A stretch of 64,000 nucleotides of DNA from Methanofollis sp. W23 (GTDB taxonomy: Archaea; Halobacteriota; Methanomicrobia; Methanomicrobiales; Methanofollaceae). Shown here one piece after another: positions 1-64,000 of the stretch. The position numbers and the translations under genes were made by a program. The stretch is taken from the NCBI RefSeq assembly GCF_017875325.1, contig NZ_JAGGMN010000001.1, positions 620,001 through 684,000 of the forward strand, read 5' to 3'. The notes beneath the pieces were generated by a model, which was given only the letters and a program-made list of their open reading frames with translations, made no database searches and was not told where the DNA came from. Numbering within the stretch: position 1 is the stretch's first letter; each line of letters begins with the position of its first letter.

Positions 1-1
1 G

Positions 2-1489
2 ACCGGGTCGCCGACCTCGTGGGCATGGGACTTTGGCGATGGGACCGGGTCGACGGCACAGTTCCCGACACACACCTACACGAAACCAGGCACCTACACG
101 GTTTCCCTGACCATCTCTGACGGGACTTCGGCCGACACCGAGAGGAAGGTCGGGTACATCACGGTCTCTGCAGAAGAACTCAAGGCGAATCTCTCCTTTG
201 TCCCGAGAGAGGCGGAGGTAACCGAGGGGGAGAACACCACCTATGATGTCGTGATGGACCGGGCCGAGGAGGGGATCGCCTTCTACTACATGGACATCGA
301 CCTCACCGACCCGGCGGTCGCCGAGATCGTGGATGTCGAGATGCCCGCCTGGGTAAAGTCCGGTCCTCTGGTCTCGCCGCTGCCGGCAGACTCGGTCCAG
401 CTCTCAGGGATCAAGGGGGTCACTGATCCTGGCAAAGAGAACATCACGCTCTGCACCCTGACGGTCCGCGGCGACCTGGAAGGCCAGACTGATCTTGCCG
501 TCGGGGAGGCGCGGGTCCTGAGCCCGGTCCTGAACGAGTACCTGCTCACCGCCGGTACCGGGAGCCTCAATGTCACACCCAGTGATTTTGACGCAAACTT
601 CACGGCCGATCCACTGAACGGCACCGCACCGCTTGAGGTGAACTTCACCGACACTTCGGTCGGGTCACCGACAGCATGGTTCTGGGAGTTCGGCGACGGG
701 GACACCTCGACCGAGCAGAACCCGGCCCATGAGTATGCGGAGCCTGGGCTCTACACCGTGATCCTGACGATCTCTGACGGGACGAAGACCGACGCCGAGA
801 CAAAGGCGGACTACATCGAGGTCACCGCCGCACCATCGGTCCTGGCCGCGAACTTCACGGCCGATCCACTGAACGGCACTGCACCGCTTGAGGTGAGCTT
901 CACCGATCTCTCCGAGGGCCCGGTGACCTCGTGGTTCTGGGAGTTCGGCGACGGGGACACCTCGACCGAGCAGAACCCGACTCACGAATATGCGGAGCCT
1001 GGGCTCTACTCCGTGGTCCTGACGGTCTCTGACGGGACCGAGACCGACGCAAAGGTAGAGGCCGACTACATCAATGTCACCGCCGCACCATCGGTCCTGG
1101 CCGCGAACTTCACGGCCGAGCCGCGGAGCGGCACCACGCCCTTGAGCGTGGGCTTCACCGACCTCTCCGAGGGCCCGGTGACCTCGTGGTTCTGGGAGTT
1201 CGGTGACGGGGACACCTCGACCGAGCAGAACCCGACTCACGAATATGCAGAGCCTGGGCTCTACTCCGTGGTCCTGACGGTCTCTGACGGGACCGAGACC
1301 GACGCAAAGGTAGAGGCCGACTACATCGAGGTCACACCTGAAGAAGAGAGTACTCCAGAGGAAGAAGAGGAACTGACGCCAGAGGAGGAAGAGGAAGAGG
1401 TCACACCTGAAGAAGAGAGTACTCCAGAGGAAGACGAAGAGGAACTGACACCAGAGGAGGAAGAGGCCGCGCCTGAAGAGACGACCTAA
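2..1489 (+). CDS. PKD-repeat surface protein, 3' part (5' end outside window)
   Basis: The reading frame is open from the window edge, so the N-terminus and any signal peptide are missing; 495 residues remain. Order: the end of one PKD domain (WDFGDG motif, residues 1-57), a cohesin-like or linker domain (about 60-195), three more PKD domains (about 195-275, 279-360, 364-445, each with a WEFGDGD core), then an acidic tail rich in TPEEE. No C-terminal membrane anchor is visible. PKD domains are beta-sandwiches common in methanogen surface layers and adhesins, so an extracellular or cell-envelope role is inferred. The last two PKD units are almost identical at DNA level (255-bp period), which suggests recent duplication. 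The next gene (argG) is convergent. Confidence 0.85.
   Translation, partial: TGSPTSWAWDFGDGTGSTAQFPTHTYTKPGTYTVSLTISDGTSADTERKVGYITVSAEELKANLSFVPREAEVTEGENTTYDVVMDRAEEGIAFYYMDIDLTDPAVAEIVDVEMPAWVKSGPLVSPLPADSVQLSGIKGVTDPGKENITLCTLTVRGDLEGQTDLAVGEARVLSPVLNEYLLTAGTGSLNVTPSDFDANFTADPLNGTAPLEVNFTDTSVGSPTAWFWEFGDGDTSTEQNPAHEYAEPGLYTVILTISDGTKTDAETKADYIEVTAAPSVLAANFTADPLNGTAPLEVSFTDLSEGPVTSWFWEFGDGDTSTEQNPTHEYAEPGLYSVVLTVSDGTETDAKVEADYINVTAAPSVLAANFTAEPRSGTTPLSVGFTDLSEGPVTSWFWEFGDGDTSTEQNPTHEYAEPGLYSVVLTVSDGTETDAKVEADYIEVTPEEESTPEEEEELTPEEEEEEVTPEEESTPEEDEEELTPEEEEAAPEETT
821..1330 (+). repeat. Two tandem 255-bp PKD-coding repeats
   Basis: The string GTCACCGCCG recurs at 821 and 1076, and the second unit ends at 1330, giving two in-frame 255-bp (85-codon) units that differ at few positions. 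A less similar PKD unit precedes them from about 585. Confidence 0.85.
1331..1470 (+). repeat. 69-bp tandem repeat coding for acidic tail
   Basis: GTCACACCTGAAGAAGAG starts at 1331 and again at 1400, a 69-bp (23-codon) period coding a Thr-Pro-Glu-rich segment. It forms the C-terminal tail of the PKD protein. Confidence 0.8.
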
Positions 1490-2221
1490 AGAGGAGGTTG
1501 TACAGGTCTCTTGGACCTGTACACAGTATGGAATGACTGGAACAGGGGGATCACCTGGTTCCCCCTGCCCTTGATTTTATTTTGCCGCAGGATAGAACTG
1601 AAGATCTATCTCTGGGACTCTGGAGAGACTCTTTTGATGATGTCCCCTGACTGGGGGGCCAAGTTCGTACGAGGAGGTGGTGAGGTGAGGGTTTTGCATG
1701 AGAATTCGATCCCATCACGCCCCCCATGACTGATACGCAGAGGGGACATCCCATTTCTGAGCGGTTCGTCCTTTGCCTTCCTGTCTCACTCAATCACTCT
1801 AAAGCCGAATTGCAATATGTCGTGGCTGAAGGGCAGTGGGGGAGTCGATAGCCATAGAGGATCTCTCACCACTCCCTGTGGCCTGACCAATCGCCTTGAA
1901 CTGAAGGTTTTCCTTCCTGGAGTGCGACGTCCTCTCCTCCACCTGGACCACGATGGGTCCGGGGGGCGGCGAGCCCCCCGCCAGAGTCCTGAGGATTTCT
2001 ACAGAGCCGAATAATCAGGCTCAGGGGAACCCCTCGCCGACCTGTACGGCGAGTGCGCACCGAACGCCCCCCTGGCCTCCATGAAAAAGAGAGGCGCGAA
2101 AAAGAATAAATGATGGGTCCATCGTCACATGGCGGCCTTGAAGTGAGGTAGGTTCTACTGGACCGACATATCAACGCATATTCAAAGGGGAGACCGCGAA
2201 TGTTTCGCGAAAAAAAAGGAT
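1490..2221. other. Intergenic region with a family A repeat end
   Basis: This gap lies between the convergent PKD protein and argG. Short ORFs here show no recognisable protein. The right part (about 1945-2008) carries a GC hairpin and the terminal repeat GAGGATTTCTACAGAGCC, a family A element end. The rest shows nothing I can name. Confidence 0.6.
1945..2008 (-). repeat. Family A MITE-like element, end fragment
   Basis: A C/G hairpin (GGGGGGCGGCGAGCCCCCCG) is followed by GAGGATTTCTACAGAGCC at 1991-2008, which matches the terminal inverted repeat of full copies such as 26168-26396. The other end is not clear here. Confidence 0.65.
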
Positions 2222-3409
2222 TTAATTCTTCCTGACCTGCTGGAGGAGGCGTGCCTGCATCCCGAAGTACTTCGAGACCCCGACGGCGTCGCACTGGTCG
2301 ATGGTCTTGGTGTCGAAGGAGACAAGGTCGTCGGAATACAGGGCCTGCGGCGAGGACCGCCCCCGGACATGCACCGCTCCCTTGAAGAGCATGCAGTCGA
2401 CCGTGCCGTTGACCCGCTCCTGGGTGGTGTCGACAAAGGCGTTGAGCGCGGCGTACAGCGGTTCGTGGACCAGGCCCATATAGGCGAGTTCAGACCACTT
2501 GCCGTCGACGACCTGCTTGAAGGCGAGTTCCTCGCGGGTGAGCACCAGGCGCTCGAGGTCGTGGTGGACGGCGAGGAGGACGGTGGCGGCCGGGTGCTCG
2601 TAGTTCTCCCTGGCCTTCAGCCCGAGGATCCGGTCTTCCATCATGTCGTTTCTCCCGACACCGTGGCGGCCGGCGATGGTGTTGAGTTCCCTGATCAGGT
2701 CTTCGCCTGCCATCTTCTTCCCGTTGAGGGAGACCGGCACGCCCTGCTCGAACCCGATCGAGAGAGTCTCGGGTTCGGCCGGGGCGTCGGCAAGGGAGGC
2801 GGTCCATTCATAGATATCTTCTGGCGGATGGTAGGCCGGGTCTTCGAGTTTCCCGCCCTCGATGCTCCGTGACCAGAAGTTCTCGTCGATGGACCAGGGT
2901 TTTTCCTTCTTGACCGGGACCGGGATGCCGTGTTCCTCGGCGTACTCGATCTCCCATTCCCTGGTAAGGTTCATCTCCCTGATCGGGGCGACGACCTCGT
3001 AGCCGTGCGCCCTGAAGATGAAGTCGAAGCGGAGCTGGTCGTTGCCCTTGCCGGTGCACCCGTGGGCGATGGCCACGGCGCCCTCCTTCCTGGCGACGGC
3101 CACGATCTCCTCGGCGATGAGCGGTCTGGCAAGCGCGGTGCCCATTGGGTAGCCCTCGTACGACCCGTTGGCCTTGACCGCTCTGAAGACGTGCTCCCTG
3201 ACGAACTGCTCTCTGGCGTTGATGGTATAGTGGCGGTCCGCAATCTTTTCGCCTTTCTTCGTGGCTTCCTCGACCTCGTGCTGCGGCTGGCCGACGTCGA
3301 CTGCGACGGTGATCACCTCATCGAAGCCGTAGTGCTCCTTGAGGAGGGGGACGCAGATCGAGGTGTCGAGCCCGCCCGAGAAGGCAAGAACAACTTTTCC
3401 TTTTCCCAT
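2222..3409 (-). CDS. argG: Argininosuccinate synthase
   Basis: This 395-residue protein has the usual family length. It joins citrulline and aspartate using ATP to form argininosuccinate, the penultimate step of arginine synthesis, in the cytoplasm. The N-terminal ATP-pyrophosphatase loop AFSGGLDTS (residues 9-17) and the [13 protein letters not shown] substrate/ATP region near residue 116 are intact. The start ATG lies at 3409. It stands alone, convergent with the PKD gene; argH is not in the window. Confidence 0.97.
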
Positions 3410-3939
3410 ATGTTATGCTCCAGTGTGCTCTTCTGGGTCCTGGCGCTTTTGAACGCGATAGGAGATACCCAGTATTGATTGGTGCTCTCAGACTTTTAAT
3501 GCTCTGGAGGGGACCAGGTGTCCATGAGGGGCGGCGGTGTCTCCTCGGGGCCGACGTGGATCAGAAGTCTGGCCATCCATCTGGGAGGAGACTTGTTTGA
3601 AGATTGAACTCTGTAGGATCCCTCCAGACGGTTTATCTGTGGCGGGGGACGGCAATCCCTCTTCAAGGAGTTCGAATATGTTTCTCCTGCTCAATCTTCC
3701 TCCTGGGGGTGCGGGCGGCACTCGCCCCAGGCGGGAGTGTAGGGGAAGGCCAGAGAGTTCTGGGATTTTTACAGAGAATAATCGGAGGGGGTGGTCTGTG
3801 TGGTGCGTATTCATTGGAAGCAGGGGGGCACCATAATGCCGGGGCCGCGATCATGACCGCCCTTGGGCTCCTTCTCCTCTTCTTTCTCCTGAATTTGATC
3901 TCAGGGTTCACTCCTGAGGACTGCGGTGACTTTTAGTCC
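3410..3939. other. Intergenic region with a family A element
   Basis: This is the promoter-side gap of argG. The small ORFs in it overlap a family A repeat (3606-3777) and are not supported as genes. Confidence 0.6.
3606..3777 (+). repeat. Family A MITE-like element (about 170 bp)
   Basis: The left end CTCTGTAGGATCCCTC near 3609 and the right end GGGATTTTTACAGAG at 3762-3776 are inverted. In between lie a hairpin around GGGCGGCACTCGCCC and the conserved core word TTCGAATATG/CAATCTTC. It is diverged but complete. Confidence 0.7.
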
Positions 3940-5346
3940 TCAGAAGATCATCTGCTCCCTCCCCTCCCATCTCCCATAACTCCGCCGCACAAGCCACCGG
4001 CCAGGCACGAGGAGGAGCACTGCCGCCGCGGCGTACCAGGGGTTCATGAACAAGAGGACGATGAGGAGGAAGACCGGGAGGCCGAGCGCCAGGAGGTAGG
4101 AGGCAAGGACCCTGGTGTCGTAGAGGAGGACATTTGGCGAGAGTCCGGTCAGGAAGACGGTCACCGCCAGTCCATAGAAGGAGACCGAGAGACAGAGGAG
4201 GAGGGCGGGCAGGAGATAGCCCTCCGCCCCGATCGCGAGGGTGAGGAGGGCGATGAAGACGGCCGGGATGAGTTGCAGCACGGCAAAACTATAGATCTTG
4301 CTCTGGATGACTGCGGCGACGCTCACCGGGAGGCAGGCGTACAGCCCGAAGGAGTCGAAGATGGTGAGCCAGATGTACATCGTCGAGGCGACCATGCCGG
4401 TGATGATTGCAAAGAGGAGGAGGATGGTGTGCTGTGGGAGGAAGTCCCCGAGGACCGCGAGGAAACACCAGATGAGTCCGAGCGGGACGAGGAACGAGAA
4501 GATGGTCTGCCCGACGGCGCTGCCGCTCCTGGAGAGGTCGAGGAGGTCTTTTGCGGCGAGGGCCGGGGACGGGAAGAGGGTCAACCGGTCGGCAAGGGGA
4601 GCGAAGCGGTTGCGGTAGTGTTTTGTCTTTGCGGTCGATTCTGGCGTGAGGAGGGCAAGGGCGGCCGCGGTGAGGGTGATCACCAGGGCGCACGCCGCCA
4701 GGAACGTCCACCACGAGAAGGTGTGAAAGAGTGCCAGCGGGAGGAAGGGCGCTTCAGGACCGGTGCCGACGGTCACGGACGCCGCCGCCCAAATGCCGAG
4801 GAGGAGGATGCAGGCGAGGGCAAGGAGGCGTGTCGAGCGGACATAGAGCATCGAGAAGAAGAACGCGGCCGAGAGCCCGGTGAGAAACGAGAGGGAGAGA
4901 GTGAGCAGGAGGAGGAGCACTGTCCAGGACTGGATGCCGATCCAGGGTGCGGCGAGCGCGAACCCCACGATGAAAGGGAGCACCCAGAGGAGGATATAGT
5001 AGAGCGTGTCCTTCACGACGAAGTTCAGGAAGATGAACCGTTCAGAGAGGGGAAAGATCCGTGCCGAGTAGGCGAGGGTGCTCGACTGCCCGAACCTCCT
5101 TTCCATCACCTCGTTCATCATGAGCCCGAATGCCCCGACCATGAGCCCGAGGAGGAGGAAGCCGGCGTGGACGACGAGGGCGAGGTCGCCGAAGGGGAGG
5201 AGGGGTCCGAGGTACGGGAGGAGGAAGGAACTCATGAAGGCGATGGCGCAGATCAGCACCGGGTAGAGGGCAAAACTCAGGCTCCCGAACATCGTGGAGT
5301 GGACCCGCCACTCCTCTTTCATCATGGCCCTGAAGAGTTCAAGCAT
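3940..5346 (-). CDS. ABC-2 type transporter permease
   Basis: A 468-residue polytopic membrane protein, probably with eleven or twelve transmembrane segments, beginning MLELFRAMMKEEWRVHS, a typical cytoplasmic lead-in for ABC-2 exporters. A longer ORF exists upstream, but the ATG at 5346 is chosen because it overlaps the end of the ATPase gene by 8 bp (ATGCTTGA), as expected for translational coupling. With the ATPase it would form an ATP-driven exporter in the cytoplasmic membrane; the substrate cannot be told from sequence. Confidence 0.85.
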   Translation of the reverse strand: MLELFRAMMKEEWRVHSTMFGSLSFALYPVLICAIAFMSSFLLPYLGPLLPFGDLALVVHAGFLLLGLMVGAFGLMMNEVMERRFGQSSTLAYSARIFPLSERFIFLNFVVKDTLYYILLWVLPFIVGFALAAPWIGIQSWTVLLLLLTLSLSFLTGLSAAFFFSMLYVRSTRLLALACILLLGIWAAASVTVGTGPEAPFLPLALFHTFSWWTFLAACALVITLTAAALALLTPESTAKTKHYRNRFAPLADRLTLFPSPALAAKDLLDLSRSGSAVGQTIFSFLVPLGLIWCFLAVLGDFLPQHTILLLFAIITGMVASTMYIWLTIFDSFGLYACLPVSVAAVIQSKIYSFAVLQLIPAVFIALLTLAIGAEGYLLPALLLCLSVSFYGLAVTVFLTGLSPNVLLYDTRVLASYLLALGLPVFLLIVLLFMNPWYAAAAVLLLVPGRWLVRRSYGRWEGREQMIF

Positions 5347-6064
5347 GGGCACCTGCCCTGACAAGGGAGAGGAAGTACTCGCCGAGGTGCCGGCCGCCCC
5401 CGGTGACCTCGGCGATCTCGCCGGCGGCAAGGAGTCGTCCGGTATGGAGGACGGCAAAGTCAGAACAGATCTCCTCGGCGATCTCAAGGATGTGCGTGGA
5501 GATGAAGACGGTGTTGCCGTCCTTCACATATGTCCTGAGATAGTCTTTCACCTTCTCCTGCATGAGAGGATCGAAGTTGACGAGGGGTTCGTCGATGAGG
5601 GCGAGGACCGGTCTGTGGAGAAAGGCCTGGGCAAACATCAGTTTCTGCCTGGTGCCCCGCGAGAGGTCCTTGCAGAGTATGTCACGCGTGTCTTCGAACT
5701 CCAGGTACTCAAACCACCATGCCTTCTGCTCCTCGATCTCGGGGACCGCCCGCACTTTCCCGACAAGGTCGAGGTACTCCTCTGAGGTGAGGAAACTTGG
5801 GGGCGTCTCCTGTTCAGGGATGATCCCGACCCGTGAACGCACGCCGACCGGGTCTTTTTCGACGTCGATGCCAAGGACTCGTGCCGACCCCGCCGTCGGC
5901 CTGACCTGTCCGGTCAGCATCTTGATCATCGTGCTCTTCCCGGACCCGTTGGGGCCGAGCAGGCCGAAGAGCGACCCTTCCTTGACAGACAATGTGACGC
6001 CGTCCACCGCCCTGGTCTCGCCGTAGAGTTTGGTGAGATGGTCCACCTCAAGTATCGCACGCAT
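5339..6064 (-). CDS. ABC transporter ATP-binding protein
   Basis: A 241-residue nucleotide-binding domain. Walker A is GPNGSGKST (37-45), the signature is LSRGTRQK (134-141, replacing LSGGQ, as in many ABC-2 exporters), Walker B ends ALIDEP (about 155-160) and the H-loop is His191. The ATG at 6064 is preferred over longer upstream options because the family begins with ILEVDHLTKLYG. It precedes and overlaps the permease gene, so the two form one operon. Confidence 0.92.
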   Translation of the reverse strand: MRAILEVDHLTKLYGETRAVDGVTLSVKEGSLFGLLGPNGSGKSTMIKMLTGQVRPTAGSARVLGIDVEKDPVGVRSRVGIIPEQETPPSFLTSEEYLDLVGKVRAVPEIEEQKAWWFEYLEFEDTRDILCKDLSRGTRQKLMFAQAFLHRPVLALIDEPLVNFDPLMQEKVKDYLRTYVKDGNTVFISTHILEIAEEICSDFAVLHTGRLLAAGEIAEVTGGGRHLGEYFLSLVRAGAHA

Positions 6065-6350
6065 TGGTCTCTTCTGTGAAGGTGGAATCTCGCGAGGTAT
6101 CAGTCTTTTTAATTTTTCTGGACTCTGATCCGGGAGATGAGATGGGATGGTTTTTCCATGGGGGGTGTGGAATCCTGGAGCGGGCACCCTGGTCTCTGGG
6201 TCTCTGAATCTTTGTCCTCGGCTACCCGGGGGCGGTGCACCCGATGTGGTCGATGGGAGATTGCGGCCGGTCGCGTACTCTCCTGGGGAGGAGGGAAGGG
6301 ATTTATTGGTACCGGACACGAACCCCGGGGTTCACTCATACGCGGAGGTT

Positions 6351-6497
6351 ATCCCAGAACCCTCCAGCCCTCCCCCTCCCGGAAGAGAGCAGTAGATATG
6401 GTGGGGAGGTCCTCCCCTTTTCGGTGCGCCCCCATGCAATTCATGCCTTCTCACATCACCGCCCCCCGGAGGAGGAGAGGGTTTTGAGTTTCTGGAA
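6351..6497 (+). repeat. Family C repeat, copy 1 (second copy 58031-58180)
   Basis: Shared words in the same order include CCTCCCGGAAGAGAGCAGTA, then CTCCCCTTTTCG, then TTCTCAC. The similarity runs for about 145 bp with small indels. Confidence 0.75.
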
Positions 6498-6538
6498 GGA
6501 TGCACTTTGGTTCGGGGGGATGGTCACCCCAGGAGAGT
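6485..6538 (+). repeat. Family D repeat, copy 1 (inverted copy 63592-63645)
   Basis: TCTGGAAGGATGCACTTTGG and the following GTTCGGGGGGATGGTCACCC match the reverse complement of 63592-63645 with a few substitutions. Confidence 0.7.
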
Positions 6539-6771
6539 GGGGGGTGCGAAAGGATCTCTGCTCTCTCTTTTCGCAACAGACATTCAGGGCGAGCACTCGC
6601 CCCCGGATCCCCGGGATAAAGATATGAGCCGGAAGACACGATGGACACCCGTGAAGAGGGCGTCATCTCCGATGTTCCTGCACAGGTCTACAGGTCTGTC
6701 CTGGTCATCGCCGCGGCTCATGCCGGGGAGAGGACGTACAGATCCCTGTGAGAGAGAGGGGTGTCCTCCCT

Positions 6772-7239
6772 TCACCTGGCTTTGAGTTCCTGTTTTTTCC
6801 GGCGGTACCCTGCCACTGCGGTCCCGCTGTACTGGAGTGTGTGTCCTTTCAGTGCCTCCTTCAGTTCCGCGCCGCTCGCCCCTCCTGGAAGGTCGAGCAG
6901 GGTGTCGGTCCCATAGAGGTTGAAATAGTACTCGTGGGCCGCTCCCTCTGGCAGGCACGGGCCGCTGTACCCGATCTTCCCGAGGTCGTTTCTGCCCTGC
7001 CGTGCCTGGACTGGCGACGAGACCTCGGGGTTTGCAGGGATCCCTTCGGGGATGAGATCTGTCGCCGGGATATTCCAGATGAGCCAGTGGTCGACTTTTG
7101 CACCCGGGTCGGTGAGAATGATCACGCAGTAGGGTGATTCCAACCGGGAAATCCGAATTTCAGGCGAGATGTCCTCACCGTCGCAGGTGTGTCTCTCAGG
7201 GAAGATATCAAAACTGATCTCGACAATAGGGTTTTCCAT
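6772..7239 (-). CDS. YbhB/YbcL family phosphatidylethanolamine-binding-like protein
   Basis: This 155-residue protein is typical of the small prokaryotic PEBP fold. The ligand-site motifs are visible: FTCDGEDISPEI-like at 17-29, and the DPGA...DHWLIWNIP block at 44-58, followed by NDLGKIGYSGPCLP. The fold binds anionic phosphate-bearing ligands; the true substrate in prokaryotes is unknown. It is monocistronic, with repeat-rich gaps on both sides. Confidence 0.9.
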   Translation of the reverse strand: MENPIVEISFDIFPERHTCDGEDISPEIRISRLESPYCVIILTDPGAKVDHWLIWNIPATDLIPEGIPANPEVSSPVQARQGRNDLGKIGYSGPCLPEGAAHEYYFNLYGTDTLLDLPGGASGAELKEALKGHTLQYSGTAVAGYRRKKQELKAR

Positions 7240-7707
7240 CCTTGACCCTCCGCAGGAGGTATCGCTCTCCTATATGATAGGTGGGGTGATGAGGGGGGGG
7301 CGTGACCGGTGGTGATCCAGGGCAGGTCTCTGCCCCTGCGAGTCGGGGGCCTGAATAGTTCTTCTGTTATCTTTGTGATGAGATGTTACGCATTTCAGTG
7401 CCTGGAGAGATGATTAAAAAACGGCTCTGTAGAATCCAGAATCCAGCGTGAACCTGGAGTGCACGCATATGGGATGAGAATGACGGTCTGTCTGTCTCCG
7501 GGGCGGCGATGGATGGAGGTCTCCACGATTATCCTGTCTAAATATGGATGATCACGCGACGGCCCCTATAGAGCCCCTCCCCCTTTATGGCCGGGAAGGC
7601 ATATTCGAACTCCCTGAAGAGGGGGTGCCGTCCACGACCTGTCGTGGCACCGCCATCGCGGGGTCAGGGGGGCGGCACTCTCAAACACTGTGCTCTGGAC
7701 TCCTCTT
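7240..7707. other. Intergenic region with family B and degenerate family A repeats
   Basis: It contains a family B copy (7423-7476) and, from about 7580 to 7690, a degenerate family A core with a GGGTCAGGGGGGCGGCACTC hairpin half. The short ORFs follow the repeats and are not supported. Confidence 0.55.
7423..7476 (+). repeat. Family B repeat
   Basis: GGCTCTGTAGAATCCAGAAT is followed by GCGTGAACCTGGAGTGCACG and CATATGGGATGA. It matches copies at 20367, 31903 (inverted), 58180 and 63534. Confidence 0.75.
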
Positions 7708-8997
7708 CTATCGCACAAATCCCTCGCGCCCTGCAAAGGGCAGGCGACCTTCCGCTTCCTCTTCTATCCTGAGCAACTGATTATACTTCTCCACCCGCTC
7801 GCCGCGGGCCGGTGCCCCGGTCTTGAGATGCCCGGTACCGAGGGCGACGCAGAGGTCGGCGATGAACGTATCGACCGTCTCGCCGCTCCGGTGCGAGACC
7901 ATCGCTCCCCAGCCGTTGGCCTGGGCCAGGTCGACGGCCGCGATCGTCTCGGTCACCGTGCCGACCTGGTTTGGTTTGATGAGCACGGCGTTGGCGGCCT
8001 GCTCCCTGATCCCCCTCCTGACCCGCTCCACGTTCGTGACAAAGAGATCGTCGCCCACCAGTTCGAGGCGGTCGCCCAGCGTCCTGGTCAGCAGACGCCA
8101 GCCGTCCCAGTCGTCCTCGGCCAGGCCGTCCTCGATCACGATGAGAGGGTAGGCGGCGGCAAGGTCTGCATAATAGTCCACCATCTCTCCGGAAGAGAGC
8201 GCTCGTCCCTCGGTCTTGAGGCGGTACTCCCCGTCCATGTACAATTCGCTCGACGCCGGGTCGAGGGCCAGCCCGATCTCGGCCCCAGGCCTGAAACCCG
8301 CCGCCTCGATCGCCTCGACGATGAGGTCGAGCGGTTTCTGGTTGGACCTGACCGCCGGGGCAAACCCGCCTTCGTCCCCGACGCCGGTGTGATACCCCTT
8401 CGCCGCGAGGAGTTCCTTGAGAGCGTGATAGGTCTCTGAGCCGTAGCGGAGTGCCTCCCTGAAGTCGGGCGCCCCGTACGGGACGATCATGTACTCCTGA
8501 AAGTCGGCGCCCTGCCAGGCGGCATGCACCCCGCCGTTGAGGATGTTCATCATGGGCACCGGCATCGCCGCTCGCCCTTCGGGGTTTTCGAGGGAACGCC
8601 ACAATGAAAGCCCCGCCGCCGCAGCCGCACTTCTTGCCGCGGCCATCGAGACCGCAAGGATGGTGTTGGCCCCGAGACGGGCCCTCGTCGGGGTGGCGTC
8701 GAGGGCGATGAGGTCGCGGTCGATCTCCTCCTGCGCCGCGGCGTCCTTGCCTCGCAGGTGAGCCGCGATCTCGGTGTTCACCAGGTCGACGGCGTGCAGG
8801 ACACCTTTCCCGCGGTACCTCGACTGGTCCCTGTCTCTTTGTTCGTGGGCCTCGTGGACCCCGGTCGACGCTCCAGAAGGAACGGCGGCGCGGGCACGTG
8901 CCCCGCATGCAAGCCAGATCTCAACCTCGACGGTGGGGTTTCCCCGCGAGTCGAGGATCTCTCTCCCGTGAAGGGAGGTGATGGTGGTGTCAGTCAT
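7708..8997 (-). CDS. eno: Enolase (phosphopyruvate hydratase)
   Basis: This 429-residue enzyme interconverts 2-phosphoglycerate and phosphoenolpyruvate in the cytoplasm. In methanogens this serves gluconeogenesis and glycolysis. Visible signatures are the N-terminal GREILDSRGNPTVEVE, the PSGASTG loop, the VGDEGGFAP block with the catalytic Glu, LIKPNQVGTVTET with the catalytic Lys, and SHRSGET. The ATG at 8997 is chosen over a GTG at 9009 because AAGGAG sits 11 bases upstream. The start lies 8 bp after the stop of the dynamin-like gene, so the two are probably co-transcribed. Confidence 0.97.
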   Translation of the reverse strand: MTDTTITSLHGREILDSRGNPTVEVEIWLACGARARAAVPSGASTGVHEAHEQRDRDQSRYRGKGVLHAVDLVNTEIAAHLRGKDAAAQEEIDRDLIALDATPTRARLGANTILAVSMAAARSAAAAAGLSLWRSLENPEGRAAMPVPMMNILNGGVHAAWQGADFQEYMIVPYGAPDFREALRYGSETYHALKELLAAKGYHTGVGDEGGFAPAVRSNQKPLDLIVEAIEAAGFRPGAEIGLALDPASSELYMDGEYRLKTEGRALSSGEMVDYYADLAAAYPLIVIEDGLAEDDWDGWRLLTRTLGDRLELVGDDLFVTNVERVRRGIREQAANAVLIKPNQVGTVTETIAAVDLAQANGWGAMVSHRSGETVDTFIADLCVALGTGHLKTGAPARGERVEKYNQLLRIEEEAEGRLPFAGREGFVR

Positions 8998-9005
8998 GAA
9001 TAGTT

Positions 9006-10802
9006 TCACTCCTTTATGGTCATCAGCCCTGAAACCGCGGCGACGAGCGCCAGGGCGTCTTTCAGCCGGGTGATCTCACCCGCTGTCTCTTCGATCTCCC
9101 TGTCACGCCGCGTCGACGCAATGCGGACCGCCGTGCCGGTGACCTGGACCGCCTCGTCCAGTTCAGCCTCCAGGTCATCCCTGAACCGCCTGAAGGCGGC
9201 GTCGATGTTCTGGCGCGTCGCCCACCTGAGGTTCTCGACATTGTGGAGGGCGAGGCGTTTGATCTGGTCGGAGAGCCTCTCCCGTATCCGCCTCACTCGC
9301 AGACGAGGCGGCATGACCCGCTCGATGAGGTCGGCGCCGACAGGGGAGAGGACACTCCCCCAGTGTTTCCGCGAGACCCAGAAGGGTTCGCGCTCGACCA
9401 CATAGATCTCGCGCCGAGGACCGGCCGGAGTCTGGACCGCGAAGAGCGTGGCCGCCTCCTGGCGCACGCTCTCGACAAGACCGTCGACCTGGTCCTGGTG
9501 ACGCTGGAGTCTCGCGGCGAGGACCCGGTCGACACGATCGGTGATCTCTGCGAGGAGCCCTGCGAAGTAGCCAGGAATAAAAGCGTCGAGGGCGTCAATG
9601 GCGGCCTGCTCGTCCAGAGGCCCCTGCGGAGAGGTGCGGAGCGCCTCAAAGGCGACCTCGTCCAGGCGTGCGATCGCACGCTCCCTGAGGCGCCCGGCCT
9701 CGACTTCAAGGAGGGCGTTCACCCGCCGGTGGTCGCCCTCGATCTGGTCGGCGATCGCCTGGCGCTTCTCCTCCGCCTCCCTGATCACAGCGTCGAAGAC
9801 CAGGCACTTCTCTTCGAGGTCTTCGAGAGGGGTCTCGTGCGAGCGGAGTTCGAGTTCGAGGTGGAACCTGAGTTCGTCCACGACGGTGCGGGCCCGCCGC
9901 TCCATCGCCTCACAGAGGACGTCTTCTTTCTCGTGGACGAGGAAGGTGACAAGGTGGTCGACGACGGCGTCAAGCCCGCTCTGCCGCCAGGCCTCCTCAT
10001 CGCCTTCCTCCCGCGCTCGGAGTCCGGCCCTGGCCGAGACCGGAAAGATCGTCAGGTCGTCCCCGTCCTCGCCGGTCTCCCCTGCAAGCACCTCCCTGAG
10101 AAACGCGACGGCCTCCTCCCGTTCGTCCTCTGAGAGGTAGTCGACCTTATTGAGGAGGAAGAAGAGACGCGGGACCGCCTGGCGCACCTCGCGGAGGAAG
10201 CCGACCTCGACCTCGGTGATCGGCGGGTCTGCGGAGAGGAGGAAGAGGGCGGCGTCGCATCGAGGGAGGAGGGCGAGGGTCGTCTCGGTGTTGTGGCGGT
10301 GAGTGGACCCGATGCCAGGCGTGTCGATGAGCACCACGTCCTCGAGCAGGGGCGCCGGGTGGACTACCTCGACCGAAGCGACGTGTTTTTCGTTTGCCGG
10401 GTTGCGGTCTTCGGCGACATAGTCGAGGAGGACGGCTCTCATCTCCCCGGCGTCCCCGGCCTCGACGACCTTCTCCTCCCCTTCGTCCTCGAACCTGACC
10501 CGCACCTCCCGCCGCGCCCCATGGGTGACGACGGTCGGGACGGCGGTGAGCGGGACCACCCCGCGTGGCAGGACGTCCTCACCGATGAGGGCGTTCAACA
10601 ACGTGCTCTTGCCGCGTTTGAACTGGCCGAGCACGGCAAGATGAAATCTGCCGGTGTCGAGGCGGTCGGCAAGATCGAGAAGACGGGTCTCGTACCTGGC
10701 GTAGTCTGGCCCGAGGCCGCGGACGCACGCGATCGCACGCTCAAGGGTCTCGGGTCGGTGGGGAGAGGCGGGGGCTCCCTCGTGGTTAAGTGTCTGCTGC
10801 AT
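9006..10802 (-). CDS. Dynamin-family GTPase
   Basis: A 598-residue large GTPase. The GTP-binding motifs are intact: G1 GQFKRGKST (59-67), G3 DTPG (160-163) and G4 NKVD (218-221). The long C-terminal half is helical with hydrophobic stretches near the end (AVSGLMTIKE). Bacterial dynamin-like proteins bind and remodel membranes; the role in archaea is not established. The ATG at 10802 is preferred over a longer ORF because GGAGAAGGAG lies directly upstream. Enolase follows in the same operon, a pairing with no obvious functional logic. Confidence 0.88.
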   Translation of the reverse strand: MQQTLNHEGAPASPHRPETLERAIACVRGLGPDYARYETRLLDLADRLDTGRFHLAVLGQFKRGKSTLLNALIGEDVLPRGVVPLTAVPTVVTHGARREVRVRFEDEGEEKVVEAGDAGEMRAVLLDYVAEDRNPANEKHVASVEVVHPAPLLEDVVLIDTPGIGSTHRHNTETTLALLPRCDAALFLLSADPPITEVEVGFLREVRQAVPRLFFLLNKVDYLSEDEREEAVAFLREVLAGETGEDGDDLTIFPVSARAGLRAREEGDEEAWRQSGLDAVVDHLVTFLVHEKEDVLCEAMERRARTVVDELRFHLELELRSHETPLEDLEEKCLVFDAVIREAEEKRQAIADQIEGDHRRVNALLEVEAGRLRERAIARLDEVAFEALRTSPQGPLDEQAAIDALDAFIPGYFAGLLAEITDRVDRVLAARLQRHQDQVDGLVESVRQEAATLFAVQTPAGPRREIYVVEREPFWVSRKHWGSVLSPVGADLIERVMPPRLRVRRIRERLSDQIKRLALHNVENLRWATRQNIDAAFRRFRDDLEAELDEAVQVTGTAVRIASTRRDREIEETAGEITRLKDALALVAAVSGLMTIKE

Positions 10803-11197
10803 GCTCCTTCTCCGGTGCGAGATTACGAAATGCTCGGGGAACGCAGGAGTTATCAGCACAAAAGGCGGTTTACGGTGAACTCCATCACCTGAATAGAATG
10901 AATTATGCACCGGTGCCGCATTAATTCTTTGCAATCGGGTGAGGGAGATGTGATGAAGGACATCTTTTGGGAATCAAAATGATGGCGTTCATCTGATCCT
11001 GCACCCTGCGATCTCCTGCCTCTCGCCATGCCGGGGGTCCGGGGGCACTCGTCCCCCGGCGCGAGACGAAGGAAAGGCGGTCCAATCGCGCTCACACCAA
11101 AACGTCGTGAAGGATTCTCCAGACCTGGATCGTTCCATCTCGATCCGGTCCCCTCTCCCACCCACACTTCCAAAAATCTCAGAGCAACAAAAAAAGA
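10803..11197. other. Intergenic region
   Basis: No supported gene. Around 11027-11070 is a G/C hairpin typical of family A cores (GGGGGCACTCGTCCCCC); no terminal repeat is clear. The rest shows nothing nameable. Confidence 0.5.
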
Positions 11198-12682
11198 TTA
11201 GTGCCTGAAGTAGCGCACGCCGGTGAAGACCATCGCCACATTCAGTTTGTTTGCGGCGTCGATCACTTCCTGGTCGCGGATCGACCCTCCAGGCTGGACA
11301 AGCGCCGTCGCCCCGGCCTCTGCGGCGACCTCGAGGGTGTCGGCAAATGGCAGGAACGCATCCGACGCCACGACCGAGCCCTTCAGAGACGACCGAGCCT
11401 TCTCGACGGCGATCTTTGCCGACTCGACCCGGTTCATCTGCCCCGCACCGATCCCGATGGCGGCATGATCATTGGCAAAGATGATCGCGTTGCTCTTCGT
11501 GTGCTTGCAGACCTTCATCGCAAACCGCATCGCCGCGATCTCTTCCGCGGTCGGGTCACGCTCTGAGACGACCTTCCAGTCCTCCTTTGGCACACCCGTC
11601 CGCTGGACCAGCACCCCGCCGTCGATGGACCTGAGCCTGTCGGCCGTGGAGGGCTCTGGCATGACCAGCACCCGCATGTTCGGCTTCTTCGTCATGATCT
11701 CGAGGGCCTCAGGCGTGAACGACGGCGCCACGATCACCTCGACGAAGGTACCGCAGAGTTCCTCGGCGATCGGGGTGTCGACCTCGGTGTTGAGGGCCAC
11801 GATCGAGCCATAGGCCGAGATCGGATCGACCTCGCGGGCGGCCAGATAGGCCTCGAGCCCGTCCTTCCCGGTGGCGACCCCGCACGGGTTGTTGTGCTTG
11901 ACGATCACCGAGGTAGGTCCGTCGAACTCGCGCAGCAGAGAGACCGCCGCATCGACATCGAGATAGTTGTTGTAGGACATCTCCTTGCCCTGGAGCGTCG
12001 TCTGCCCCGCGATCCCGTGGTCCCCGTAGACCGCCGCCTGCTGGTGCGGGTTCTCGCCGTAGCGCAGACCCCGGCGGTTCGTGAACTGCACCGTGTAGAC
12101 CTCAGGGAAGTCGGTCTCGATCGAGTGCAGGTGGTTGGAGATGGCCGCATCGTACGCCGCCGTGCGGGCAAAGACCTTCTTTGCAAGCCCGAGCCGCTGC
12201 TCGTAGGTGAACCCGCCCCTGGCGACGTTCTCCTTGACCATCGCGTAGTCTGCCGGGTCGACGACGACCGAGACATACTTGAAGTTCTTGGCCGCCGCCC
12301 TGATCATCGCCGGACCGCCGATATCGATGTACTCGATGAGGTCGTCGAGCGCCAGGTCTTCCCCTGCCATTTTCTCGAATGGATAGAGGTTGACGACCAG
12401 CAGGTCGATGGGGTTGATGTCGAGGTCCTTCATGACCTCGGCGTCCACGTCCGGCCTGCCAAGGAGGCCGCCGTGCACGCGCGGGTGGAGGGTCTTGACC
12501 CTCCCGTCCATGATCTCAGGCGAACCCGTGTAGTCGGAGACCTCAACAAAATCGATCCCTGCTTCACCGAGGGCCCGTCCGGTCCCCCCCGAACTGATGA
12601 TACGGTAGCCGTTCTCAACAAGGGTCTGTGCAAGATCCACAATCCCGGTCTTGTCCCAGACAGAGAGAAGTGCCCATTTCAT
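11198..12682 (-). CDS. purH: Bifunctional AICAR transformylase / IMP cyclohydrolase
   Basis: A 494-residue protein covering both domains, so it would catalyse the last two steps of IMP synthesis. The N-terminal cyclohydrolase (MGS-like) domain has SGGTGRAL and GRVKTLHPRVHGG. The transformylase domain has RYGENPHQ (207-214), the KHNNPCG active-site block (262-268) and the C-terminal LPFAD and QPGGSIRD motifs. The start at 12682 is set by homology (MKWALLSVWDKTG). Many archaea use PurP/PurO instead, so the fused form is notable. A TATA-like box lies about 25 bp upstream. Confidence 0.96.
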   Translation of the reverse strand: MKWALLSVWDKTGIVDLAQTLVENGYRIISSGGTGRALGEAGIDFVEVSDYTGSPEIMDGRVKTLHPRVHGGLLGRPDVDAEVMKDLDINPIDLLVVNLYPFEKMAGEDLALDDLIEYIDIGGPAMIRAAAKNFKYVSVVVDPADYAMVKENVARGGFTYEQRLGLAKKVFARTAAYDAAISNHLHSIETDFPEVYTVQFTNRRGLRYGENPHQQAAVYGDHGIAGQTTLQGKEMSYNNYLDVDAAVSLLREFDGPTSVIVKHNNPCGVATGKDGLEAYLAAREVDPISAYGSIVALNTEVDTPIAEELCGTFVEVIVAPSFTPEALEIMTKKPNMRVLVMPEPSTADRLRSIDGGVLVQRTGVPKEDWKVVSERDPTAEEIAAMRFAMKVCKHTKSNAIIFANDHAAIGIGAGQMNRVESAKIAVEKARSSLKGSVVASDAFLPFADTLEVAAEAGATALVQPGGSIRDQEVIDAANKLNVAMVFTGVRYFRH

Positions 12683-12706
12683 GCTGGATATATGGCCCTC
12701 AGAGGA

Positions 12707-12716
12707 CTTATACCTT
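12707..12716 (-). promoter_or_regulatory. Putative TATA box for purH
   Basis: The minus-strand sequence AAGGTATAAG lies about 25-34 bp upstream of the purH ATG, as expected for an archaeal promoter with a very short leader. Confidence 0.5.
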
Positions 12717-12773
12717 TCAAGCGCACGATGCAACTTCTTATCCGCCCGCCCGACAAACAGAGTCAGCGATCAT

Positions 12774-14159
12774 ATGCAGGAACCCGCCGTCAAGAAAACC
12801 CTCTACTGGTGCCCGGTCTGCAACCTCCCACTCATCGGCAAGAAATGCCGGTGCGGGGCGCAGGGCGTCGGCATCGCCCTCCAGAAACCCTACGACGTCA
12901 GACCGGCGCTGCGCCACGACATGGCCCTCCTGCGTGCCCTCCTCCGTGACCGGTTCGGGACCGACCGCCTGCCGCAGGTGGTCCTCTTCAACAAGATCGG
13001 CGGCGTGGACCGTGCTGAGTCGGTCATCGCCGGCGGGGTCGTCGTCGGACGCCTCACCTACGACCCGGCCTCCAGGACCTACACCTTCGACCTCTCCCAG
13101 GACGCCCTCCCCTTCCTCCTCCCTTCCATCACGAAGGGCATCGTCGACATCACCGAGGCCGCCGAGAAGCAAGGGATGAACCAGGGCCGGATCGGCGGCA
13201 AGAATGTCAGGGTCGGGACGACCGCCCTCGCCGACGGCCCGGTGGTGGTGAAGATGGGCGCCCTCGCCGGGGTCGGGACGCTCAGGGAAGGGAAGGTGAA
13301 GGTGAAACAGATCGGACGCGTCGACCCGCTCGACCCCGCCGGGGTTCCTGACCCCTCGTGGACCGAGACCGGGAAGGCGAACGCCAAACACCTCAAGAAC
13401 CTGGAGAGGACTGCGGTCAGGTTCATCAGACAGCACATGCACGACCGCCCCAGGGCAAATGTCTCGTTCTCGGGCGGGAAGGACAGCACGGTCGTCCTCG
13501 AACTTGCCAGGCGGGCCGGGGTCGAGGAGGCCTATTATGTGGACACCGGACTGGAGTTCCCTGAGACCGTGGCGTTCGTGAAGGAGTGCGGGATCGAGAC
13601 GGTGCTGCATGGCCGCGACTTCTGGTCTGAACTGAACCATTATGGCCTGCCAAGGAAGGACGACCGCTGGTGTTGCGAGCGCCTCAAACTCCAGCCGGTG
13701 AAGGACTGGCTCGCACAGAGCGGGCCGTGCGTCACGGTCCAAGGCAACCGGTGGTACGAGTCGTTCTCGCGCTCGACCCTCCCGCCGGTGATCGAGAACC
13801 CCTTCAACCCGCGGCAGCTGAACATCTCGCCGATCAGAAACTGGCGGGCCCTCGAGGTCTTCCTGTACCTCTGGTGGCGCCAGGTGCCGTACAACCCGCT
13901 CTACGAGGAGGGGTTCGAGCGGGTCGGGTGCTGGCTCTGCCCGGCGATGCTGGAGAGTGAGGCGGGGCGGACGCGTGACCTCCACCCTGACCTTATGGCG
14001 AGGTGGGACAAACACCTCCGCGCCTGGGCGAAGAAGGAGCGGATCCCGCTGCGGGGTGTCGAACTCGGGGTCTGGCGCTGGCAGGAGCCGCCCCCGAAGA
14101 TGCGGGAACTCGCGGCGCAGTGCGGGATCACGCTTCCAAAGAAGAGACAAAAGCGATAA
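12774..14159 (+). CDS. Zinc-ribbon/PUA/PAPS-reductase-family protein
   Basis: A 461-residue protein. The N-terminus has a zinc ribbon (CPVC at 13-16 and CRC at 25-27). A PUA-like RNA-binding segment lies roughly at 110-195. The phosphoadenosine phosphosulfate reductase domain carries the PP-loop SFSGGKDST (231-239). Further Cys residues occur in WCCERLK and in GCWLCPAML. Euryarchaea often carry this architecture; the PUA and zinc parts suggest an RNA or sulfur-transfer role rather than plain sulfate assimilation, but this is inference. The ATG at 12774 fits the start of the zinc ribbon. It diverges from purH across 91 bp. Confidence 0.85.
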   Translation: MQEPAVKKTLYWCPVCNLPLIGKKCRCGAQGVGIALQKPYDVRPALRHDMALLRALLRDRFGTDRLPQVVLFNKIGGVDRAESVIAGGVVVGRLTYDPASRTYTFDLSQDALPFLLPSITKGIVDITEAAEKQGMNQGRIGGKNVRVGTTALADGPVVVKMGALAGVGTLREGKVKVKQIGRVDPLDPAGVPDPSWTETGKANAKHLKNLERTAVRFIRQHMHDRPRANVSFSGGKDSTVVLELARRAGVEEAYYVDTGLEFPETVAFVKECGIETVLHGRDFWSELNHYGLPRKDDRWCCERLKLQPVKDWLAQSGPCVTVQGNRWYESFSRSTLPPVIENPFNPRQLNISPIRNWRALEVFLYLWWRQVPYNPLYEEGFERVGCWLCPAMLESEAGRTRDLHPDLMARWDKHLRAWAKKERIPLRGVELGVWRWQEPPPKMRELAAQCGITLPKKRQKR

Positions 14160-14167
14160 AAACCATA

Positions 14168-14173
14168 TTTTTT
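14168..14173 (+). terminator. Oligo-T terminator
   Basis: A run of six T residues begins 8 bases after the stop of the PAPS-reductase-family gene. This is the usual archaeal termination signal. Confidence 0.45.
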
Positions 14174-14230
14174 CCTTTGATTTGGTAATCAGGTGATAAT
14201 CTATGGATGTCTCTCTGCCCCCCACAAGAA

Positions 14231-14240
14231 ATTATATATA
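14231..14240 (+). promoter_or_regulatory. TATA box of the grpE-dnaK-dnaJ operon
   Basis: ATTATATATA sits 43 bp before the grpE ATG in a short AT-rich patch. It is the strongest TATA match in this area and fits a highly expressed, probably heat-inducible operon. Confidence 0.7.
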
Positions 14241-14283
14241 GAACTTCATTGCAACAGATATTGTCACATTTACGAGGCATTCC

Positions 14284-14838
14284 ATGCAGACGGATATGAA
14301 CCGGAAGGCGTCGAAAGATTCCTCGGCGTCGAGAGAGGCAGGCCCCCCCCATACCGTCGGAGAAGGAGGCGTCGCCGAAGATCCCTGTCAGAAACTCAGA
14401 GAAGAGAACGAGACACTCAAGAAGACCTCTGAGGATCTGAACCAGCAGTACCTCCGTCTTGCTGCGGACTTCGACAACTTCAGAAAGCGTACCGCACGGC
14501 AGAAAGAAGAGGTCAGGCAGTTTGCGCTTGAAAATTTCGCCGTCGAACTGCTGGAAGTTGCCGACAACTTCGAGCGGGCGTTGAAGGGTGACGATACCTC
14601 CCTCCGCGAGGGGCTTGAAAGCATCCAGAAAGAATTCACCGGGATCATGGAGAAACACGGGGTCAGGCCGATCGAGGCCGTGCACCAGGATTTCAATCCT
14701 GAATCGCACGAAGCGGTCGCCTGCATCCCGTCAGACCACCCCGAAGGCACAGTCGTTGAAGAATTCATCCGCGGCTACTGCATGCACGACAAGGTCATCA
14801 GGCATGCAAAGGTCGCAGTCTCCAAAGGAAAAGAGTAA
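14284..14838 (+). CDS. grpE: GrpE nucleotide exchange factor
   Basis: A 184-residue cochaperone that releases ADP from DnaK. After a variable, charged N-terminus comes a long coiled-coil (about 40-90, with NQQYLRLAADFDNFRKR), then the C-terminal beta domain (NPESHEAV...GTVVEEFIRGY). It is the first gene of the chaperone operon, 12 bp before dnaK. In archaea this set is bacterial in origin by general knowledge. Confidence 0.96.
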   Translation: MQTDMNRKASKDSSASREAGPPHTVGEGGVAEDPCQKLREENETLKKTSEDLNQQYLRLAADFDNFRKRTARQKEEVRQFALENFAVELLEVADNFERALKGDDTSLREGLESIQKEFTGIMEKHGVRPIEAVHQDFNPESHEAVACIPSDHPEGTVVEEFIRGYCMHDKVIRHAKVAVSKGKE

Positions 14839-14850
14839 AGGAGCATTATC

Positions 14851-16725
14851 ATGGCATCGGAAAAGATACTTGGCATTGACCTTGGTACGACGAACTCATG
14901 CATGGCGATCATGGAAGGCGGCAACCCGGCCGTCATCGCCAACGCCGAAGGCGGCAGGACGACCCCCTCGGTCGTGGCGTTCAGCAAGGACGGCGAGCGC
15001 CTGGTCGGCAGCGTCGCCAAGAGGCAGGCGATCACCAACCCCAAGAAGACGATCATCTCGATCAAGCGCAAGATGGGGTCTGAAGAGACCGTCGCCATTG
15101 ACGACAAGAACTACACCCCGCAGGAGATCTCGGCCATGATCCTCCAGAAGATGAAGCTCGACGCCGAGGCCTACCTTGGCGAGGAGATCACCAAGGCGGT
15201 CATCACGGTCCCGGCCTACTTCAACGACGCCCAGCGTCAGGCGACGAAGGACGCCGGCAAGATCGCAGGGCTCGACGTGATGAGGATCATCAACGAACCG
15301 ACGGCGAGCGCCCTTGCCTACGGTATCGAGAAGGAAGAGGAGTCGACGATCCTCGTCTACGACCTGGGCGGCGGCACCTTCGATGTCTCTCTTCTCCAGC
15401 TCGGCGACGGGGTCTTCGAGGTGAAGGCGACGGCCGGGAACAACCGTCTCGGCGGCGACGACTTCGACCAGAAGGTTGTCGAGTGGATCGTCTCTGAGTT
15501 CAAGGCAAAAGAGGGGATAGACCTCAGCAAGGACCCGATGGCGATGCAGCGGGTGAGGGACGCCGCCGAGAACGCCAAAAAGGAGCTCTCGACCGTCCAG
15601 AAGACGAACATCAACCTCCCCTACATCACCACCGACGAGACCGGACCGAAGTTCCTGGACCTCGACCTCAGCCGTGCAAAGTTCGAGCAGCTCATCGGCG
15701 ACCTGGTCGAGAAGACGATCGAGCCGGTGAAGCAGGCGCTCTCTGACGCAAAATTGACCGCCTCCGACATCGACCATGTCCTGCTGGTCGGCGGGTCGAC
15801 CCGTGTCCCGCTGGTCCAGGAGATGGTGAAGAAGGTCACCGGCAAGGACCCTGACAAGGGGATCAACCCTGACGAGTGTGTGGCAGTCGGTGCGGCGATC
15901 CAGGGCGGGGTGCTTACCGGCGAGGCAAAGGACGTGCTCCTCCTCGATGTCGCCCCGCTTTCCCTCGGGATCGAGACCCTGGGCGGGATCGCCACCCAGT
16001 TGATCGAGCGCAACACCACCATCCCGACGAGGAAGAGCCAGATCTTCTCGACGGCGGCGGACGGTCAGACGAGTGTCGAGATCCATGTGATCCAGGGCGA
16101 GCGTGCCCTTGCAAAGGACAACTACACCCTGGGCCGCTTCCAGCTTGCCGGGATCCCGCCGGCACCTCGGGGCATCCCGCAGATCGAGGTCACCTTCGAT
16201 ATCGACGCCAACGGGATCGTCCATGTCTCTGCCAAGGACCTTGGCACCGGCAAGGAGCAGACCATCACCATCAAGGGCGGCAAGGGTCTCTCAGACGAAG
16301 AGATCGAGAAGATGGTTGACGACGCGAAGGGCGCCGAGGAAGAGGACAAGCAGAAGCGCGAGGAGATCGAGGTCCGCAACAATGCCGACGCGGCGGTCTA
16401 TGCCGCCGAGAAGGCGATCAAGGAGTCGGGCGACAAGATCTCTGAGGACGAGAAGAAGAAGATCGAGGACGGTTCTGAGGCCCTGAAGAAGGCGCTGGAG
16501 GGCGACGACATCGAGGAGATCAAGAAGAAGATGGAGGAGCTTACCGAGGCCGTCTACGCGGTCACCGCCAGGATCTACGAGGAAGCCCAGAAGGCGCAGC
16601 AGGCCGCCGGGGCCGAAGGCGCGGGCGCTGCAGGGGCCGGAGCCGGGCCTGAGGATGCCAAGAAGCAGGACGACGATGTCGTCGATGCCGACTTCGACGT
16701 CAAGGACGAGAAGAAGAAAGAGTGA
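14851..16725 (+). CDS. dnaK: Molecular chaperone DnaK (Hsp70)
   Basis: A 624-residue Hsp70 of full length. The ATPase domain begins [19 protein letters not shown] and has the phosphate-2 motif [10 protein letters not shown]. The substrate-binding domain follows the linker [16 protein letters not shown]. The C-terminus is Gly/Ala-rich and acidic, ending in a Lys-rich tail. It refolds proteins in the cytoplasm with GrpE and DnaJ, whose genes flank it at 12 bp and 6 bp. Confidence 0.98.
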
Positions 16726-16731
16726 GCATCG

Positions 16732-17871
16732 ATGAGTGCGGGAAGCTACTATGATGTCCTCGGCGTCTCGCGAGACGCCAGTCAGCAGGAGATCAAGAAG
16801 GCGTACCGCAACCTTGCACGCAAGTACCACCCTGATGTCTGCAAGGAACCGGGCGCAGAAGAAAAATTCAAAGAGATCAACGAGGCCTATTCGGTCCTCT
16901 CAGATGAGCAGAAGAAGGCCCAGTACGATAATGTAGGCCACGAGGCGTTCACCAACGCCTCGAAGGGCTCATACTCGGGCAGCGGCGGATATGGCGGGTT
17001 CCAGGCAGACTTCAGCGGGTTTGGGGACATCTTCGATACCTTCTTTGGTGGGGGCGGCGGACCGAGGGGTCCGCGAGGCCCCAAGCCCGGCGCCGATCTC
17101 CTTCTCAGGATGAAGATCAGTCTCAGGGACGCGGTCTTCGGGGTCGACCGCGAGGTCGAGGTCTATCATAGCGAGTCCTGTCCTGACTGCGAGGGGACCG
17201 GGAGCAAGAACAAGAAGATGCGCGCCTGCGCGAAGTGCGGGGGGAGCGGGCAGATCAGGCAGGTGAGCCAGTCGCTCTTCGGGCAGTTCGTGAGGATGAG
17301 CACCTGTCCTGACTGTAATGGTCGGGGGAAGGTCCCTGAGGAGCCGTGCTCGATGTGCGGCGGGAGTGGCCATACCAGGGTGAAGAGGAAGGTCACGGTC
17401 CATGTCCCGGCGGGTGCGTATTCGGGGCTCCGTCTCAGGATGGAAGGCTACGGCGAGGCCGGCGAGTATGGGGCGCCGGTCGGCGACCTGTATGTCGAGG
17501 TCCTGGTCGAGGAGCACCCGAAGTTTGTCCGCACCGGCGACAACCTGGAGACTGAGGTGAAGGTCACCCCGGCCCAGGCGACGGTCGGGTCTTCGGTCGA
17601 GGTGAAGACGATCGATGAGCGCACGGTCGAGTTGAAGATCCCGGCAGGGATCCAGCACGGCATGGCCCTCCGTATCCCTGGCGAGGGGGTGCGTCGGCGG
17701 GGGAAGGCCGGTGATCTCCTGGTCAGGGTGCGGGTGGTCGTGCCAAAGAAGGTCTCTGACGAGGAGAAGGAGTTGTACGAGAAGATCCTCGAGATCGAGC
17801 AGAAGAGTTCTGAGAAGAAGGGGTTCTTCAAGGATTTCGTGGACAAGATGCGGGGCGGGGCTGAAGAGTAG
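16732..17871 (+). CDS. dnaJ: Chaperone DnaJ (Hsp40, class I)
   Basis: A 379-residue cochaperone. The J-domain (1-68) has the HPD motif in KYHPDVCK. Next is a Gly/Phe-rich region, then four CxxCxGxG zinc motifs ([32 protein letters not shown]), and the C-terminal substrate-binding domain. It stimulates DnaK ATPase and delivers clients. It starts 6 bp after dnaK stops and is last in the operon. Confidence 0.97.
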
Positions 17872-17886
17872 GCCCTTTCTCGCGTG

Positions 17887-17893
17887 TTTTTTT
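17887..17893 (+). terminator. Oligo-T terminator after dnaJ
   Basis: Seven T residues lie 16 bases after the dnaJ stop codon, an ordinary archaeal termination signal. Confidence 0.5.
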
Positions 17894-18011
17894 CTGAATT
17901 TGTTGTGCGTCTCATGCCCTGGGTGTGCCCCTCGATTTTTTGAAGTGATGATTTTTTCTGGCGGGATATGTTTCGGTGATCTCGTGCATGGGAGATCAAA
18001 TTGTGAAGAGT

Positions 18012-18120
18012 CGGCTCTGTAGAATTCCTCATCTTTTCTTGGTTTGAGTATGATTCAACCGCCTTTCCCCATCTTCTCGTCGGGGGACGAGTGCCCCCGG
18101 ACCCCTGACGATGGCGATTG
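18012..18120 (-). repeat. Family A MITE-like element, one half
   Basis: GGCTCTGTAGAATTCCTC begins it, followed by CCCATCTTCTCG and the hairpin GGGGGACGAGTGCCCCCGG. The opposite terminal repeat is absent. Confidence 0.65.
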
Positions 18121-18394
18121 GTCGAGAATGACAGAAGCGGAGATCAGATGAGTGTTCTCTGTGTTGATCGCCGGAGTACCGCCCCCGACCACTCGTCGTA
18201 TGGGGATCGAGGGAGACGTATTCGGGAGGGTAGGATGGGGGCCTTCATATCATTCACCAGGGCACTCCCATCGAACGTCAAAAATTCACGGCACACTCTT
18301 TGATCACCAGATGCCTGGGCGGGACAGGGCGGAGTCGGCCCTGGTGTGAGCGGTAAGAAAACTACAAAAAAAGAGAGACAGAGGGGTGTGACTC

Positions 18395-19150
18395 TCACCC
18401 GGCACGCGTCTTTTCCGTCAGTTCGTCATAGACCTCTATCGTGCCGTCGAAAGAATCGCAGACGTACCACGTCTCTCCCTCATCGTCGATGAACTCCCAT
18501 ACCGGACTGGACCGCGACATGGTCTGCAGGCAGGGCTTCCAGACCAGTCTGGCGTCCAGGTCGTCGTCATGGCCGCGCGCGGAGAGTGCCTCCCTGGCCT
18601 TGTCCAGTGTCGGCCGCACGACGTCCTCTGTCTGTATGGATGGAGCACCCACGCCGCCGAAGAGTGCAATCTCGTCCATGACGGTAATCTCTGCCACGAC
18701 AGTGATATACCCGTCCTTTTCAAACGGGACGAGGTAGTAGTCGTTCAGTTTTTCGTCCCGCGAGTATACATAGACCGGTTCGCCCGCCACTGCACCGTCC
18801 AGTTCGTCCTGGAAGACCCCATGGCGGTTCATCCGCTCACGGGCAAATGCGGCGAGGTCGGAGTCTTCTGTCAGGAGCATGGCGTCGTCCTTATTACTCA
18901 ACGTGAGGTTCCTGGCCGCGAGCACGTCTTCTATGGTCTCGACAGATGTCTGGTTGTGGGTTTTAGCCAGAGGCGTCTTGTTCTCCTCGTCTGAAAGACG
19001 GGTGATGGTTCCAACCATTGTTTTGCTCTCTGTCGCGTTGAGATCTGGTCCAGGGGAGTTGGTGCCAGGACCGGAGAGGAACCAGTACGAGACCAGAACA
19101 AGTGCCAGCAGGACCAGGATACTGGTCCCAAAAAGTGTGCGTTTTTTCAT
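18395..19150 (-). CDS. Membrane-anchored extracellular protein of unknown function
   Basis: A 251-residue protein beginning MKKRTLFG with a single N-terminal hydrophobic segment (about 7-27), then a Thr/Asn/Asp-rich external part with several N-x-S/T sites. I do not recognise a domain. The ATG at 19150 is preceded by GGTGATGAA and gives a normal signal anchor; longer upstream ORF is ignored. The C-terminal part (VWEFIDDEGETWYVCDSF) could be a small beta fold. It is monocistronic. Confidence 0.7.
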   Translation of the reverse strand: MKKRTLFGTSILVLLALVLVSYWFLSGPGTNSPGPDLNATESKTMVGTITRLSDEENKTPLAKTHNQTSVETIEDVLAARNLTLSNKDDAMLLTEDSDLAAFARERMNRHGVFQDELDGAVAGEPVYVYSRDEKLNDYYLVPFEKDGYITVVAEITVMDEIALFGGVGAPSIQTEDVVRPTLDKAREALSARGHDDDLDARLVWKPCLQTMSRSSPVWEFIDDEGETWYVCDSFDGTIEVYDELTEKTRAG

Positions 19151-19267
19151 TTCATCACCTTCATGGGAGTCGCAGGGGACCGGGGGCGTGCAGGCCGCCT
19201 CCGCGGGCAAATATAATTGTGCGTGGATATATTGGTTGTGATCGCGCCCTCTCCTCTCTCGAAAAAT

Positions 19268-19310
19268 GGCTCTGTAGAACCCCTCGCCAATTCTTGACGA
19301 GGCCACCGCT
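19268..19310 (-). repeat. Family A end fragment
   Basis: GGCTCTGTAGAACCCCTCGC with the following CCAATTCTTGACGAGG matches the end found at 42840 and 32972. Only the terminal 40 bases are present. Confidence 0.55.
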
Positions 19311-19408
19311 CGCGCCTGCCTCCTCTCAGTCTCCTCGAATTCTCATGCCAGGCCCGGGGCGGGATCAGCACCTATACATCTCCTGAGGCCGACCCTTTTG
19401 AGACATTT

Positions 19409-19828
19409 ATGCCCAACTACTGCCCGAACTGCGGAACGCCGATCAAGGAGAGGGATGGCGCCGTCTGCCCGAACTGCGGGGCGCACTTCTCGCCCACGAA
19501 ACAGAAGAACCTCGCGATCGCCCTCATCTGCGCCATCTCGTGCCCAGGCCTCGGCCAGGTCTACAACGGCGAGATCGGGAAAGGGGTGCTGGTCCTCCTC
19601 GGGACCGCCGTCGGCACTCTCCTCCTTATCCCCGGGCTGATCGTCTATCTCTACGGGATCTATGACGGGTATCGGACCGCAGAGAAGATGAATGCCGGGG
19701 AGGTCCCGTTCAGGGAGACCAACGTCCTCTTGATGATCCTCTTTGTCGGACTCCTGGTCCTGGGCCTTTTTGTGCTTGTCCTCCTTGCGGTCTCGGCGGC
19801 GTTTGTGTACGGGATGGGGGCGTTCTGA
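19409..19828 (+). CDS. Zinc-ribbon TM2-like membrane protein
   Basis: A 139-residue protein. The N-terminus is a zinc ribbon (CPNC at 5-8 and CPNC at 20-23). Two or three membrane segments follow, with the GLGQVYNG loop between the first two, as in TM2/DUF5683-like proteins. It is a close paralogue of the next gene, sharing CPGLGQVYNG and LIPGLIV.LYGIYD. The function is unknown; these are widespread in methanogens. Confidence 0.82.
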   Translation: MPNYCPNCGTPIKERDGAVCPNCGAHFSPTKQKNLAIALICAISCPGLGQVYNGEIGKGVLVLLGTAVGTLLLIPGLIVYLYGIYDGYRTAEKMNAGEVPFRETNVLLMILFVGLLVLGLFVLVLLAVSAAFVYGMGAF

Positions 19829-19830
19829 CG

Positions 19831-19837
19831 TTTTTTT
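19831..19837 (+). terminator. Oligo-T terminator
   Basis: Seven T residues lie 3 bases after the stop of the preceding gene. Confidence 0.45.
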
Positions 19838-19935
19838 CTTCTTGAGATTAAGAGACCTTAAATGAACAGACTGAAGAGATGGACCGGGCATAAATAAAAA
19901 TCCACAAATATAGGGGTATCAATCTTTCTCTTATC

Positions 19936-20355
19936 ATGTCTGGCTACTGTTCCAACTGTGGCACCCCCCTCGAACATGACGACGCAGGATCATGTCCTGA
20001 GTGCGGCGTGCAGATACACCCTCCGGAGAAGAAGAGCGTCGCGCTCGCCGCGATCTGCTCGTTCCTGATACCTGGTCTTGGTCAGGTGTACAACGGGGAC
20101 CTCAAGAGGGGGTTTGGGATCCTCCTCGGGACCGCGATCGGCACGGTCCTCCTCCTCATCCCCGGGCTGATCGTCTGGCTCTATGGGATCTATGACGCAT
20201 ATAAGACCGCACAGGGGATCAATGCCGGTGAAGTCCCTTTCAGGGAGAACAGCGGCCTCAAGATGGTCCTCTTCGTCGGCCTCTGGTTTGTGGCTTCCAT
20301 CGTCGCCGGCACCCTCATGGCGGCGATTATGGTCTTCATGACATATGCCCCCTAA
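19936..20355 (+). CDS. Zinc-ribbon TM2-like membrane protein (paralogue)
   Basis: A 139-residue protein of the same design as its upstream neighbour: zinc ribbon (CSNC at 5-8, CPEC at 20-23), then hydrophobic segments with IPGLGQVYNGDLKRG. The two are diverged tandem duplicates. AT-rich sequence with TATA-like words lies 30-45 bp upstream, so it probably has its own promoter. Confidence 0.82.
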   Translation: MSGYCSNCGTPLEHDDAGSCPECGVQIHPPEKKSVALAAICSFLIPGLGQVYNGDLKRGFGILLGTAIGTVLLLIPGLIVWLYGIYDAYKTAQGINAGEVPFRENSGLKMVLFVGLWFVASIVAGTLMAAIMVFMTYAP

Positions 20356-20366
20356 ATTGATTCTTC

Positions 20367-20442
20367 GACTCTGTAGAATCGGGCATGAGGGTGGGGTTCA
20401 AGCATACGCGGTTGAAAATCGTTCTGAGCAGCGCTACAGAGT
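20367..20442 (+). repeat. Family B repeat with both ends
   Basis: GACTCTGTAGAATCGGGCAT opens the element and GCGCTACAGAGTTT closes it, giving a short inverted terminal repeat (ACTCTGTAG/CTACAGAGT). The body has GTGGGGTTCAAGCATACGCG, shared with other family B copies. Confidence 0.7.
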
Positions 20443-20484
20443 TTAAGAGGGTCCTTCTCCTCGCGATTGGATATCTGGAAGATC

Positions 20485-20789
20485 CGGTTTCATCGCCGCC
20501 CCCTGCACATCTTCGTCGTGGGGGGTTCCGGGGGGTGCAACCCCCCGGCGTGAGACGGCAGTGAAGGTTCTGTGATTGGGGACGGCACCCATGATCATCA
20601 CACCTTCCCATACTCTCGTGTCGGGGGCGAATGCCCCCCGGACCCCAGGGGACCACGAGAGGGGCGAGAAGGCACAATCGATGATCTTGAAAAGGGGATC
20701 GCCGTCCTTGACCTCTCGTGGTGCGGGGGGGCTCGGGGGACGGCCAGCCCCCCGCCAGAGAGAGACATCCAGAGGAGTTCTCCAGAGCC
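20485..20789 (-). repeat. Composite family A element
   Basis: Two hairpin cores (GGGGGGTTCCGGGGGGTGCA near 20520 and GGGGGCGAATGCCCCCCGG near 20625) and a right end GGAGTTCTCCAGAGCC at 20774-20789 occur in series. The intervening CACGAGAGG...CCTCTCGTGG words are inverted. It looks like one full copy plus part of another. Confidence 0.6.
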
Positions 20790-20815
20790 GAAAAAAGAAA
20801 AAAAGAAAAAAAGAT

Positions 20816-21475
20816 TTACGCCGGCGCCGGGGCGCTGTCATAGACGAGGGTCATGTACCTCGCTCCAAAGATCCCGATCAGCGGGTAGAGGAGGAGGGCG
20901 ACGAGCCAGCCGAGGAGCGGGATCATCATGACGGCGACGAACCCCAGGCCGATCGCCACGCCCACCGCCCAGAGCACGATGAGGGCGATGAAGAAGGGGC
21001 CCCATCCGACCGCACCGATATGCGCCAGGATCGCCGAGATGTTGAAGGCCTCGCCGAAACTCCCGGTCCTGGCAAACCTGATGAACCCAAAGAGGGCGAC
21101 GAGGCTGATAAGAAACCCGACGACCATGATGACCAGGACCCCGAGGAGCACTGTCCCGGCCCCGGCGACGGCCCCGACGTCGGACCCGCTGGCCATGAGC
21201 ATGAGCGCCCCGCCGAAGAAGACCAGGGCGAGGATGAACACCGGGATGCCGTAGATGATATCGACGATGAGAAACTTGATCCCGTCGATAAAGAGCGTGA
21301 CCCAGTCCTTGAGTTCAGGCGCCGGTTTCGTCCCGCGGTAAACCTCCATCAGGTATCCAAAATACACGGGGAAGATGATCATCGAGATGAAGAGGAGGAG
21401 CCACTTCCCCCATTTTCCCCAGACCGCGTCCTTCGTATATTCGAAGGAATCTCCAAGCATGAAGCCATAATCCAT
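20816..21475 (-). CDS. DUF4013 family membrane protein
   Basis: A 219-residue protein beginning MDYGFMLGDSFEYTKDAVWG, with about five hydrophobic segments and the family word GYLMEVYRGTKPAPELKDW after the first. DUF4013 proteins are common in methanogens and have no known function. The start is set by GGAGGTG 7 bases upstream, and that site lies inside a perfect hairpin (21481-21496). A paralogue follows upstream at 21703-22350. Confidence 0.85.
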   Translation of the reverse strand: MDYGFMLGDSFEYTKDAVWGKWGKWLLLFISMIIFPVYFGYLMEVYRGTKPAPELKDWVTLFIDGIKFLIVDIIYGIPVFILALVFFGGALMLMASGSDVGAVAGAGTVLLGVLVIMVVGFLISLVALFGFIRFARTGSFGEAFNISAILAHIGAVGWGPFFIALIVLWAVGVAIGLGFVAVMMIPLLGWLVALLLYPLIGIFGARYMTLVYDSAPAPA

Positions 21476-21480
21476 AAGAG

Positions 21481-21496
21481 CACACCTCCAGGTGTG
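21481..21496 (-). promoter_or_regulatory. Hairpin holding the ribosome-binding site of the DUF4013 gene
   Basis: CACACCT and AGGTGTG are perfect inverted arms separated by two bases. On the minus strand the Shine-Dalgarno GGAGGTG falls inside the loop and one arm, so folding would hide it. Confidence 0.5.
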
Positions 21497-21592
21497 TAAA
21501 TTTCAGTGCCGGTTTTACCATATATTCATTTCGCAATTTGGAATTTCCATGCAGGTATTTTTTTCAGAATATTCTTCTTACTCGCCCCTGTC

Positions 21593-21690
21593 TATTGTGG
21601 GGGGATGTGTGTCCCCCGCCGTCCTCTCTCTCCAGTCTGGGACGGTACGCCTCTGGCAGAGAGCGCCATCCAGAAGATTTTTAGGGCGAA
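21593..21690 (-). repeat. Family A remnant
   Basis: TGTGGGGGGATGTGTGTCCC is followed by a degraded end (CAGAAGATTTTTAGGGC) in the place where full copies have AGAGGATTTCTACAGAGCC. Confidence 0.45.
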
Positions 21691-21702
21691 AAAAAGGAGA
21701 AC

Positions 21703-22350
21703 CTATTCTGGCACCGTGGCGCTCTCGTAGATGAGCGTCACGTAACGTGCGACAAAGATCGAGAAGACCGGTGCAAGGACGAGGAGGAGCAGACCCCCCA
21801 GGACCGGGATGAGCATCAGCACAAAGGTCACCGCCCAGACCACAAGATACGCGATGACCAGGGCGACAAGATACTGGAGCCACCCGACCGCACCGATATG
21901 CCTGAAGATCGCCGAGAGATTGAAGGCCTCGCCGAAACGCTCGGTCCGTGCAAGCCTGATCGCCCCAAAGATCGAGACCAGACCGATGAGGACCGCGAGG
22001 ACGAAGAGGACGATTGTCCCGATGACAAAGGTCGCCGAACCTGCGGCCGTCAGGCCGCCGCCGGTATAAAATGCCAGCGCCGCCCCGCCGAAAAAGACCA
22101 TGGCGAGGATGATGACCGGGATGTTGTAGATGATCTGGACGAGGAAGAGTTTGACCCCGTCGATGAAGAGTTTGATCCAGTCTTCGAGTTCGGGCGCCAT
22201 CAGTTTTCCCCGGTAAATTTCCATCATATATCCCATGATCAGGGGAAAGATGATCGACGAGATGATCAGCAGCAGCCACTTCACCCATTTTCCCCAGACC
22301 GCCTCTTTCGTATACTCATAGGACCTGCCTATCAGCGTTCCGTACTCCAT
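21703..22350 (-). CDS. DUF4013 family membrane protein (paralogue)
   Basis: A 215-residue protein beginning MEYGTLIGRSYEYTKEAVWG, clearly paralogous to the gene at 20816-21475 along its whole length (GYMMEIYRGKLMAPELEDW, FGEAFNLSAIFRHIGAVGW). About five membrane segments. The ATG at 22350 follows GGAGGGG at 6 bases, so the longer ORF upstream is not used. Repeat debris separates the two paralogues, so each probably has its own promoter. Confidence 0.85.
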   Translation of the reverse strand: MEYGTLIGRSYEYTKEAVWGKWVKWLLLIISSIIFPLIMGYMMEIYRGKLMAPELEDWIKLFIDGVKLFLVQIIYNIPVIILAMVFFGGAALAFYTGGGLTAAGSATFVIGTIVLFVLAVLIGLVSIFGAIRLARTERFGEAFNLSAIFRHIGAVGWLQYLVALVIAYLVVWAVTFVLMLIPVLGGLLLLVLAPVFSIFVARYVTLIYESATVPE

Positions 22351-22664
22351 CCTGTACCCCTCCACGAAGTGCGGCGAGAAAGGGTACGAGATGATATAAG
22401 TCTGCCGAGGCGAGAGAGCAGATCTGTCGGTGCCGGGCAGAAGAAGAGAACGCCATGGGCGATTGCCGTGTGACGGTTCGGTGGCGGGGTGATCAGGATG
22501 GAGCGCTACGCCCTCTCTTCCACAGCAGGGCATTCGCCCCCTCTGCGGGGTGTGGGAAGGCGGGATGTATGGGTGCGCAACGAAGAGGGGAGCGGGGAGG
22601 TATCATCCAAGGTCAGATCACCAGACACTTCAAGCCCGACGACATTCTTTCATCGAGAAGGTCC

Positions 22665-23756
22665 ATGCCGTCGGTCAGAAGATGCCCTGCCTGTGATCTG
22701 TATTATGACGAGACTCTGCCTGCATGCCCGTTCTGCGGGGCCCCAAACGATTCTCTGCCGCACAACAGGGATGCCGCCCCTTCGCCACCATCCGACAGTG
22801 CCCCTCCTCGTTCGCTGGACGTGAAAAAAATCCGCACCCCCCTGGTCGCCGCCCTCTGCAGTCTCCTGTGGGTCGGGTGGGGGCAGTGGTATAATGGGAG
22901 GACCGACGACGGCCTCGTCTATCTTGGGGCATACACGGTCACGGCGCTCTTTGCCACCCTGCTCGTGGTGCCTCTCTTCTTTGTCTCGGTCTGGGCGTCG
23001 GTGATCCTGCTCCTGCTCGCCGTCCTCCTGGTGATCGCGATCCTCGGCCATTCGGTCTACGACGCCTACCGCACGGCAAGGAGGATCAACCTGGGCGAGG
23101 CGGAGTTTGCCGGGAAGAGCAGGTTGTTCTGGGTGCCGGTCGCGGTGTATCTCTGCGTGTTCGTCGTGACGGCGGCGGCCCTGCTCGTCGTCCCGGCGCC
23201 TCAGGCAGAGGGGCAGGTCCAGGTCGATGTCCAGGAGACTCCTGTGCCCGCGGCGACCACGCCGCCGTCGCCCGACACCCAGAGAACAGAGTTCTTCGAC
23301 CTCTTCTTAACAAGAGACGATCTCCCTGAGGGGTATGCGGCGCCCAGGTACAGGTTGAGGCCTGAGTCTGAACTCTCCCCGACGATGAGAGCGTTCGGGG
23401 CCGATGTCGGGTTCGTGGAATTTTTTTCAGAAGACCCCGCACCAGAGCCTGGGGACCTTGTCATCTCGCAGACCCTCATCACCTTCCCTGAAGGAAATGC
23501 CACCAGGATGGTCGACTCTGACTATGAGACCTACTCAGTCGGACGAAACGAAGTGCTCGACCCCCCCGCCGTCGGGGAACACTCAGCGGCATTCAAACTG
23601 ATCGGACGTGACCGGAATACGACCGAGGACCACATTCACTACGTGATCACCTTCTCGCAATATGATCTCTATGAGATGTTCGTGACCGTCGGGCCAGACC
23701 CTGAGTATGACCTGCTCGAAGATCTCGCGGTGAAGGCGGCGGCAAAGATCCCGTGA
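22665..23756 (+). CDS. Zinc-ribbon membrane protein with extracellular C-terminal domain
   Basis: A 363-residue protein. A zinc ribbon (CPAC at 7-10, CPFC at 20-23) is followed by a Pro/Ser linker and a TM2-like block with WGQWYNGRTDDG, then more hydrophobic segments to about residue 185. The remaining 180 residues are soluble, Thr/Pro-rich at first, with no domain I recognise. The start is chosen for GAGAAGG upstream and because it opens the zinc ribbon. It extends the family of the genes at 19409 and 19936. Confidence 0.78.
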   Translation: MPSVRRCPACDLYYDETLPACPFCGAPNDSLPHNRDAAPSPPSDSAPPRSLDVKKIRTPLVAALCSLLWVGWGQWYNGRTDDGLVYLGAYTVTALFATLLVVPLFFVSVWASVILLLLAVLLVIAILGHSVYDAYRTARRINLGEAEFAGKSRLFWVPVAVYLCVFVVTAAALLVVPAPQAEGQVQVDVQETPVPAATTPPSPDTQRTEFFDLFLTRDDLPEGYAAPRYRLRPESELSPTMRAFGADVGFVEFFSEDPAPEPGDLVISQTLITFPEGNATRMVDSDYETYSVGRNEVLDPPAVGEHSAAFKLIGRDRNTTEDHIHYVITFSQYDLYEMFVTVGPDPEYDLLEDLAVKAAAKIP

Positions 23757-24292
23757 GGTCGGGGGGACTTGAAATAAAATGGGTTCTTGCCCGCTCCTTG
23801 TGAAGAGAGGGGAGGGTGCGCGCGCGGATCGGTGAGCATGAAGCAGGAGATCTGGTCCCTGACCGGTCGTGAGGCAGGGCGCGGGCGCGAACGTCTTGAT
23901 GAATCTCTCTGGCGGGGGGCTTGGCCGCCCCCGGACCCCCAGGAGGAAGATATGTGCGGGGATGACATTGGTGATACCAGTTATTTTGTTGCAGGGGTGG
24001 GGTCGATTTATAGGAGGTAAAAAGCCTGCCTGACCCCGAGATCATGATCGAAAAACTTCGCCCCGCCTGGAACAAAAAAAAAATCCGGCTCGCAATAATG
24101 ATTTTCCAACAGACAGGGATCTGCGATTCCGTCCTCCTCTGTGACTCGTGAGGTCTCCCCCGGGGAACGAAATTGACCGCACATGGTCGAGTGATTGGAA
24201 CTCGCTCGTCCCGAGAAGGGTCGAACGACGGGAGGGCGAGTTCACAACAGATATATAATACAAAAGGAATAGTTCGCGAGGAGAGGGCCGAA
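23757..24292. other. Intergenic region with family A remnant
   Basis: Around 23895-23955 the words GATGAATCTCTCTGGCGGGG and GGCTTGGCCGCCCCCGGACC match the family A core at 37030-37075. No terminal repeat is clear. A TATA box follows at 24251. Confidence 0.5.
24251..24260 (+). promoter_or_regulatory. TATA box ahead of a small ORF and secreted protein
   Basis: ATATATAATA lies 42 bp upstream of the ATG at 24293, in an AT-rich patch of otherwise GC-rich sequence. Confidence 0.55.
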
Positions 24293-24400
24293 ATGATCCC
24301 TCTGCAGGGTTCTGTAACCTTGCCAGAAGATCGACACCACCCCGTGACGTCCATTCTCCCTGTAGATCGTGGGGTGTGCGTGTCTCTGACACCATTGTGA
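24293..24400 (+). CDS. Small ORF with strong ribosome-binding site
   Basis: A 35-residue ORF, starting MIPLQGSVTLPEDRHH. Its support is positional: a TATA box 42 bp upstream and GAGGAGAGG six bases before the ATG, with the secreted-protein gene starting 15 bp after its stop. The peptide has no recognisable domain. It may be a leader peptide or simply part of the mRNA 5' region. Confidence 0.35.
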   Translation: MIPLQGSVTLPEDRHHPVTSILPVDRGVCVSLTPL

Positions 24401-24415
24401 CAGGGGTTTTCAGCC

Positions 24416-24907
24416 ATGAAGATCAGAAGAAGAACTCGTATCTGGATGCCGGTACTGGCGGGCGTAGTAATAGCATTCGTATTTTGTGGGTATCTCTCCG
24501 CGAACCCGTGCGATGAAGTCTCTTCTGAAGAAGAGATGATCATGGATGTGCTTCCAGATATCAGGGCCGACGATCTCGAGTGGCTCCTGGGTCGTCATGT
24601 CTACAGAACCTATGGACAGGTAACTCCATTGAATGATACGGAAACCGAAGGGAAATGGTTTCACGACCTCTCTTTTGTTCTGAATAAATCGAAACCAGGT
24701 CTTGCCTCGTTCTTCCCTGAAGGTCCAGTATGCGGTTATGGCATCAATTACCTGGGGGCCATCGAAGTCTATCTCAATGAGAACGAAGACTACGATGAGA
24801 CGACGACGGACGCAATATACGCTATTATCGACGGGTGTGGGAAGGCGGAGGGGGTCAATGCCACACCTGTCATATTCATCCATGCATCGCCTATGAAACT
24901 GGATTAG
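24416..24907 (+). CDS. Small secreted or membrane-anchored protein of unknown function
   Basis: A 163-residue protein. The N-terminus (KIRRRTRIW then a hydrophobic stretch to about residue 29) is a signal peptide or anchor. The remaining external part has acidic residues and two N-x-S/T sites. Two Cys residues (in PVCGYG and DGCGKAEG) could form a disulfide. I do not recognise the family. Composition is slightly AT-richer than the core genes. Confidence 0.65.
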   Translation: MKIRRRTRIWMPVLAGVVIAFVFCGYLSANPCDEVSSEEEMIMDVLPDIRADDLEWLLGRHVYRTYGQVTPLNDTETEGKWFHDLSFVLNKSKPGLASFFPEGPVCGYGINYLGAIEVYLNENEDYDETTTDAIYAIIDGCGKAEGVNATPVIFIHASPMKLD

Positions 24908-24971
24908 ACGATTCTGAATCGCTCGGTACGTGGAAGGGATGAGTGCGAAGTGCATGACTCATGCTTTTTTT

Positions 24972-25090
24972 GGCCCTGTAGAAATCCTCTTGATCGTTCT
25001 CTTCGACGGGGGGGCTGCCCGTGACGTGAGCATAAGGGAAGGCGGATGACACGCATTCTCCCCACGAGAAGTGAGGGTTTCTACAGAACC
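24972..25090 (+). repeat. Family A element, internally deleted (119 bp)
   Basis: Both terminal repeats are intact (GGCCCTGTAGAAATCCTC and GAGGGTTTCTACAGAACC). The middle of full copies is missing: the left hairpin is cut short and joined to the AAGGCGGATGACACGCATTC segment that precedes the right end. Confidence 0.85.
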
Positions 25091-25112
25091 AGATGATCTA
25101 TCGTTTCTGTAT

Positions 25113-25646
25113 TTATTCGTCCCTGAAGCGGGCGTAGAGCACTTCGTCCATGATCGTTCCGTTCTTTGTGACCGCTCTTTTGTGCACGGCCTCCCGTTGA
25201 AAACCGCACTTTTCAAGGACACGCCCTGATGCATGGTTGTTCTCAAAGATTCCTGCCTGGATTCTGACGACGTCCAGACGCTCGAAGGCGATCGGTACGA
25301 GGGCCTTTACCGCTTCTGTTACAATTCCCCTGCCCTGATAGGGTGTGGCCAGCCAGTACCCGATCTCCGCCGTATTTCTGTACACATCCTCAAGAGGAGT
25401 GACGCCGATTCCACCGGCCGCCTCTTCGTCTACCTCTATTGCGAGCAGAATCGCAGACGACGTGCCTGATGCCATATGTATGAAACGCTCCGCATCGTTC
25501 AGGGAATAGGGAAAAGGAAAGCCGTCCCGCATAGAACCCGCGATATCCGGATTGTTCGCATGGCATGCAAGGGCGGGTGCATCATCGATCTCCCAGGGAC
25601 GAAGAGATGCTGATGGTGTCCTGATACAGAGGGGCGGTTTCATCAT
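25113..25646 (-). CDS. GNAT family N-acetyltransferase (RimJ/RimL type)
   Basis: A 177-residue acetyltransferase. It starts with LRPWEIDDAPALACHANN, has the acetyl-CoA pyrophosphate loop in TPYQGRGIVTEAV (about 117-130) and the FENNHASGRVLEKCGFQ signature. This subfamily acetylates protein N-termini or small amines; the substrate is unknown. It is a single gene between a family A element and a decayed toxin gene. Confidence 0.9.
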   Translation of the reverse strand: MMKPPLCIRTPSASLRPWEIDDAPALACHANNPDIAGSMRDGFPFPYSLNDAERFIHMASGTSSAILLAIEVDEEAAGGIGVTPLEDVYRNTAEIGYWLATPYQGRGIVTEAVKALVPIAFERLDVVRIQAGIFENNHASGRVLEKCGFQREAVHKRAVTKNGTIMDEVLYARFRDE

Positions 25647-25717
25647 ATCATATCTCGTGCACGGGTATTTTCTTTTATCTGTTCATTATTATTCGATCGA
25701 TTGTGCCGATATCTCTC

Positions 25718-25740
25718 GGCCCTGTAGAATTTTTTCTGGA
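25718..25740 (+). repeat. Family A end fragment
   Basis: GGCCCTGTAGAATTTTTTCT matches the terminal repeat only, just upstream of the decayed toxin gene. Confidence 0.4.
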
Positions 25741-25774
25741 TGGGCTACCTGGGGTGTGACGATCTGCAGATCAG

Positions 25775-26077
25775 ATGAAGGCGAAGATCTTTTTTGCCGA
25801 CGAGAAACTCAGGGATATGTTTGCCCCCCTGAAAAATTCGCGTCGCTCTGAGGGTGTTCGATGTCCTGGCAGAGAATGCCTTCTGTGGTGTCCGGATCCA
25901 GAAAAAGCAGGTGCCGAAGGTGTACCGGCAGCGCCATTCTTCGATACAAAATCTCTGGAAGTACAACCTGACCGGTTCCTGGCGCCTGATCTATACTGTG
26001 GTCAGCGACGGCGAAACGATCGTAGTGATATCGAGTGGCTGGACCACACGGGCTATGAGCGGTGGTCTGGGTACTGA
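25775..26077 (+). pseudogene. Decayed RelE/ParE-family toxin, two frameshifts
   Basis: Frame of 25775 gives the toxin-like start MKAKIFFADEKLRDMF. Near 25845 the homology moves to the frame of 25854, with VLAENAFCGVRIQKKQVPK and NLWKYNLTGSWRLIYTV, the core of archaeal RelE-type toxins. Near 26015 it returns to the first frame with IEWLDHTGYERW, the usual C-terminus. Two compensating frameshifts and a shortened first part mark a broken gene, unless the bases are misread. No antitoxin gene is seen next to it. Confidence 0.7.
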
Positions 26078-26167
26078 CTGTTTCACCCCTGGCACTACTG
26101 GATCTGGACCGGGTTTTGATCTGGGATAAGCCTATTTTTCGGGGTGTGATCAACGACCTATTTTTTC

Positions 26168-26396
26168 GGCTCTGTAGAAATCCTCTTGATAGTTCTCTTC
26201 GACGGGGGGTTGCACCCCCCGGACCCCCCGCCACACGATAGGTCGAGGACGGCATCCCGTCTTTCAGGATCTTCTATTCAGCCTTCCCGCCTCAATCTTC
26301 ATCCTGGGGGTCCGGGGGCAGCGCCCCCGGCGGGAGGCTATGAGAAGGCGGATGACACACATTCTCCCCACGATATGTGAGGGTTTCTACAGAGCC
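26168..26396 (+). repeat. Family A MITE-like element, full copy (229 bp)
   Basis: This is the reference copy. The ends GGCTCTGTAGAAATCCTC and GAGGGTTTCTACAGAGCC are inverted repeats. Inside are two hairpins (GGGGGGTTGCACCCCCC and GGGGGCAGCGCCCCC) and the words CACGATAGGTCGAGGACGGC and AAGGCGGATGACACACATTC. T-rich bases (ATTTTTT) flank both sides. No ORF. Confidence 0.88.
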
Positions 26397-26562
26397 ATTT
26401 TTTCCATTGCTGGTGTGGTGGTTCGATGCGAATCACGGAATTCGCGTGATGGGCACTATTATCAGTCAGATAATATTTCTGGTTCACTTTGAGTGAGTGA
26501 GAATGTGGGAAATTAAAAAGGATTATTTACGTGGGCAATAAAATATTGGGTCTGGTGATTTT

Positions 26563-27720
26563 GTGGAAAGAATAAATAATTATGCATATGACTTTGCGAT
26601 ATCGTATGCTGGAGAGGATCTCAACATTGCTAAAGAAATTAAACAGTCAATATCTGAAAAATCAGGACGATATAATGTTTTTCTTGCATCAGATGAACAA
26701 AGTACCCTAGTAGGTACAGATGGGGAAAAATTTTTTGAAGATTTATTTAAAAATTCAAAACAGGTTATTGTTCTTTTTTCAGAAAATTATAAGCGAAAAG
26801 ATTGGCCTCGTTTTGAATTCGATGTTATCCAGAAAAGAGATGAAAAAAACAGATTTATCCCTATAAAATTAGATGAAGTACAGATCTATGGGCTTCCGTC
26901 TACAATATTGTATATGTCTTTCTCAAATAATCCTGAGGAGATTGCTGAAATAGCAATAAATAAATTAATTGAATTTGAAAGGGACAACGGTATCCAAAGG
27001 GAAACTGAACTTCAAAATAATATACGAACCCTAAAGAACTCAAAAGGCGCACTTGACAGGGCTTACCAGTTGGTCATTGACGACCGTGAAAGAACTCCTC
27101 TTGATGATATTGATTTCCCTGACGGAAGTTTTCAGAAGTCCTATTCTATTATTAACATAGAAGATATATCCTACTCAAAAATATCAAGAATAGAGGTCAA
27201 GATCAATATTCCTGCTAATTTGAATAAAGAAACTGTTGAGTATAATATAAAACATTGTAATGCGTCAGTATTTAATGAGCATAAACCGGAAGCTTTGGCA
27301 ATACATGTCTATTCTGATCAAGCTTCAAATTTCCTGGGATTCGATGATAGATACAACGTTGCTAGTTCTAATTTCGCTCTTTATGGTGAATGGGGTAGAG
27401 CAGAAGAGAGCTTTGCATACAATATGCCTGTAAGTAAATTTGGATACACTATAAAATATGAGGACAGTTATTTCAATAATGACATAAAAATCGATTCAGG
27501 CCAGGATATCGCTAAAAAACTTGTATATGAACTGTTTGAGGAAAAGATATCTCAATTTATCCGTGATTCTCAAGATACTAAAACAAGAGATGTACTTAAA
27601 AAATTTGAAAAAATCAAGCCAGTTGAAGTTAAAAAAATGTTGAATAATTTAAAAAAGAAAAAATTGATTAAAAAAGTTGGATCGAAATACAACTGGCATT
27701 GGGAGATCGCAAATAAATAA
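26563..27720 (+). CDS. TIR-domain protein with C-terminal winged-helix-like region
   Basis: A 385-residue protein starting at GTG. Residues 7-140 form a TIR-like domain: YDFAISYAGEDLNIAKEI opens it, and WPRFEFD (81-87) supplies the expected acidic residue. The middle (about 155-330) is unrecognised. The C-terminus (about 335-385), with VEVKKMLNNLKKKKLIKKVG, looks like a winged helix. Many prokaryotic TIR proteins degrade NAD or make signals in antiphage defence; that role is inference. Codon and base use are far more AT-rich than neighbours, a sign of transfer. It is flanked by a family A element and no partner gene is evident. Confidence 0.8.
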   Translation: MERINNYAYDFAISYAGEDLNIAKEIKQSISEKSGRYNVFLASDEQSTLVGTDGEKFFEDLFKNSKQVIVLFSENYKRKDWPRFEFDVIQKRDEKNRFIPIKLDEVQIYGLPSTILYMSFSNNPEEIAEIAINKLIEFERDNGIQRETELQNNIRTLKNSKGALDRAYQLVIDDRERTPLDDIDFPDGSFQKSYSIINIEDISYSKISRIEVKINIPANLNKETVEYNIKHCNASVFNEHKPEALAIHVYSDQASNFLGFDDRYNVASSNFALYGEWGRAEESFAYNMPVSKFGYTIKYEDSYFNNDIKIDSGQDIAKKLVYELFEEKISQFIRDSQDTKTRDVLKKFEKIKPVEVKKMLNNLKKKKLIKKVGSKYNWHWEIANK

Positions 27721-27907
27721 CGATATTCTCCCTCGCATTAAGAGTCCCAATTTTTTCACCGTTTATATGTTGATAAGATATCATTTACTGTGAAGGGGGT
27801 ACATTTTTCGAGATCCTTATAAACCCGGAGGGCCCGTGCGAGGGCCGGGATCCCAATCGTTCCGCTCGGCGCAACCACTCTCCTGATCAACGTCTCCCCC
27901 TACCCCG

Positions 27908-28498
27908 TCATCCCCGCGGCGATACCATTTCCCCCAACTTCTCAAGCGCCCTCTCGACCGGCGTCTCAGGTTCCTGAAACGTCTGCTCGGTGATGGCGGT
28001 GAGGACGACCTTTTCGGCGGGGTCGAACATCCGCCTGGTCCATGAGGCGTCGCCCTGCCAGACACACTCGAACTCGTCGCGCTCGTCCCGCGCCCGCACC
28101 TCCTGCAGGGGCCCGACCGCACGCCTGTCCCCGATCTCGCCGAGGGCCCAGGCCGCAACCCAGACATAGTCGGAGCAGGCGCTTGAGAGGCCACCGACCA
28201 GGGGTTCGACCGCCCGGCGGTCTTTCAGTCTCCCGAGGGCCCAGGTGGAGGCCATGTTCAGGGTGAATACTCCTTCTCCCTGGACCATGGAACTCGTGAA
28301 GTTCAGGGAGGCGATGAGGGGGGGGACGGCACGGGGATCGCCGAGATGGCCGAGGGCCCAGGCGGCCTTCCACCGGACGGCGATCTCGTCGTCGGTGAGT
28401 TTCTCTATCAGGGACGCTCCGGGGTCGGCGCCAAGGTCAGTGAACTCGTCTCTCCAGTCCCAGGACTCCTTCTCAAATACGTGGATCGTGCGGCCCAT
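27908..28498 (-). CDS. HEAT-repeat (PBS lyase type) protein
   Basis: About 196 residues from ATG 28498; an alternative ATG at 28561 would add 21. Repeats of the form VRWKAAWALGHLGDPRAVPP, TWALGRLKDRRAVEPL and AAWALGEIGDRRAVGPL are clear, about 30-40 residues apart. They form an alpha-helical scaffold for protein contacts. It is divergent from the lipase-like gene (87 bp between starts). Partner unknown. Confidence 0.8.
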   Translation of the reverse strand: MGRTIHVFEKESWDWRDEFTDLGADPGASLIEKLTDDEIAVRWKAAWALGHLGDPRAVPPLIASLNFTSSMVQGEGVFTLNMASTWALGRLKDRRAVEPLVGGLSSACSDYVWVAAWALGEIGDRRAVGPLQEVRARDERDEFECVWQGDASWTRRMFDPAEKVVLTAITEQTFQEPETPVERALEKLGEMVSPRG

Positions 28499-28584
28499 AG
28501 CCGGGGAGTATGGGCCATGCCATATATCTCTTCCCAGGGCCAAACCAGAGACATATGCCATTTCTCGGAGGGAGGGATCGTGAG

Positions 28585-29454
28585 GTGCAGCAGGCGAGAA
28601 CTCCGGTGGTCCTGGTCCATGGATGGAAGAGTCATCCTGGGGTCTGGAACCATCTGGTCCGGCGGATCGAGGAGGCCTCGGTCCCGTACCTCGTCTTTGA
28701 CCACAGCACGATGAAAAACGCCTCGATTGCCAGGACCGCCACCGCCCTCCAGGACCGGATCGCACAGATGCGCCAGGAGACCGGGTATGCCGGGCCCGTG
28801 GATATGGTCTGCCACTCGATCGGAGGGTGCATCGCGAGGTACCTTATAGAGGTGATCGACCAGGAGAGGCGCGAGGAGCAGGTCGGGCAGGTTATCTGCC
28901 TTGGCCCCCCGAACAACGGATCTTCCATTGCCGAACTCTTCAACGACCCTGAGCACGGCCCCCACCTTCTCGACCAACTTGCAGGCGTCTTCGTGCCCCG
29001 CACCTACGACCCCGCCGCCGACCTCATGGCCCAGGAGGTGCGGCCTGGCAGCAGGACCATGGCGGCGCTGGCGGGCGCAGGGGTCCGCAAGGACGTCGCC
29101 TACAGACTGGTCCTCACCGCCAACCTCTCTGCCACGCCTGCGTTCTTCCCCTGGTCCGAAGGAAAGACCTGGACCCTCGGCCCTGGCGGAGAGTGGGAGA
29201 CGACCTATGCCGGCGACGGGATCGTCTCGCACCGCGACTCCTACCTCCCTGGCGCCGGTATGGACATCCTCCCGGCGGGTCGGTCAGGACTCGGGGAGCA
29301 CCCTGAGCAGTATTGTCATCTCACCCTGCCGCGGAACCCCGAGGTGATCGCACGGGTGATGGAGTACCTCCTCGACCCGGCGACGCCGTCGCAGCAGGTC
29401 TGCCAGGCCCGCAGAGATCAGGAGGCGCCGGGAAACCAGGATGGAGAGAGATGA
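28585..29454 (+). CDS. Alpha/beta-hydrolase, lipase-like
   Basis: A 289-residue protein. The start GTG at 28585 is chosen for GGAGGGAGGG 7 bases upstream. The oxyanion-hole region is VVLVHGWKSHPGVW, and the nucleophile elbow is VCHSIGG, where the usual first Gly of GxSxG is Cys. A later Asp (YAGDGIVSHRDS) and His (EQYCHLTLP) fit a catalytic triad. It probably hydrolyses esters; substrate unknown. No signal peptide is seen. Confidence 0.85.
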   Translation: MQQARTPVVLVHGWKSHPGVWNHLVRRIEEASVPYLVFDHSTMKNASIARTATALQDRIAQMRQETGYAGPVDMVCHSIGGCIARYLIEVIDQERREEQVGQVICLGPPNNGSSIAELFNDPEHGPHLLDQLAGVFVPRTYDPAADLMAQEVRPGSRTMAALAGAGVRKDVAYRLVLTANLSATPAFFPWSEGKTWTLGPGGEWETTYAGDGIVSHRDSYLPGAGMDILPAGRSGLGEHPEQYCHLTLPRNPEVIARVMEYLLDPATPSQQVCQARRDQEAPGNQDGER

Positions 29455-29502
29455 CGAGGGGAGAAAGATCCCCTCTCCAGCACGGGCGCCGCCGCCCCTA
29501 TC

Positions 29503-31521
29503 CTATGCCCCTGGCGAGATCCTGGCGTCTTCCTGGGGCACCTCAATCCCGAGGCGGCGGTAGAGCGCCCCTGGACCGGGGTCTCGTCCCAGGAAATTTC
29601 TGAGAAGCACCATGCCGTCCTCCATATTGCCCCGTGAGAGGATCTCGTCCCTGAACCTCGTCCCGGTGGCCTGGTCGGTCATCCCAATCTCCTCGAACAC
29701 CTCGACGATATCGAGGGCATACACCTTCGACCAGAGATACCCGTAGTAGCCGGCATCGTAGCCGCCCATGAGATGGCCAAACGACGCCGGTTGATGGGTG
29801 CCGGGGAGCGGGCGGGTGCCGGTCACCTCCTCGTAGGTCAGGGCCCAGACCTCGGTCACGTCGACCGGGGCGGGGTCGGTGTGGAACCGCAGGTCTTCCA
29901 GGGAATTAACAAGCAGACGTGTGTATGCACTCCCCTCCCCGACCGTCCGCGCCGCAATGACGCGGTCGCGCAGGTCTGGCGGGATTTTTCTGGACTGATC
30001 AGTGTAATGCCCTGAGACCGCGTCCAGGACCGCGGGGTCCCATGCCCACTCTTCGAGCGCCTGGGACGGCGTCTCGACGAAATCGAACTCCACATCGAAC
30101 CCTGAGAGCGTGGCATAGGGGGCGGTCGTCAGGAGATGGTGCAGCGCGTGCCCGGTCTCGTGGAAGAGGGTCTCGATCTCGTACATGGTCAGGAGCGCCG
30201 GACGGTCTTTCTCTGGAGCGTGGAAGTTGCCGATGATCGCCACGACCGGCGTCGAATAGACCCCCTCCTCGCTCCTCCCGCCGACCAGTGGCGCCGTACA
30301 GAAATGCCCGTACTTCCCCTCCCGCGGGTAGAGGTCGAGGTACAGGTAGCCGAGCGTCTCCGTCTCGGTCCCGCCCAGGTCTTCTACCGCATACAACCTC
30401 ACCTCAGGGGCCCAGACAGGAGCGTCCTCGACCTCTGAAAACCCGATGCCAAAGAGGGTGCCGACAGTCTTGAAGAGTCCCTGGAGAACGGTCTCGACCG
30501 GGAAAAATTCCCTGACTTTTTCCTCGTCATAGGCATACTCCTCATGCCTCCAGACCTCCTGGAGGTACGCAAGGTCCCAGGGGTCGACCGCCGTCGCCGC
30601 CGGGTCCAGACGCCTCTTGACTACGAGAAGGCCCGTCATCTCGTCGGCATATTTCTTCTTCAGGGGCGCCTGGAGAGCGGTGAGAAAGGCCGTCACCCTG
30701 CCGGTGCGCTCCGCCATCCTGCCCTCGATCTGGTAGTCGGCCCATGTGGCATAGCCCAGTTCCCGTGCGATCTCGTCGCGGAGCACGATCGCCTCTTCGA
30801 GGAGCGGGGTGTTTGCCTCGGCCTGCCGGTTGTGGTACGCCGCGTACATCTTCCTGCGTGTCCCGGCGTCGTGGGCATGGGTCATCACCGCGATATAGTC
30901 GGGATATTTTGTGGTGACCAGACAGGTCCCCGCGGCCGTCTGCGAGCACCCCGCCGTCGTCGCCGCCGGGACGCCGGCAAGGTCGGCGGCGGTGCACTCG
31001 ATCGTGGTGGTGTCGTTGTTGAGGTTGGCCGAGTACCTGGTCTCAAGCCCGCTCAACCTCGTCCTCATCTCCCGCACGTGTGCGAGCCGGTCTTCAGGGA
31101 GTTTCAGGCCGTGCTTCTCGAACTCCCTGAGGGTCACGTCGCGGAGGCGGGCCTCGTCCCGGGTGCGCGGGGCCTGGCCACGGAGGGTGTCGTAGAGGTC
31201 GCGCCTGGTATAGACCTGGGTCATGAAGACCGAGACGGCTTCTTCAGAGGCCATCCCTTCTGCGGCGATTTTTGCGTCCGGGTATACCGAGCCCATCAGC
31301 ATGAAGGGGCAGACTGCATCGGCATACTCTGCAAGGGCATGGTCGAAGGCGAGGAACGTGGTCTCGAAGGTGCGTCTGTCAGGGGGGATCCCGGCGATGG
31401 CGTCGAGCGAGGCGCGTGCGGTCTCTTCGGCGGCCTTGTGCAGTCTGGTGATCTCGCCCTGGAGGTAGCGGGTCTGGATGGGTCTGTCGGCGTCTGCGAT
31501 GAGGTGATGCGAGGTATGCAT
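29503..31521 (-). CDS. M3 family metallopeptidase (oligopeptidase A/thimet type)
   Basis: A 672-residue zinc peptidase, the full length of family M3A. The zinc motif FHETGHALHH gives HExxH at 454-458, and the third ligand Glu is in DFVETPSQALEEW about 25 residues later. It cleaves short peptides in the cytoplasm. Such peptidases are sporadic in archaea. It is convergent with the lipase gene (48 bp apart). Confidence 0.93.
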   Translation of the reverse strand: MHTSHHLIADADRPIQTRYLQGEITRLHKAAEETARASLDAIAGIPPDRRTFETTFLAFDHALAEYADAVCPFMLMGSVYPDAKIAAEGMASEEAVSVFMTQVYTRRDLYDTLRGQAPRTRDEARLRDVTLREFEKHGLKLPEDRLAHVREMRTRLSGLETRYSANLNNDTTTIECTAADLAGVPAATTAGCSQTAAGTCLVTTKYPDYIAVMTHAHDAGTRRKMYAAYHNRQAEANTPLLEEAIVLRDEIARELGYATWADYQIEGRMAERTGRVTAFLTALQAPLKKKYADEMTGLLVVKRRLDPAATAVDPWDLAYLQEVWRHEEYAYDEEKVREFFPVETVLQGLFKTVGTLFGIGFSEVEDAPVWAPEVRLYAVEDLGGTETETLGYLYLDLYPREGKYGHFCTAPLVGGRSEEGVYSTPVVAIIGNFHAPEKDRPALLTMYEIETLFHETGHALHHLLTTAPYATLSGFDVEFDFVETPSQALEEWAWDPAVLDAVSGHYTDQSRKIPPDLRDRVIAARTVGEGSAYTRLLVNSLEDLRFHTDPAPVDVTEVWALTYEEVTGTRPLPGTHQPASFGHLMGGYDAGYYGYLWSKVYALDIVEVFEEIGMTDQATGTRFRDEILSRGNMEDGMVLLRNFLGRDPGPGALYRRLGIEVPQEDARISPGA

Positions 31522-31566
31522 GGAGATCAGAGATTACGTCGCCCTGGAGGGAAAAAAAGGGTCGGG

Positions 31567-31896
31567 TCATTCGTTTCTTGGGACCCAGATGCTCTTGCCG
31601 GTGTAAGTGAGGCCGGGCGTGGCGCGGAGGCGTTCGAGGTCGTAGACCCTGGGGCCATACTGGTAGTCGGCCTCCTGGTACCACCATGCCGGGTATCCGG
31701 GTTCGTCGACCTCCCCGGTCGCCGGGTCGGTGATGAGTCCGTTCGAGTACTTCACGATGAGCCTCGCCGAGAGGGCCTGCCACTCGTCGATGATCGCATC
31801 GCCCCGCCGCACGGTGACGTCGGTGAGGAGACGGCGGGCGCTGGCTTTCCTGTAATCTCGCGCCGGGGGATGGCACCCCTGAAGAACCGCGATCAT
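31567..31896 (-). CDS. Hypothetical protein
   Basis: About 109 residues from ATG 31896. The coding look is good from YRKASARRLLTDVTVR onward and ends with LTYTGKSIWVPRNE. No domain is recognised. It lies 45 bp upstream of the M3 peptidase in the same direction and could be co-transcribed. A family B repeat begins 7 bp before the start, so the present N-terminus may have been altered by insertion. Confidence 0.55.
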   Translation of the reverse strand: MIAVLQGCHPPARDYRKASARRLLTDVTVRRGDAIIDEWQALSARLIVKYSNGLITDPATGEVDEPGYPAWWYQEADYQYGPRVYDLERLRATPGLTYTGKSIWVPRNE

Positions 31897-31902
31897 GTTC
31901 AA

Positions 31903-31945
31903 TCGCGTATGCGTGAACCAGGGTTCATGCCTGATTCTACAGAGT
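31903..31945 (-). repeat. Family B repeat, inverted orientation
   Basis: On the minus strand it reads CTCTGTAGAATCAGGCATGA then ACCCTGGTTCACGCATACGC, the clearest family B copy. It sits exactly between two divergent ORFs. Confidence 0.75.
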
Positions 31946-31963
31946 TGTATTTTTCATCATCAC

Positions 31964-32251
31964 ATGGACCTATCGGGATGGGATCCATTCACAGGGGGAG
32001 GGGAGGGGCTGAAAAATATCTATGGGTGGAGAATTATACAATCTGTTCATCAGAGGGGATCAGAGACGGTATTACTTTTGGACGATGATGACTGGGCGAT
32101 ATTACAGGACCGTCTGGCTCATCCTGAAAAATATGAGACTGAAGAGGGCCGGAAATTTATGGAAAGCGTAATAGATCTTGAGAATTCCGTGGACGTAATG
32201 GCAGATGTTGTTCACATTCCGGCCAGGTTTTTTAAGGAGGGTGAATATTGA
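31964..32251 (+). CDS. Hypothetical small protein
   Basis: About 95 residues. The convincing part is LLLDDDDWAILQDRLAHPEK through DVMADVVHIPARFFKEGEY; an acidic, helical protein of antitoxin size, though no family is recognised. Start is uncertain because a family B repeat abuts it on the left. Confidence 0.4.
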   Translation: MDLSGWDPFTGGGEGLKNIYGWRIIQSVHQRGSETVLLLDDDDWAILQDRLAHPEKYETEEGRKFMESVIDLENSVDVMADVVHIPARFFKEGEY

Positions 32252-32372
32252 GACGGGACGGCGGGGTTGAAATTCCCGCCGTCGTGTAGATCTTTTCACC
32301 CCGTGAGGGGGTGACGCGCAGACGTGCACGTCTCCTCCATCTCGCCTGGGCGCTCTTGAGAGATCTTTTTTC

Positions 32373-32615
32373 GGTTTTGCAGAAATCATCTTGATGGTTC
32401 TCTTCGACGGGGGGTTGGCCACCCCCCGAACCCCCCGCGCGACACGATAGGCGGCGGACTGCAACCCCCCTTTCATGGTTATTTCTCCGCCTTCCGCTAC
32501 AATCTTCATCCTGGGGGTCCGGGGGCGGAACCCCCGGCGTGAGCATGGGAGAAGGCGATGGATTCAGTTCACAGGGGGGTTGAGGTGATGAAAAGAGGAT
32601 GGTTTCTACAGAGCC
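32373..32615 (+). repeat. Family A MITE-like element, full copy (243 bp)
   Basis: Ends are GGTTTTGCAGAAATCATC and GATGGTTTCTACAGAGCC. It has both hairpins (GGGGGGTTGGCCACCCCCC and GGGGGCGGAACCCCC) and the CACGATAGGCGGCGGACTGC core word. Confidence 0.85.
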
Positions 32616-32755
32616 ATTTTTTCTTCTTGTGGTCGATCTGCTCACACCTCGAAAATTGAAAATGGTCTCGCGCTCTTTTTGGTCGCATCTCGATGATCAG
32701 AGATCTTTCTGTCAGGAAAATGCGGAGCATGTTCTGCGCATGAAAAATATTTTGT

Positions 32756-32972
32756 GACCCTGTAGAAACCCTCACTTATCGTAGGGAGAATGCGTGTCAT
32801 CCGCCTTCCCATAGCCTCCCGCCGGGGGCGAGTGCCGCCCGGACCCCTGGGATGAAGATTGAGCCGGGAAGGCACCATCAATGACCATGAAGAGGGATTG
32901 CCGTCCTCTCCTATCCTCGTGGTGCGGGGGTTCGGGGGGTGCACCCCCCCGCCGAAGAGAACGATCAAGAGG
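32756..32972 (-). repeat. Family A element, reversed, missing its last repeat
   Basis: Compared with 26168-26396 it is inverted: GACCCTGTAGAAACCCTCAC starts it and GAACGATCAAGAG ends it. The expected GATTTCTACAGAGCC is replaced by the start of the next element. Confidence 0.75.
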
Positions 32973-33113
32973 GCCCTGTAGAAACCCCCACCAATTCCTG
33001 ATGCGAGCGTGACTCAACCTCCTTCCCCATCATCTCACCGGGGGCGAGTGCCGCCTGGACCTCCAGGACCACGATAGGGCTGGAAGGCAGAATCGATGAC
33101 TTTGATGAGGGGG
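32972..33113 (-). repeat. Family A half-element joined head to tail
   Basis: GGCCCTGTAGAAACCCCCAC starts directly at the broken end of the previous copy. It continues through the GGGGGCGAGTGCCGCC hairpin and CACGATAGGG and stops after GATGACTTTGATGAGGGGG. Confidence 0.7.
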
Positions 33114-33337
33114 TGACTGGCAAAATAAATTTAAAGATGAAAATAGATTGATCAATCAAAGAAACAAGGCTCAGACAATTTTCAGAAGATCTGAGACACC
33201 ACCGGAATCAAAGGGAAGTGGGAGAAAAAAATTCTAAGTTATAAAATTGATATTTTAATATAGAATTATACCGTTGATACAAAAAAGTGTGGAAAACCAC
33301 TCTCGTCAATTTGATTAAATAAAATCCGGAACTTATA

Positions 33338-34465
33338 ATGCAGCATGTAATAAAAAACTATGAAAACAAGTATTTAATGAGCTGTGCCGAACTTGTAAAA
33401 GAAACATGGGATTTTCATTCTAGTTATCAAGATCTAACAGATGTAATGCCTATCTACATTGCTTATGTGCGAGAATGTATAGATTTCAGCTTACACCTTG
33501 AAATCATCGTTGATGAAAACGATAAGGTTTGTGGGTTGCTTTTTGGCAGCATTGAGAATCCATCTTTTGTGAAAAAGATTAAGTGCTTTTCAAATCATTT
33601 GCAGACAAGATTATGGATACGGAAAAATTGGATCAGCGGTAAATTTGGGAACAAATCAGTTGCCTTTCAAAATTTAAAATCACACGCAAAAATTGAACAA
33701 GATGGTGAGAAATGTTCAGACCTTTTTGATGGTGAAGTAAATCTCTTTATTGTCAGCAAGGAACTTCGTGGCAAACGGTTTGGCTACAGGTTAATGAACA
33801 ACTATGTGGAATTTTGCCGCAAAAATCATTTAAAAACCATATTTTTATGGACGGAGCTTGGTTGTAGTTATACCTTTTACGAACGCTATGGGTTTAAAAA
33901 ATATTCTACTTTCCATAACGAAAACTTGACTGATGGAAACAAAACTCAAGATAACGGATTCGTATATTATTACGATATAAACAATCCAGAAGAAAGCGAA
34001 ACAAAGATTACTTTACGCCCAGTTGATGATACAAACAAAAACGCAGTTGTAGCCCTTGAGGTATCAGAAAGCCAAAAGCATATGATTGAGCCTATTACAG
34101 AATGTTTGAATGATGCCCAGATACATGCTTATGATATAGAGTGGGAAACGTCTGCAATTCTTTTAAATAGCAAAGTGATTGGCTTTTCTATGTATGGTGT
34201 GTGGCACGACAGCAAAGGAAAAGATGAAGACGAAGTTTGGCTTGACCGTTTTATGATTGACCAGAAATATCAAGGCAAAGGCTACGGGAAATTGGCATTA
34301 AGAGAATTGATCGCTATGCTTACTGCAAAATACCATTGTGATGACATATACCTTTCTGTATATGAAAATAATCAATCGGCCATTGCTTTGTATAAAAAAA
34401 CAGGTTTTAGATTTAATGGAGAAAAAGATGAAAATGGTGAACATGTTATGGTTCTTGAAATGTAA
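33338..34465 (+). CDS. Tandem GNAT acetyltransferase
   Basis: A 375-residue protein with two GNAT domains. The first (about 1-215) has the CoA loop KELRGKRFGYRLM. The second (about 225-375) has RFMIDQKYQGKGYGKLAL and resembles spermine/spermidine acetyltransferases (BltD type). A polyamine or drug substrate is possible but not shown. Base composition is strongly AT-rich, unlike the GC-rich neighbours, which suggests transfer from a low-GC bacterium. It sits between family A elements. Confidence 0.85.
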   Translation: MQHVIKNYENKYLMSCAELVKETWDFHSSYQDLTDVMPIYIAYVRECIDFSLHLEIIVDENDKVCGLLFGSIENPSFVKKIKCFSNHLQTRLWIRKNWISGKFGNKSVAFQNLKSHAKIEQDGEKCSDLFDGEVNLFIVSKELRGKRFGYRLMNNYVEFCRKNHLKTIFLWTELGCSYTFYERYGFKKYSTFHNENLTDGNKTQDNGFVYYYDINNPEESETKITLRPVDDTNKNAVVALEVSESQKHMIEPITECLNDAQIHAYDIEWETSAILLNSKVIGFSMYGVWHDSKGKDEDEVWLDRFMIDQKYQGKGYGKLALRELIAMLTAKYHCDDIYLSVYENNQSAIALYKKTGFRFNGEKDENGEHVMVLEM

Positions 34466-34988
34466 TGAGTGAAATGAAGAAAGTGTATAGTTTGTGTATG
34501 GGAAGTGGATATACGGCTTTGTAGATCCCCTCACTTCTTCTCGGTGCAAGGGTGATTCAATCACCTTCCCACACAATCACGCCGGGGGCGAGTGCCGCCC
34601 GGGCCCCCGGCCCACCGGGACCACGATAGGGCCGGGAAGGCACCATCAATGACCATGAAGAGGGATTGCCGTCCTCTGCCTATCCTCGTGGGGGGGTCTG
34701 GGGGGCGGCCAAGCCCTCCGCCAGAGAACGATCAAGAGGATTTCTACAGAACCTATTTTGTATTTTCTTCACCGGGAATTTTCGAATCTCTGTGTTCGTG
34801 AACTCAGCGATATCCAGGTCTGTGGTATCGGGGATGAACCGAGTTCACGCATACACGAGTTGACACCCTCGCCGGACCCGCACCAGGATGAGGGAAGAGG
34901 ATCCATACCGCCTGGAATCGATTTCCTGTACCCGTCCTGGACCCCACCTGGACCGTCAGGCCGAAACCTCCATGAAGGGGGAGCGGCC
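34466..34988. other. Intergenic region with a full family A element
   Basis: It holds the reversed family A copy at 34515-34753. After that, GAACCGAGTTCACGCATACA (34836-34855) matches the body of family B. ORFs here are shadows. Confidence 0.6.
34515..34753 (-). repeat. Family A MITE-like element, reversed full copy (239 bp)
   Basis: Ends are GGCTTTGTAGATCCCCTCAC and GAGGATTTCTACAGAACC. The order of internal blocks is reversed relative to 26168-26396: GGGGGCGAGTGCCGCCCGGG first and GGGGGGCGGCCAAGCCC last. Confidence 0.85.
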
Positions 34989-35540
34989 ATGACCCCTCCA
35001 GTACAGGAGATGAATCAGACCATGACCGAGACCGTCCCCTATGAGATCACCGGCACGGCAGGAGCGATCGAGTTCCGGACCTATCCCGCCCTGGTGCTCG
35101 CCACCGTCGAGAGTGCCGGGGATGACCCCGGGTTCAACCTGCTCTTCAGTTATATCTCGGGGAACAACGCCCCCCGGCATACCATCTCGATGACTGCGCC
35201 GGTCATCACCGCCACGAAGATCCCGATGACCGCCCCGGTCGTCTCTGATGCGAGCACGATCTCGTTTGTGATGCCCCCAGGGAAAAACCTCGACGAGGTT
35301 CCCGAACCCCTGGACGACCGGGTGCGGATCGTGCCGGTGCCCGAACGGGAGGTTGCCGTTATCCGGTTCAGGGGAACTGCGTCGCAGGAAGAAGTGGAGG
35401 CGGCAGAGGCGCGGCTGCGGGACGGACTCGAAGAGGCCGGGGTCGAACCGGTGGGAGAGGCGTTTCTGATGCGCTACAACCCGCCCTGGGTGCCGGGGGT
35501 TCTCAGGCGAAACGAGGTGGGGATCGAGATCAGACGCTGA
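34989..35540 (+). CDS. SOUL family heme-binding-like protein
   Basis: A 183-residue protein. The family feature MTAPV occurs twice (ISMTAPVI, PMTAPVV), followed by SFVMP. It opens with EIRTYPALVLATVE-like EFRTYPALVLATVE. SOUL proteins bind heme or tetrapyrroles in some organisms; a direct ligand is not evident here. The ATG at 34989 is chosen for GGGGGAGC upstream. No signal peptide is seen, so it is probably cytoplasmic. Confidence 0.9.
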   Translation: MTPPVQEMNQTMTETVPYEITGTAGAIEFRTYPALVLATVESAGDDPGFNLLFSYISGNNAPRHTISMTAPVITATKIPMTAPVVSDASTISFVMPPGKNLDEVPEPLDDRVRIVPVPEREVAVIRFRGTASQEEVEAAEARLRDGLEEAGVEPVGEAFLMRYNPPWVPGVLRRNEVGIEIRR

Positions 35541-35760
35541 GACCGCCGCCCTTGCCCCTCGCCTGGCCCCTGGCGAAGAAGAATGGGTGGCAGTGAGCGC
35601 CTGAGCGCGGGGGCCCTTGTGCCGATGAGTTCTGGAAAATATGGTGTGCCTGATGAAAACTTGATCCTTATCCTTGCGTTTGATGAACGAACAGAGATCG
35701 AGTCATCGTGCCGCCCCTGCCTATCTTCTGTCCGTGGGGGTCAGGGGCGGCACTCGCCCC

Positions 35761-36579
35761 TCACTCCAGCATCTCGGTCCGCTCGGGCGTCCAGGCCGGG
35801 TCGACGAAACTGAGCACCGTCGAGTTCGTCGCCGCCACATTCCGATACCCCTTCACCTCGTCGGGCGGGACATATGCCGCACTCCCGGCCGCCACCCGCA
35901 CCGCCCCGCCCCCTGCCGGGGTGAAGACCTCGACCTCGCCGTCGAGGACATAGACCACCTCCGACGAGCCGTTGAGCCGGTTGTATCTGATCGAGCCGCC
36001 AGGGAGGAGTTCGACGTAGGCGACGCTGTAGCCGATCGGGAGGCCCGCCTCCTCTGTCAGCACCGGGTTTGCAAGGGTGTAGATCCTCATATCCGCCCCG
36101 AGGTTCCACTCAGCCCCGGCCCTCGGGTCAGGGATGACGACTGGCACGCCGTCGGTCGTCCCCGCGAGGAGTGCGAGGTCGTCGCCCGAGATTTCGTTTT
36201 CCACCGTGAAGGGGGGTTCGATCACGTCGACGTACCGAAGATCGCGCTCCCCGACCGAAGCGATCGACTGGAGCACGCCTTCTGGCAGGAGCACGCTCTC
36301 GCCGGCACGAGCGGTCACGGTCTGGTTGTCGCACCTGATCTCGGCCTCGCCCGCAGTGAGGAAGACGAACTCGGTGCTCCCGGCCATCCGGTGCAGGGGC
36401 GTGGCATTGCCCGGCGGGATGACGACGGTCCCGAGGCTGTAGTTTGCCGGGATCTCAGGGGTCTCTTCTTCGCCGATGAGCCCTGCATATTCTCCGGCCC
36501 CCTCTGCTGACGGCGTCGGGGAGACGCACCCGGCAGAGAGGAGGAAGCAGATGAGGATGAGGAGGACCGTCCTGTGCAT
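35761..36579 (-). CDS. Cupin-domain lipoprotein
   Basis: A 272-residue protein. The N-terminal hydrophobic stretch ends in the lipobox LLSAGC (Cys18), so it is probably lipid-anchored outside the cell. Two cupin barrels follow: the first with PLHRMAGSTEFVFLTAGEAE (about 62-110), the second with YNRLNGSSEVVYVLDGEVE (about 198-250). The metal ligands are only partly present (one His in the first, none obvious in the second), so enzymatic activity is doubtful. Confidence 0.85.
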   Translation of the reverse strand: MHRTVLLILICFLLSAGCVSPTPSAEGAGEYAGLIGEEETPEIPANYSLGTVVIPPGNATPLHRMAGSTEFVFLTAGEAEIRCDNQTVTARAGESVLLPEGVLQSIASVGERDLRYVDVIEPPFTVENEISGDDLALLAGTTDGVPVVIPDPRAGAEWNLGADMRIYTLANPVLTEEAGLPIGYSVAYVELLPGGSIRYNRLNGSSEVVYVLDGEVEVFTPAGGGAVRVAAGSAAYVPPDEVKGYRNVAATNSTVLSFVDPAWTPERTEMLE

Positions 36580-36769
36580 GGGGGGAGGGAGTCTGTCAGG
36601 GGAGATAAATGATCCGCCCGAGAGGGGTAGGGGTTACAGGTCGGTGGAAAAATGTGAGAGCCATCACCTGGACTGAACTCATCTCTGACGTATTTCCCAG
36701 GCATGCCCATTATTCATAATACTACGTTCTGGGTGTCAGGGTGAAGGCGACAATATTCTCTGTATTTTC

Positions 36770-37007
36770 GGCCTTGTAGAATTTCTCTAGATAGCCATCT
36801 CGGCGGGGGGCACTCGCCCCTCGCCCCCGGCGCGACACGATAGGGGGTGGACTGCAACCTCTCTTTAAGGATCGTTTCTCCGCCTTCCGCCCCAATCTTC
36901 ATTCTGGGGGACGATCTATGATCTTCGAGGAACCCCCGGCACGATGTAGAGGGGGACAGGTGATCAGAAGAGAATTCTCACCGCGCCATGAGGGTCTCTA
37001 CAGCGTC
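36770..37007 (+). repeat. Family A MITE-like element, full copy (238 bp)
   Basis: Ends are GGCCTTGTAGAATTTCTC and GAGGGTCTCTACAGCGTC. The left hairpin and CACGATAGGGGGTGGACTGC are present; the right half is diverged. Confidence 0.8.
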
Positions 37008-37015
37008 ATTCTTTT

Positions 37016-37250
37016 GGTTCTGTAGAAATCCTCTTGATGAATCTCTCTGTCAGGGGGCTTGGCCGCCCCCCGAACCCCCCCGCCCCACGATAGGTCGAGG
37101 ACGGCAACACTCTCTTGATGGTCATCAATTCTGCCTTCCCGACCCTATCGTGGTTCCGGGGGGTCCGGGGGCAGCGCCCCCTGCCAAAGGGGTAGGAAGG
37201 CGGGAGACACACGTCTCCCCCACACAAGAGGTGAGGATTTCTACAGCGCC
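37016..37250 (+). repeat. Family A MITE-like element, full copy (235 bp)
   Basis: Ends are GGTTCTGTAGAAATCCTC and GAGGATTTCTACAGCGCC. The core words CACGATAGGTCGAGGACGGC and GCCTTCCCGACCCTATCGTG are inverted with respect to each other, so the element is near-palindromic. It starts 8 bp after the previous copy. Confidence 0.88.
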
Positions 37251-37593
37251 ATTTTTTCATATCTTTTTTTCTCGATGGTGATCGTCTCCGTCTTTTTTCC
37301 ACGCACTCCCTGACGGACCGGGATAATTGTCCGGCACTCGGATCGTCGGCGCATGATCTGATCCCGGTCTGGAGGTCACGCGTAGATACAGAAGGGCGCC
37401 GGGGGGAGGAGAGATGCCCTGAGTTTTTTTCCTTCGCCCCGCTCACGCAACGTATAAATACCATCATCCGTCTCATTCACCCCGCGCTGCTCCAGATTAT
37501 ATTCTCATGGTTCTATCATCCCTTGTGTGCGGTGTCGACGAGTCGTCGCCTCTTCGAGGGCGCTCAGCGGGGCCCACGCAGGAGAGAACAACC

Positions 37594-37878
37594 ATGCGAA
37601 GACGATCGCAGATAAAAGATCAGGGGGGTGCCGCGACGGCTCCTGACCGGAGAGTCGGCAGCCCCCGCGACCACCTGTGCGCCGACCCCGGACCGACGCC
37701 GACGGCGCCCGGCGAAGCGATCGAGTTCGTCGACCCTGTCCCCCTCGACCTGGTCCAGACAGTGCTTACCAGGGAGATGCGGCGGCTCAGGGGGGCGATC
37801 TCTGAGATGCATGTGCAGCGCACCCGCGGGCATGTCTATCTGATCATGCTGGTGGTGCGGACCGGGGTGGGAGCATGA
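37594..37878 (+). CDS. Hypothetical protein, first gene of an overlapping operon
   Basis: A 94-residue protein from ATG 37594, with GGAGAG nine bases or so upstream. The N-terminal half is polar; the C-terminal half (DPVPLDLVQTVLTREMRRLR then MHVQRTRGHVYLIMLVV) has a likely fold with a helix and strand. No family is recognised. Its TGA overlaps the ATG of the next gene (ATGA), so the two are translationally coupled. Confidence 0.6.
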   Translation: MRRRSQIKDQGGAATAPDRRVGSPRDHLCADPGPTPTAPGEAIEFVDPVPLDLVQTVLTREMRRLRGAISEMHVQRTRGHVYLIMLVVRTGVGA

Positions 37879-38528
37879 ACGGGAGACTCTGTCCTGGCGC
37901 CGATGGCGGGCTCCACCTCTTCCTCGGCGATCGGCATTTTCTGATCGCACACGAGGACGTGCGGGCCCTTCTCTTCTCAGGGCATGTGGTGCCGGTGACT
38001 GACGATGGCACATGTGCACCCAGGATGCACCGGGATGGCACCGCAGATGTGCAGGAGAAGAAGACGGAGGAACGGCCCCAGAGTACCTATTCTAAAGAGA
38101 GGAGAGAGATCTCTCTCTCTCATAGTACTAGATTGCACCAGATCGAGCGCACACACCCCACCTCTGATCGGTCCTGGTCTGAGGGTAGGGGTGTGTGCGA
38201 TCGGGGTGCGGGTGCACGTGACGGGGAAAAACCTGGCGAGGGGTCAGTGATACGCAATCACGGCCATACATCATCTCCGTTCATCGACAATGCCGGAGTG
38301 CACCCAGGTGCAATCCGGTGCACCGGTGCACGCCCGCCTGTCCTGCTCCCTGGCGTCCTGGACCACCGGGAGTTCAGGCGGGTGCGCACCGACCTGGGGC
38401 GATGCGGTGTCTGCGGAGAGGGCCGGGCGGTCTTTCGCTCGGCCGACGGGCATGTGGTGCTCTGCGAGCGGTGTTATGCCGGACTGGTGCGAGAAGGAAA
38501 TATGAAGGGCAGGAGGTCGAGCGGATGA
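37875..38528 (+). CDS. Hypothetical zinc-ribbon protein, second gene of overlapping operon
   Basis: A 217-residue ORF. The N-terminus (DGGLHLFLGDRHFLIAHEDV) and the C-terminus with a zinc ribbon (CGVCGEG...VVLCERCYAGL) look protein-like. The middle (about residues 55-140) is low-complexity and corresponds to DNA packed with inverted repeats, so an insertion or a wrongly joined pair of genes is possible. It starts in ATGA overlap with the previous gene and ends in ATGA overlap with the next. Confidence 0.5.
   Translation: MNGRLCPGADGGLHLFLGDRHFLIAHEDVRALLFSGHVVPVTDDGTCAPRMHRDGTADVQEKKTEERPQSTYSKERREISLSHSTRLHQIERTHPTSDRSWSEGRGVCDRGAGARDGEKPGEGSVIRNHGHTSSPFIDNAGVHPGAIRCTGARPPVLLPGVLDHREFRRVRTDLGRCGVCGEGRAVFRSADGHVVLCERCYAGLVREGNMKGRRSSG
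38011..38331. repeat. Palindrome-rich segment inside the hypothetical gene
   Basis: GTGCACCCAGG occurs near both borders (about 38013 and 38299) as a direct repeat. Between them are GAGAGAGATCTCTCTCTC, the inverted arms CGCACACACCCC/GGGGTGTGTGCG, and at the right GTGCACCGGTGCAC (38318-38331, a perfect 14-bp palindrome). Confidence 0.6.
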
Positions 38529-38776
38529 TCCCCCTCCTCGACCCGCTCCTCGCACCGGCGGTGGTGCTCGGGATGGCCGGGGCGGTGCTGGTGGCGTCCC
38601 GGAGCGTGAGGACGCGGATGGCGGGTTTTGGGGCGTGGATGGTCGGAAACGCCCTGTGGGTAGCGCACGGGATCGGGAGCGGGGACGCCTACGTGACGGT
38701 GATGTTTGCGTTTTACTGGGTGACGGCGGTGATGGGGGTGGTGAATTGTGGGGAAAGACCCGGCCCATTCTCGTGA
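38525..38776 (+). CDS. Small integral membrane protein, third gene of overlapping operon
   Basis: An 83-residue protein with two or three hydrophobic segments (LLAPAVVLGMAGAVLVAS, AGFGAWMVGNALWVAHGIG and VTVMFAFYWVTAVMGVVN). It resembles small membrane proteins of unknown role. Its ATG overlaps the preceding TGA (ATGA). It converges on the ATP-grasp gene. Confidence 0.6.
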   Translation: MIPLLDPLLAPAVVLGMAGAVLVASRSVRTRMAGFGAWMVGNALWVAHGIGSGDAYVTVMFAFYWVTAVMGVVNCGERPGPFS

Positions 38777-38856
38777 GAGCCCTATTCCTCTCTCCCCTCC
38801 TCGGGTTCCCCCCGTCAAGAGAGGACGCCTTCTCAGAAACCGCACGGCGACCGGTG

Positions 38857-40044
38857 TCACCGGTCAGCCCGGAACACGACGAATTCCTTCTGGTCAGACC
38901 GGAGGAACCTGTCGATCTCGTCCTGGGTGCGCTCGTCGGTCTCGGTGAAGAGGAAGCCGAAGACCGGGTACCTGCGGAAGTCGACCGGGCGCCACTCGAG
39001 CGGGCGGGTAAAGGTCGCGAGGAACCGGTCGGCATCGAACCCCTCGATCTCGGCCGGGTCGATCCCGTCGGGGCGTTTCACGACCAGCAGGGAGTACCTC
39101 CTGCCCGCGTCTTCGCAGAGGATGCGGTCCCAGTCGGGTGCACGCTCTTCGAAGAAGGAGCGGTAGACGTTGATGTCGTAGGCGTGCAGCGCGAGGTCGG
39201 TCGTGCACCACCCGGCGAACCTGAGCGGGTTCAACTCGATCGGGACCATGGCGCCGTCGTCGTCGACCCTGAGTTCGATATGGAACGGGAAGGCGGTGAG
39301 GTCGGCGAGGGTGTTGATCTCTTTGAGCAGTCTGAGGACCGGGTCGAGGTATTCCCTGACGACCGCCGCCGAGGTGACGTAGACCTTGTCGTCCACGTCG
39401 TCGGCCGCGGAGAAGTCGTGCCTGAGGATGTCCAGGACCACCGGGGTGCCGTCAGAGGTATAATAGGCGTCCACGGCGATTTCGGTGCCGTCGATCTGCT
39501 CTTCGATGATGAACCGCCCCGAATCGCAGACTTCAGGAGGATAGTGCGCCCTGATCTCGTCGATCTCATGCGTGAGCGAGGCGAGCACGCGGGCCCAGTC
39601 GGCGTCGGTCGCGACGGTGTAGACCCCGGCGCTGAAGAACCCGACTGCGGGTTTGATGACGAAGGGTCTGGGGAGTGCGGAGATGTCAAGGTCGTCCAGT
39701 CGGTCGGCCGCGACTTCGCGGTAGAAAAAATCTGGGTAGAGGGGCCTGAGCATCTCCCGAAACTTCACCTTGTCTTTGCAGCGGTCGATTTGCGCCGGGA
39801 GGCCGGTGAACCCGAGGTGGTCTTTGATCCAGGCGATGGACTGTTCCGAGTTGGTGTAGACCCGGTACCCGCTCTTCGTCGTCTCCTCCTGCATCCTGGC
39901 GACGAAGGCGTCGTCTGAGAGGAGGACGGTTCCGTCGGGAAGATCCAGATTTTTCGAGGTCTGGTTCGCGAGGACGGGCAGGTGCATCGCGGCGACGGTC
40001 TCGATGAGGAGGCGGGAGACGTAGGGTTCTTCAAGGATGATCAT
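38857..40044 (-). CDS. ATP-grasp domain enzyme
   Basis: A 395-residue protein. The N-terminal part has TYTNSEQSIAWI-like nucleotide domain features; the ATP-grasp core has RPFVIKPAVGFFSAGVY (about 128-144), FIIEEQIDGTEIAVDAYY and the metal-binding VPIELNPLRFAG. It would form a carboxylate-amine or similar bond using ATP; the substrate is unknown. A TATA-like box lies about 30 bp upstream. It is a lone gene. Confidence 0.85.
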   Translation of the reverse strand: MIILEEPYVSRLLIETVAAMHLPVLANQTSKNLDLPDGTVLLSDDAFVARMQEETTKSGYRVYTNSEQSIAWIKDHLGFTGLPAQIDRCKDKVKFREMLRPLYPDFFYREVAADRLDDLDISALPRPFVIKPAVGFFSAGVYTVATDADWARVLASLTHEIDEIRAHYPPEVCDSGRFIIEEQIDGTEIAVDAYYTSDGTPVVLDILRHDFSAADDVDDKVYVTSAAVVREYLDPVLRLLKEINTLADLTAFPFHIELRVDDDGAMVPIELNPLRFAGWCTTDLALHAYDINVYRSFFEERAPDWDRILCEDAGRRYSLLVVKRPDGIDPAEIEGFDADRFLATFTRPLEWRPVDFRRYPVFGFLFTETDERTQDEIDRFLRSDQKEFVVFRADR

Positions 40045-40070
40045 GGTCTGTCTGGCTCCGGGGAGTTCTG

Positions 40071-40082
40071 GTCATATATCGG
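40071..40082 (-). promoter_or_regulatory. Putative TATA box for the ATP-grasp gene
   Basis: The minus strand reads CCGATATATGACC about 30 bp upstream of the ATG at 40044. Confidence 0.45.
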
Positions 40083-40172
40083 CCGGGAGAGGGGATGAAG
40101 GTGCGGGGGATGGGGACGGTCCGGCCAGGACGATCTCTCTGAGACCACTCTCTCACCCCTGAACTACTCGTG

Positions 40173-40201
40173 AACTACTAATTTGTGTAAAATTAGTAGT
40201 T
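40173..40201. promoter_or_regulatory. Perfect AT-rich hairpin 1
   Basis: AACTACTAATTT and AAATTAGTAGTT are perfect 12-bp inverted arms around the 5-base loop GTGTA. TGAACTACT is also repeated directly just to the left (40160 and 40171). Confidence 0.7.
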
Positions 40202-40216
40202 TACAGATCCAGATCG

Positions 40217-40245
40217 AAATACTAATCTGTATTAAATTAGTATTT
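40217..40245. promoter_or_regulatory. Perfect AT-rich hairpin 2
   Basis: AAATACTAAT and ATTAGTATTT are perfect 10-bp arms around a 9-base loop. It shares ACTAAT/ATTAGT with hairpin 1, 16 bp to the left, which suggests a paired binding site. Confidence 0.7.
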
Positions 40246-40386
40246 GGCAGGTCGCACCTATGAACAAACTCCCGGAAAAACCACCCCCGATCTGAATGGA
40301 CTGCGAATAGTAAATTGTGCGAGCTCCCACTCCTGTCCTTCGATGAATTTGTTATGGCGAAGAGCCGCAGGCACTCGGTGAAAAAA

Positions 40387-40971
40387 TTACATTTTTTTCT
40401 GAGTGTATAGTCGGTAGCAATCATCACAGAGACTGGCAAAGGATCCTTTCCGTGGATGATGGAGGTTCAAGACCTTTTTTGGACCTGAATACCACAGTCT
40501 TTCATAGGGCGTGAGGTCGACCTTGATAGTGCGTTGTTCCTGGGCTGATTCAGGGGTATAGGCGATCTCAAGATAATCTTCCATCACAAACCAGTCGCCT
40601 TGATATCTCCCACAATAGGTGCAGGTATTTCCAAAATCTTCAACGTTTTTTGTTTTTTTAAAGACTTTTTTGAAGAAGGGATAGGCCTCAGATATTTTTT
40701 GGGGGAGGTTTTCAAATGAATGGAAGTGTATTGATTCAAAAATAGGTTCTAAATCTACATTAACTGGCCAGACGACTGGGGTTATGTCGTTACATCCATA
40801 ACATTTCATGTTCCAGACCCAGACCATTACATCAACGGTCTCTGGTGCTTTCAGGATCTCGTACTCTCTTTTGCCACAGTATGAACAGGTCTCGTCATAG
40901 TCCCATGGCTTTATTCCATGGATCTGTCGCCAGAGTTTCTCTTCTTCGGCGGAAAGAATGTCCAGGGTCAT
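40387..40971 (-). CDS. Hypothetical protein with zinc-binding motifs
   Basis: A 194-residue protein. Three Cys pairs are seen: CSYCGKREYE (about 29-38), CYGC, CTYCGRYQGDW and a C-terminal CDDC, so at least two zinc sites are likely. No family is recognised. Composition is AT-richer than the core genes, which hints at transfer. A T-run lies right after the stop on the minus strand. Confidence 0.65.
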   Translation of the reverse strand: MTLDILSAEEEKLWRQIHGIKPWDYDETCSYCGKREYEILKAPETVDVMVWVWNMKCYGCNDITPVVWPVNVDLEPIFESIHFHSFENLPQKISEAYPFFKKVFKKTKNVEDFGNTCTYCGRYQGDWFVMEDYLEIAYTPESAQEQRTIKVDLTPYERLWYSGPKKVLNLHHPRKGSFASLCDDCYRLYTQKKM

Positions 40972-41376
40972 GCTTTCATGTTCAAGGGGAAGGATATGCG
41001 GTTCAAGAACAACCCTCTTTTGGGATCGTCCGCATCGCCTGCCCCCTGATATGCCCGGACCACTGTTTTTTGTTCATGATGAATTGTGGATCAGGAATGA
41101 GAGGTTTGAACTCCACAGGCGGGTCGAAGACCTCGTTTCCGAGTTTTTTTCCGGGCGGTGGCCGCTCGAAAGCGATGCATGAATGTCAATGCTGTCTTCT
41201 CGTTTCTATTTGCGAGAGCGAGTTCGAGAGAATCAACCCTGTAAAAACCCTCGCCATTTGCGGGAAGGCAGATGAATCACCTTCCTCCCAGGAATTTGCG
41301 GGAGGTTCTCCAGAGTCGCCCCTGAAACATTCGGCAAAAAAGTGTATTGATATAATCACATGGCTTTTGACTGTAC
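40972..41376. other. Intergenic region with a short family A element
   Basis: A short family A derivative lies at 41235-41316. An ORF at 40958-41182 looks partly protein-like but has no recognisable homology or start signals. Confidence 0.45.
41235..41316 (-). repeat. Family A element, short deleted form
   Basis: AACCCTGTAAAAACCCTCGC and GGAGGTTCTCCAGAGTC are the two ends with only about 45 bp between; the words AAGGCAG and CACCTTCC survive. Confidence 0.6.
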
Positions 41377-42126
41377 CTATACCGCAGTATACCCGCCGTC
41401 GACGAGCAGACTGGTCCCGGTGATGTCTGAAGCGTCGTCGCTCGCCAGGAACGTGACCGCCTTTGCAACTTCCACCGGCTTGGCCAGGCGCCCGATCGGG
41501 TGCAGATCTTGCAGTGCTTTGTAGGTCTCCTGCGGAAGGGCCGTGAGGAGCGGGGTGTCCACGTAGCCAGGTGCGACGAAATTCGCACGGATCCCCTTGA
41601 CCGCGTAACTGGTGCCGGCCATCTTGGTCAGCATGGCGACGCCGCCTTTGGCGACGGCGTACGAGGTGAGCCCGGGTTTGGCGGCAAAACTGTGGATGGA
41701 CCCGGTGTTCACGATAGACCCGCCAGTCTTCTGCTCCAGGAACTGCTGGATCGCATACTTGTCAGCGAGGAAGACGCCCTTCAGGTTCACGTCGATGACC
41801 TTGTCCCAGTCGTCGGTCTCAACCTCGTGGGGCTCGCCCAGGATGACGATGCCGGAGTTGGCGACCATAACATCCAGTTTCCCGAAGGTCTCGACGGTCT
41901 TGGCGATGAGGTTTTTGATATCGTCTTCGACGACGACATCTGCCTTGATGAAGATTGCCTCTCCACCTGCGTTCTTAATCTCGTCGACGACCCTGGCGCC
42001 CTTCTCCTCGTTTCGGCCGGAAACGACGACTTTGCCGCCTTCGGCTGCCATGTCTTTTGCACAGGCTTCACCGATACCGCTGGTCGATCCGGTGATGATA
42101 CATACTTTGTTGTCCATTCGTCCCAT
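41377..42126 (-). CDS. SDR family oxidoreductase
   Basis: A 249-residue short-chain dehydrogenase/reductase. The cofactor loop is TGSTSGIGEA (13-22), NAG is replaced by NSG (in VMVANSGIV), and the catalytic Ser-Tyr-Lys are in TGSIHSFAAKPGLTSYAVAKG. The C-terminus DITGTSLLVDGGYTAV is typical of the FabG-like group. AGGAGG lies 8 bases before the ATG, the strongest ribosome-binding site in the window. Substrate unknown. Confidence 0.93.
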   Translation of the reverse strand: MGRMDNKVCIITGSTSGIGEACAKDMAAEGGKVVVSGRNEEKGARVVDEIKNAGGEAIFIKADVVVEDDIKNLIAKTVETFGKLDVMVANSGIVILGEPHEVETDDWDKVIDVNLKGVFLADKYAIQQFLEQKTGGSIVNTGSIHSFAAKPGLTSYAVAKGGVAMLTKMAGTSYAVKGIRANFVAPGYVDTPLLTALPQETYKALQDLHPIGRLAKPVEVAKAVTFLASDDASDITGTSLLVDGGYTAV

Positions 42127-43184
42127 GTTGGTTTCCTCCTTTTATTTCCTACAGACCTGGCCCCTGTCGAGGGCTGTGATCCAGATCCCGCCAAGGTGGC
42201 ACATGTTCATGATGGTGAGCCTGGTCAGAATGGTATGGCCGTCCTGATCCGCGGGTTCACGAGCGCCGTGGTTGGGTGGCATCGTTATCCCTGGTGCAGA
42301 GGAGACGGTCGCCGTCGGGTGGTCGGGCTCATTGAGGGGTGTCTGTGAAGTCTGGGGGAGGGTGTCTGCACGCACAGATCATCATCGCGTCTGGCAGGAT
42401 GTCTTCCAGGGCTGCGGCGCGGCTACCATGAGAACCGAATTCTCGGATCTCCCGCGCCCCAGGCACCTTCTCATCAGTTTCAGATTTTTTCTGTCTGTAG
42501 TGCTGTTCTCTTTGCGTTACTCGAGGATCGCCGCGGCCTTGATCAGGTTCCCTCGCATGTCATGCTGGTCGCCGCGGTCAGCAGAATATCCTCACACGAG
42601 GATCGTCACCTGGAAATTGATATAGGTTTGGTTTACTGCCTGCCGATGATCGGACCATCTATATATCGTGCCATGCTGGCGTCGCCCGAAGTCGCGATCG
42701 TTCAGGGTATGTGGTGGCATTTACCGGTGCCTCTGCCCCGTAGTGACTGGCAGTAACGACGCTCTGCAGGCATGCCCCCCCTCTCTCGATGACGAAGGCC
42801 CTGGCGGACATTCCTGGGCCACAGGATGAGCAAGATTCCGGCCCTGTAGAAACCCGTACCAATTCTTGGTGCGAGCGCGATTCCCCCGCCTTCCCCCATC
42901 TTCCCTGGGAGAGCAAGATCGGGCCAGGTAGGCACACTCGTTCGCCATGAAGAGCGCACTGCCGTCCACCGCCTCTCGCTCGCACGGGAGGTTAAGGGGG
43001 CGGCACGCCCGCCGCCAAAGATAATACCTCTCCAGAGCCAAAATTCCGGTCTTCTCCTTGAGATCCTCCACATCGAATTTGTGTGAGGAGGGGGACAGGG
43101 GGACGCACCGGTGCAGGAGCATCTCAGGGCGGTCAAAGCGACCATATACCGCATCGGTGCATAACTACTCCGAAGGAAGATCTC
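42127..43184. other. Intergenic region with a family A element
   Basis: The only structure I can support is a family A element at 42840-43039. Several ORFs cross the region but lack protein-like sequence. The left part is the upstream region of the SDR gene; AT-rich words near 42620-42665 may be promoter remains. Confidence 0.55.
42840..43039 (-). repeat. Family A MITE-like element, reversed (200 bp)
   Basis: GGCCCTGTAGAAACCCGTAC starts it and ACCTCTCCAGAGCC ends it. The middle carries a CATGAAGAGCGCACTGCCGT word and the GGGGGCGGCACGCCC hairpin half. Confidence 0.75.
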
Positions 43185-44570
43185 ATGAATGAATACGAGG
43201 AGAAGTTCGCCCAGATCATCGACCTGCTCGAACACCATGCGACCACAGGCATGACGGTCACGGCGGTCGCCCGGGAACTTGCCCTCCCTCGGAATTCTGT
43301 GTCCAAATATCTTGAACTCCTCTACGCGAGCGGAGACGTCAGCATGGAGCGGTTCGGCCAGAAGAAACTCTACCGCCCGCTGCCTCGCATCCCGTTCCAG
43401 AAGATCTTCGACCGCCTTCCAAACGCCCTCGTGATCCTGGACGCCGACCTCAGGGTCTGGATGATGAACGAGAATTTTGTCACCAGGTTCAGGGTCCACC
43501 CAGGGCGCAATGTCATCGGTACCCCGTTCTTCGACCTGGGCCTTCCGCTCTTCGCCGAACCGGCGGTCAGGCGGAACATCGAGCGGATCAGGCACTCGCA
43601 GACATATGTTGCCGCGATGCAGCTGATCGAGGAGAGAACCGACACGATCTACCTGGTCGATTTTGCCCCTATCGTCGCCCAGATCGGCACGCCTGGGATC
43701 ATGGTGAGCCTGCGCGACATCACCGCCGGGCGGAGGATCGAGACTGCCCTGAAGGACTCGGAGAAGAAGATCGCAACTCTCTTTGCGACGGTCCCGAGTG
43801 GGATTGTCCTCTTCTCCACCGACGGGGTGATCCTCAATGCGAACCCTGCGGCCCTGGACCTCTTTGGTCTGCAGAACTTCGAAGACCTCAGCACGGTGAG
43901 CGCCTTCGACCTCTCCTGTGCTCCGGGGAAGTTGGAGGCGCTGATCAGGAACGGACGGGCCGACGAGACCGAACTTGCCTGCGACTTCACCCGCATGAGA
44001 GAGGAGCGAGGGATATCGAGTACGAAGTCGGGCCTGGGCTGTTTCAACGTCGTCTTCACCCCGATCTACCCGGACGGCGGCGGGGCGCCGACCGAGTGTG
44101 CGATTCTCTTCAAGGACATCACCCAGGACTGGCGGGACCGGAGGGAGTTGACATTCAGGGAGAGTCGGTACCGTTCGATCTTCGAGGACTCGTACAACGG
44201 TCTGATCATCTACGAGCCGATCGACGGAGGGGCCGGGTACGCCTTCAAGGATCTCAACAGGACGGCCGAAGAGATCCTTGGGGTGCCGAAGCCCGATCTT
44301 GTCGGCCGGAGTCTTGTGGAGATTTTCCCAGACCTCAACTTCAACGCCCTCATGGAGAGCGCAGGTCGGACCATGGCCACGGGAAAGCCGGAGTTCCTCC
44401 CGCCTCTCCAGTACAGGCGGGGCCAGGGCAAGTGGATCTGGCACTATCTCTTCAAGCTCCCTTCAGACGAACTGGCGTCGCTTATGATCGAGATCTCTGA
44501 TGAACTCGGGGGGGAACTGGGGTGGCCGCCCGCGGCAGACGACGACCCTGGGCTGGACCAGGCCTCCTGA
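43185..44570 (+). CDS. Winged-helix and triple-PAS regulator
   Basis: A 461-residue protein. Residues 1-60 form a helix-turn-helix domain (TVTAVARELALPRNSVSKYL). Three PAS domains follow at about 70-190, 195-320 and 325-440 (each with a NxN or DL-N core, e.g. VILNANPAALDLFG). No histidine kinase domain is present, so it probably senses redox state or a ligand and acts directly on DNA. The ATG at 43185 follows GAAGGAAGA. Target unknown. Confidence 0.85.
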   Translation: MNEYEEKFAQIIDLLEHHATTGMTVTAVARELALPRNSVSKYLELLYASGDVSMERFGQKKLYRPLPRIPFQKIFDRLPNALVILDADLRVWMMNENFVTRFRVHPGRNVIGTPFFDLGLPLFAEPAVRRNIERIRHSQTYVAAMQLIEERTDTIYLVDFAPIVAQIGTPGIMVSLRDITAGRRIETALKDSEKKIATLFATVPSGIVLFSTDGVILNANPAALDLFGLQNFEDLSTVSAFDLSCAPGKLEALIRNGRADETELACDFTRMREERGISSTKSGLGCFNVVFTPIYPDGGGAPTECAILFKDITQDWRDRRELTFRESRYRSIFEDSYNGLIIYEPIDGGAGYAFKDLNRTAEEILGVPKPDLVGRSLVEIFPDLNFNALMESAGRTMATGKPEFLPPLQYRRGQGKWIWHYLFKLPSDELASLMIEISDELGGELGWPPAADDDPGLDQAS

Positions 44571-44991
44571 GCAGGACGTTGCCACTTTGAAATCTGCTTC
44601 AGTATAATCGTTGAGACTGGAGGAGAAGAGGCCCTCGACGGCCTCCTGAAGATCAGATGTCTGGACCAGATCTCTGTCGGTCTGAACCCCTGATCCAGGG
44701 GTGCCAGAAAGAGAGGGACGGTAAAACCCTTCATTTCTTCTGATACACATTCGCCCCGTCGTGATCGACGTGCCTGACTTCGACGCTCCACCCTCCTTCG
44801 CGAGGGCGATCCTTCTGGTCTCATATCGATGGTTTTCATCGTCGGCAACTCCGGTACACCGATGGACCTGCCAGAACCGCACCAGAGACCGCCCCGTCGC
44901 CATCCACCGGCCGAGTCCAGATATGGTCCGTTTTCTTAAAAAACTTAAATATAAAATCATATATCAAATAAAACGCAACCCCTCCCAAAAA
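44571..44991. other. Intergenic region upstream of DUF2779 gene
   Basis: No supported gene. A strongly degraded family A end (GGTAAAACCCTTCATTTC, about 44722-44740) may be present. An AT-rich promoter patch occupies 44938-44970. Confidence 0.5.
44944..44955 (+). promoter_or_regulatory. Putative TATA box for the DUF2779 gene
   Basis: CTTAAATATAAAATC lies about 37-48 bp before the chosen ATG at 44992 in an AT-rich patch. Confidence 0.55.
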
Positions 44992-46449
44992 ATGGAGCGA
45001 GGAGGGATTTATGTGCCGCACATATCAAAAGCCATCTTTCTCAACACGATCTTCTGTCAGAAATTAGGGTGGATGCAGGCCAATCGGACAGAGGCAGAAG
45101 AGGTCTCCGCTGGAGATCAATTCAGGATACATCAGGGATTGGAAATCGGTGAAGCCGCCAGAAAACTCTTTCCAGAGGGCATCTATATCGAAGAAAAAAA
45201 TCTTCAGGCCGCTGCACAGAGAACGCAAGAACTGATCCGTGACACTCATACCTCTGTCCTCTTTGAAGCAACATTTCTGGTTGACGGCTATGCAACAAAA
45301 GCCGATATCTTGCAGAGAGAGGGCGACCAGTGGAAATTGATCGAGGTGAAATCAAACACCAACTTCAAAGAGCAGCATATGTACGACATGGCATACACAG
45401 CCGCGGTCCTCACTCTCTGCGGGCTGGACATTTCAACAATCTCGATTCTGCTCGTATCAAAAGACTTCCGGCTGGGAATGGACGTCTCCGCCCTCTTCAT
45501 CGAGGGCGAGTGTACAGGCGCAGTGGTCCCCTGGGTCGGAGAGTTCAGAGAACACTTCCCCGAGGTGAAAGAGATCCTGCAAACCCCCCGCCCTCCATCC
45601 CTGCCTCTCTCATTCAAATGTAAAAAGTGCCCGATGTTCACCGAATGTCATGGAAAAGATATTGAGAACCATATCTTTACCATCCCTCGCCTGAGTGAAA
45701 AGAAGTTCACCGCGTTGGTCGGCAAGGACATTGTCCGGATTGAGGATATACCAGAGGATTTTGCACTCACCAAAAATCAGAGAAAGCATGTAGAGTGTGT
45801 ACAATGTGGTGAACCGGTCATAGACCCCGGCCTCCGGAGCGCACTCGATGAGATCGTATGGCCTGTCCACTATCTCGACTTTGAGACGACGACGACCGCG
45901 ATCCCTCTCTACCCGAATCTCGCTCCGTACTGCCATCTCCCGATCCAGTATTCCATCCATACCTGCCCTGAATGTGGGAAAATAGACCGGCATTCCGAGT
46001 ATCTCGCAGACCCCACATGTGATTGTCGCCGTCGTCTTGCAGAACGCTTAATCGAAGATCTGGATGACGAAGGATCGATCCTGGTCTACACCTCTTTTGA
46101 AAGGACAACAATCAAAGGACTGATACAGGAGTTTCCTGATCTGGAAGGGCAGTTACAGGATATCATCACCCGGTTGGTGGATCTTGAAAAGATTGTACGG
46201 TCGGTGAACCACCCCCTATTTAAGGGACGAACCTCGATCAAGGTCGCCCTCCCGGCACTGGTGCCTGGGATGTCCTATGACGGTCTTGCCATTGCCGACG
46301 GAGAGACTGCAATGGCGACCTTTGCATTGATGGCAAAGGGGGTTTTTGATCCGGCAGAGACTGAGAAGAAGAGACAGGAGCTGCTTGAGTATTGTACGCA
46401 GGATACGCTCGCCATGGTCTGGCTTCATGATACACTTGCACAGTTGTAA
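44992..46449 (+). CDS. DUF2779 protein: Cas4-like nuclease fused to DEDD exonuclease-like domain
   Basis: A 485-residue protein. The N-terminal half is RecB/Cas4-like: GYATKADILQ gives Asp105, WKLIEVKS gives Glu118 and Lys120 (PD-(D/E)xK), with Cys22 and CKKCPMFTEC (Cys210, 213, 219) as a possible iron-sulfur or zinc site. The C-terminal half is the DUF2779 region: HYLDFETTTTAIPLYPNLAP (DxE), YTSFERTTIKGL, and LLEYCTQDTLAM for the last Asp, resembling DEDD exonucleases. The ATG at 44992 is chosen from the TATA position and family start ISKAIFL. Role unknown; a DNA repair or defence role is inferred. Confidence 0.85.
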   Translation: MERGGIYVPHISKAIFLNTIFCQKLGWMQANRTEAEEVSAGDQFRIHQGLEIGEAARKLFPEGIYIEEKNLQAAAQRTQELIRDTHTSVLFEATFLVDGYATKADILQREGDQWKLIEVKSNTNFKEQHMYDMAYTAAVLTLCGLDISTISILLVSKDFRLGMDVSALFIEGECTGAVVPWVGEFREHFPEVKEILQTPRPPSLPLSFKCKKCPMFTECHGKDIENHIFTIPRLSEKKFTALVGKDIVRIEDIPEDFALTKNQRKHVECVQCGEPVIDPGLRSALDEIVWPVHYLDFETTTTAIPLYPNLAPYCHLPIQYSIHTCPECGKIDRHSEYLADPTCDCRRRLAERLIEDLDDEGSILVYTSFERTTIKGLIQEFPDLEGQLQDIITRLVDLEKIVRSVNHPLFKGRTSIKVALPALVPGMSYDGLAIADGETAMATFALMAKGVFDPAETEKKRQELLEYCTQDTLAMVWLHDTLAQL

Positions 46450-47161
46450 TGCGCTTTTTCACGGGACTGAGCAGGTCGGTCATTCTGAGGAGTGATACGA
46501 GACACCCGCCTCCAAGCGGATCTCCGGGGAGGCGGGGGTGCCAGTAGAAGAGATTTCTCAAGATGCAGGGGATTGAAGAAAATAATGAGGGGTCCAAAAA
46601 TTCTCTTTCCATCGACGTTTCGACAGGGCCGAAGATCCACTCGATTGCAGGAATGCCTGTTACGATGATCTTCAAAGAAAAAATAAGAGTTCTGTAGAAC
46701 CCCTCCCCTCTTGTGTGGGGGGTGTGTGTCACCCGCCGTCCCACCTCTTTGGCCGGGGGCGGGACATGCCACACCGGCGCACGCTCCCCAGATACCGGCG
46801 TGGATGGCTCCAGGCCCGGAAAAAAAATTAAAATCTGGGCGATGCACCGTGCGGTCCGGCATGCCCGGCGAGTTCCAGGAACCCAAAAAATCATCGCACG
46901 TCTCGATCGCAACAATATTTCATCTGGACCCCCAATATATATTCAAAAAGATATGATGACACGAGATCAAATTCATTTCTATGTCCCGGAGGGAGGCGGG
47001 CCTTTTTTTAAAAACGCACAGGAGCGAATGCATAGACGTGTACCGACTGGAAGATCTGCGGTTTCTCATCGCCTCCCCGCGTCCTCTGACCCTCTCACGA
47101 TGAACCTGACGAACAGCGAGACGAACGGCGTGCTCGGTCGCAGGTGTCAGGTGATGATCAG
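46450..47161. other. Intergenic region with a truncated family A element
   Basis: The left half of a family A element lies at 46688-46795. ORFs that cross it are not supported. AT-rich patches near 46910-46960 could be a promoter of the next gene. Confidence 0.5.
46688..46795 (-). repeat. Family A element, truncated
   Basis: GTTCTGTAGAACCCCTCCCC begins it, followed by GTGTGTGTCACCCGCCGTCC and GGCCGGGGGCGGGAC. No far end is found. Confidence 0.55.
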
Positions 47162-47974
47162 ATGAGTATCGGCATCGGCGGGATTCGAGAGGCTTTTGCT
47201 CCGTTCTTCAGGGACCCCGACCGCGCAAAACTCCGTGACATCCTGAAGGACAATCTCGGCGAGTTCAATCATCTGGATTATAAGGAGATGATGATCGAGG
47301 CGTCGAAGTTGGCGCGGGTGATCATCTCGATGGCGAACAGTACGGGGGGGATCATCGTGTTTGGGGTGCGGGAACTCGAAGACAACACCTATGCCCCGAT
47401 CGGGCTTGACACGCTTGAGGACAAGACGCATATCCAGCAGAGGTTGAGCAGGTATATCCCGGAAAATCTCGAGTACGAGATCCTCGATTTTGCGTATGAC
47501 GAGTCTGAGTTCGGTCTGCTGAGAGGGAAAAAGTTCCAGGTGATTTTAGTCAGGGATACCCCTGAGAATATCCCTTTTCTCCCGGAGAGCGCGGGGGAGA
47601 GTATACAGAGAAACCGGATCTACTACCGGGGGAATACCAACTCTGACGAGGCGACCTATGAACAGATCCAGGAGATCCTGGAGCGGAGGACGACAGCGCT
47701 CACGGGGATGACCTCGAAAGAGAGGTTTAAAAATGATCTCTTCCAGCTCAAAGTGTTGTATCGCCACCTTTCTCCAGCCCGTACGGTCTCGAAGGAGAAT
47801 TTCGCCGAGGCGCTTGGTGCCGGGATGGGCGGGGTGTGGGGGGCGTGGTATGAGTCGACTCTGAACCCGTATTATCCGGAGGAGTCGTTTGATGAGTTCG
47901 TCGCCAGAATGATCGCACGAAAGAAGAGTATTATCGAGCGCGCGATCATGAACGCCGACCAGAGGCGGCCGTGA
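47162..47974 (+). CDS. AlbA_2 (Schlafen-type) domain protein
   Basis: A 270-residue protein. The AlbA_2 signature is visible in NHLDYKEMMIEASKLARVII followed by SMANSTGGIIVFGVRE (about 37-70). It continues with RIYYRGNTNSDEATYEQI, typical of the end of this domain. The C-terminal 90 residues are unrecognised. AlbA_2 proteins bind nucleic acid and several act in regulation or defence; the role here is inferred. The ATG at 47162 is one of two options in the same frame. Confidence 0.85.
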   Translation: MSIGIGGIREAFAPFFRDPDRAKLRDILKDNLGEFNHLDYKEMMIEASKLARVIISMANSTGGIIVFGVRELEDNTYAPIGLDTLEDKTHIQQRLSRYIPENLEYEILDFAYDESEFGLLRGKKFQVILVRDTPENIPFLPESAGESIQRNRIYYRGNTNSDEATYEQIQEILERRTTALTGMTSKERFKNDLFQLKVLYRHLSPARTVSKENFAEALGAGMGGVWGAWYESTLNPYYPEESFDEFVARMIARKKSIIERAIMNADQRRP

Positions 47975-48331
47975 TCTGAGAGGGGAGGCGGAAAGGCTCT
48001 GGAGAAGTCCTACGTCTATTCCTGGAGTGTCCGGGGCCTGCCCGGAGTCGAAGACTTCCTGTGGTGTGGCAGAACAGAGATCTGCCTCTCGACGTCCAGA
48101 TCGGATTGGGTGACGAGTTTCAATCCTTGTTGTGATGGATCAGGCTCTTCGACAGGGGGCAATTTTCGCCTATTTGCCGAGATCTCCATGCAGACACCAT
48201 GGTTGAGAGAGGTGTTCTGCACATCTCTCTCATATTGGATCCTTTATAAAGATGTGCTCGCTTTATATGTGCACCCCCGGTTTGATCGGAGGGGCGCTCA
48301 CGTCCCCCTCATCCTCAGACCCTCCTCCTGA
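47975..48331. other. Intergenic region with a single CRISPR-type repeat
   Basis: It contains the CRISPR-like unit at 48117-48153 and no supported gene. Confidence 0.5.
48117..48153 (+). CRISPR. Lone CRISPR-type repeat (no array seen)
   Basis: A 37-base unit begins GTTTCAATCCTTGTT and ends GCTCTTCGAC, the beginning and length common for type I/III CRISPR repeats of euryarchaea. No second copy is visible within about 150 bp on either side, so it is a relic or a chance likeness, not an array. Confidence 0.4.
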
Positions 48332-48694
48332 TCACTGAAGAGGTGCATCCTCTCTCACCACCTCCTCCACCCCCTCCCGCACCAGGATCTCGCGCCCCTT
48401 CCCTGGCCACACATACACCTCCAGCAACCGCAGCGCCTCCAGGTGCTTCAACTGCTCATGAAACACGGTGTAGCTCATCGGCTCCTCCTCGCAGACCCGC
48501 TCATACACCCTTCCAGAGATCGCCTGGACGCCCATCAGCCCCTCGGCCACGACCGCCTTGAGCACCAGACGCTCGGAGGCAGGGAGCGCCCGCACGGTCA
48601 TGGCAAGGTGGAGGTGCGCCGAGGCCGCCGCCCCCGCGAGCACGTCCTCGGCCGCCACCTCTCTCAGTCTGTCCAGAACATTTTCTGATCTTCT
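48332..48694 (-). pseudogene. Orc1/Cdc6-type C-terminal winged-helix fragment
   Basis: The open frame gives RRSENVLDRLREVAAEDVLA and then ASERLVLKAVVAEGLMGVQA..., with YTVFHEQLKHLEALRLLEV and GKGREILVRE. The order matches the last helix and winged-helix DNA-binding domain of Orc1/Cdc6 replication initiators, but the AAA+ ATPase part is missing. A stop lies just upstream, so it is probably the end of a lost initiator gene. A stand-alone wHTH protein starting at GTG 48658 is the alternative. Confidence 0.5.
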
Positions 48695-48896
48695 TCAGTC
48701 TCATCCCTGATGAGCGATTATGGTCCTCTGAAATCGCCCTGTCTTTCTCGTCCAGAAGGAATATCATCAATGGTATCCCCGGATCAATTTTATATCGTTT
48801 CTGAGTATATTTGTGGTTCAAAAAATCTTATAAGTCCTCCAAATAGAATTTTTTGCGCACAGATACATTTGATACCTCAAAAAACCAATTATAATT

Positions 48897-49151
48897 ATGG
48901 CTCATGTAACGGTTGCCGTTCTGCTCCCAGACGGATCACACGAGATCAGTAGCCGGGGATCTGTCGACGCTGGCCGGGCGGCGATTGGATTTTATCGGAA
49001 CGCAAAGAAAGCACAAGGCGTCCTGCTCATCAAGGAGAAGAAGGTCATCCTCGACTCTCCCCTGGGATTTGCAGGTTCTTCAGAGGGAAAGGAACTGTTC
49101 TCATCTGCGAAGTCTGAGAATCCAGAATCAAGGATCAAAAAAGAAGCCTGA
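48897..49151 (+). CDS. Hypothetical small protein
   Basis: An 84-residue protein starting MAHVTVAVLLPDGSHEI. The first 60 residues look like a compact beta-alpha fold (RAAIGFYRNAKKAQGVLLIK), followed by a polar tail. AATTATAATT immediately precedes the ATG, so the message may be leaderless. No family is recognised. Confidence 0.5.
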   Translation: MAHVTVAVLLPDGSHEISSRGSVDAGRAAIGFYRNAKKAQGVLLIKEKKVILDSPLGFAGSSEGKELFSSAKSENPESRIKKEA

Positions 49152-49498
49152 GAAGAAACCGGGCACCCCTGTACAACTCTCATCCTGGTGCGATCACGAC
49201 GCCGCCAGATCCAAAAAAAGGAAGTTCAGTGAAGAGGGGAAAGACGCAGACGATCATGAAGAACGCCCTTCCCCAGAACCCTCCCGGCCACCCTGAGCAT
49301 GGCGGTACTCTGCCGGGGCCGGGGAACGAGTGTGCGGATCTCTCCCACAGGAAAAGCGGAGACTTCCACCTTCCTCCGGGGACTCGCCACGTCTGTGTGG
49401 CTAAGAGATGATGGCACCCGGGGGAAGATATAGGTAGGCCGTGCAGGGTGAAAGTGAACGTGAGAGGGGGGGCGTCCTTCTCGACCGACCTTGCATCC
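49152..49498. other. Intergenic region
   Basis: I see no gene, repeat or signal that I can support here. Confidence 0.4.
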
Positions 49499-50347
49499 TC
49501 ACCACCCGCTCCAGCACCTGACACTCCTGATCTCGCCGCCGTCCGTGATCTCGGTGGTCTCGCCGCCGCTCACGTCCACCGCGAGGGCATCTTCAAACTG
49601 GAAATACTCTCCGCCAGGATGCTCGTTCCACCAGTCCAGATTGATCCAGTACTCGTCTGACCCGAAATAGCCCGTGCTCTTCTGGTACCATATCGACTCG
49701 CACCCATAGCGCTCAGAGATGTACTCCGCCGCATCCCTGAGGTCTCGATACTCGTCGCCGACATAGACCTCTGAGAAGGCATGACCGTCTTCGAGAAAGT
49801 CGGAGGCCAGGACCACCCTGGTCTCGCCGCCGATCGCCTCGATCAGCGCCGCCATAAGAATCGCGAAATCGTCGCAGTCGCCTTTCAGCCCGATGCTCAC
49901 GGTCCTGCTTGCCGGAGAGAAGTACTCCGCCCCCTGCGGGTCGTTGACATAGGTCCACCTGAGATAGACCCCCTCCCAGATGTCGCAGATCTGGGCGATA
50001 TTGTAGGTGCCCGAGTGAGGGGGCCTGACCAGAGAGAGGGCGTAGTCTCGCGTGGTCGGGTCCTGAGAGTCTGCCGCGTCCAGGACCGCCGCCCCGATCT
50101 CCGCGGCCCATTCGTCGTCGCCCTCCACCCCGCCGATGAACAGAATCCCGAAGAAGAGACAGGCCACGACCCCGACGATCCCCCAGACGACCGGACTCCC
50201 CCCAGAGGGCGCGGAGGACGTGGCGGGCGCAGGGGTCTGGTCAGTCTGGTACGGTGCGCCCTCTTCCTCAGGCGACGTCGGTGCCCCGCACCGGTTGCAG
50301 AACCGCACATCGTCTGCGATCTCGGCGCCGCATTTCCTGCAGTACAT
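49499..50347 (-). CDS. Zinc-ribbon, membrane-anchored transglutaminase-like protein
   Basis: A 282-residue protein. A zinc ribbon (CRKC at 3-6, CNRC at 17-20) is followed by one membrane segment (about 53-71), placing the rest outside. The external part is transglutaminase-like: GDCDDFAILMAALIEAIG holds the catalytic Cys, GHAFSEVYV the His, and INLDWW the Asp. Such domains act as cysteine peptidases or crosslinkers. It starts 6 bp after the RDD gene and shares its zinc-ribbon start, so they are an operon. Confidence 0.88.
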   Translation of the reverse strand: MYCRKCGAEIADDVRFCNRCGAPTSPEEEGAPYQTDQTPAPATSSAPSGGSPVVWGIVGVVACLFFGILFIGGVEGDDEWAAEIGAAVLDAADSQDPTTRDYALSLVRPPHSGTYNIAQICDIWEGVYLRWTYVNDPQGAEYFSPASRTVSIGLKGDCDDFAILMAALIEAIGGETRVVLASDFLEDGHAFSEVYVGDEYRDLRDAAEYISERYGCESIWYQKSTGYFGSDEYWINLDWWNEHPGGEYFQFEDALAVDVSGGETTEITDGGEIRSVRCWSGW

Positions 50348-50353
50348 CGACGC

Positions 50354-50887
50354 TCAGACCCTTTTTCTGACGACTACGGTCCCTGCCATGAAGTCATGCA
50401 GCCCCCGCTTCTTCGCGGTGAACGGGATGATGAGGTAGAGCAGGCCATAGGAGATACTCTCGATGATCCGGCCGATGAAACGGATGGTGGCACGGCCAAA
50501 GGAGATCTGGTTCCCGTCAAGATCGGTGACGATGATCCCAAGAAAACTCTTGCCAAAGGTCCCCTGCCGAGGCGAACTCTCCAGGTAGGCGTAGTAGAGG
50601 TAACTCACCGGGATACAGGCCAGTACAGAGAGATAGACCGAGACGTATTCGTCCAGTGTCAGCACCATGAGCATGACCGCCGCGCATATGAACACCACTA
50701 TACTCAGAACCGTGAGGATTATTGAGTCGATGATATAGGCGCCGAAACGCTCCCAGAACCCTATGTATTCGACCTCCTCGGGTTCAGGGGAGGAAGGACC
50801 GGTCTGGGTAGTGGTGATCCTGTTCCCGCACTCAGGACAGAATTGAGAATCATCAGGGATTTGATTCCCGCAATGCTGACAATACAT
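50354..50887 (-). CDS. Zinc-ribbon RDD-family membrane protein
   Basis: A 177-residue protein. The zinc ribbon (CQHC at 3-6, CPEC at 17-20) is followed by the RDD domain with GFWERFGAYIIDSIIL as its first segment and QGTFGKSFLGI and KRGLHDFMAGTVVV later; about four membrane segments in total. RDD proteins may move small solutes; the substrate is unknown. It is first in a two-gene operon with the transglutaminase-like protein. AGGT lies upstream of the ATG. Confidence 0.88.
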   Translation of the reverse strand: MYCQHCGNQIPDDSQFCPECGNRITTTQTGPSSPEPEEVEYIGFWERFGAYIIDSIILTVLSIVVFICAAVMLMVLTLDEYVSVYLSVLACIPVSYLYYAYLESSPRQGTFGKSFLGIIVTDLDGNQISFGRATIRFIGRIIESISYGLLYLIIPFTAKKRGLHDFMAGTVVVRKRV

Positions 50888-51305
50888 GTAATCATTACCT
50901 AATTTGGACCATAATAAATATTTTCAATTATATCGCTCGCCATTATGCCGGATGAATCTCGTGGAACACGATGGCGACCCTTCGTTTACATTTGCCTCAA
51001 GGCTATTTCTCATATCTCACACAAAAACCTGAGGAGTCGTCCATATAAGATTCTCTCTGCCGAGGAGCGGGCCACTCGAAAACTGATCACATGCCTTCCA
51101 ACATGCCTATGCCGGGGGGTGCACCCCAGGACCACCCTCGAAGACTTCGTCTTCTCACGTTCGCTTTGCTCACCCCTGCCGCATGATTGATCGAGGATAG
51201 CAGCACTCACATCATAGGTGCCCATTCTGCCTTCCTGTCCTCATCGTCGTCGAGGGGATCTGGGGGATGTGGGCATGAGCACGCGTGAGAAGATCTCTGA
51301 TCTTC

Positions 51306-51487
51306 GGACTTTGTAGGAACTCTCCAGATGGCCAACTCTGCGGGGGGCTTGGCCGCCCCCAGAACCCCCTGCACCACGATAAGGTCGAGGATGGCATTCC
51401 CTCTTCAGGGATTTCGAATCTGCCGTCCCTGCCCAATCTTGATCCTGGGGGGTCAGGAGTCTTTCCCCCGACGCGGAGACTATGGGG
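51306..51487 (+). repeat. Family A element, missing the right end
   Basis: GGACTTTGTAGGAACTCTCC starts it; GGGGGGCTTGGCCGCCCCC, CACGATAAGGTCGAGGATGG and GATCCTGGGGGGTCAGG follow in the standard order. The right terminal repeat is absent. Confidence 0.7.
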
Positions 51488-51647
51488 CGGCGTGCAGATC
51501 AGACGTGCCGCTTCAATTGCAGACCCTTCTCCAGCATCCCGCTCTATGAGGAGCACAAGATCACTACACGACCCGGCGGCTCATGGTCATGACCACCACA
51601 TCGATTTGGTCTCGTCAGCATGCCCCCTCGCGAGAAATATACAAACC

Positions 51648-51658
51648 AATATATATCA
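51648..51658 (+). promoter_or_regulatory. TATA box of the branched-chain amino acid operon
   Basis: CAATATATATCATC lies about 38 bp before the GTG at 51694. The expected transcript start is therefore only about 10-15 bases before the start codon. Confidence 0.6.
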
Positions 51659-51693
51659 TCCAGTCCTCTCAGATGTGGTGACACCCACTATGA

Positions 51694-53181
51694 GTGATTG
51701 CTTTATTCCCTGAAAAGATCCGCTTTTTTGACACCACCCTGCGGGACGGGGAGCAGACGCCCGGCGTCTCGCTGAGACCCGCCGAAAAACTTCAGATCGC
51801 AACCATGCTCGCAGACCTTGGCATCGCCACCATCGAGGCGGGATCGGCCGCCGCATCAGAAGGAGAGCGTGAAGCGATCAGGCTCATCGCCGACGCCGGA
51901 CTGGACGCCGAGATCGCCACCTTCGTGCGGGCGCTGCCAGGCGACATCGACGCCGCCGTGGCATGCGGGATCGAGTGCGTCCACCTTGTCGTGCCGGTGA
52001 GCGACCTGCACATCAGGGCGAAACTGAGGAAGACGAGAGACGAGGTCTGCACCATGGCCTGGGAGGGCGTGACGTATGCGAAAGACCACGGGCTCGTCGT
52101 TGAACTCTCCGGCGAAGACGCCTCGCGGGCGGACGGGGAGTTCCTGGCCATGCTCTTCGCGGGCGGGGTGGAACGCGGCGCCGACCGGCTCTGCTTCTGC
52201 GACACGGTCGGGCTCATGACCCCCGAGGCGATCGCCGAGAAGATCCCCCCGCTCCTCGCCGCCCCGCTGAGCATCCACTGCCACGACGACCTCGGGCTCG
52301 CCCTCGCCAACTCCCTTGCGGCGCTCAAGGCCGGGGCGAGCGCCGTCCACGTGACCGTGAACGGCCTGGGAGAACGCGCCGGGAACGCCGGCCTCGAAGA
52401 GGTGGCCATGGCCCTGGAGCACCTCTATGGGGTGGCGACCGGGCTTTCGACCGAGAAGATCTACCCGCTGGCGTCGACGGTCTCGCGGCTGACCAACGTC
52501 CCGCTCCCGACGAACAAGGCGATCGTCGGCGAGATGGCCTTCACCCACGAGAGCGGGATCCATGCCCACGGCGTCCTGCGAGACGCAAGCACCTACGAAC
52601 CGCTCGCCCCCGAGACCGTCGGGCGGACCAGGCGGATCGTGCTTGGCAAACATTCGGGGTCGGCCTCGGTCGGCGCCGCCCTCACCGAACTCGGCTACCA
52701 CTGCACCGAGGCGCAGCACGCTGAGGTCGTCGCCAGGGTCAAGGCCCTCGGCGACGAAGGCCGGCGGGTCACCGACGCCGACCTCATGGCCATCGCCGAC
52801 TCGGTCACCGGGATGGGCGGGGCACCGGCGATCGAACTCGGGCAGGTGACCGTGGTCTCAGGCAACACCGTCACCCCGACGGCCTCGGTCACCCTCCGCG
52901 TCCACGGCGAGGAGGTGACCTGCGCCGCCACCGGGAACGGCCCGGTCGACGCCGCCGTCGAGGCGGTGCGCCGAGCGGTCGCCGGGGCCGCCGAGGTGCG
53001 GCTCGAAGAGTATCGCGTCGACGCGATTGCCGGAGGCACCGACGCCCTCGTCGAGGTGACAGTGCGGCTCGGCCATGGCGGCCGGACGCTCACGGCGCGG
53101 GGAGCGAGGACCGACATCATCATGGGAAGCGTGGAAGCGATGGTCGCCGGTATGAACAGACTGATTGAGGAGAAAAAATGA
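51694..53181 (+). CDS. Citramalate synthase / 2-isopropylmalate synthase
   Basis: A 495-residue enzyme that condenses acetyl-CoA with pyruvate (citramalate synthase, isoleucine route) or 2-oxoisovalerate (isopropylmalate synthase, leucine route). It has RFFDTTLRDGEQTPGVSL at the start, the metal-binding IHCHDDLGLALANS, and the C-terminal regulatory domain (VSGNTVTPTASVTL, GGTDALVEVTV). The wording FVRALPGDIDAA and VVELSGEDASRADGE recalls archaeal citramalate synthases, which fits with ilvBN next to it. The start is GTG; the ATG at 51690 is in another frame and stops after seven codons. Confidence 0.9.
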   Translation: MIALFPEKIRFFDTTLRDGEQTPGVSLRPAEKLQIATMLADLGIATIEAGSAAASEGEREAIRLIADAGLDAEIATFVRALPGDIDAAVACGIECVHLVVPVSDLHIRAKLRKTRDEVCTMAWEGVTYAKDHGLVVELSGEDASRADGEFLAMLFAGGVERGADRLCFCDTVGLMTPEAIAEKIPPLLAAPLSIHCHDDLGLALANSLAALKAGASAVHVTVNGLGERAGNAGLEEVAMALEHLYGVATGLSTEKIYPLASTVSRLTNVPLPTNKAIVGEMAFTHESGIHAHGVLRDASTYEPLAPETVGRTRRIVLGKHSGSASVGAALTELGYHCTEAQHAEVVARVKALGDEGRRVTDADLMAIADSVTGMGGAPAIELGQVTVVSGNTVTPTASVTLRVHGEEVTCAATGNGPVDAAVEAVRRAVAGAAEVRLEEYRVDAIAGGTDALVEVTVRLGHGGRTLTARGARTDIIMGSVEAMVAGMNRLIEEKK

Positions 53182-54842
53182 AGACTGGAGCACGACTGCT
53201 GGTCGATGGACTGCAGCGCGAGGGGGTCGAGACGATCTTCGGCTACCCTGGCGGGGCGGTCCTGCCTGTGTACGACGAACTCTACGACGCCCCGCTGCGG
53301 CATGTACTGGTCCGCCACGAACAGGCGGCGGCCCACGCCGCCGACGGGTATGCCCGTGCCTCGGGAAAGACCGGGGTATGCCTGGCCACCTCAGGCCCTG
53401 GCGCCTGCAACCTGGTCACCGGGATCGCCACCGCCTACATGGACTCGGTCCCCCTCGTCGCCGTCACCGGCCAGGTCCCGACGACGATGCTCGGCAACGA
53501 CGCCTTCCAGGAGTCTGACATCACCGGGATCACCTTCCCGATCACCAAACACAACTATCTTGTCAAAGACGCCGCCGAGATTGGCCAGGTGGTCCGTGAT
53601 GCATTTTATATCGCGGGGACCGGACGGCAGGGCCCGGTGCTCATCGACCTCCCCAAAGACGTGATGACCGCCCAGGTCGACCCGGTCCCAGAGGTGCAGG
53701 AGGCGCGGTTGCGGGGCTACCAGCCGACGTACGAGGGCCACCCGCGCCAGGTCGAGCGGGCGGTCGCCCTCATCCAGGAGGCCGAGCGGCCGCTCCTCTA
53801 TATCGGCGGCGGAGTCGTCGCCTCGGGAGCGGCCGCCGAAGTCCTCGCCCTTGCCGAACTGACGGCCATCCCGGTGGCCTCGACCCTGATGGGCCTGGGG
53901 GCGGTGCCGTGCGACCACCCTCTCTCCCTCGGGATGATCGGGATGCACGGGACCGAGGCGGCAAACTTCGCGGTCACCGAGTGCGACCTGCTCATCGCCG
54001 TCGGGGTGCGCTTCGACGACCGGGTCACCGGCCGGGTGGAGGCCTTCGCCCCGCAGGCGGCGGTGGTCCACATCGATATCGACCCGGCCGAGATCGGGAA
54101 GAACAAACCGGTCGATGTCCCGATCGTGGGGGACGCGAGGCTGGTCCTTGCGGCGATCACCGCAAAACTCGCTCGCCAGGAGCGGGGGAACGGATGGCTT
54201 TCGAGGGTGCGGCGCTGGCAGGAAGAAAACGCCCCCGCACCTGCCGCCGGGCTCGACCCTGCCGGGGTGATCAGGCAGATGAACGCCCTCCTCGACGACG
54301 AGGCGATCATCGTCTCTGAAGTGGGGCAGAACCAGATGTGGGCGGCGCAGCACTACTGCTTCAGGCGGCCGCGGACCTGGCTCACGTCAGGCGGGCTCGG
54401 GACGATGGGTTACGGGTTCCCGGCGTCGATCGGGGCGCAGTTCGCGTGTCCGGACCGGACCGTCGCCCTGGTCGCCGGAGACGGGAGTTTCCAGATGAAC
54501 ATCCAGGAACTGGGGACAGTCGTCGAGTACAAGGTGCCGGTGAAGGTGGTCATCCTCAACAACCTCTACCTGGGGATGGTGCGCCAGTGGCAGGAACTCT
54601 TCTATGACCGGCGCTACTCGTATACCGAACTCAGCCCGGTCGACTTCGTCGGGATTGCCAGGGCCTACGGGGTCGAGGGGCGGCGGGTCGAGGACCCCGA
54701 CGAGGTCGGACCCGGCCTGGAGGAGTGCTTCGGCACCGAGGGGGCGTTCGTCCTGGACGTCAGGATCGAGCGGGAGGCGAACGTCTTCCCGATGGTCCCG
54801 GCCGGGGCGGCGATCAACGAGATGATCGGGAGGCGGGGCTGA
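53178..54842 (+). CDS. ilvB: Acetolactate synthase large subunit
   Basis: A 554-residue thiamine-diphosphate enzyme. It makes acetolactate or acetohydroxybutyrate, the first common step of valine, leucine and isoleucine synthesis. The N-terminal domain has GYPGGAVLPVYDEL and RHEQAAAHAADGYAR (catalytic Glu); the C-terminal domain has GDGSFQMNIQELGT and the cofactor end NNLYLGMVRQWQELFY. It starts in ATGA overlap with the upstream synthase and ends in TGATG overlap with ilvN. Confidence 0.97.
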   Translation: MKTGARLLVDGLQREGVETIFGYPGGAVLPVYDELYDAPLRHVLVRHEQAAAHAADGYARASGKTGVCLATSGPGACNLVTGIATAYMDSVPLVAVTGQVPTTMLGNDAFQESDITGITFPITKHNYLVKDAAEIGQVVRDAFYIAGTGRQGPVLIDLPKDVMTAQVDPVPEVQEARLRGYQPTYEGHPRQVERAVALIQEAERPLLYIGGGVVASGAAAEVLALAELTAIPVASTLMGLGAVPCDHPLSLGMIGMHGTEAANFAVTECDLLIAVGVRFDDRVTGRVEAFAPQAAVVHIDIDPAEIGKNKPVDVPIVGDARLVLAAITAKLARQERGNGWLSRVRRWQEENAPAPAAGLDPAGVIRQMNALLDDEAIIVSEVGQNQMWAAQHYCFRRPRTWLTSGGLGTMGYGFPASIGAQFACPDRTVALVAGDGSFQMNIQELGTVVEYKVPVKVVILNNLYLGMVRQWQELFYDRRYSYTELSPVDFVGIARAYGVEGRRVEDPDEVGPGLEECFGTEGAFVLDVRIEREANVFPMVPAGAAINEMIGRRG

Positions 54843-55336
54843 TGAGGCCGCACACCCTCCACGTCCTCGTCGAGAACCGGGCGGGCGTCCTCTCCAGGGT
54901 CTCTGGGCTCTTCTCGCGCCGGGGGTTCAATATCGAGAGCCTTGCGGTCGGCACCTGCGAGGAACCGGGGATGTCCAGGATGACCATCGTCGTCCTGGGC
55001 GACGACGCCAGGATCGAGCAGGTGAAAAAGCAGTTGAACAAACTCATCGACGTCATCAAGGTCTCCGACATCACCGAGCAGAGCACGGTCGCCCGTGAAC
55101 TCGCCCTCATCAAGGTGGCGGCCGAACCTGGCGAGGGGCGGGCCGAGGTGATGCAGGTGGCCAGCATCTTCAGGGCCCAGATCATCGACGTGAGCCCAAA
55201 GAGCATCATCCTCCAGGTGGCCGGGGACTCGGAGAAGATCGACGCCCTGGAACGTCTCCTGCGTCAGTACGGGATCAAGGAGTTCGTGCGGACCGGGAAG
55301 ATTGCGCTGATGCGGGGGATGAAGGGGGGGAGGTAG
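54842..55336 (+). CDS. ilvN: Acetolactate synthase small (regulatory) subunit
   Basis: A 164-residue subunit. The ACT domain is at 1-75 (HTLHVLVENRAGVLSRVSGL, GVLSRV...RRGFNIESLAVG), and the C-terminal domain follows. It activates IlvB and gives valine feedback control. The first base of its ATG is the last base of the ilvB stop (TGATG), so translation is coupled. Confidence 0.97.
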   Translation: MRPHTLHVLVENRAGVLSRVSGLFSRRGFNIESLAVGTCEEPGMSRMTIVVLGDDARIEQVKKQLNKLIDVIKVSDITEQSTVARELALIKVAAEPGEGRAEVMQVASIFRAQIIDVSPKSIILQVAGDSEKIDALERLLRQYGIKEFVRTGKIALMRGMKGGR

Positions 55337-55348
55337 AGGGGGGCCGGG

Positions 55349-56134
55349 CTAATATCGGGTCGCGTAATACCACCCGCCCTCTTCCCTGATCTCCACCGGC
55401 ACCTCGAAGAGGTCGCCGATCACCGTGTCGGTCAGGACCTCCTCTTTAGGGCCGTCCCTGTAGATCCGCCCGTTCTTCATCAGGACCACCCGCCTGATCT
55501 CGGGGATGATGTCGTGGAGGTGGTGGGTGACCAGGACCACGCCGGTGCCTGAGCAGGCGATCTTTCGCAGCATTGAACGGAAGTGGTGGAGGGCGTGGAG
55601 GTCGAGACTGGCCGTGGGTTCGTCGAGGATGAGCGCTATTGGGTCGTGGACGAGCGCCCGCCCGATGAGGAGACGCCGCCCCTCTCCGGTGGAGACCTGC
55701 GTCATGGGGCGGTCCCTGAGGTGCTCGACTTCAAGGAACCTGAGAACTTCGTCGGCCTTCGCCTCCATCGCGGCGCTGACCTCGTGGCCGTAGAGCCCGA
55801 TGCTGGAGAAAAATCCGGAGAGGACCACCTCGCGTCCGGTGATCTCCCTGGAGAAGGTGCACTGCAGGTCGTGCGAGACGATGCCGAGCATCGCGCGCAG
55901 TCCGGTCACGTCCCAGACTTCCTTCCCGAGGATCCTGAACCGCCGCCCTTCTTCTGCCACCGGGTAGTGCTCGCGGGTGATCGTCCTGACCAGCGACGAC
56001 TTCCCGGCACCGTTCGGCCCGAGGATTGCAAGGTGTTCTCCGGCACCGACGGCAAGGGAGACGGAGTCGAGGAGGGTGGTCTTCCCTTTCATCACAGTGA
56101 GGTGGGCAAAGTCCAGCAGGAGTGGCGGGTCCAT
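55349..56134 (-). CDS. ABC transporter ATP-binding protein
   Basis: A 261-residue ATPase. Walker A is ILGPNGAGKSS, the signature is STGEGRR in place of LSGGQ, Walker B is LILDEP, and the H-loop is VTHH. Such YheS/ModC-like proteins without a permease next to them may be soluble or pair with a distant one. The ATG at 56134 gives MDPPLLLDFAHLTVMKG; a longer ORF is not needed. It converges on ilvN (12 bp apart). Confidence 0.85.
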   Translation of the reverse strand: MDPPLLLDFAHLTVMKGKTTLLDSVSLAVGAGEHLAILGPNGAGKSSLVRTITREHYPVAEEGRRFRILGKEVWDVTGLRAMLGIVSHDLQCTFSREITGREVVLSGFFSSIGLYGHEVSAAMEAKADEVLRFLEVEHLRDRPMTQVSTGEGRRLLIGRALVHDPIALILDEPTASLDLHALHHFRSMLRKIACSGTGVVLVTHHLHDIIPEIRRVVLMKNGRIYRDGPKEEVLTDTVIGDLFEVPVEIREEGGWYYATRY

Positions 56135-56248
56135 GGTATGCGGATCTCGGGGCTGTCCTGATACTCGTTGCGGTGGGAGGGGGGCGGGGCAGGGCAGGTG
56201 GCGGGCCACAGGGATAAGTCGGAGAAGTTCCAAACAGGAGAGGCATCT

Positions 56249-56821
56249 ATGGAGTACGAGCACGACCAGGTCTACCAGCCGCGTGAGGACACGTTCCTCC
56301 TGCGTGACGCCGCCCTCCGCGAGGTGCGGCTCGAAGACTGCGTCCTTGAGGTGGGGTGCGGGAGCGGGACGGTGGCCGCCGCCCTCACTGGCGAGGCCCG
56401 TGTCGTCGTCGCCACCGACATCAACCCGCATGCGGTGAGGGCCGGGCGTGAGCAGGGGGTCGAGACGGTGCGCACCGATCTGTTCGCCGGGCTCTGCGGT
56501 CCTTTCGACCTCGTCCTCTTCAACCCCCCCTATCTCCCGACCCTGCCAGAGGAGCGGATCGACGACTGGCTGGAATATGCCCTGGACGGGGGTCTGAGCG
56601 GGCGGGAGACCATCGAGCGGTTTGCCGCCGGGGTCGGGCGGGTGCTCGCCCCTTCGGGTCGGGTCCTCCTCCTTGTTTCCTCGCTCACCGGGCCCGACGA
56701 GGTCAGGCGCCTCTTTGCGGACCGCGGGTATACCGTCCTCCTCGTTGCCACCGAAGTGATCGAGGGGGAAGAACTGCTCGTGCTCAGGATCACGCGCGAC
56801 CTCTGCGCCTGCCGTGCGTGA
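56249..56821 (+). CDS. HemK/PrmC-related methyltransferase
   Basis: A 190-residue SAM-dependent methyltransferase. The SAM-binding motif is VLEVGCGSGTVAAAL (33-47) and the catalytic NPPY motif is at 93-96. The N-terminus YEHDQVYQPREDTFLL matches archaeal Mtq2-like proteins that methylate glutamine in translation release factors together with a Trm112-type partner. The ATG at 56249 is chosen from the family start MEYEHDQVYQP. It diverges from the ABC ATPase. Confidence 0.9.
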   Translation: MEYEHDQVYQPREDTFLLRDAALREVRLEDCVLEVGCGSGTVAAALTGEARVVVATDINPHAVRAGREQGVETVRTDLFAGLCGPFDLVLFNPPYLPTLPEERIDDWLEYALDGGLSGRETIERFAAGVGRVLAPSGRVLLLVSSLTGPDEVRRLFADRGYTVLLVATEVIEGEELLVLRITRDLCACRA

Positions 56822-57014
56822 GGATTCGTTGGGCCTGGACCTCCCGCAGTACGAAAACGAAAAGGTCGAGGACGGCGTCATGATCGTCTCTTCTGCCTTC
56901 CCGACTCAATCTTCATCCCCGGTGTGAGTGACCGGGGATAGGCATGTGACCTGAGATCATTTTCTACTCGTCGTGCTCACCGGTTCGTCATCCAGAGAGG
57001 CGGAGACCTTGCCC

Positions 57015-57884
57015 TCAGTGGGAGGTGTCGGCCGCTCCGGGCACGGCCGTTCCTTCCTCCGCACTGCCTGTCAGGACCTCGTCTCCGGCGGGCGGGTCGT
57101 CGATGCACCGCCCGCAGTGAGGGCAGATGCGCTTCTTCTCGTGGCGGCCCCTGATCTCGTCCCCGAAGGCCGAGGCAAGGATCCCGGCAGGGAGGGCGAA
57201 CATCCCGATCCCGAGGATCGCGATGAACCCGCCCAGGAGTTTGCCGAGCGGAGTGACCGGGTAGACGTCGCCGTAGCCGACGGTGGTGAGCGTCGCCACC
57301 GCCCACCACATCGCCATCGGGATGCTGGAGAAGGCCTCGGGCTGGGCGGTGTGCTCGACAAAATACATCACCGTCGAGGTGAGGATGAGGAGGACGAGAA
57401 GGACGAACCCGACCACGACAAGCGCCTCCTTCTCCGCCTTGATGACCCGCTCCAGCATCCTGAGTGCCTCAGAATAACGGTAGAGTTTGAAGAGCCGGAA
57501 GATCCTGACCAGGCGCAGCATCCGCAGGATCCTGAGGTCGAGGGGGAGGACCATCGGGAGATAGAAGGGCATGATGGCGACGAGGTCGATGAGCGCAAGG
57601 GGCGACGTGGCAAAACGCACCCTGCCCCCCGGGCCTGCAAACCTGGGGTTGCACGGCGCCGTCCAGAGACGGAGGGCGTACTCGACCGTGAAGATCGCGA
57701 CCGAGACGACCTCGAACCAGTCGAAGAGGGACTGGTAGGCCTGGTACAGGGACGCGTCCGTCGCCAGCACGACTGCGGTCACGTTGGCGACGATGAGGGC
57801 GATGATAAAGACGTTGAGCACCTCACCGATCATCCCCCCTTCGTCTGTTCCTTCGAGGACGTTATAGACCCGGTACCTGAACAT
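57015..57884 (-). CDS. Voltage-gated-type potassium channel
   Basis: A 289-residue six-segment channel. S4 has regularly spaced Arg in RILRMLRLVRIFRLFKLYR, and the selectivity filter is TLTTVGYGD before S6. It is therefore of KvAP type and conducts potassium across the membrane; voltage control is inferred. The C-terminal tail carries CPHCGRC, a possible metal site unusual for the family. The ATG at 57884 replaces a TTG five codons upstream. Confidence 0.93.
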   Translation of the reverse strand: MFRYRVYNVLEGTDEGGMIGEVLNVFIIALIVANVTAVVLATDASLYQAYQSLFDWFEVVSVAIFTVEYALRLWTAPCNPRFAGPGGRVRFATSPLALIDLVAIMPFYLPMVLPLDLRILRMLRLVRIFRLFKLYRYSEALRMLERVIKAEKEALVVVGFVLLVLLILTSTVMYFVEHTAQPEAFSSIPMAMWWAVATLTTVGYGDVYPVTPLGKLLGGFIAILGIGMFALPAGILASAFGDEIRGRHEKKRICPHCGRCIDDPPAGDEVLTGSAEEGTAVPGAADTSH

Positions 57885-58030
57885 AGTCTGCAGTACCAAT
57901 CCATGCTCATCAAAAAAGGAATTTGCGATCTCGACCTGATGGGGGGTCTCTCTTCTCTTCTCTCCCTGCGGCGTATCCTGGCATTTTCTCGAAGACCGGC
58001 CCCGGAAAACGACTCACCTTTTTTCTGGAG

Positions 58031-58180
58031 AGAATCCCAAAACCCTCCGAGCCTCCCCCTCCCCCTCCCGGAAGAGAGCAGTAGAGATGGTGGAGACCTC
58101 CTCCCCTTTTCGCTGCGCACCCGTGCATTCATCCCTTCTCACGCCCCCGCACCGGTGGAGAAGAGGGGTTCGAATTTCTG
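58031..58180 (+). repeat. Family C repeat, copy 2 (first copy 6351-6497)
   Basis: It has CCTCCCGGAAGAGAGCAGTA, CTCCCCTTTTCG and TTCTCAC in the same order and spacing as at 6351-6497. It runs directly into a family B copy. Confidence 0.75.
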
Positions 58181-58226
58181 GCTCCGTAGAATCTGGCATG
58201 AACCCCCGGTTCACGCATACGGGATG
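58180..58226 (+). repeat. Family B repeat
   Basis: GGCTCCGTAGAATCTGGCAT then GAACCCCCGGTTCACGCATA, a near-consensus copy directly after family C. Confidence 0.8.
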
Positions 58227-58638
58227 AAAATTTCCTGTCACGTGGTCTCTCTTTTTCAAGACTGAAGAGCAGGCGAGGATCGTGTTCACTCGCCACCCCC
58301 GCCTCTCTTCGTCGTGGGGGGTCAGGCGCGAGACGGCGGGGAAGACTCTACAGTCGGGGCGGCACGTCGGATCATCATGCCTTCCCATACCTTCACGCCA
58401 GGGGCGCGGCACCCCCATAGGCGGGGAAGGCAGAATCGATGACCGTGAAGAGCGAGTGCCGTCCTCAACTCAATCGTGTGGTGGGGGATCGCGTCCCCTC
58501 TTCATGGTCTTCGCTCTGCTTTTCTGATCCAGGGGTCAGGGCGAGAGAAGGTGTGCAGGGCGGGTCCGGACCTTGCTGTCTCCTGAATATGGATTGGAGA
58601 TCTGGAAATGCTTTGTCTATGGAGGGACCCACGCCAAC

Positions 58639-58649
58639 GTATATATAAG
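58639..58649 (+). promoter_or_regulatory. TATA box ahead of a chain of tiny ORFs
   Basis: GTATATATAAG is a strong archaeal TATA box, about 28-39 bp before the ATG at 58678 and nearly 190 bp before the beta-propeller gene. Confidence 0.6.
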
Positions 58650-58677
58650 ATGTCGGGCAGGAGGCACCCATTGCACC

Positions 58678-58797
58678 ATGGCCTCCAGGCTCGCACGTCT
58701 GAGGAGAGGGGCAGTGAAAAAGGAGGGGGGGACGATTCTCAGGACCGCCAGGGATGAAGAGCAGAATTCGACCCCTCCGTGGGGAGACCGACAATGA
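58678..58797 (+). CDS. Small ORF, upstream of the beta-propeller gene
   Basis: A 39-residue ORF (begins MASRLARLRRGAVKKEGG) placed at the expected distance from the TATA box. It is basic and unlike any protein I know. Its TGA overlaps the next ATG (ATGA at 58794). It may be a regulatory uORF or a real small protein. Confidence 0.35.
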   Translation: MASRLARLRRGAVKKEGGTILRTARDEEQNSTPPWGDRQ

Positions 58798-58841
58798 ATA
58801 GACTCTATGAGATAGCCCCCCCTCGCGGGGTGGGGGGATGA
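58794..58841 (+). CDS. 15-codon ORF coupling to the beta-propeller gene
   Basis: It encodes MNRLYEIAPPRGVGG and its TGA overlaps the start ATG of the propeller gene (ATGA at 58838). Its second half also forms a CCCCCC/GGGGGG hairpin just before the next start. It is too short to judge as a protein and may serve translational coupling. Confidence 0.3.
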   Translation: MNRLYEIAPPRGVGG

Positions 58842-60058
58842 GCCTCAGATACGCATGCGTCCTCCTGCTGATCATCTGCACCCCTGCGGCGGCGGCGCCC
58901 GTTCCTGTCCAGTTGACCGACGACTCGAAATGCTATGCATTTCCATTCTGGTCGCCTGACGGAACCTGCCTTGCATTTTTCTCGGTCGAAGACGACCGCA
59001 TCGGTATCTGGACGATGAACCATGACGGGGAGGAGATGAGGGCGTTGACAGAGAACGGTGCATGTGAGTTCGCCTGTTCAGACCCCTGGTCCCCGGACGG
59101 GAGGCACCTCCTCTTTGTCTCTGTCCATGACGGGAAGACTGACCTCTGGACGATGCGCCCTGACGGGAGCGAACGGGCGCGGCTGACAGACGATGGCCTG
59201 GTCGCCCCTGGCCAACCCTCGTCGGGTTACGGGGGGGTGTGGAGCGCAGACGGGGACGCGATCGTCTATACTTCCTGCCTCTACGACAATTCGGGCTTCT
59301 GGGAAGTCTTCCAGGCGTCTCTTGCCGGAGAGGCGAATGGGTCTGTGGTCGCAGACGCCGTCCTGGAAGTCAGATATGACGCCGACCTCTGGATCATGGA
59401 CGCAGACGGGGGCAACAAGAGGGCGCTGACCACCGGCGGCGATGCTTCCTCGCCGCGGTGGCAACCTCATGGCGATAAAATCGCATATCTCTCAAACCGG
59501 TCAGGGACAAGAGAGATCTGGACGGTCGAGCGCGACGGGACTGGAGACCACCAGGTGACATTCACCGGGAACCATGTCTGTGACTATGCCTGGTCGCCTG
59601 GCGGGACCGCGATCGCCTATGCCGCCTATCTCCCTGGGCCTGACCTGGAGTGCCCCCTCTCTCTCGTCGATCTTGAGGAGAACAGCACCATCAGGCTGAC
59701 GTCGGGACACTGGGACCAGTCCCCGGTCTGGTCGCCTGACGGCACCTGGATCGCTTTCACCTCGGTGACGCGAGACCCTCCCGCGCTCTGGGTAACGGAG
59801 CACGACGGGTCAGACCCCGTCCCGCTTGCGTCCGGCGCCGCCCTCTCCTTGATGTGGCCGCAGTGGTCGCCTGACGGGGCGAGGGTCGTCTTTAGCACTA
59901 TAGACGATCTCTATGCGGTCGTGGACAAGGACCCCTCCCCCTCGCCGGAGGAAGAGGACGCGGCGCCTCTCCTTGGAGGGCGGCAGGTGGAGGTGCTGAA
60001 GGTGACGGCCGGGCTCTCGCTGATCATCGTCGGCATTGCTTTTTTCAGGAGACGGTGA
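58838..60058 (+). CDS. TolB-like beta-propeller protein, membrane anchored
   Basis: A 406-residue protein with a signal peptide (1-20, ending TPAAAA) and a C-terminal membrane segment (about 382-402, LKVTAGLSLIIVGIAFF). Between them are at least seven WD40/PD40-like blades with WSPDG (for example FWSPDGTCLAFFS, WSPDGRHLLFVS, WSPDGTWIAFTS, WSPDGARVVFST). It lies outside the cell and is anchored in the membrane; binding of a partner is inferred. It lacks the TolB amino-terminal domain. Confidence 0.88.
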   Translation: MSLRYACVLLLIICTPAAAAPVPVQLTDDSKCYAFPFWSPDGTCLAFFSVEDDRIGIWTMNHDGEEMRALTENGACEFACSDPWSPDGRHLLFVSVHDGKTDLWTMRPDGSERARLTDDGLVAPGQPSSGYGGVWSADGDAIVYTSCLYDNSGFWEVFQASLAGEANGSVVADAVLEVRYDADLWIMDADGGNKRALTTGGDASSPRWQPHGDKIAYLSNRSGTREIWTVERDGTGDHQVTFTGNHVCDYAWSPGGTAIAYAAYLPGPDLECPLSLVDLEENSTIRLTSGHWDQSPVWSPDGTWIAFTSVTRDPPALWVTEHDGSDPVPLASGAALSLMWPQWSPDGARVVFSTIDDLYAVVDKDPSPSPEEEDAAPLLGGRQVEVLKVTAGLSLIIVGIAFFRRR

Positions 60059-60149
60059 CGGTTCCGCAGTTTGAGGCCGCCGGTCTGGTCGGCGTGCCTC
60101 CCTCTCCAATCGTCCTTGCCGGGCCCAGACAGGGGCGGGCGGGCGCGAG

Positions 60150-60284
60150 GACCAGGGGAGGTGATAATAAAGGGCCCCGGAGAAACCTTCTGGATCTCTC
60201 TGGGGCCGCGCCCCAGGTGTGACTGTGTGGGAAGGTGATTGAGTCTCCCTTGCACTGAGAGGAAGTGAGGGTTTCTACAAAGCC
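60150..60284 (+). repeat. Family A element, right half
   Basis: GGGGCCGCGCCCC hairpin near 60205 and the end GTGAGGGTTTCTACAAAGCC at 60265-60284. The left half is not recognisable. Confidence 0.6.
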
Positions 60285-60300
60285 GAAAAAAAGAGAGGGC

Positions 60301-61323
60301 TCAGCCTCTCGTCTCTCTTCCCTTGAACATATATGCAAGGTAACTGATGATGACCCCCAGGGAGAGGAGGAGGAGACCGCCGGTGATGAAGAGCAGTCCG
60401 ACCATTGAATGGCCGATCGGCTGCGGGAGAGGTGCCGTGGCCGCCACGTACCAGGACGCCGACCCAAGGAAGAGGAATGCCCCGCCAAAAGACCCGAAGG
60501 TCATCACTGGATGTTTGAAACTGATGTTCCTGATGATGGTGTTGAGGACCCCGAAGCCGTGGGTGACCGGGTGTTTCTTGTGTTTGTTTGGGACGTCGTA
60601 GTTCACCGAGATGGGCACTTCATAGATCTTGGCGCCGTTCTCAGAGAGAGTCGAGATCATGTCCGACTCCACGCTGTAGCCCTCTGAGTCCAGGGTGAAG
60701 CGCTGGATCGCACTCCGCCCCAGCACCCTGAACCCTGACTGCGAGTCGGTCGTTTTGATGCTGGAGTCCATGTTCGTCATCGTCGTGAGCACCTGCTGGC
60801 CGATGCGCCGGTAGAATGGGATGGTGCTCCTGGTATTGTCAAGAAAACGCGACCCGATGACCATGTCGGCGTTTCCCTCTTTGACCGGGGTCAGCAGGCG
60901 CGGGATCTCGTCTGGATCATGCTGCCCGTCCCCGTCGAGGAGGACAAGATACTCAAACCCCCGGACCCGTGCATATTCAAGGGCCGTCTTCACCGCCGCG
61001 CCTTTTCCGGCATTCTTCTGGTGGGTGATCACGACGGCCCCGGCCTCGTGGGCGATGGCACGCGTGTCGTCGGTCGATCCGTCGTCGATCACCAGCACTT
61101 CGTCGACATATCGCCGCGCCTTGAGCACGACGGAACCTACGGAGAGCGCTTCATTATAGCAGGGTATTGCCGCAATTGATCGAGACACTGACCGCTGCTT
61201 GACCGAGGGCCCAAATAGAATGGCCTTCTGCTGAGCGGTCCCCTCATTATAGCGATGTACAACCGCCTCTGATTTCACTCTGTCCCCCCCAAAGAAAATT
61301 GGTATTCCAGGGAATCTCGCCAT
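60301..61323 (-). CDS. GT2 family glycosyltransferase
   Basis: A 340-residue protein. The GT-A domain has AAIPCYNEALSVGSVVLKAR, VLVIDDGSTDDT and the metal-binding LLDGDGQHDPDEI. Two membrane segments at the C-terminus (from about 275) resemble polyprenol-phosphate glycosyltransferases. It probably transfers a sugar to a lipid carrier for protein glycosylation. The first 45 residues are unlike the family; a GTG at 61188 is an alternative start. Its downstream neighbour carries a family A half-element. Confidence 0.88.
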   Translation of the reverse strand: MARFPGIPIFFGGDRVKSEAVVHRYNEGTAQQKAILFGPSVKQRSVSRSIAAIPCYNEALSVGSVVLKARRYVDEVLVIDDGSTDDTRAIAHEAGAVVITHQKNAGKGAAVKTALEYARVRGFEYLVLLDGDGQHDPDEIPRLLTPVKEGNADMVIGSRFLDNTRSTIPFYRRIGQQVLTTMTNMDSSIKTTDSQSGFRVLGRSAIQRFTLDSEGYSVESDMISTLSENGAKIYEVPISVNYDVPNKHKKHPVTHGFGVLNTIIRNISFKHPVMTFGSFGGAFLFLGSASWYVAATAPLPQPIGHSMVGLLFITGGLLLLSLGVIISYLAYMFKGRETRG

Positions 61324-61669
61324 GGCGTACAGGCGTCTGGAACACCCCTCCCGGGGTACAACATCACTCCCCGGTCGTTCTCTACGTGAGTCCTAAATGC
61401 CGATCAGGTATATATGGTTTTCCCACCCGCCAGAGAGGGGAGGGGGGTTCTGTACTGAAGGACACCTGCTGTAGCCTGATCTGGGGATCTTCCTCTCTGG
61501 CAATCTTTGTTCTCGGTATAGCACCGGGCAGAATACCAAAAAGGACCCCCAAATATGAGGTTGTGCGAGAGAGGAGAAATACGGGTTCACGGTCGTCATG
61601 CCTCTCCACTCGGGGGGGTGAGGCATCGCCATCTTTTTTATCACAAAGGACTAACATAGAATGGATCTT
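61324..61669. other. Intergenic region before tRNA-Thr
   Basis: I see no supported gene or family repeat. GGCATCGCCATC just before the tRNA precedes an AT-rich patch (ATCTTTTTTATCACAAAGG), a probable tRNA promoter region. Confidence 0.45.
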
Positions 61670-61741
61670 GCCCCAGTGGCTTAGTGGCATAGCGGCTGAC
61701 TTGTAATCAGCAGGTCGCGAGTTCAAGTCTCGCCTGGGGCT
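61670..61741 (+). tRNA. tRNA-Thr (UGU anticodon)
   Basis: The acceptor stem pairs GCCCCAG with CTGGGGC and the discriminator is T. The anticodon arm is GCTGA-CTTGTAA-TCAGC, giving anticodon TGT (Thr). The T arm is GCGAG-TTCAAGT-CTCGC. There is no intron, and CCA is not encoded. Confidence 0.95.
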
Positions 61742-61931
61742 CTGCCTTTTTCCGGGTTCCCGCCCTTCCACCGTGAGAAGCGTAATTTCCCTCATTGCAA
61801 TCCGATTTTTGGGTATAGTGTATACCGCCGGCGCGCACCGCTGGCAGGTCGTCCCCCGTGGTCCAGGTCTGCCACCGTGAAAATTAAATCAGATGGTTCC
61901 CCAACCATCTCGCTCAGACAGGGGGACCACG

Positions 61932-62240
61932 ATGCCAGACATGGGCAAACCACACTGCGTCAAACGACTGCCGACAAAGATCCTCGTCAAAGACGCCTCG
62001 GCAGAAGAGGCAAATGAGTATATCAGGAAACACGTGAAGGAACACTACGAGATCCCGCCCGACTACGAGATCCGCGATATCTGTATCCTTGGGGAGGCCC
62101 CGATGCTCATCGGCATCAAAGAGAAGAAGAAAAAGATCCTCTTCACCTTCACCAGGCCCTGTTTCGGGACCGACGTCCTGGAGATGGACACCACCCCTGG
62201 AGAGATCGCGACGATCAGGGCAGACCTCAGGAAGGACTGA
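61932..62240 (+). CDS. Small conserved-looking protein, possibly methanogen DUF1894 type
   Basis: A 102-residue protein from ATG 61932, with GGGGGA upstream. It has CVKRLPTKILVKDASAEEAN, YEIPPDYEIRDICILGE and FTRPCFGTDVLEM. This order recalls a small methanogen-restricted family (DUF1894), though I cannot confirm it. It is soluble with several Lys runs. It lies after the tRNA gene and ahead of the FKBP gene. Confidence 0.6.
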   Translation: MPDMGKPHCVKRLPTKILVKDASAEEANEYIRKHVKEHYEIPPDYEIRDICILGEAPMLIGIKEKKKKILFTFTRPCFGTDVLEMDTTPGEIATIRADLRKD

Positions 62241-62311
62241 CCCCCTCTTTTTTCTGCCCTCACCTCCTGGTGCGGGTACTTGAAGACCTCTGAGGCGCAA
62301 ACTCCAGGGAG

Positions 62312-62818
62312 ATGACGCGGATGAACTATCTGGCAGGGATTGTCATGGTCGCGGCCCTGGTCCTCGCCGCGGGATGTGTCGGCGCCGGGACAAAACCGAC
62401 GGCCGGCGACAATGTTTCTGTCAAGTATACCGGAACCTTTGAGAACGGCACGATTTTTGACAGCAATGTCGGGAAAGAGGCGTTCACGTTCACCATCGGG
62501 GAACAGCAGGTGATCCCCGGCTTCGAGAAGGCGGTCCTCGGGCTCTCTGAAGGCGAGTCGGTGACGGTGACGGTCCCTGTGGAGGAGGCGTACGGCGAGT
62601 ATAACCCCGCGCTTGTCTCTACGGTCAACCGCTCCGAATTCCCTGACGAACTGGCGGTCGTCGGGACGCCGTTCATGATGCCTGGACAGAATGCGATCTT
62701 CAGGGTGACCGCCGTGAATGAGACGACCGTTACCATAGACGGGAACCACCCTCTTGCAGGTGAAAATCTCACCTTCAGCATCACTCTCCTCTCGATTCAG
62801 GGCCATGGGGACGCCTGA
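62312..62818 (+). CDS. FKBP-type peptidyl-prolyl isomerase lipoprotein
   Basis: A 168-residue protein. The signal peptide ends in the lipobox VLAAGC (Cys22). The FKBP core is VSVKYTGTFENGTIFDSN, with PGFEKAVLGLSEGESVTV and the EEAYGEYNPALVSTV block of SlyD-like long-type FKBPs. It isomerises Xaa-Pro bonds and assists folding outside the cell. The next gene starts 14 bp before its stop in another frame. Confidence 0.92.
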   Translation: MTRMNYLAGIVMVAALVLAAGCVGAGTKPTAGDNVSVKYTGTFENGTIFDSNVGKEAFTFTIGEQQVIPGFEKAVLGLSEGESVTVTVPVEEAYGEYNPALVSTVNRSEFPDELAVVGTPFMMPGQNAIFRVTAVNETTVTIDGNHPLAGENLTFSITLLSIQGHGDA

Positions 62819-63431
62819 GAGAGAAGAGGCCTGGGAGCGCGATTACCGGCACCGGGGTGCGCTCTGGGGCGGGGCGGTCCATGACCTCCCGCCCCTGGTA
62901 CCGGGCGCACGCGTGCTTGAACTTGGGTGCGGGAACGGCAAGACGCTCTCCGGGTTGACCGGACATGGGGCGACGGTCGTCGGGCTCGATCTTGCCAGGG
63001 GTGCGGTCGCCCTTGCCGCCAGGTCGACGTCTGCGCACCTCGTCGTCGGCGACGCCCGCCGTCTCCCTTTCCCGGCGGGGTCCTTCGACACGGTCTGCGC
63101 CTTCCACCTGATCGGCCACCTTATGAGAGACGACCGGGAGGAGGCCGCCATGGAATGCACCCGGGTGCTGAAGGAGGGGGGGCGCCTCTATTTTAAGGAG
63201 TTCTCGGTCATGGACATGCGGGCGGGAAAAGGGGAGGAGGTCGAGCCCTGGACCTTCCGGCGGGGTGAGGGGGTCCTCACCCATTATTTCACCGAGGAAG
63301 AAGGCACCGCTCTCTTCCCGTCTCTTGCTCCCTGCACGGTGACGACCAGGAGGTGGGCGCTCAGGGTGCGGGGCGTGGACCACCCTCGTGCAGAGATCGC
63401 GGCGGTCTTTGAGAGACGGCCGCACCCGTAA
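62805..63431 (+). CDS. SAM-dependent methyltransferase
   Basis: A 208-residue class I methyltransferase. Motif I is VLELGCGNGKTLSGL (38-52), the acidic second motif is VVGLDLARG and motif IV is VVGDARRLPFPAGSFD. The C-terminus has a LKEGGRLYFKEF strand and a small extra domain. The acceptor is unknown. The ATG at 62805 overlaps the FKBP gene by 14 bp, so the two are probably co-transcribed. Confidence 0.87.
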   Translation: MGTPEREEAWERDYRHRGALWGGAVHDLPPLVPGARVLELGCGNGKTLSGLTGHGATVVGLDLARGAVALAARSTSAHLVVGDARRLPFPAGSFDTVCAFHLIGHLMRDDREEAAMECTRVLKEGGRLYFKEFSVMDMRAGKGEEVEPWTFRRGEGVLTHYFTEEEGTALFPSLAPCTVTTRRWALRVRGVDHPRAEIAAVFERRPHP

Positions 63432-63533
63432 TGTTTCATGCCAGGAGCATAGTCCCTGGCCCTGAGACGTGTGAATACTCTTGCCCGGGGGTGGCATTTC
63501 CCACGATGAATCTCCATAATGATTTGAATTCAC

Positions 63534-63578
63534 GGTTCTGTAGAATCAGGCATGAACCCTGGACTCAGGCATATAGGG
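63534..63578 (+). repeat. Family B repeat
   Basis: GGTTCTGTAGAATCAGGCAT then GAACCCTGGACTCAGGCATA, close to the inverted copy at 31903-31945. Confidence 0.8.
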
Positions 63579-63591
63579 AGCATATCCCAGA

Positions 63592-63645
63592 ACTCTCTTT
63601 GGGTGAACATCCCCTCGAACCGAGGTGCTTCCTTCCAAGAATTCT
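63592..63645 (-). repeat. Family D repeat, inverted copy (first copy 6485-6538)
   Basis: On the minus strand TCTTGGAAGGAAGCACCTCG and GTTCGAGGGGATGTTCACCC match 6485-6538 with few changes. Confidence 0.7.
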
Positions 63646-63654
63646 GAACCCTAT

Positions 63655-63805
63655 CCTCGGCCTGGGGGGTGTCTGCCGACCCCCCGCCGATGAAGAGTGG
63701 CGTGGGATCGCAGCCCCTCTTCATGGCGTCTCGCTGCCTTCCCGCCCCTCTCCCCATCCCGCGGGGGTCCGGGGGCAGCGCCCCCGGCGCGGTGATGTGG
63801 GGAGG
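63655..63805 (+). repeat. Family A core, ends not clear
   Basis: CCTGGGGGGTGTCTGCCGAC and CGGGGGTCCGGGGGCAGCGC with CGGGAGG-like flanks fit the two family A hairpins in order. The terminal repeats are not found. Confidence 0.55.
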
Positions 63806-64000
63806 CGATGCATGCATGGATGCGCGATGAAGAAGCAGGAATCTCTCCATGATCATCTATCACTCTCATCGGTGAGGAAGAGGGCTGGAGAGTTTTGGGA
63901 TGACTTCAGGATGAAAATGATCGTGAGTCTTTGGATCATGCACTGATCTCTGTCCCTCCTTCTTGGCACGACACCACGCACGAGACGGCGATGAAGATCT

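Follow-up and report, generated by a model that had tools for sequence, protein, structure and literature searches.

Sequence comparisons confirm that family A is a genuine family of miniature inverted-repeat transposable elements (MITEs) of the genus Methanofollis. These non-autonomous elements have very probably been copied by an IS5-family DDE transposase (NF033579/PF01609) acting on their 18-bp ends. This reading is based on the terminal inverted repeats (TIRs), a rule of 8-bp duplications followed by both the MITEs and the insertion sequence (IS), an empty site, the dispersal of the copies and the presence of intact parents in other genomes. The DNA under study is a 64,000-nucleotide stretch of Methanofollis sp. 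W23 (hereafter the window; G000:C1:620001-684000), which lies within a 2.907-Mb genome.

Structure of the family A element

The full-length element is ~230 bp long and is bounded by 18-bp TIRs (GGYYCTGTAGAAAYCCTC); a ~120-bp deletion form also occurs. Full copies measure 229-245 bp, number hundreds per genome and carry no transposase gene, as expected of MITEs, which are multicopy elements shorter than ~600 bp. The window contains 16 TIR-like ends with at most 3 mismatches to GGCTCTGTAGAAATCCTC, whereas shuffled sequences contain 0.06 on average and never more than 1. The original prediction proposed that a consensus be built from all copies, and alignment of 67 full-length copies (215-250 bp, taken from ~1 Mb of stretches) gives one of 232 bp, with a median identity to the consensus of 82% and a median pairwise identity of 72%. 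The TIRs (column conservation 92% and 89%) and the hairpin stems are the best-conserved parts of the alignment.

Nearly the whole element can be aligned to its reverse complement; thus, its description as near-palindromic was correct. The core words of the element had also been described as inverse copies of each other, which holds only approximately, as CACGATAGGTCGAGG is found exactly in 14 of the 67 copies and its exact inverse, CTCGACCTATCGTG, in none of them.

Abundance and distribution

A profile built from the 67 full copies identifies 26 separate pieces in the window, where at least fifteen full or partial copies had been predicted. It identifies 376 pieces in a 964-kb sample, some stretches of which were picked because they contained matches, whereas reversing this sample leaves no match. 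A 340-kb set picked without regard to matches contains 98 pieces, 31 of them at least 190 bp long, that cover 4.4% of its bases. Extrapolation from this set suggests ~840 pieces and ~265 near-full copies in the genome, amounting to about 4.4% of its length. A pattern search allowing up to 2 mismatches found 597 ends in the whole genome but only 2 matches when the pattern was reversed; only these end-pattern counts cover the entire genome, the other counts being drawn from sampled stretches. A search for further copies in this genome and its relatives, proposed alongside the original prediction, thus yielded hundreds more here, and family A is present in all 12 Methanofollis genomes. Outside the genus, only matches of 30-40 bp to the G/C core were found, in 2 genomes, and the MITE body is otherwise confined to Methanofollis.

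Evidence for insertion and age of the copies

Exact flanking duplications number 30 at a length of 8 bp, 5 to 10 at 4-7 bp and 0 at 9-12 bp, and the target sites are AT-rich. Among 62 end pairs separated by 222-250 bp, 18 are flanked by an exact 8-bp duplication, compared to 0.009 expected for unlinked ends. The target-site duplications that a transposable element should leave are, therefore, present, exact and far above chance.

Comparison with M. aquaemaris BCRC 16166 (G001) provided an empty site between related genomes. A 230-bp family A copy of M. aquaemaris (G001:C1:1163404-1163633) lies between two copies of AATTAAAG, while the matching flanks in the Methanofollis sp. W23 genome contain a single AATTAAAG and read straight through. 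This is the one clean interspecies empty site in the compared stretches.

Exact duplications are retained by 22 of the 67 full copies, even though the copies are diverse, which argues against one simple burst of transposition. The median nearest-neighbour identity is 92.5% for copies with exact duplications and 83.5% for those with decayed flanks, as estimated from about one third of the genome, such that true neighbours may be missed, and with some copies found through their likeness to the window copy. These identities would fit repeated waves of transposition from several source copies.

Genomic context and the role of the hairpins

The strong G/C hairpins raise the question of whether family A consists of domesticated terminators or mRNA-stability elements that are selected by the host and whose transposon-like ends are incidental. 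The stems are indeed more conserved than the spacers, no scored copy lies within a predicted gene, and a role in transcription has been suggested for G-rich hairpin repeats of Methanomicrobiaceae (PMC8044849). However, family A copies occupy 18 tandem, 11 divergent and 6 convergent gaps, compared to 43%, 25% and 33%, respectively, of background intergenic bases (gene calls were heuristic and a few overlapping end pairs were counted more than once). Convergent gaps, where terminators or REP-like elements would be enriched, account for 6 of the 35 contexts and are not enriched; thus, neither a terminator role nor the earlier suggestion of an effect of the hairpins on transcripts is supported. 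RNAalifold gave no useful covarying consensus for the hairpins, and the proportion of paired cells (94.7%, against 93.9% after shuffling) does not demonstrate structural selection. Furthermore, insertion is demonstrated by the exact 8-bp duplications and the empty site, and the conservation of the TIRs, which transposition would require, equals that of the stems. We consider host-selected regulatory hairpins very improbable. Conservation of TIRs and stems alike is as expected if transposability shaped both, and the hairpins would most simply be part of the compact fold-back structure of a mobile element.

The probable parent insertion sequence

The most likely source of family A, as judged from its ends, would be an IS5-family IS (NCBIfam NF033579) of 977-1010 bp with the same TIRs and exact 8-bp duplications. 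The ISH1 subgroup of the IS5 family generates duplications of this length. An intact IS of 1008 bp is found in M. formosanus (locus L137; strain DSM 15483 of this species is our genome G004), with TIRs GGCTCTGTAGAATTCCTT and GGCCCTGTAGAAACCCTT and an exact duplication GAACAATC, and another Methanofollis (G011) contains three complete copies, flanked by duplications GTGCATAT, CATCGAAC and AAATTTAT. The complete elements of sister genomes recovered with PF01609 are 1007-1008 bp long, resemble family A at their ends and are flanked by exact duplications of 8 bp. Their transposase scores 237 and 234 bits against NF033579, for which the curated IS5 cut-off is 140. Thus, an IS with ends matching those of family A, which the original prediction had proposed as a check, does exist in sister genomes. 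Across the order Methanomicrobiales, the IS transposase is found in 50 of 232 genomes and 18 of 40 genera, and many of these loci have similar ends and exact 8-bp duplications; the end at one of them (L231) is GGCTCTGTAGAAATCCTC, identical to the MITE end.

With the IS transposase as query, matches were obtained in 9 of the 12 Methanofollis genomes, mostly fragments or broken genes, and none in the genome of the window. Family A is, therefore, orphaned in this genome, and the earlier statement that none of the copies has a transposase here can be extended to the whole genome with respect to this query. The single PF01609 match in this genome is a broken, IS1634-like gene. We rejected IS1634 as the parent because the IS1634 transposases of the genus are associated with other ends.

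MITE and IS have no internal sequence in common and are alike in their ends only, so the parental link rests on the TIR sequence and the length of the duplication. Archaeal MITEs usually resemble their partner IS in the ends only (PMC3852290). An IS6-family transposase would also produce 8-bp duplications at elements with GG...TGT ends, and the TIR motif GGCTCTG together with the duplication length agrees with published descriptions of that family (PMC7986276, PMC6807381). However, the IS6 transposase domain (PF13610) is found in none of the 12 Methanofollis genomes, so that no such transposase with matching ends is present among them, and in only 9 of the 232 genomes of the order, while sister species carry IS5-family elements with the same ends as family A. 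Movement by an IS6-family enzyme, thus, has almost no likelihood.

In the proposed IS5-based origin, the transposase would recognize the 18-bp ends, and each insertion would duplicate 8 bp of an AT-rich target. The enzyme may have moved the MITEs in trans, and subsequent loss of the IS in this lineage would have left the copies unable to move. The MITE design originally assigned to these repeats is, therefore, supported by the 8-bp duplications, the further copies, the empty site and the IS with matching ends.

Family A copies in the window

The reported copy (26168-26396, + strand) is a full-length MITE of 229 bp that matches profile positions 1-232 with 222 bits. Its left TIR (GGCTCTGTAGAAATCCTC, 26168-26185, +) and right TIR (GGCTCTGTAGAAACCCTC, 26379-26396, -) are flanked by exact copies of the target-site duplication ATTTTTTC at 26160-26167 and 26397-26404. 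A second copy that is 99% identical is located at G000:C1:1458575-1458803. The reported copy adjoins a gene (26563-27720, +) for a 385-residue protein with an N-terminal TIR domain (a protein domain; PF13676 match); a weak ThsB-like PADLOC match makes this a possible defence gene.

A second full-length copy (32373-32615, +; 172.6 bits) is flanked by CTTTTTTC and ATTTTTTC, a duplication with 1 mismatch. Two others are near neighbours, one (36770-37007, +; 89.8 bits) ending 8 bp upstream of the next (37016-37250, +; 209 bits). In the profile alignment, the 119-bp element at 24972-25090 (+) is an internal-deletion derivative in which the left 48 bp of the consensus are joined to the right 75 bp. 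A degraded copy at 3607-3757 (+) scores 59.5 bits over 3641-3757 and has an end with 3 mismatches at 3607. Partial copies are located at 20599-20789 (-; 141.2 bits), 42840-43025 (-; 107.4 bits) and 51308-51512 (+; 106.5 bits).

The window also contains a fluoride riboswitch at 10837-10898 (-; Rfam RF01734, 51.6 bits) and a single CRISPR-DR7-like repeat at 48117-48153 (-; Rfam RF01320, 45 bits), with no repeat array around it within 47900-49000.

A candidate composite unit carrying a GNAT gene

A TIR-bounded segment of 1998 bp (32756-34753) comprises family A pieces, a double-GNAT gene and a further family A MITE. Its left arm consists of a MITE with the terminal ~14 bp missing at its inner end (32758-32972, -; 169.6 bits), as seen in the sequence, and a second, truncated MITE that abuts it (32972-33113, -; 96.4 bits). 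The right arm is a full-length copy (34515-34753, -; 189.6 bits) whose flanks show a duplication on the outer side only. The passenger gene (33338-34465, +) encodes a predicted double-GNAT N-acetyltransferase of 375 residues, which matches PF00583 in two stretches (83 bits). The outermost ends of the unit are flanked by an exact duplication, TATTTTGT, at 32748-32755 and 34754-34761, and no separate duplication is present at either inner end. The G+C content is 34.8% for the gene and 34% for the enclosed segment, compared to 58.9% for the window. In M. aquaemaris and M. formosanus, the corresponding 80-kb stretches retain the neighbouring peptidase and cupin genes but contain no GNAT gene; the MITE pair thus resembles a composite transposon devoid of a transposase.

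Unrelated insertions might instead flank the gene, with the common 8-bp flank arising by chance. Since 0.073 exact matches are expected among the 512 end pairs that lie 1-3 kb apart, a single fortuitous match is possible, and TATTTTGT alone is suggestive only; the left arm, with its two fused MITE pieces, has also been rearranged. Against this, TATTTTGT is no homopolymer, the inner ends lack duplications, and the segment is AT-rich and its gene missing at the matching place in both relatives. We regard such a coincidence as rather unlikely. Our tentative proposal, for which the odds are a little short of even, is that a MITE pair captured and inserted a foreign double-GNAT gene, in a family that has outlived the loss of its own transposase. 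The unit may have moved as one composite, or a circle of gene and MITE may have recombined into a resident MITE.

Related elements

Relatives of 0.5-1.5 kb, which we refer to as type B, are found at L063:7730-8502, L046:13312-13936, L068:5253-5806 and L154:1398-2885. Their ends are GGCTCTGTAGAATCGGGCATGAAC or similar, they contain several hairpin modules, and the duplications that flank them are exact and 8 bp long. In some, one end is of the family A type, and such hybrids suggest that modules have been exchanged. Type B copies (L036:5760-6550; L154:1380-2910) also contain a second inverted pair, GAGGTCATCCCAAAACTCTCCAG ... GAGAGTTTTGGGATATGCTC, which has the appearance of a further small element, or of the parent IS of one, that inserted there. 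A 2.8-kb nest with type B ends GGCTCTGTTGAATC (L031:374-3161; G000:C1:19856-22643) encloses what we take to be an IS110-like remnant, split by a broken IS1634-like transposase gene. It was considered as a parent and rejected as nested debris.

Significance and comparison with known systems

These results name a parent IS for a very abundant Methanofollis repeat that accounts for much of the intergenic DNA of this genome, and of which hundreds of copies persist in the genome without a transposase. The original prediction held that the family may never have been described, and no description of it was found in the open literature, of which our coverage was incomplete; the repeat is, thus, apparently undescribed. 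The findings also caution against taking family A hairpins for conserved regulators. The GNAT unit lends itself to testing whether methanogens acquire genes by way of MITEs; if the proposal is true, MITE pairs would be a route of gene uptake in these organisms.

The family A hairpins recall the G-quadruplex/hairpin repeats of Methanomicrobiaceae, which are likewise intergenic and share the design of G-run, TCC loop, G-run and C-run (PMC8044849), but no family A copy was found to contain the published G-quadruplex motif, with its interrupted G-runs. A motif of that G-run/TCC/G-run/C-run type is present at L114:1686-1735 (G003), with no family A TIRs around it.

Neither the derivation of MITEs from IS5-family elements nor the flanking of genes by MITEs is new in kind. 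Family A is similar to archaeal MITEs derived from IS5-family elements, such as those tied to ISMac15, ISMma12 and ISMba19 in Methanosarcina, which are also short and geneless, have IS5-family-like TIRs and show scant similarity to the IS beyond the ends (PMC3852290). However, the copy numbers of such MITEs listed in that work are 5-24, and their duplications measure 0-3 bp, compared to hundreds of copies and 8 bp for family A, which, unlike them, has no partner IS in its own genome. The Methanomicrobiales IS5-family elements (NF033579; L137) share the TIR and the exact 8-bp duplication with family A, but are 1 kb long, encode a transposase and differ in internal sequence. Unusual features of family A are its load, at about 4% of the genome, the apparently complete loss of its transposase, and the passenger gene. 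The closest parallels to the GNAT unit are the MITE-flanked class 1 integrons of Acinetobacter and mcr-5 with IR148, in which two transposase-less elements also bracket a passenger (PMC10969869). The GNAT unit differs from these in being archaeal, in carrying a putative acetyltransferase gene and in its evidence, a single outer duplication.

Follow-up and report, generated by a model that had tools for sequence, protein, structure and literature searches.

The window, that is, the whole 64,000-nucleotide stretch of DNA that was analysed, contains a rare, horizontally acquired and mobile gene without a fixed partner, which encodes a TIR effector with an undescribed combination of sensor domains; TIR NADases as a kind are already known. 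The preferred explanation, with the chances standing about even, is a one-gene, horizontally moving TIR NADase that would serve as both effector and sensor in abortive infection, in the manner of the SpbK protein of Bacillus subtilis. The gene and its immediate surroundings comprise the following features.

25775..26129, forward strand: broken open reading frame (ORF) of the 110-aa type, from a toxin-antitoxin-like pair, split over two frames
26168..26396, no strand: MITE with 18-nt terminal inverted repeats that are 94% complementary
26399..26486, no strand: upstream stretch in common with the congener G015 (86%), where it directly precedes a zinc-ribbon-like gene
26563..27720, forward strand: TIR / DUF4875-like / winged-helix gene, 385 aa, GTG start, placed by the ORF list and the starts of relatives
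26563..26982, forward strand: TIR domain, aa 1-140, from the TIR_2 match, the AbTir alignment and the 7uwg superposition
26803-26805, forward strand: Trp81 of the NADase-type pair
26815-26817, forward strand: Glu85 of the NADase-type pair
26983..27129, forward strand: linker, aa 141-189, with two helices predicted at low confidence (pLDDT 49-77 in those blocks)
27130..27477, forward strand: putative DUF4875-like domain, approximately aa 190-305, from a profile-profile link, a separate model and the 4lg3 fold match
27514..27717, forward strand: winged helix, aa 318-385, from the tail of phrog_12156, the model, fold matches and charge
27908..28765, reverse strand: flanking chromosomal ORF, HEAT-repeat-like by eye, start tentative; homology to congeners resumes at 27927/27928

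The preliminary description had announced the ORF at 26563-27720, and this proves exact in its coordinates, its strand (forward) and its length (385 aa), with both of the motifs named there in place (FAISYAGED at aa 11-19 and WPRFEFD at aa 81-87). A GGTGAT segment resides at 26554-26559, 3 nt ahead of the GTG start, and the start falls at the same alignment position in the full-length relatives. The gene is under purifying selection in all three domains, and the pairwise dN/dS values of 0.22 (window and G051), 0.15 (window and G066) and 0.14 (G051 and G066) argue against a chance ORF; in each of these pairs dN is higher in the winged helix than in the other two domains. Base composition is unlike that of the surroundings, as had been claimed, with a GC fraction of 0.319 in the gene versus 0.594 in the remaining window and a third-position GC of 0.26. 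Scans for promoters and terminators gave no signal above chance level.

The N-terminal part of the protein matches the Pfam family TIR_2 over aa 11-126 (E 4.5e-15; 56.7 bits, cut-off 28), and aa 5-136 of a poor full-length model superpose on AbTir (7uwg; Z 9.6, rmsd 2.6, 107 aligned), so that the TIR fold, on which the preliminary description had hung its reading, is recovered. The first full-length AlphaFold model, built from three sequences, was poor, with a mean pLDDT of 51.8. In a PDB sequence comparison, the AbTir block DWTNYELD lines up with Trp81 and Glu85, two residues that are invariant in six of six relatives, in keeping with the claim of an effector-type TIR domain with its acidic residue. 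AbTir, a stand-alone prokaryotic TIR NADase, thus has the fold and the Trp/Glu pair in common with the window protein, but the resemblance is confined to the TIR region. In SARM1, according to excerpts of the source, W71 and E75 bind ligand and E75 is required for NADase activity (PMC7075850); on a reading of the motif, Trp81 and Glu85 would correspond to these two residues. The same excerpts describe E75 as common too in TIR domains without reported activity, and therefore Glu85 is no proof of catalysis (PMC7075850). Judged from its sequence, the TIR domain is probably NAD-destroying. NAD+ cleavage by TcpA and TcpO, two TIR proteins of archaea, is stated in the excerpted text (PMC10937652); the two are likened to the window protein here by description rather than by sequence.

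Downstream of the TIR domain is what had been called an unrecognized 170-residue middle. The linker part has its model helices at H9-18 and H23-33, and the remainder, at approximately aa 190-305, is probably a divergent DUF4875-like domain. The middle part has no direct Pfam match, even at E <= 10. A search of 392 genomes of the phylum with aa 141-385 recovered the relatives of the protein together with one weak match, L013 (18% identity, E 4.8e-4), a lipoprotein-like ORF that itself matches PF16175 (DUF4875) below the cut-off (E 7.5e-4) and has no match among plasmids and phages. Another archaeal protein, L017, exceeds the PF16175 cut-off by a narrow margin (1 of 294 genomes). Comparison by hhalign of four TIR-protein middles with L013 and L017 gives a probability of 88.6 and an E of 2.6e-6, the latter being the value for one single comparison between shallow profiles. 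The combined middle-domain profile matches 10 of the 392 genomes, with three TIR proteins, six other proteins (L013/L058, L017/L059, L060, L061, L062 and L063), none of them fused to TIR, and a weak match in G160 (E 8.5e-4, 3 stops). Five residues are invariant in ten aligned sequences (Y54, I56, R69, G135 and W137, in the numbering of the aligned window piece). All six non-TIR relatives contain, by eye, an N-terminal hydrophobic stretch or a lipobox-like cysteine, which suggests membrane-anchored or lipoprotein-like proteins of archaea.

Modelled alone from 10 sequences, the middle domain reaches a pLDDT of 79.7 and a pTM of 0.74, with core blocks mostly at 87-97 and a beta-beta-alpha-beta-beta-alpha-beta fold order; a 35-row alignment that misplaced middle-domain rows onto TIR was left out of structure prediction. 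The top PDB match of this model in both programs is 4lg3 (E 0.028 / Z 6.7, rmsd 4.8, 117 aligned), with a Z below 8, a level that chance may reach. The title of that entry reads "DUF487 family protein", which we take to mean DUF4875. Matches below it (sex pheromone cAM373 precursors and the MamM C-terminal domain) do not stand out from background. Because the middle-domain sequence profiles find no relative in the PDB, the link to 4lg3 comes from fold comparison alone. It is since the sequence evidence joins this fold match that the segment is taken as a divergent DUF4875-like domain. The likeness to PF16175 and 4lg3 thus consists of the profile-profile link and the top fold match, whereas the window middle lacks a direct Pfam match and the DUF4875-like relatives elsewhere lack a TIR domain. 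No paper on DUF4875 was found in the open-access library searched. Among predicted viral structures (BFVD), the middle has its best fold matches in A0A6M5CED9 (E 9e-4) and in a lipoprotein of a myovirus (E 5.9e-3). Two BFVD entries, A0A6M5CED9 and A0A8S5V1L5, one of them named lipoprotein, have a fold like that of the middle domain and are possible viral DUF4875-like counterparts.

The wHTH-like C-terminal end of the preliminary description is upheld by the model and by fold matches. In the full-length model, aa 312-385 have a pLDDT of ~75-90 over most of their length, and the modelled segment matches wHTH repressors at Z ~9-11, with MecI/BlaI and MarR among the close shapes. In addition, the last 58 positions of phrog_12156 ("DNA helicase") match aa 326-384 (E 8.9e-6). 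The net charge of aa 312-385 is +10 in the window protein and +4 and +7 in two relatives, and the TIR and middle parts of the same three proteins are acidic. Winged helices are common in non-regulatory proteins too. Genome matches to this one sit in the tails of proteins with AlbA_2 and HATPase_c_4 or with HATPase_c_4 (L012 and L014; L051 by eye). The tail module is thus common to the window protein and the AlbA_2 (Schlafen-like) / RecG-C-terminal proteins, but the window protein has neither an AlbA_2 nor a HATPase_c_4 domain in Pfam.

A nucleic-acid sensor of the Z-alpha type was considered as well. The recognition helix of Z-alpha domains contacts Z-DNA through an Asn and a Tyr. Z-alpha chains occur among the many wHTH fold matches of the window winged helix, and the winged helix of L098:1264-2427 has a sub-threshold Pfam Z-alpha match (E 0.0067). 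By eye, the contact Asn is present in one of four full-length relatives and the Tyr in none of the four, and the assignment was rejected.

Of 232 genomes from the order, which is taken to be Methanomicrobiales-like and methanogenic, four have the full architecture, and every carrier of the middle domain there is full length; among 12 genomes of the genus, two carry the gene. The full-length relatives are 66% (G051), 62% (G066) and 56% (G567) identical to the window protein. Outside the order, a Methanophagales MAG (QENJ01000230, G372; 52%) contains the TIR and middle parts and ends before the winged helix, and an Atribacteria MAG (contig DPXH01000005; 55%) contains the TIR domain and linker, with a stop near the contig end. 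Among 50 genomes of the phylum of the Atribacteria MAG, its own included, the TIR part occurs in that one only, and two others match the winged helix only. TIR_2 matches as such occur in 39 of 120 genomes of the order. Among short peptide patterns, one built from an alignment located two genome loci, and those made from the single sequence had no match in either genome or viral contigs. The viral searches yielded neither a relative nor a trigger, tblastn against phages returning nothing and the alignment-based patterns (three alignments) matching no locus in viral contigs. Against plasmids, tblastn recovered TIR parts only, in 6 records, and the middle and tail gave nothing at E <= 1. No paper on TIR in Methanoculleus was found in the open-access library searched, and a search of that library for archaeal TIR proteins with a winged helix and NADase activity brought up a plant review. 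Elsewhere in the genus, G027:C1:198940-216265 contains five TIR_2 matches within ~17 kb and is likely a defence island.

The window copy occupies what had been described as an accessory locus, and its foreign composition, its MITE and the presence of a different gene in the same slot of congeners agree with this. The window neighbours are a GNAT gene, the broken ORF, the MITE, the HEAT-like ORF (by eye), a lipase-type hydrolase and an M3 peptidase. The MITE, likewise part of the preliminary description, has inverted ends, is bounded by an 8-nt target duplication, ATTTTTTC, at 26160-26167 and 26397-26404, and has at least 30 further copies in the genome among the matches listed. More copies, full or partial, are scattered over window positions 24972-37250 (for example at 32378-32557, 32760-32972, 34603-34753 and 37016-37250). 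A flanking "decayed toxin" had also been claimed. The decay is evident, with pieces at 25775-26077 and 25854-26129 and intact 110-aa relatives in G027, G051 and G021, where they follow a 90-aa ORF (89-aa in G027). The name of toxin is plausible, but Pfam names no toxin, giving for the tested 110-aa relative only a weak DUF2433 match. The congener G015 also matches the window from 27928 on, with a 226-aa zinc-ribbon-like ORF in place of the TIR gene, and G027 contains an ORF of the same kind at the same place; thus, the TIR gene sits in a slot that is filled otherwise in relatives. Two further genes in the window may be mentioned: an AT-rich gene of 375 aa at 33338-34465 (third-position GC 0.33), with two GNAT stretches and adjoining MITE copies, and a DUF2779 protein at 44761-46449 that includes a stretch of Cas4-like nuclease.

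In the other hosts the gene is found at unrelated sites. In all five archaeal hosts the gene has a GC of 0.28-0.36 within surroundings of higher GC (0.41-0.59); in the Atribacteria MAG it is near its surroundings (0.31, 0.29) and not AT-rich by comparison. In G051 an HNH-type ORF lies ~1.3 kb from the gene, and in G066 the gene is flanked, by eye, by genes of the chemotaxis type and of the sensor-kinase type. In the Methanophagales MAG its neighbours are an integrase and an ORF with a weak likeness to PBECR2, and Fic and AlbA_2 proteins are found on its contig in the Atribacteria MAG. In G567 it is bounded by 726-nt direct repeats (92%; L099:4485-5210 and 8137-8862). Next to it are a protein of 1054 aa, which is of replication type by eye and has no Pfam match, and an ORF whose Hjc match falls just below the cut-off; the repeat-flanked site has the look of a place where an integrated element carries its cargo. 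A second AT-rich pair, a 265-aa membrane-type ORF and a 607-aa ORF, resides beyond one of the repeat copies.

The gene has toxin-antitoxin-like company in the window and at L015, and no neighbour recurs across the window and the five other loci, which is what the preliminary description had supposed in calling the gene apparently alone. In G066 only, a 235-aa multi-spanning membrane-type ORF (L003:787-1494) ends 3 nt before the TIR gene; neither Pfam nor PADLOC names it. In G567 a convergent 196-aa ORF with a hydrophobic stretch lies next to the gene. A conserved membrane partner was dropped as an idea because these two ORFs show no relationship to each other (BLASTP E 3.4) and neither occurs at the remaining loci. 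PADLOC identified no convincing defence gene among ten window ORFs, where a GNAT part and a Cas4-like nuclease scored best, or among seven neighbours at other loci. Loss of the acidic residue or of any tie to defence genes had been named as grounds for doubt; the residue is conserved in 6/6 relatives, but no link to known defence genes was found at any locus.

Among described systems, SpbK of Bacillus subtilis ICEBs1 is, in excerpts of the source, a one-gene TIR NADase directed against phage SPbeta, in which the phage portal docks on a receptor domain, the TIR domains cluster and NAD+ is cleaved to N1-cADPR and ADPR, one TIR protein with one receptor domain being sufficient (PMC12847820). As far as those excerpts go, the window gene resembles it in being a single, partner-free gene of mobile elements that combines a NADase-type TIR with a receptor-type domain, but in SpbK the receptor domain comes first and the TIR is C-terminal, whereas in the window protein the TIR precedes the DUF4875-like domain and winged helix. 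Membership in the SpbK family is ruled out by this N-terminal position, and a PDB sequence search contained no entry named SpbK among its 10 matches at E <= 10. The PADLOC models for ThsB (positions 161-247 of 303, matching aa 3-92, E 5.9e-6) and PDC-S66 (positions 145-238 of 282, matching aa 5-99 only, E 1.7e-8) cover aa 3-99 of the window protein alone, and each model is matched within its second half, as against the N-terminal TIR of the window protein. ThsB needs a ThsA gene beside it. Thoeris membership was rejected on the partial ThsB match and on the failure to recognize a ThsA gene at the window and other loci, and PDC-S66 membership on the lack of a full-length match.

By analogy with SpbK, the TIR domains would be held apart as long as the cell is at rest. 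A trigger, either a viral protein or, at the winged helix, foreign nucleic acid, would be bound by the DUF4875-like domain and the winged helix; the bound protein would cluster, the TIR domains would assemble active sites and cleave NAD+, and the infected cell would stop growing or die ahead of viral spread. Since the Methanophagales form lacks the winged helix, the TIR and DUF4875-like parts may be the core. Conceivably, the protein represents an undescribed, one-gene antiviral system of archaea, in which a DUF4875-like receptor clusters the TIR NADase, the winged helix tethers it to nucleic acid, and the signal is a viral DUF4875-like protein, sensed like-to-like, or foreign DNA; this fuller version is possible, if rather doubtful.

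Other readings retain the TIR domain and change its role. In Thoeris, ThsB makes a messenger that acts on ThsA, and the gene of a signal producer usually adjoins that of its effector. The window protein could likewise generate a cyclic or branched ADP-ribose messenger for an effector encoded elsewhere in the genome, consistent with the ThsB model match and, in the excerpted account, with the production of N1-cADPR besides ADPR by SpbK (PMC12847820), but no effector-type gene was recognized adjoining the gene at the window or the five other loci, and this seems unlikely. The basic winged helix, with its resemblance in shape to MecI/BlaI and MarR repressors, would suit a transcription-linked NAD sensor or regulator that sits on a promoter and whose DNA binding is altered by NAD binding, or slow NAD cleavage, at the TIR domain. 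Such a role is weakened because a natural relative, that of Methanophagales, consists of TIR and middle without a winged helix; with the winged helix also having the highest dN in all three pairs, and with no fixed target operon adjoining the gene, it is less likely still.

The company of the gene raises another possibility, that the TIR domain is toxin cargo by which a selfish element kills cells that lose it or excludes rival elements. The integrase of the Methanophagales MAG, the repeat-flanked site in G567 and the toxin-antitoxin-like neighbours at the window and L015 would all fit, but no antitoxin-like partner travels with the gene, and the window copy is intact with no element recognized around it, which makes such a weapon improbable. 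That the TIR domain is a catalytically silent scaffold, or that the protein answers a stress unrelated to viruses, agrees with the excerpts in which a Glu at this site is no guarantee of activity (PMC7075850); given the invariance of Trp81 and Glu85, and a mobility and rarity unlike those of housekeeping genes, it is very improbable indeed. Overall, the one-gene NADase effector-sensor remains the preferred reading.

Many genomes of this archaeal order encode TIR proteins, but infection-sensing parts are little known in archaea. The pairing of a TIR domain with a domain of unknown function would provide a functional context for DUF4875. If the preferred reading is true, it would add a compact sensor-effector to those of archaea, as well as a lead to the binding partners of DUF4875.
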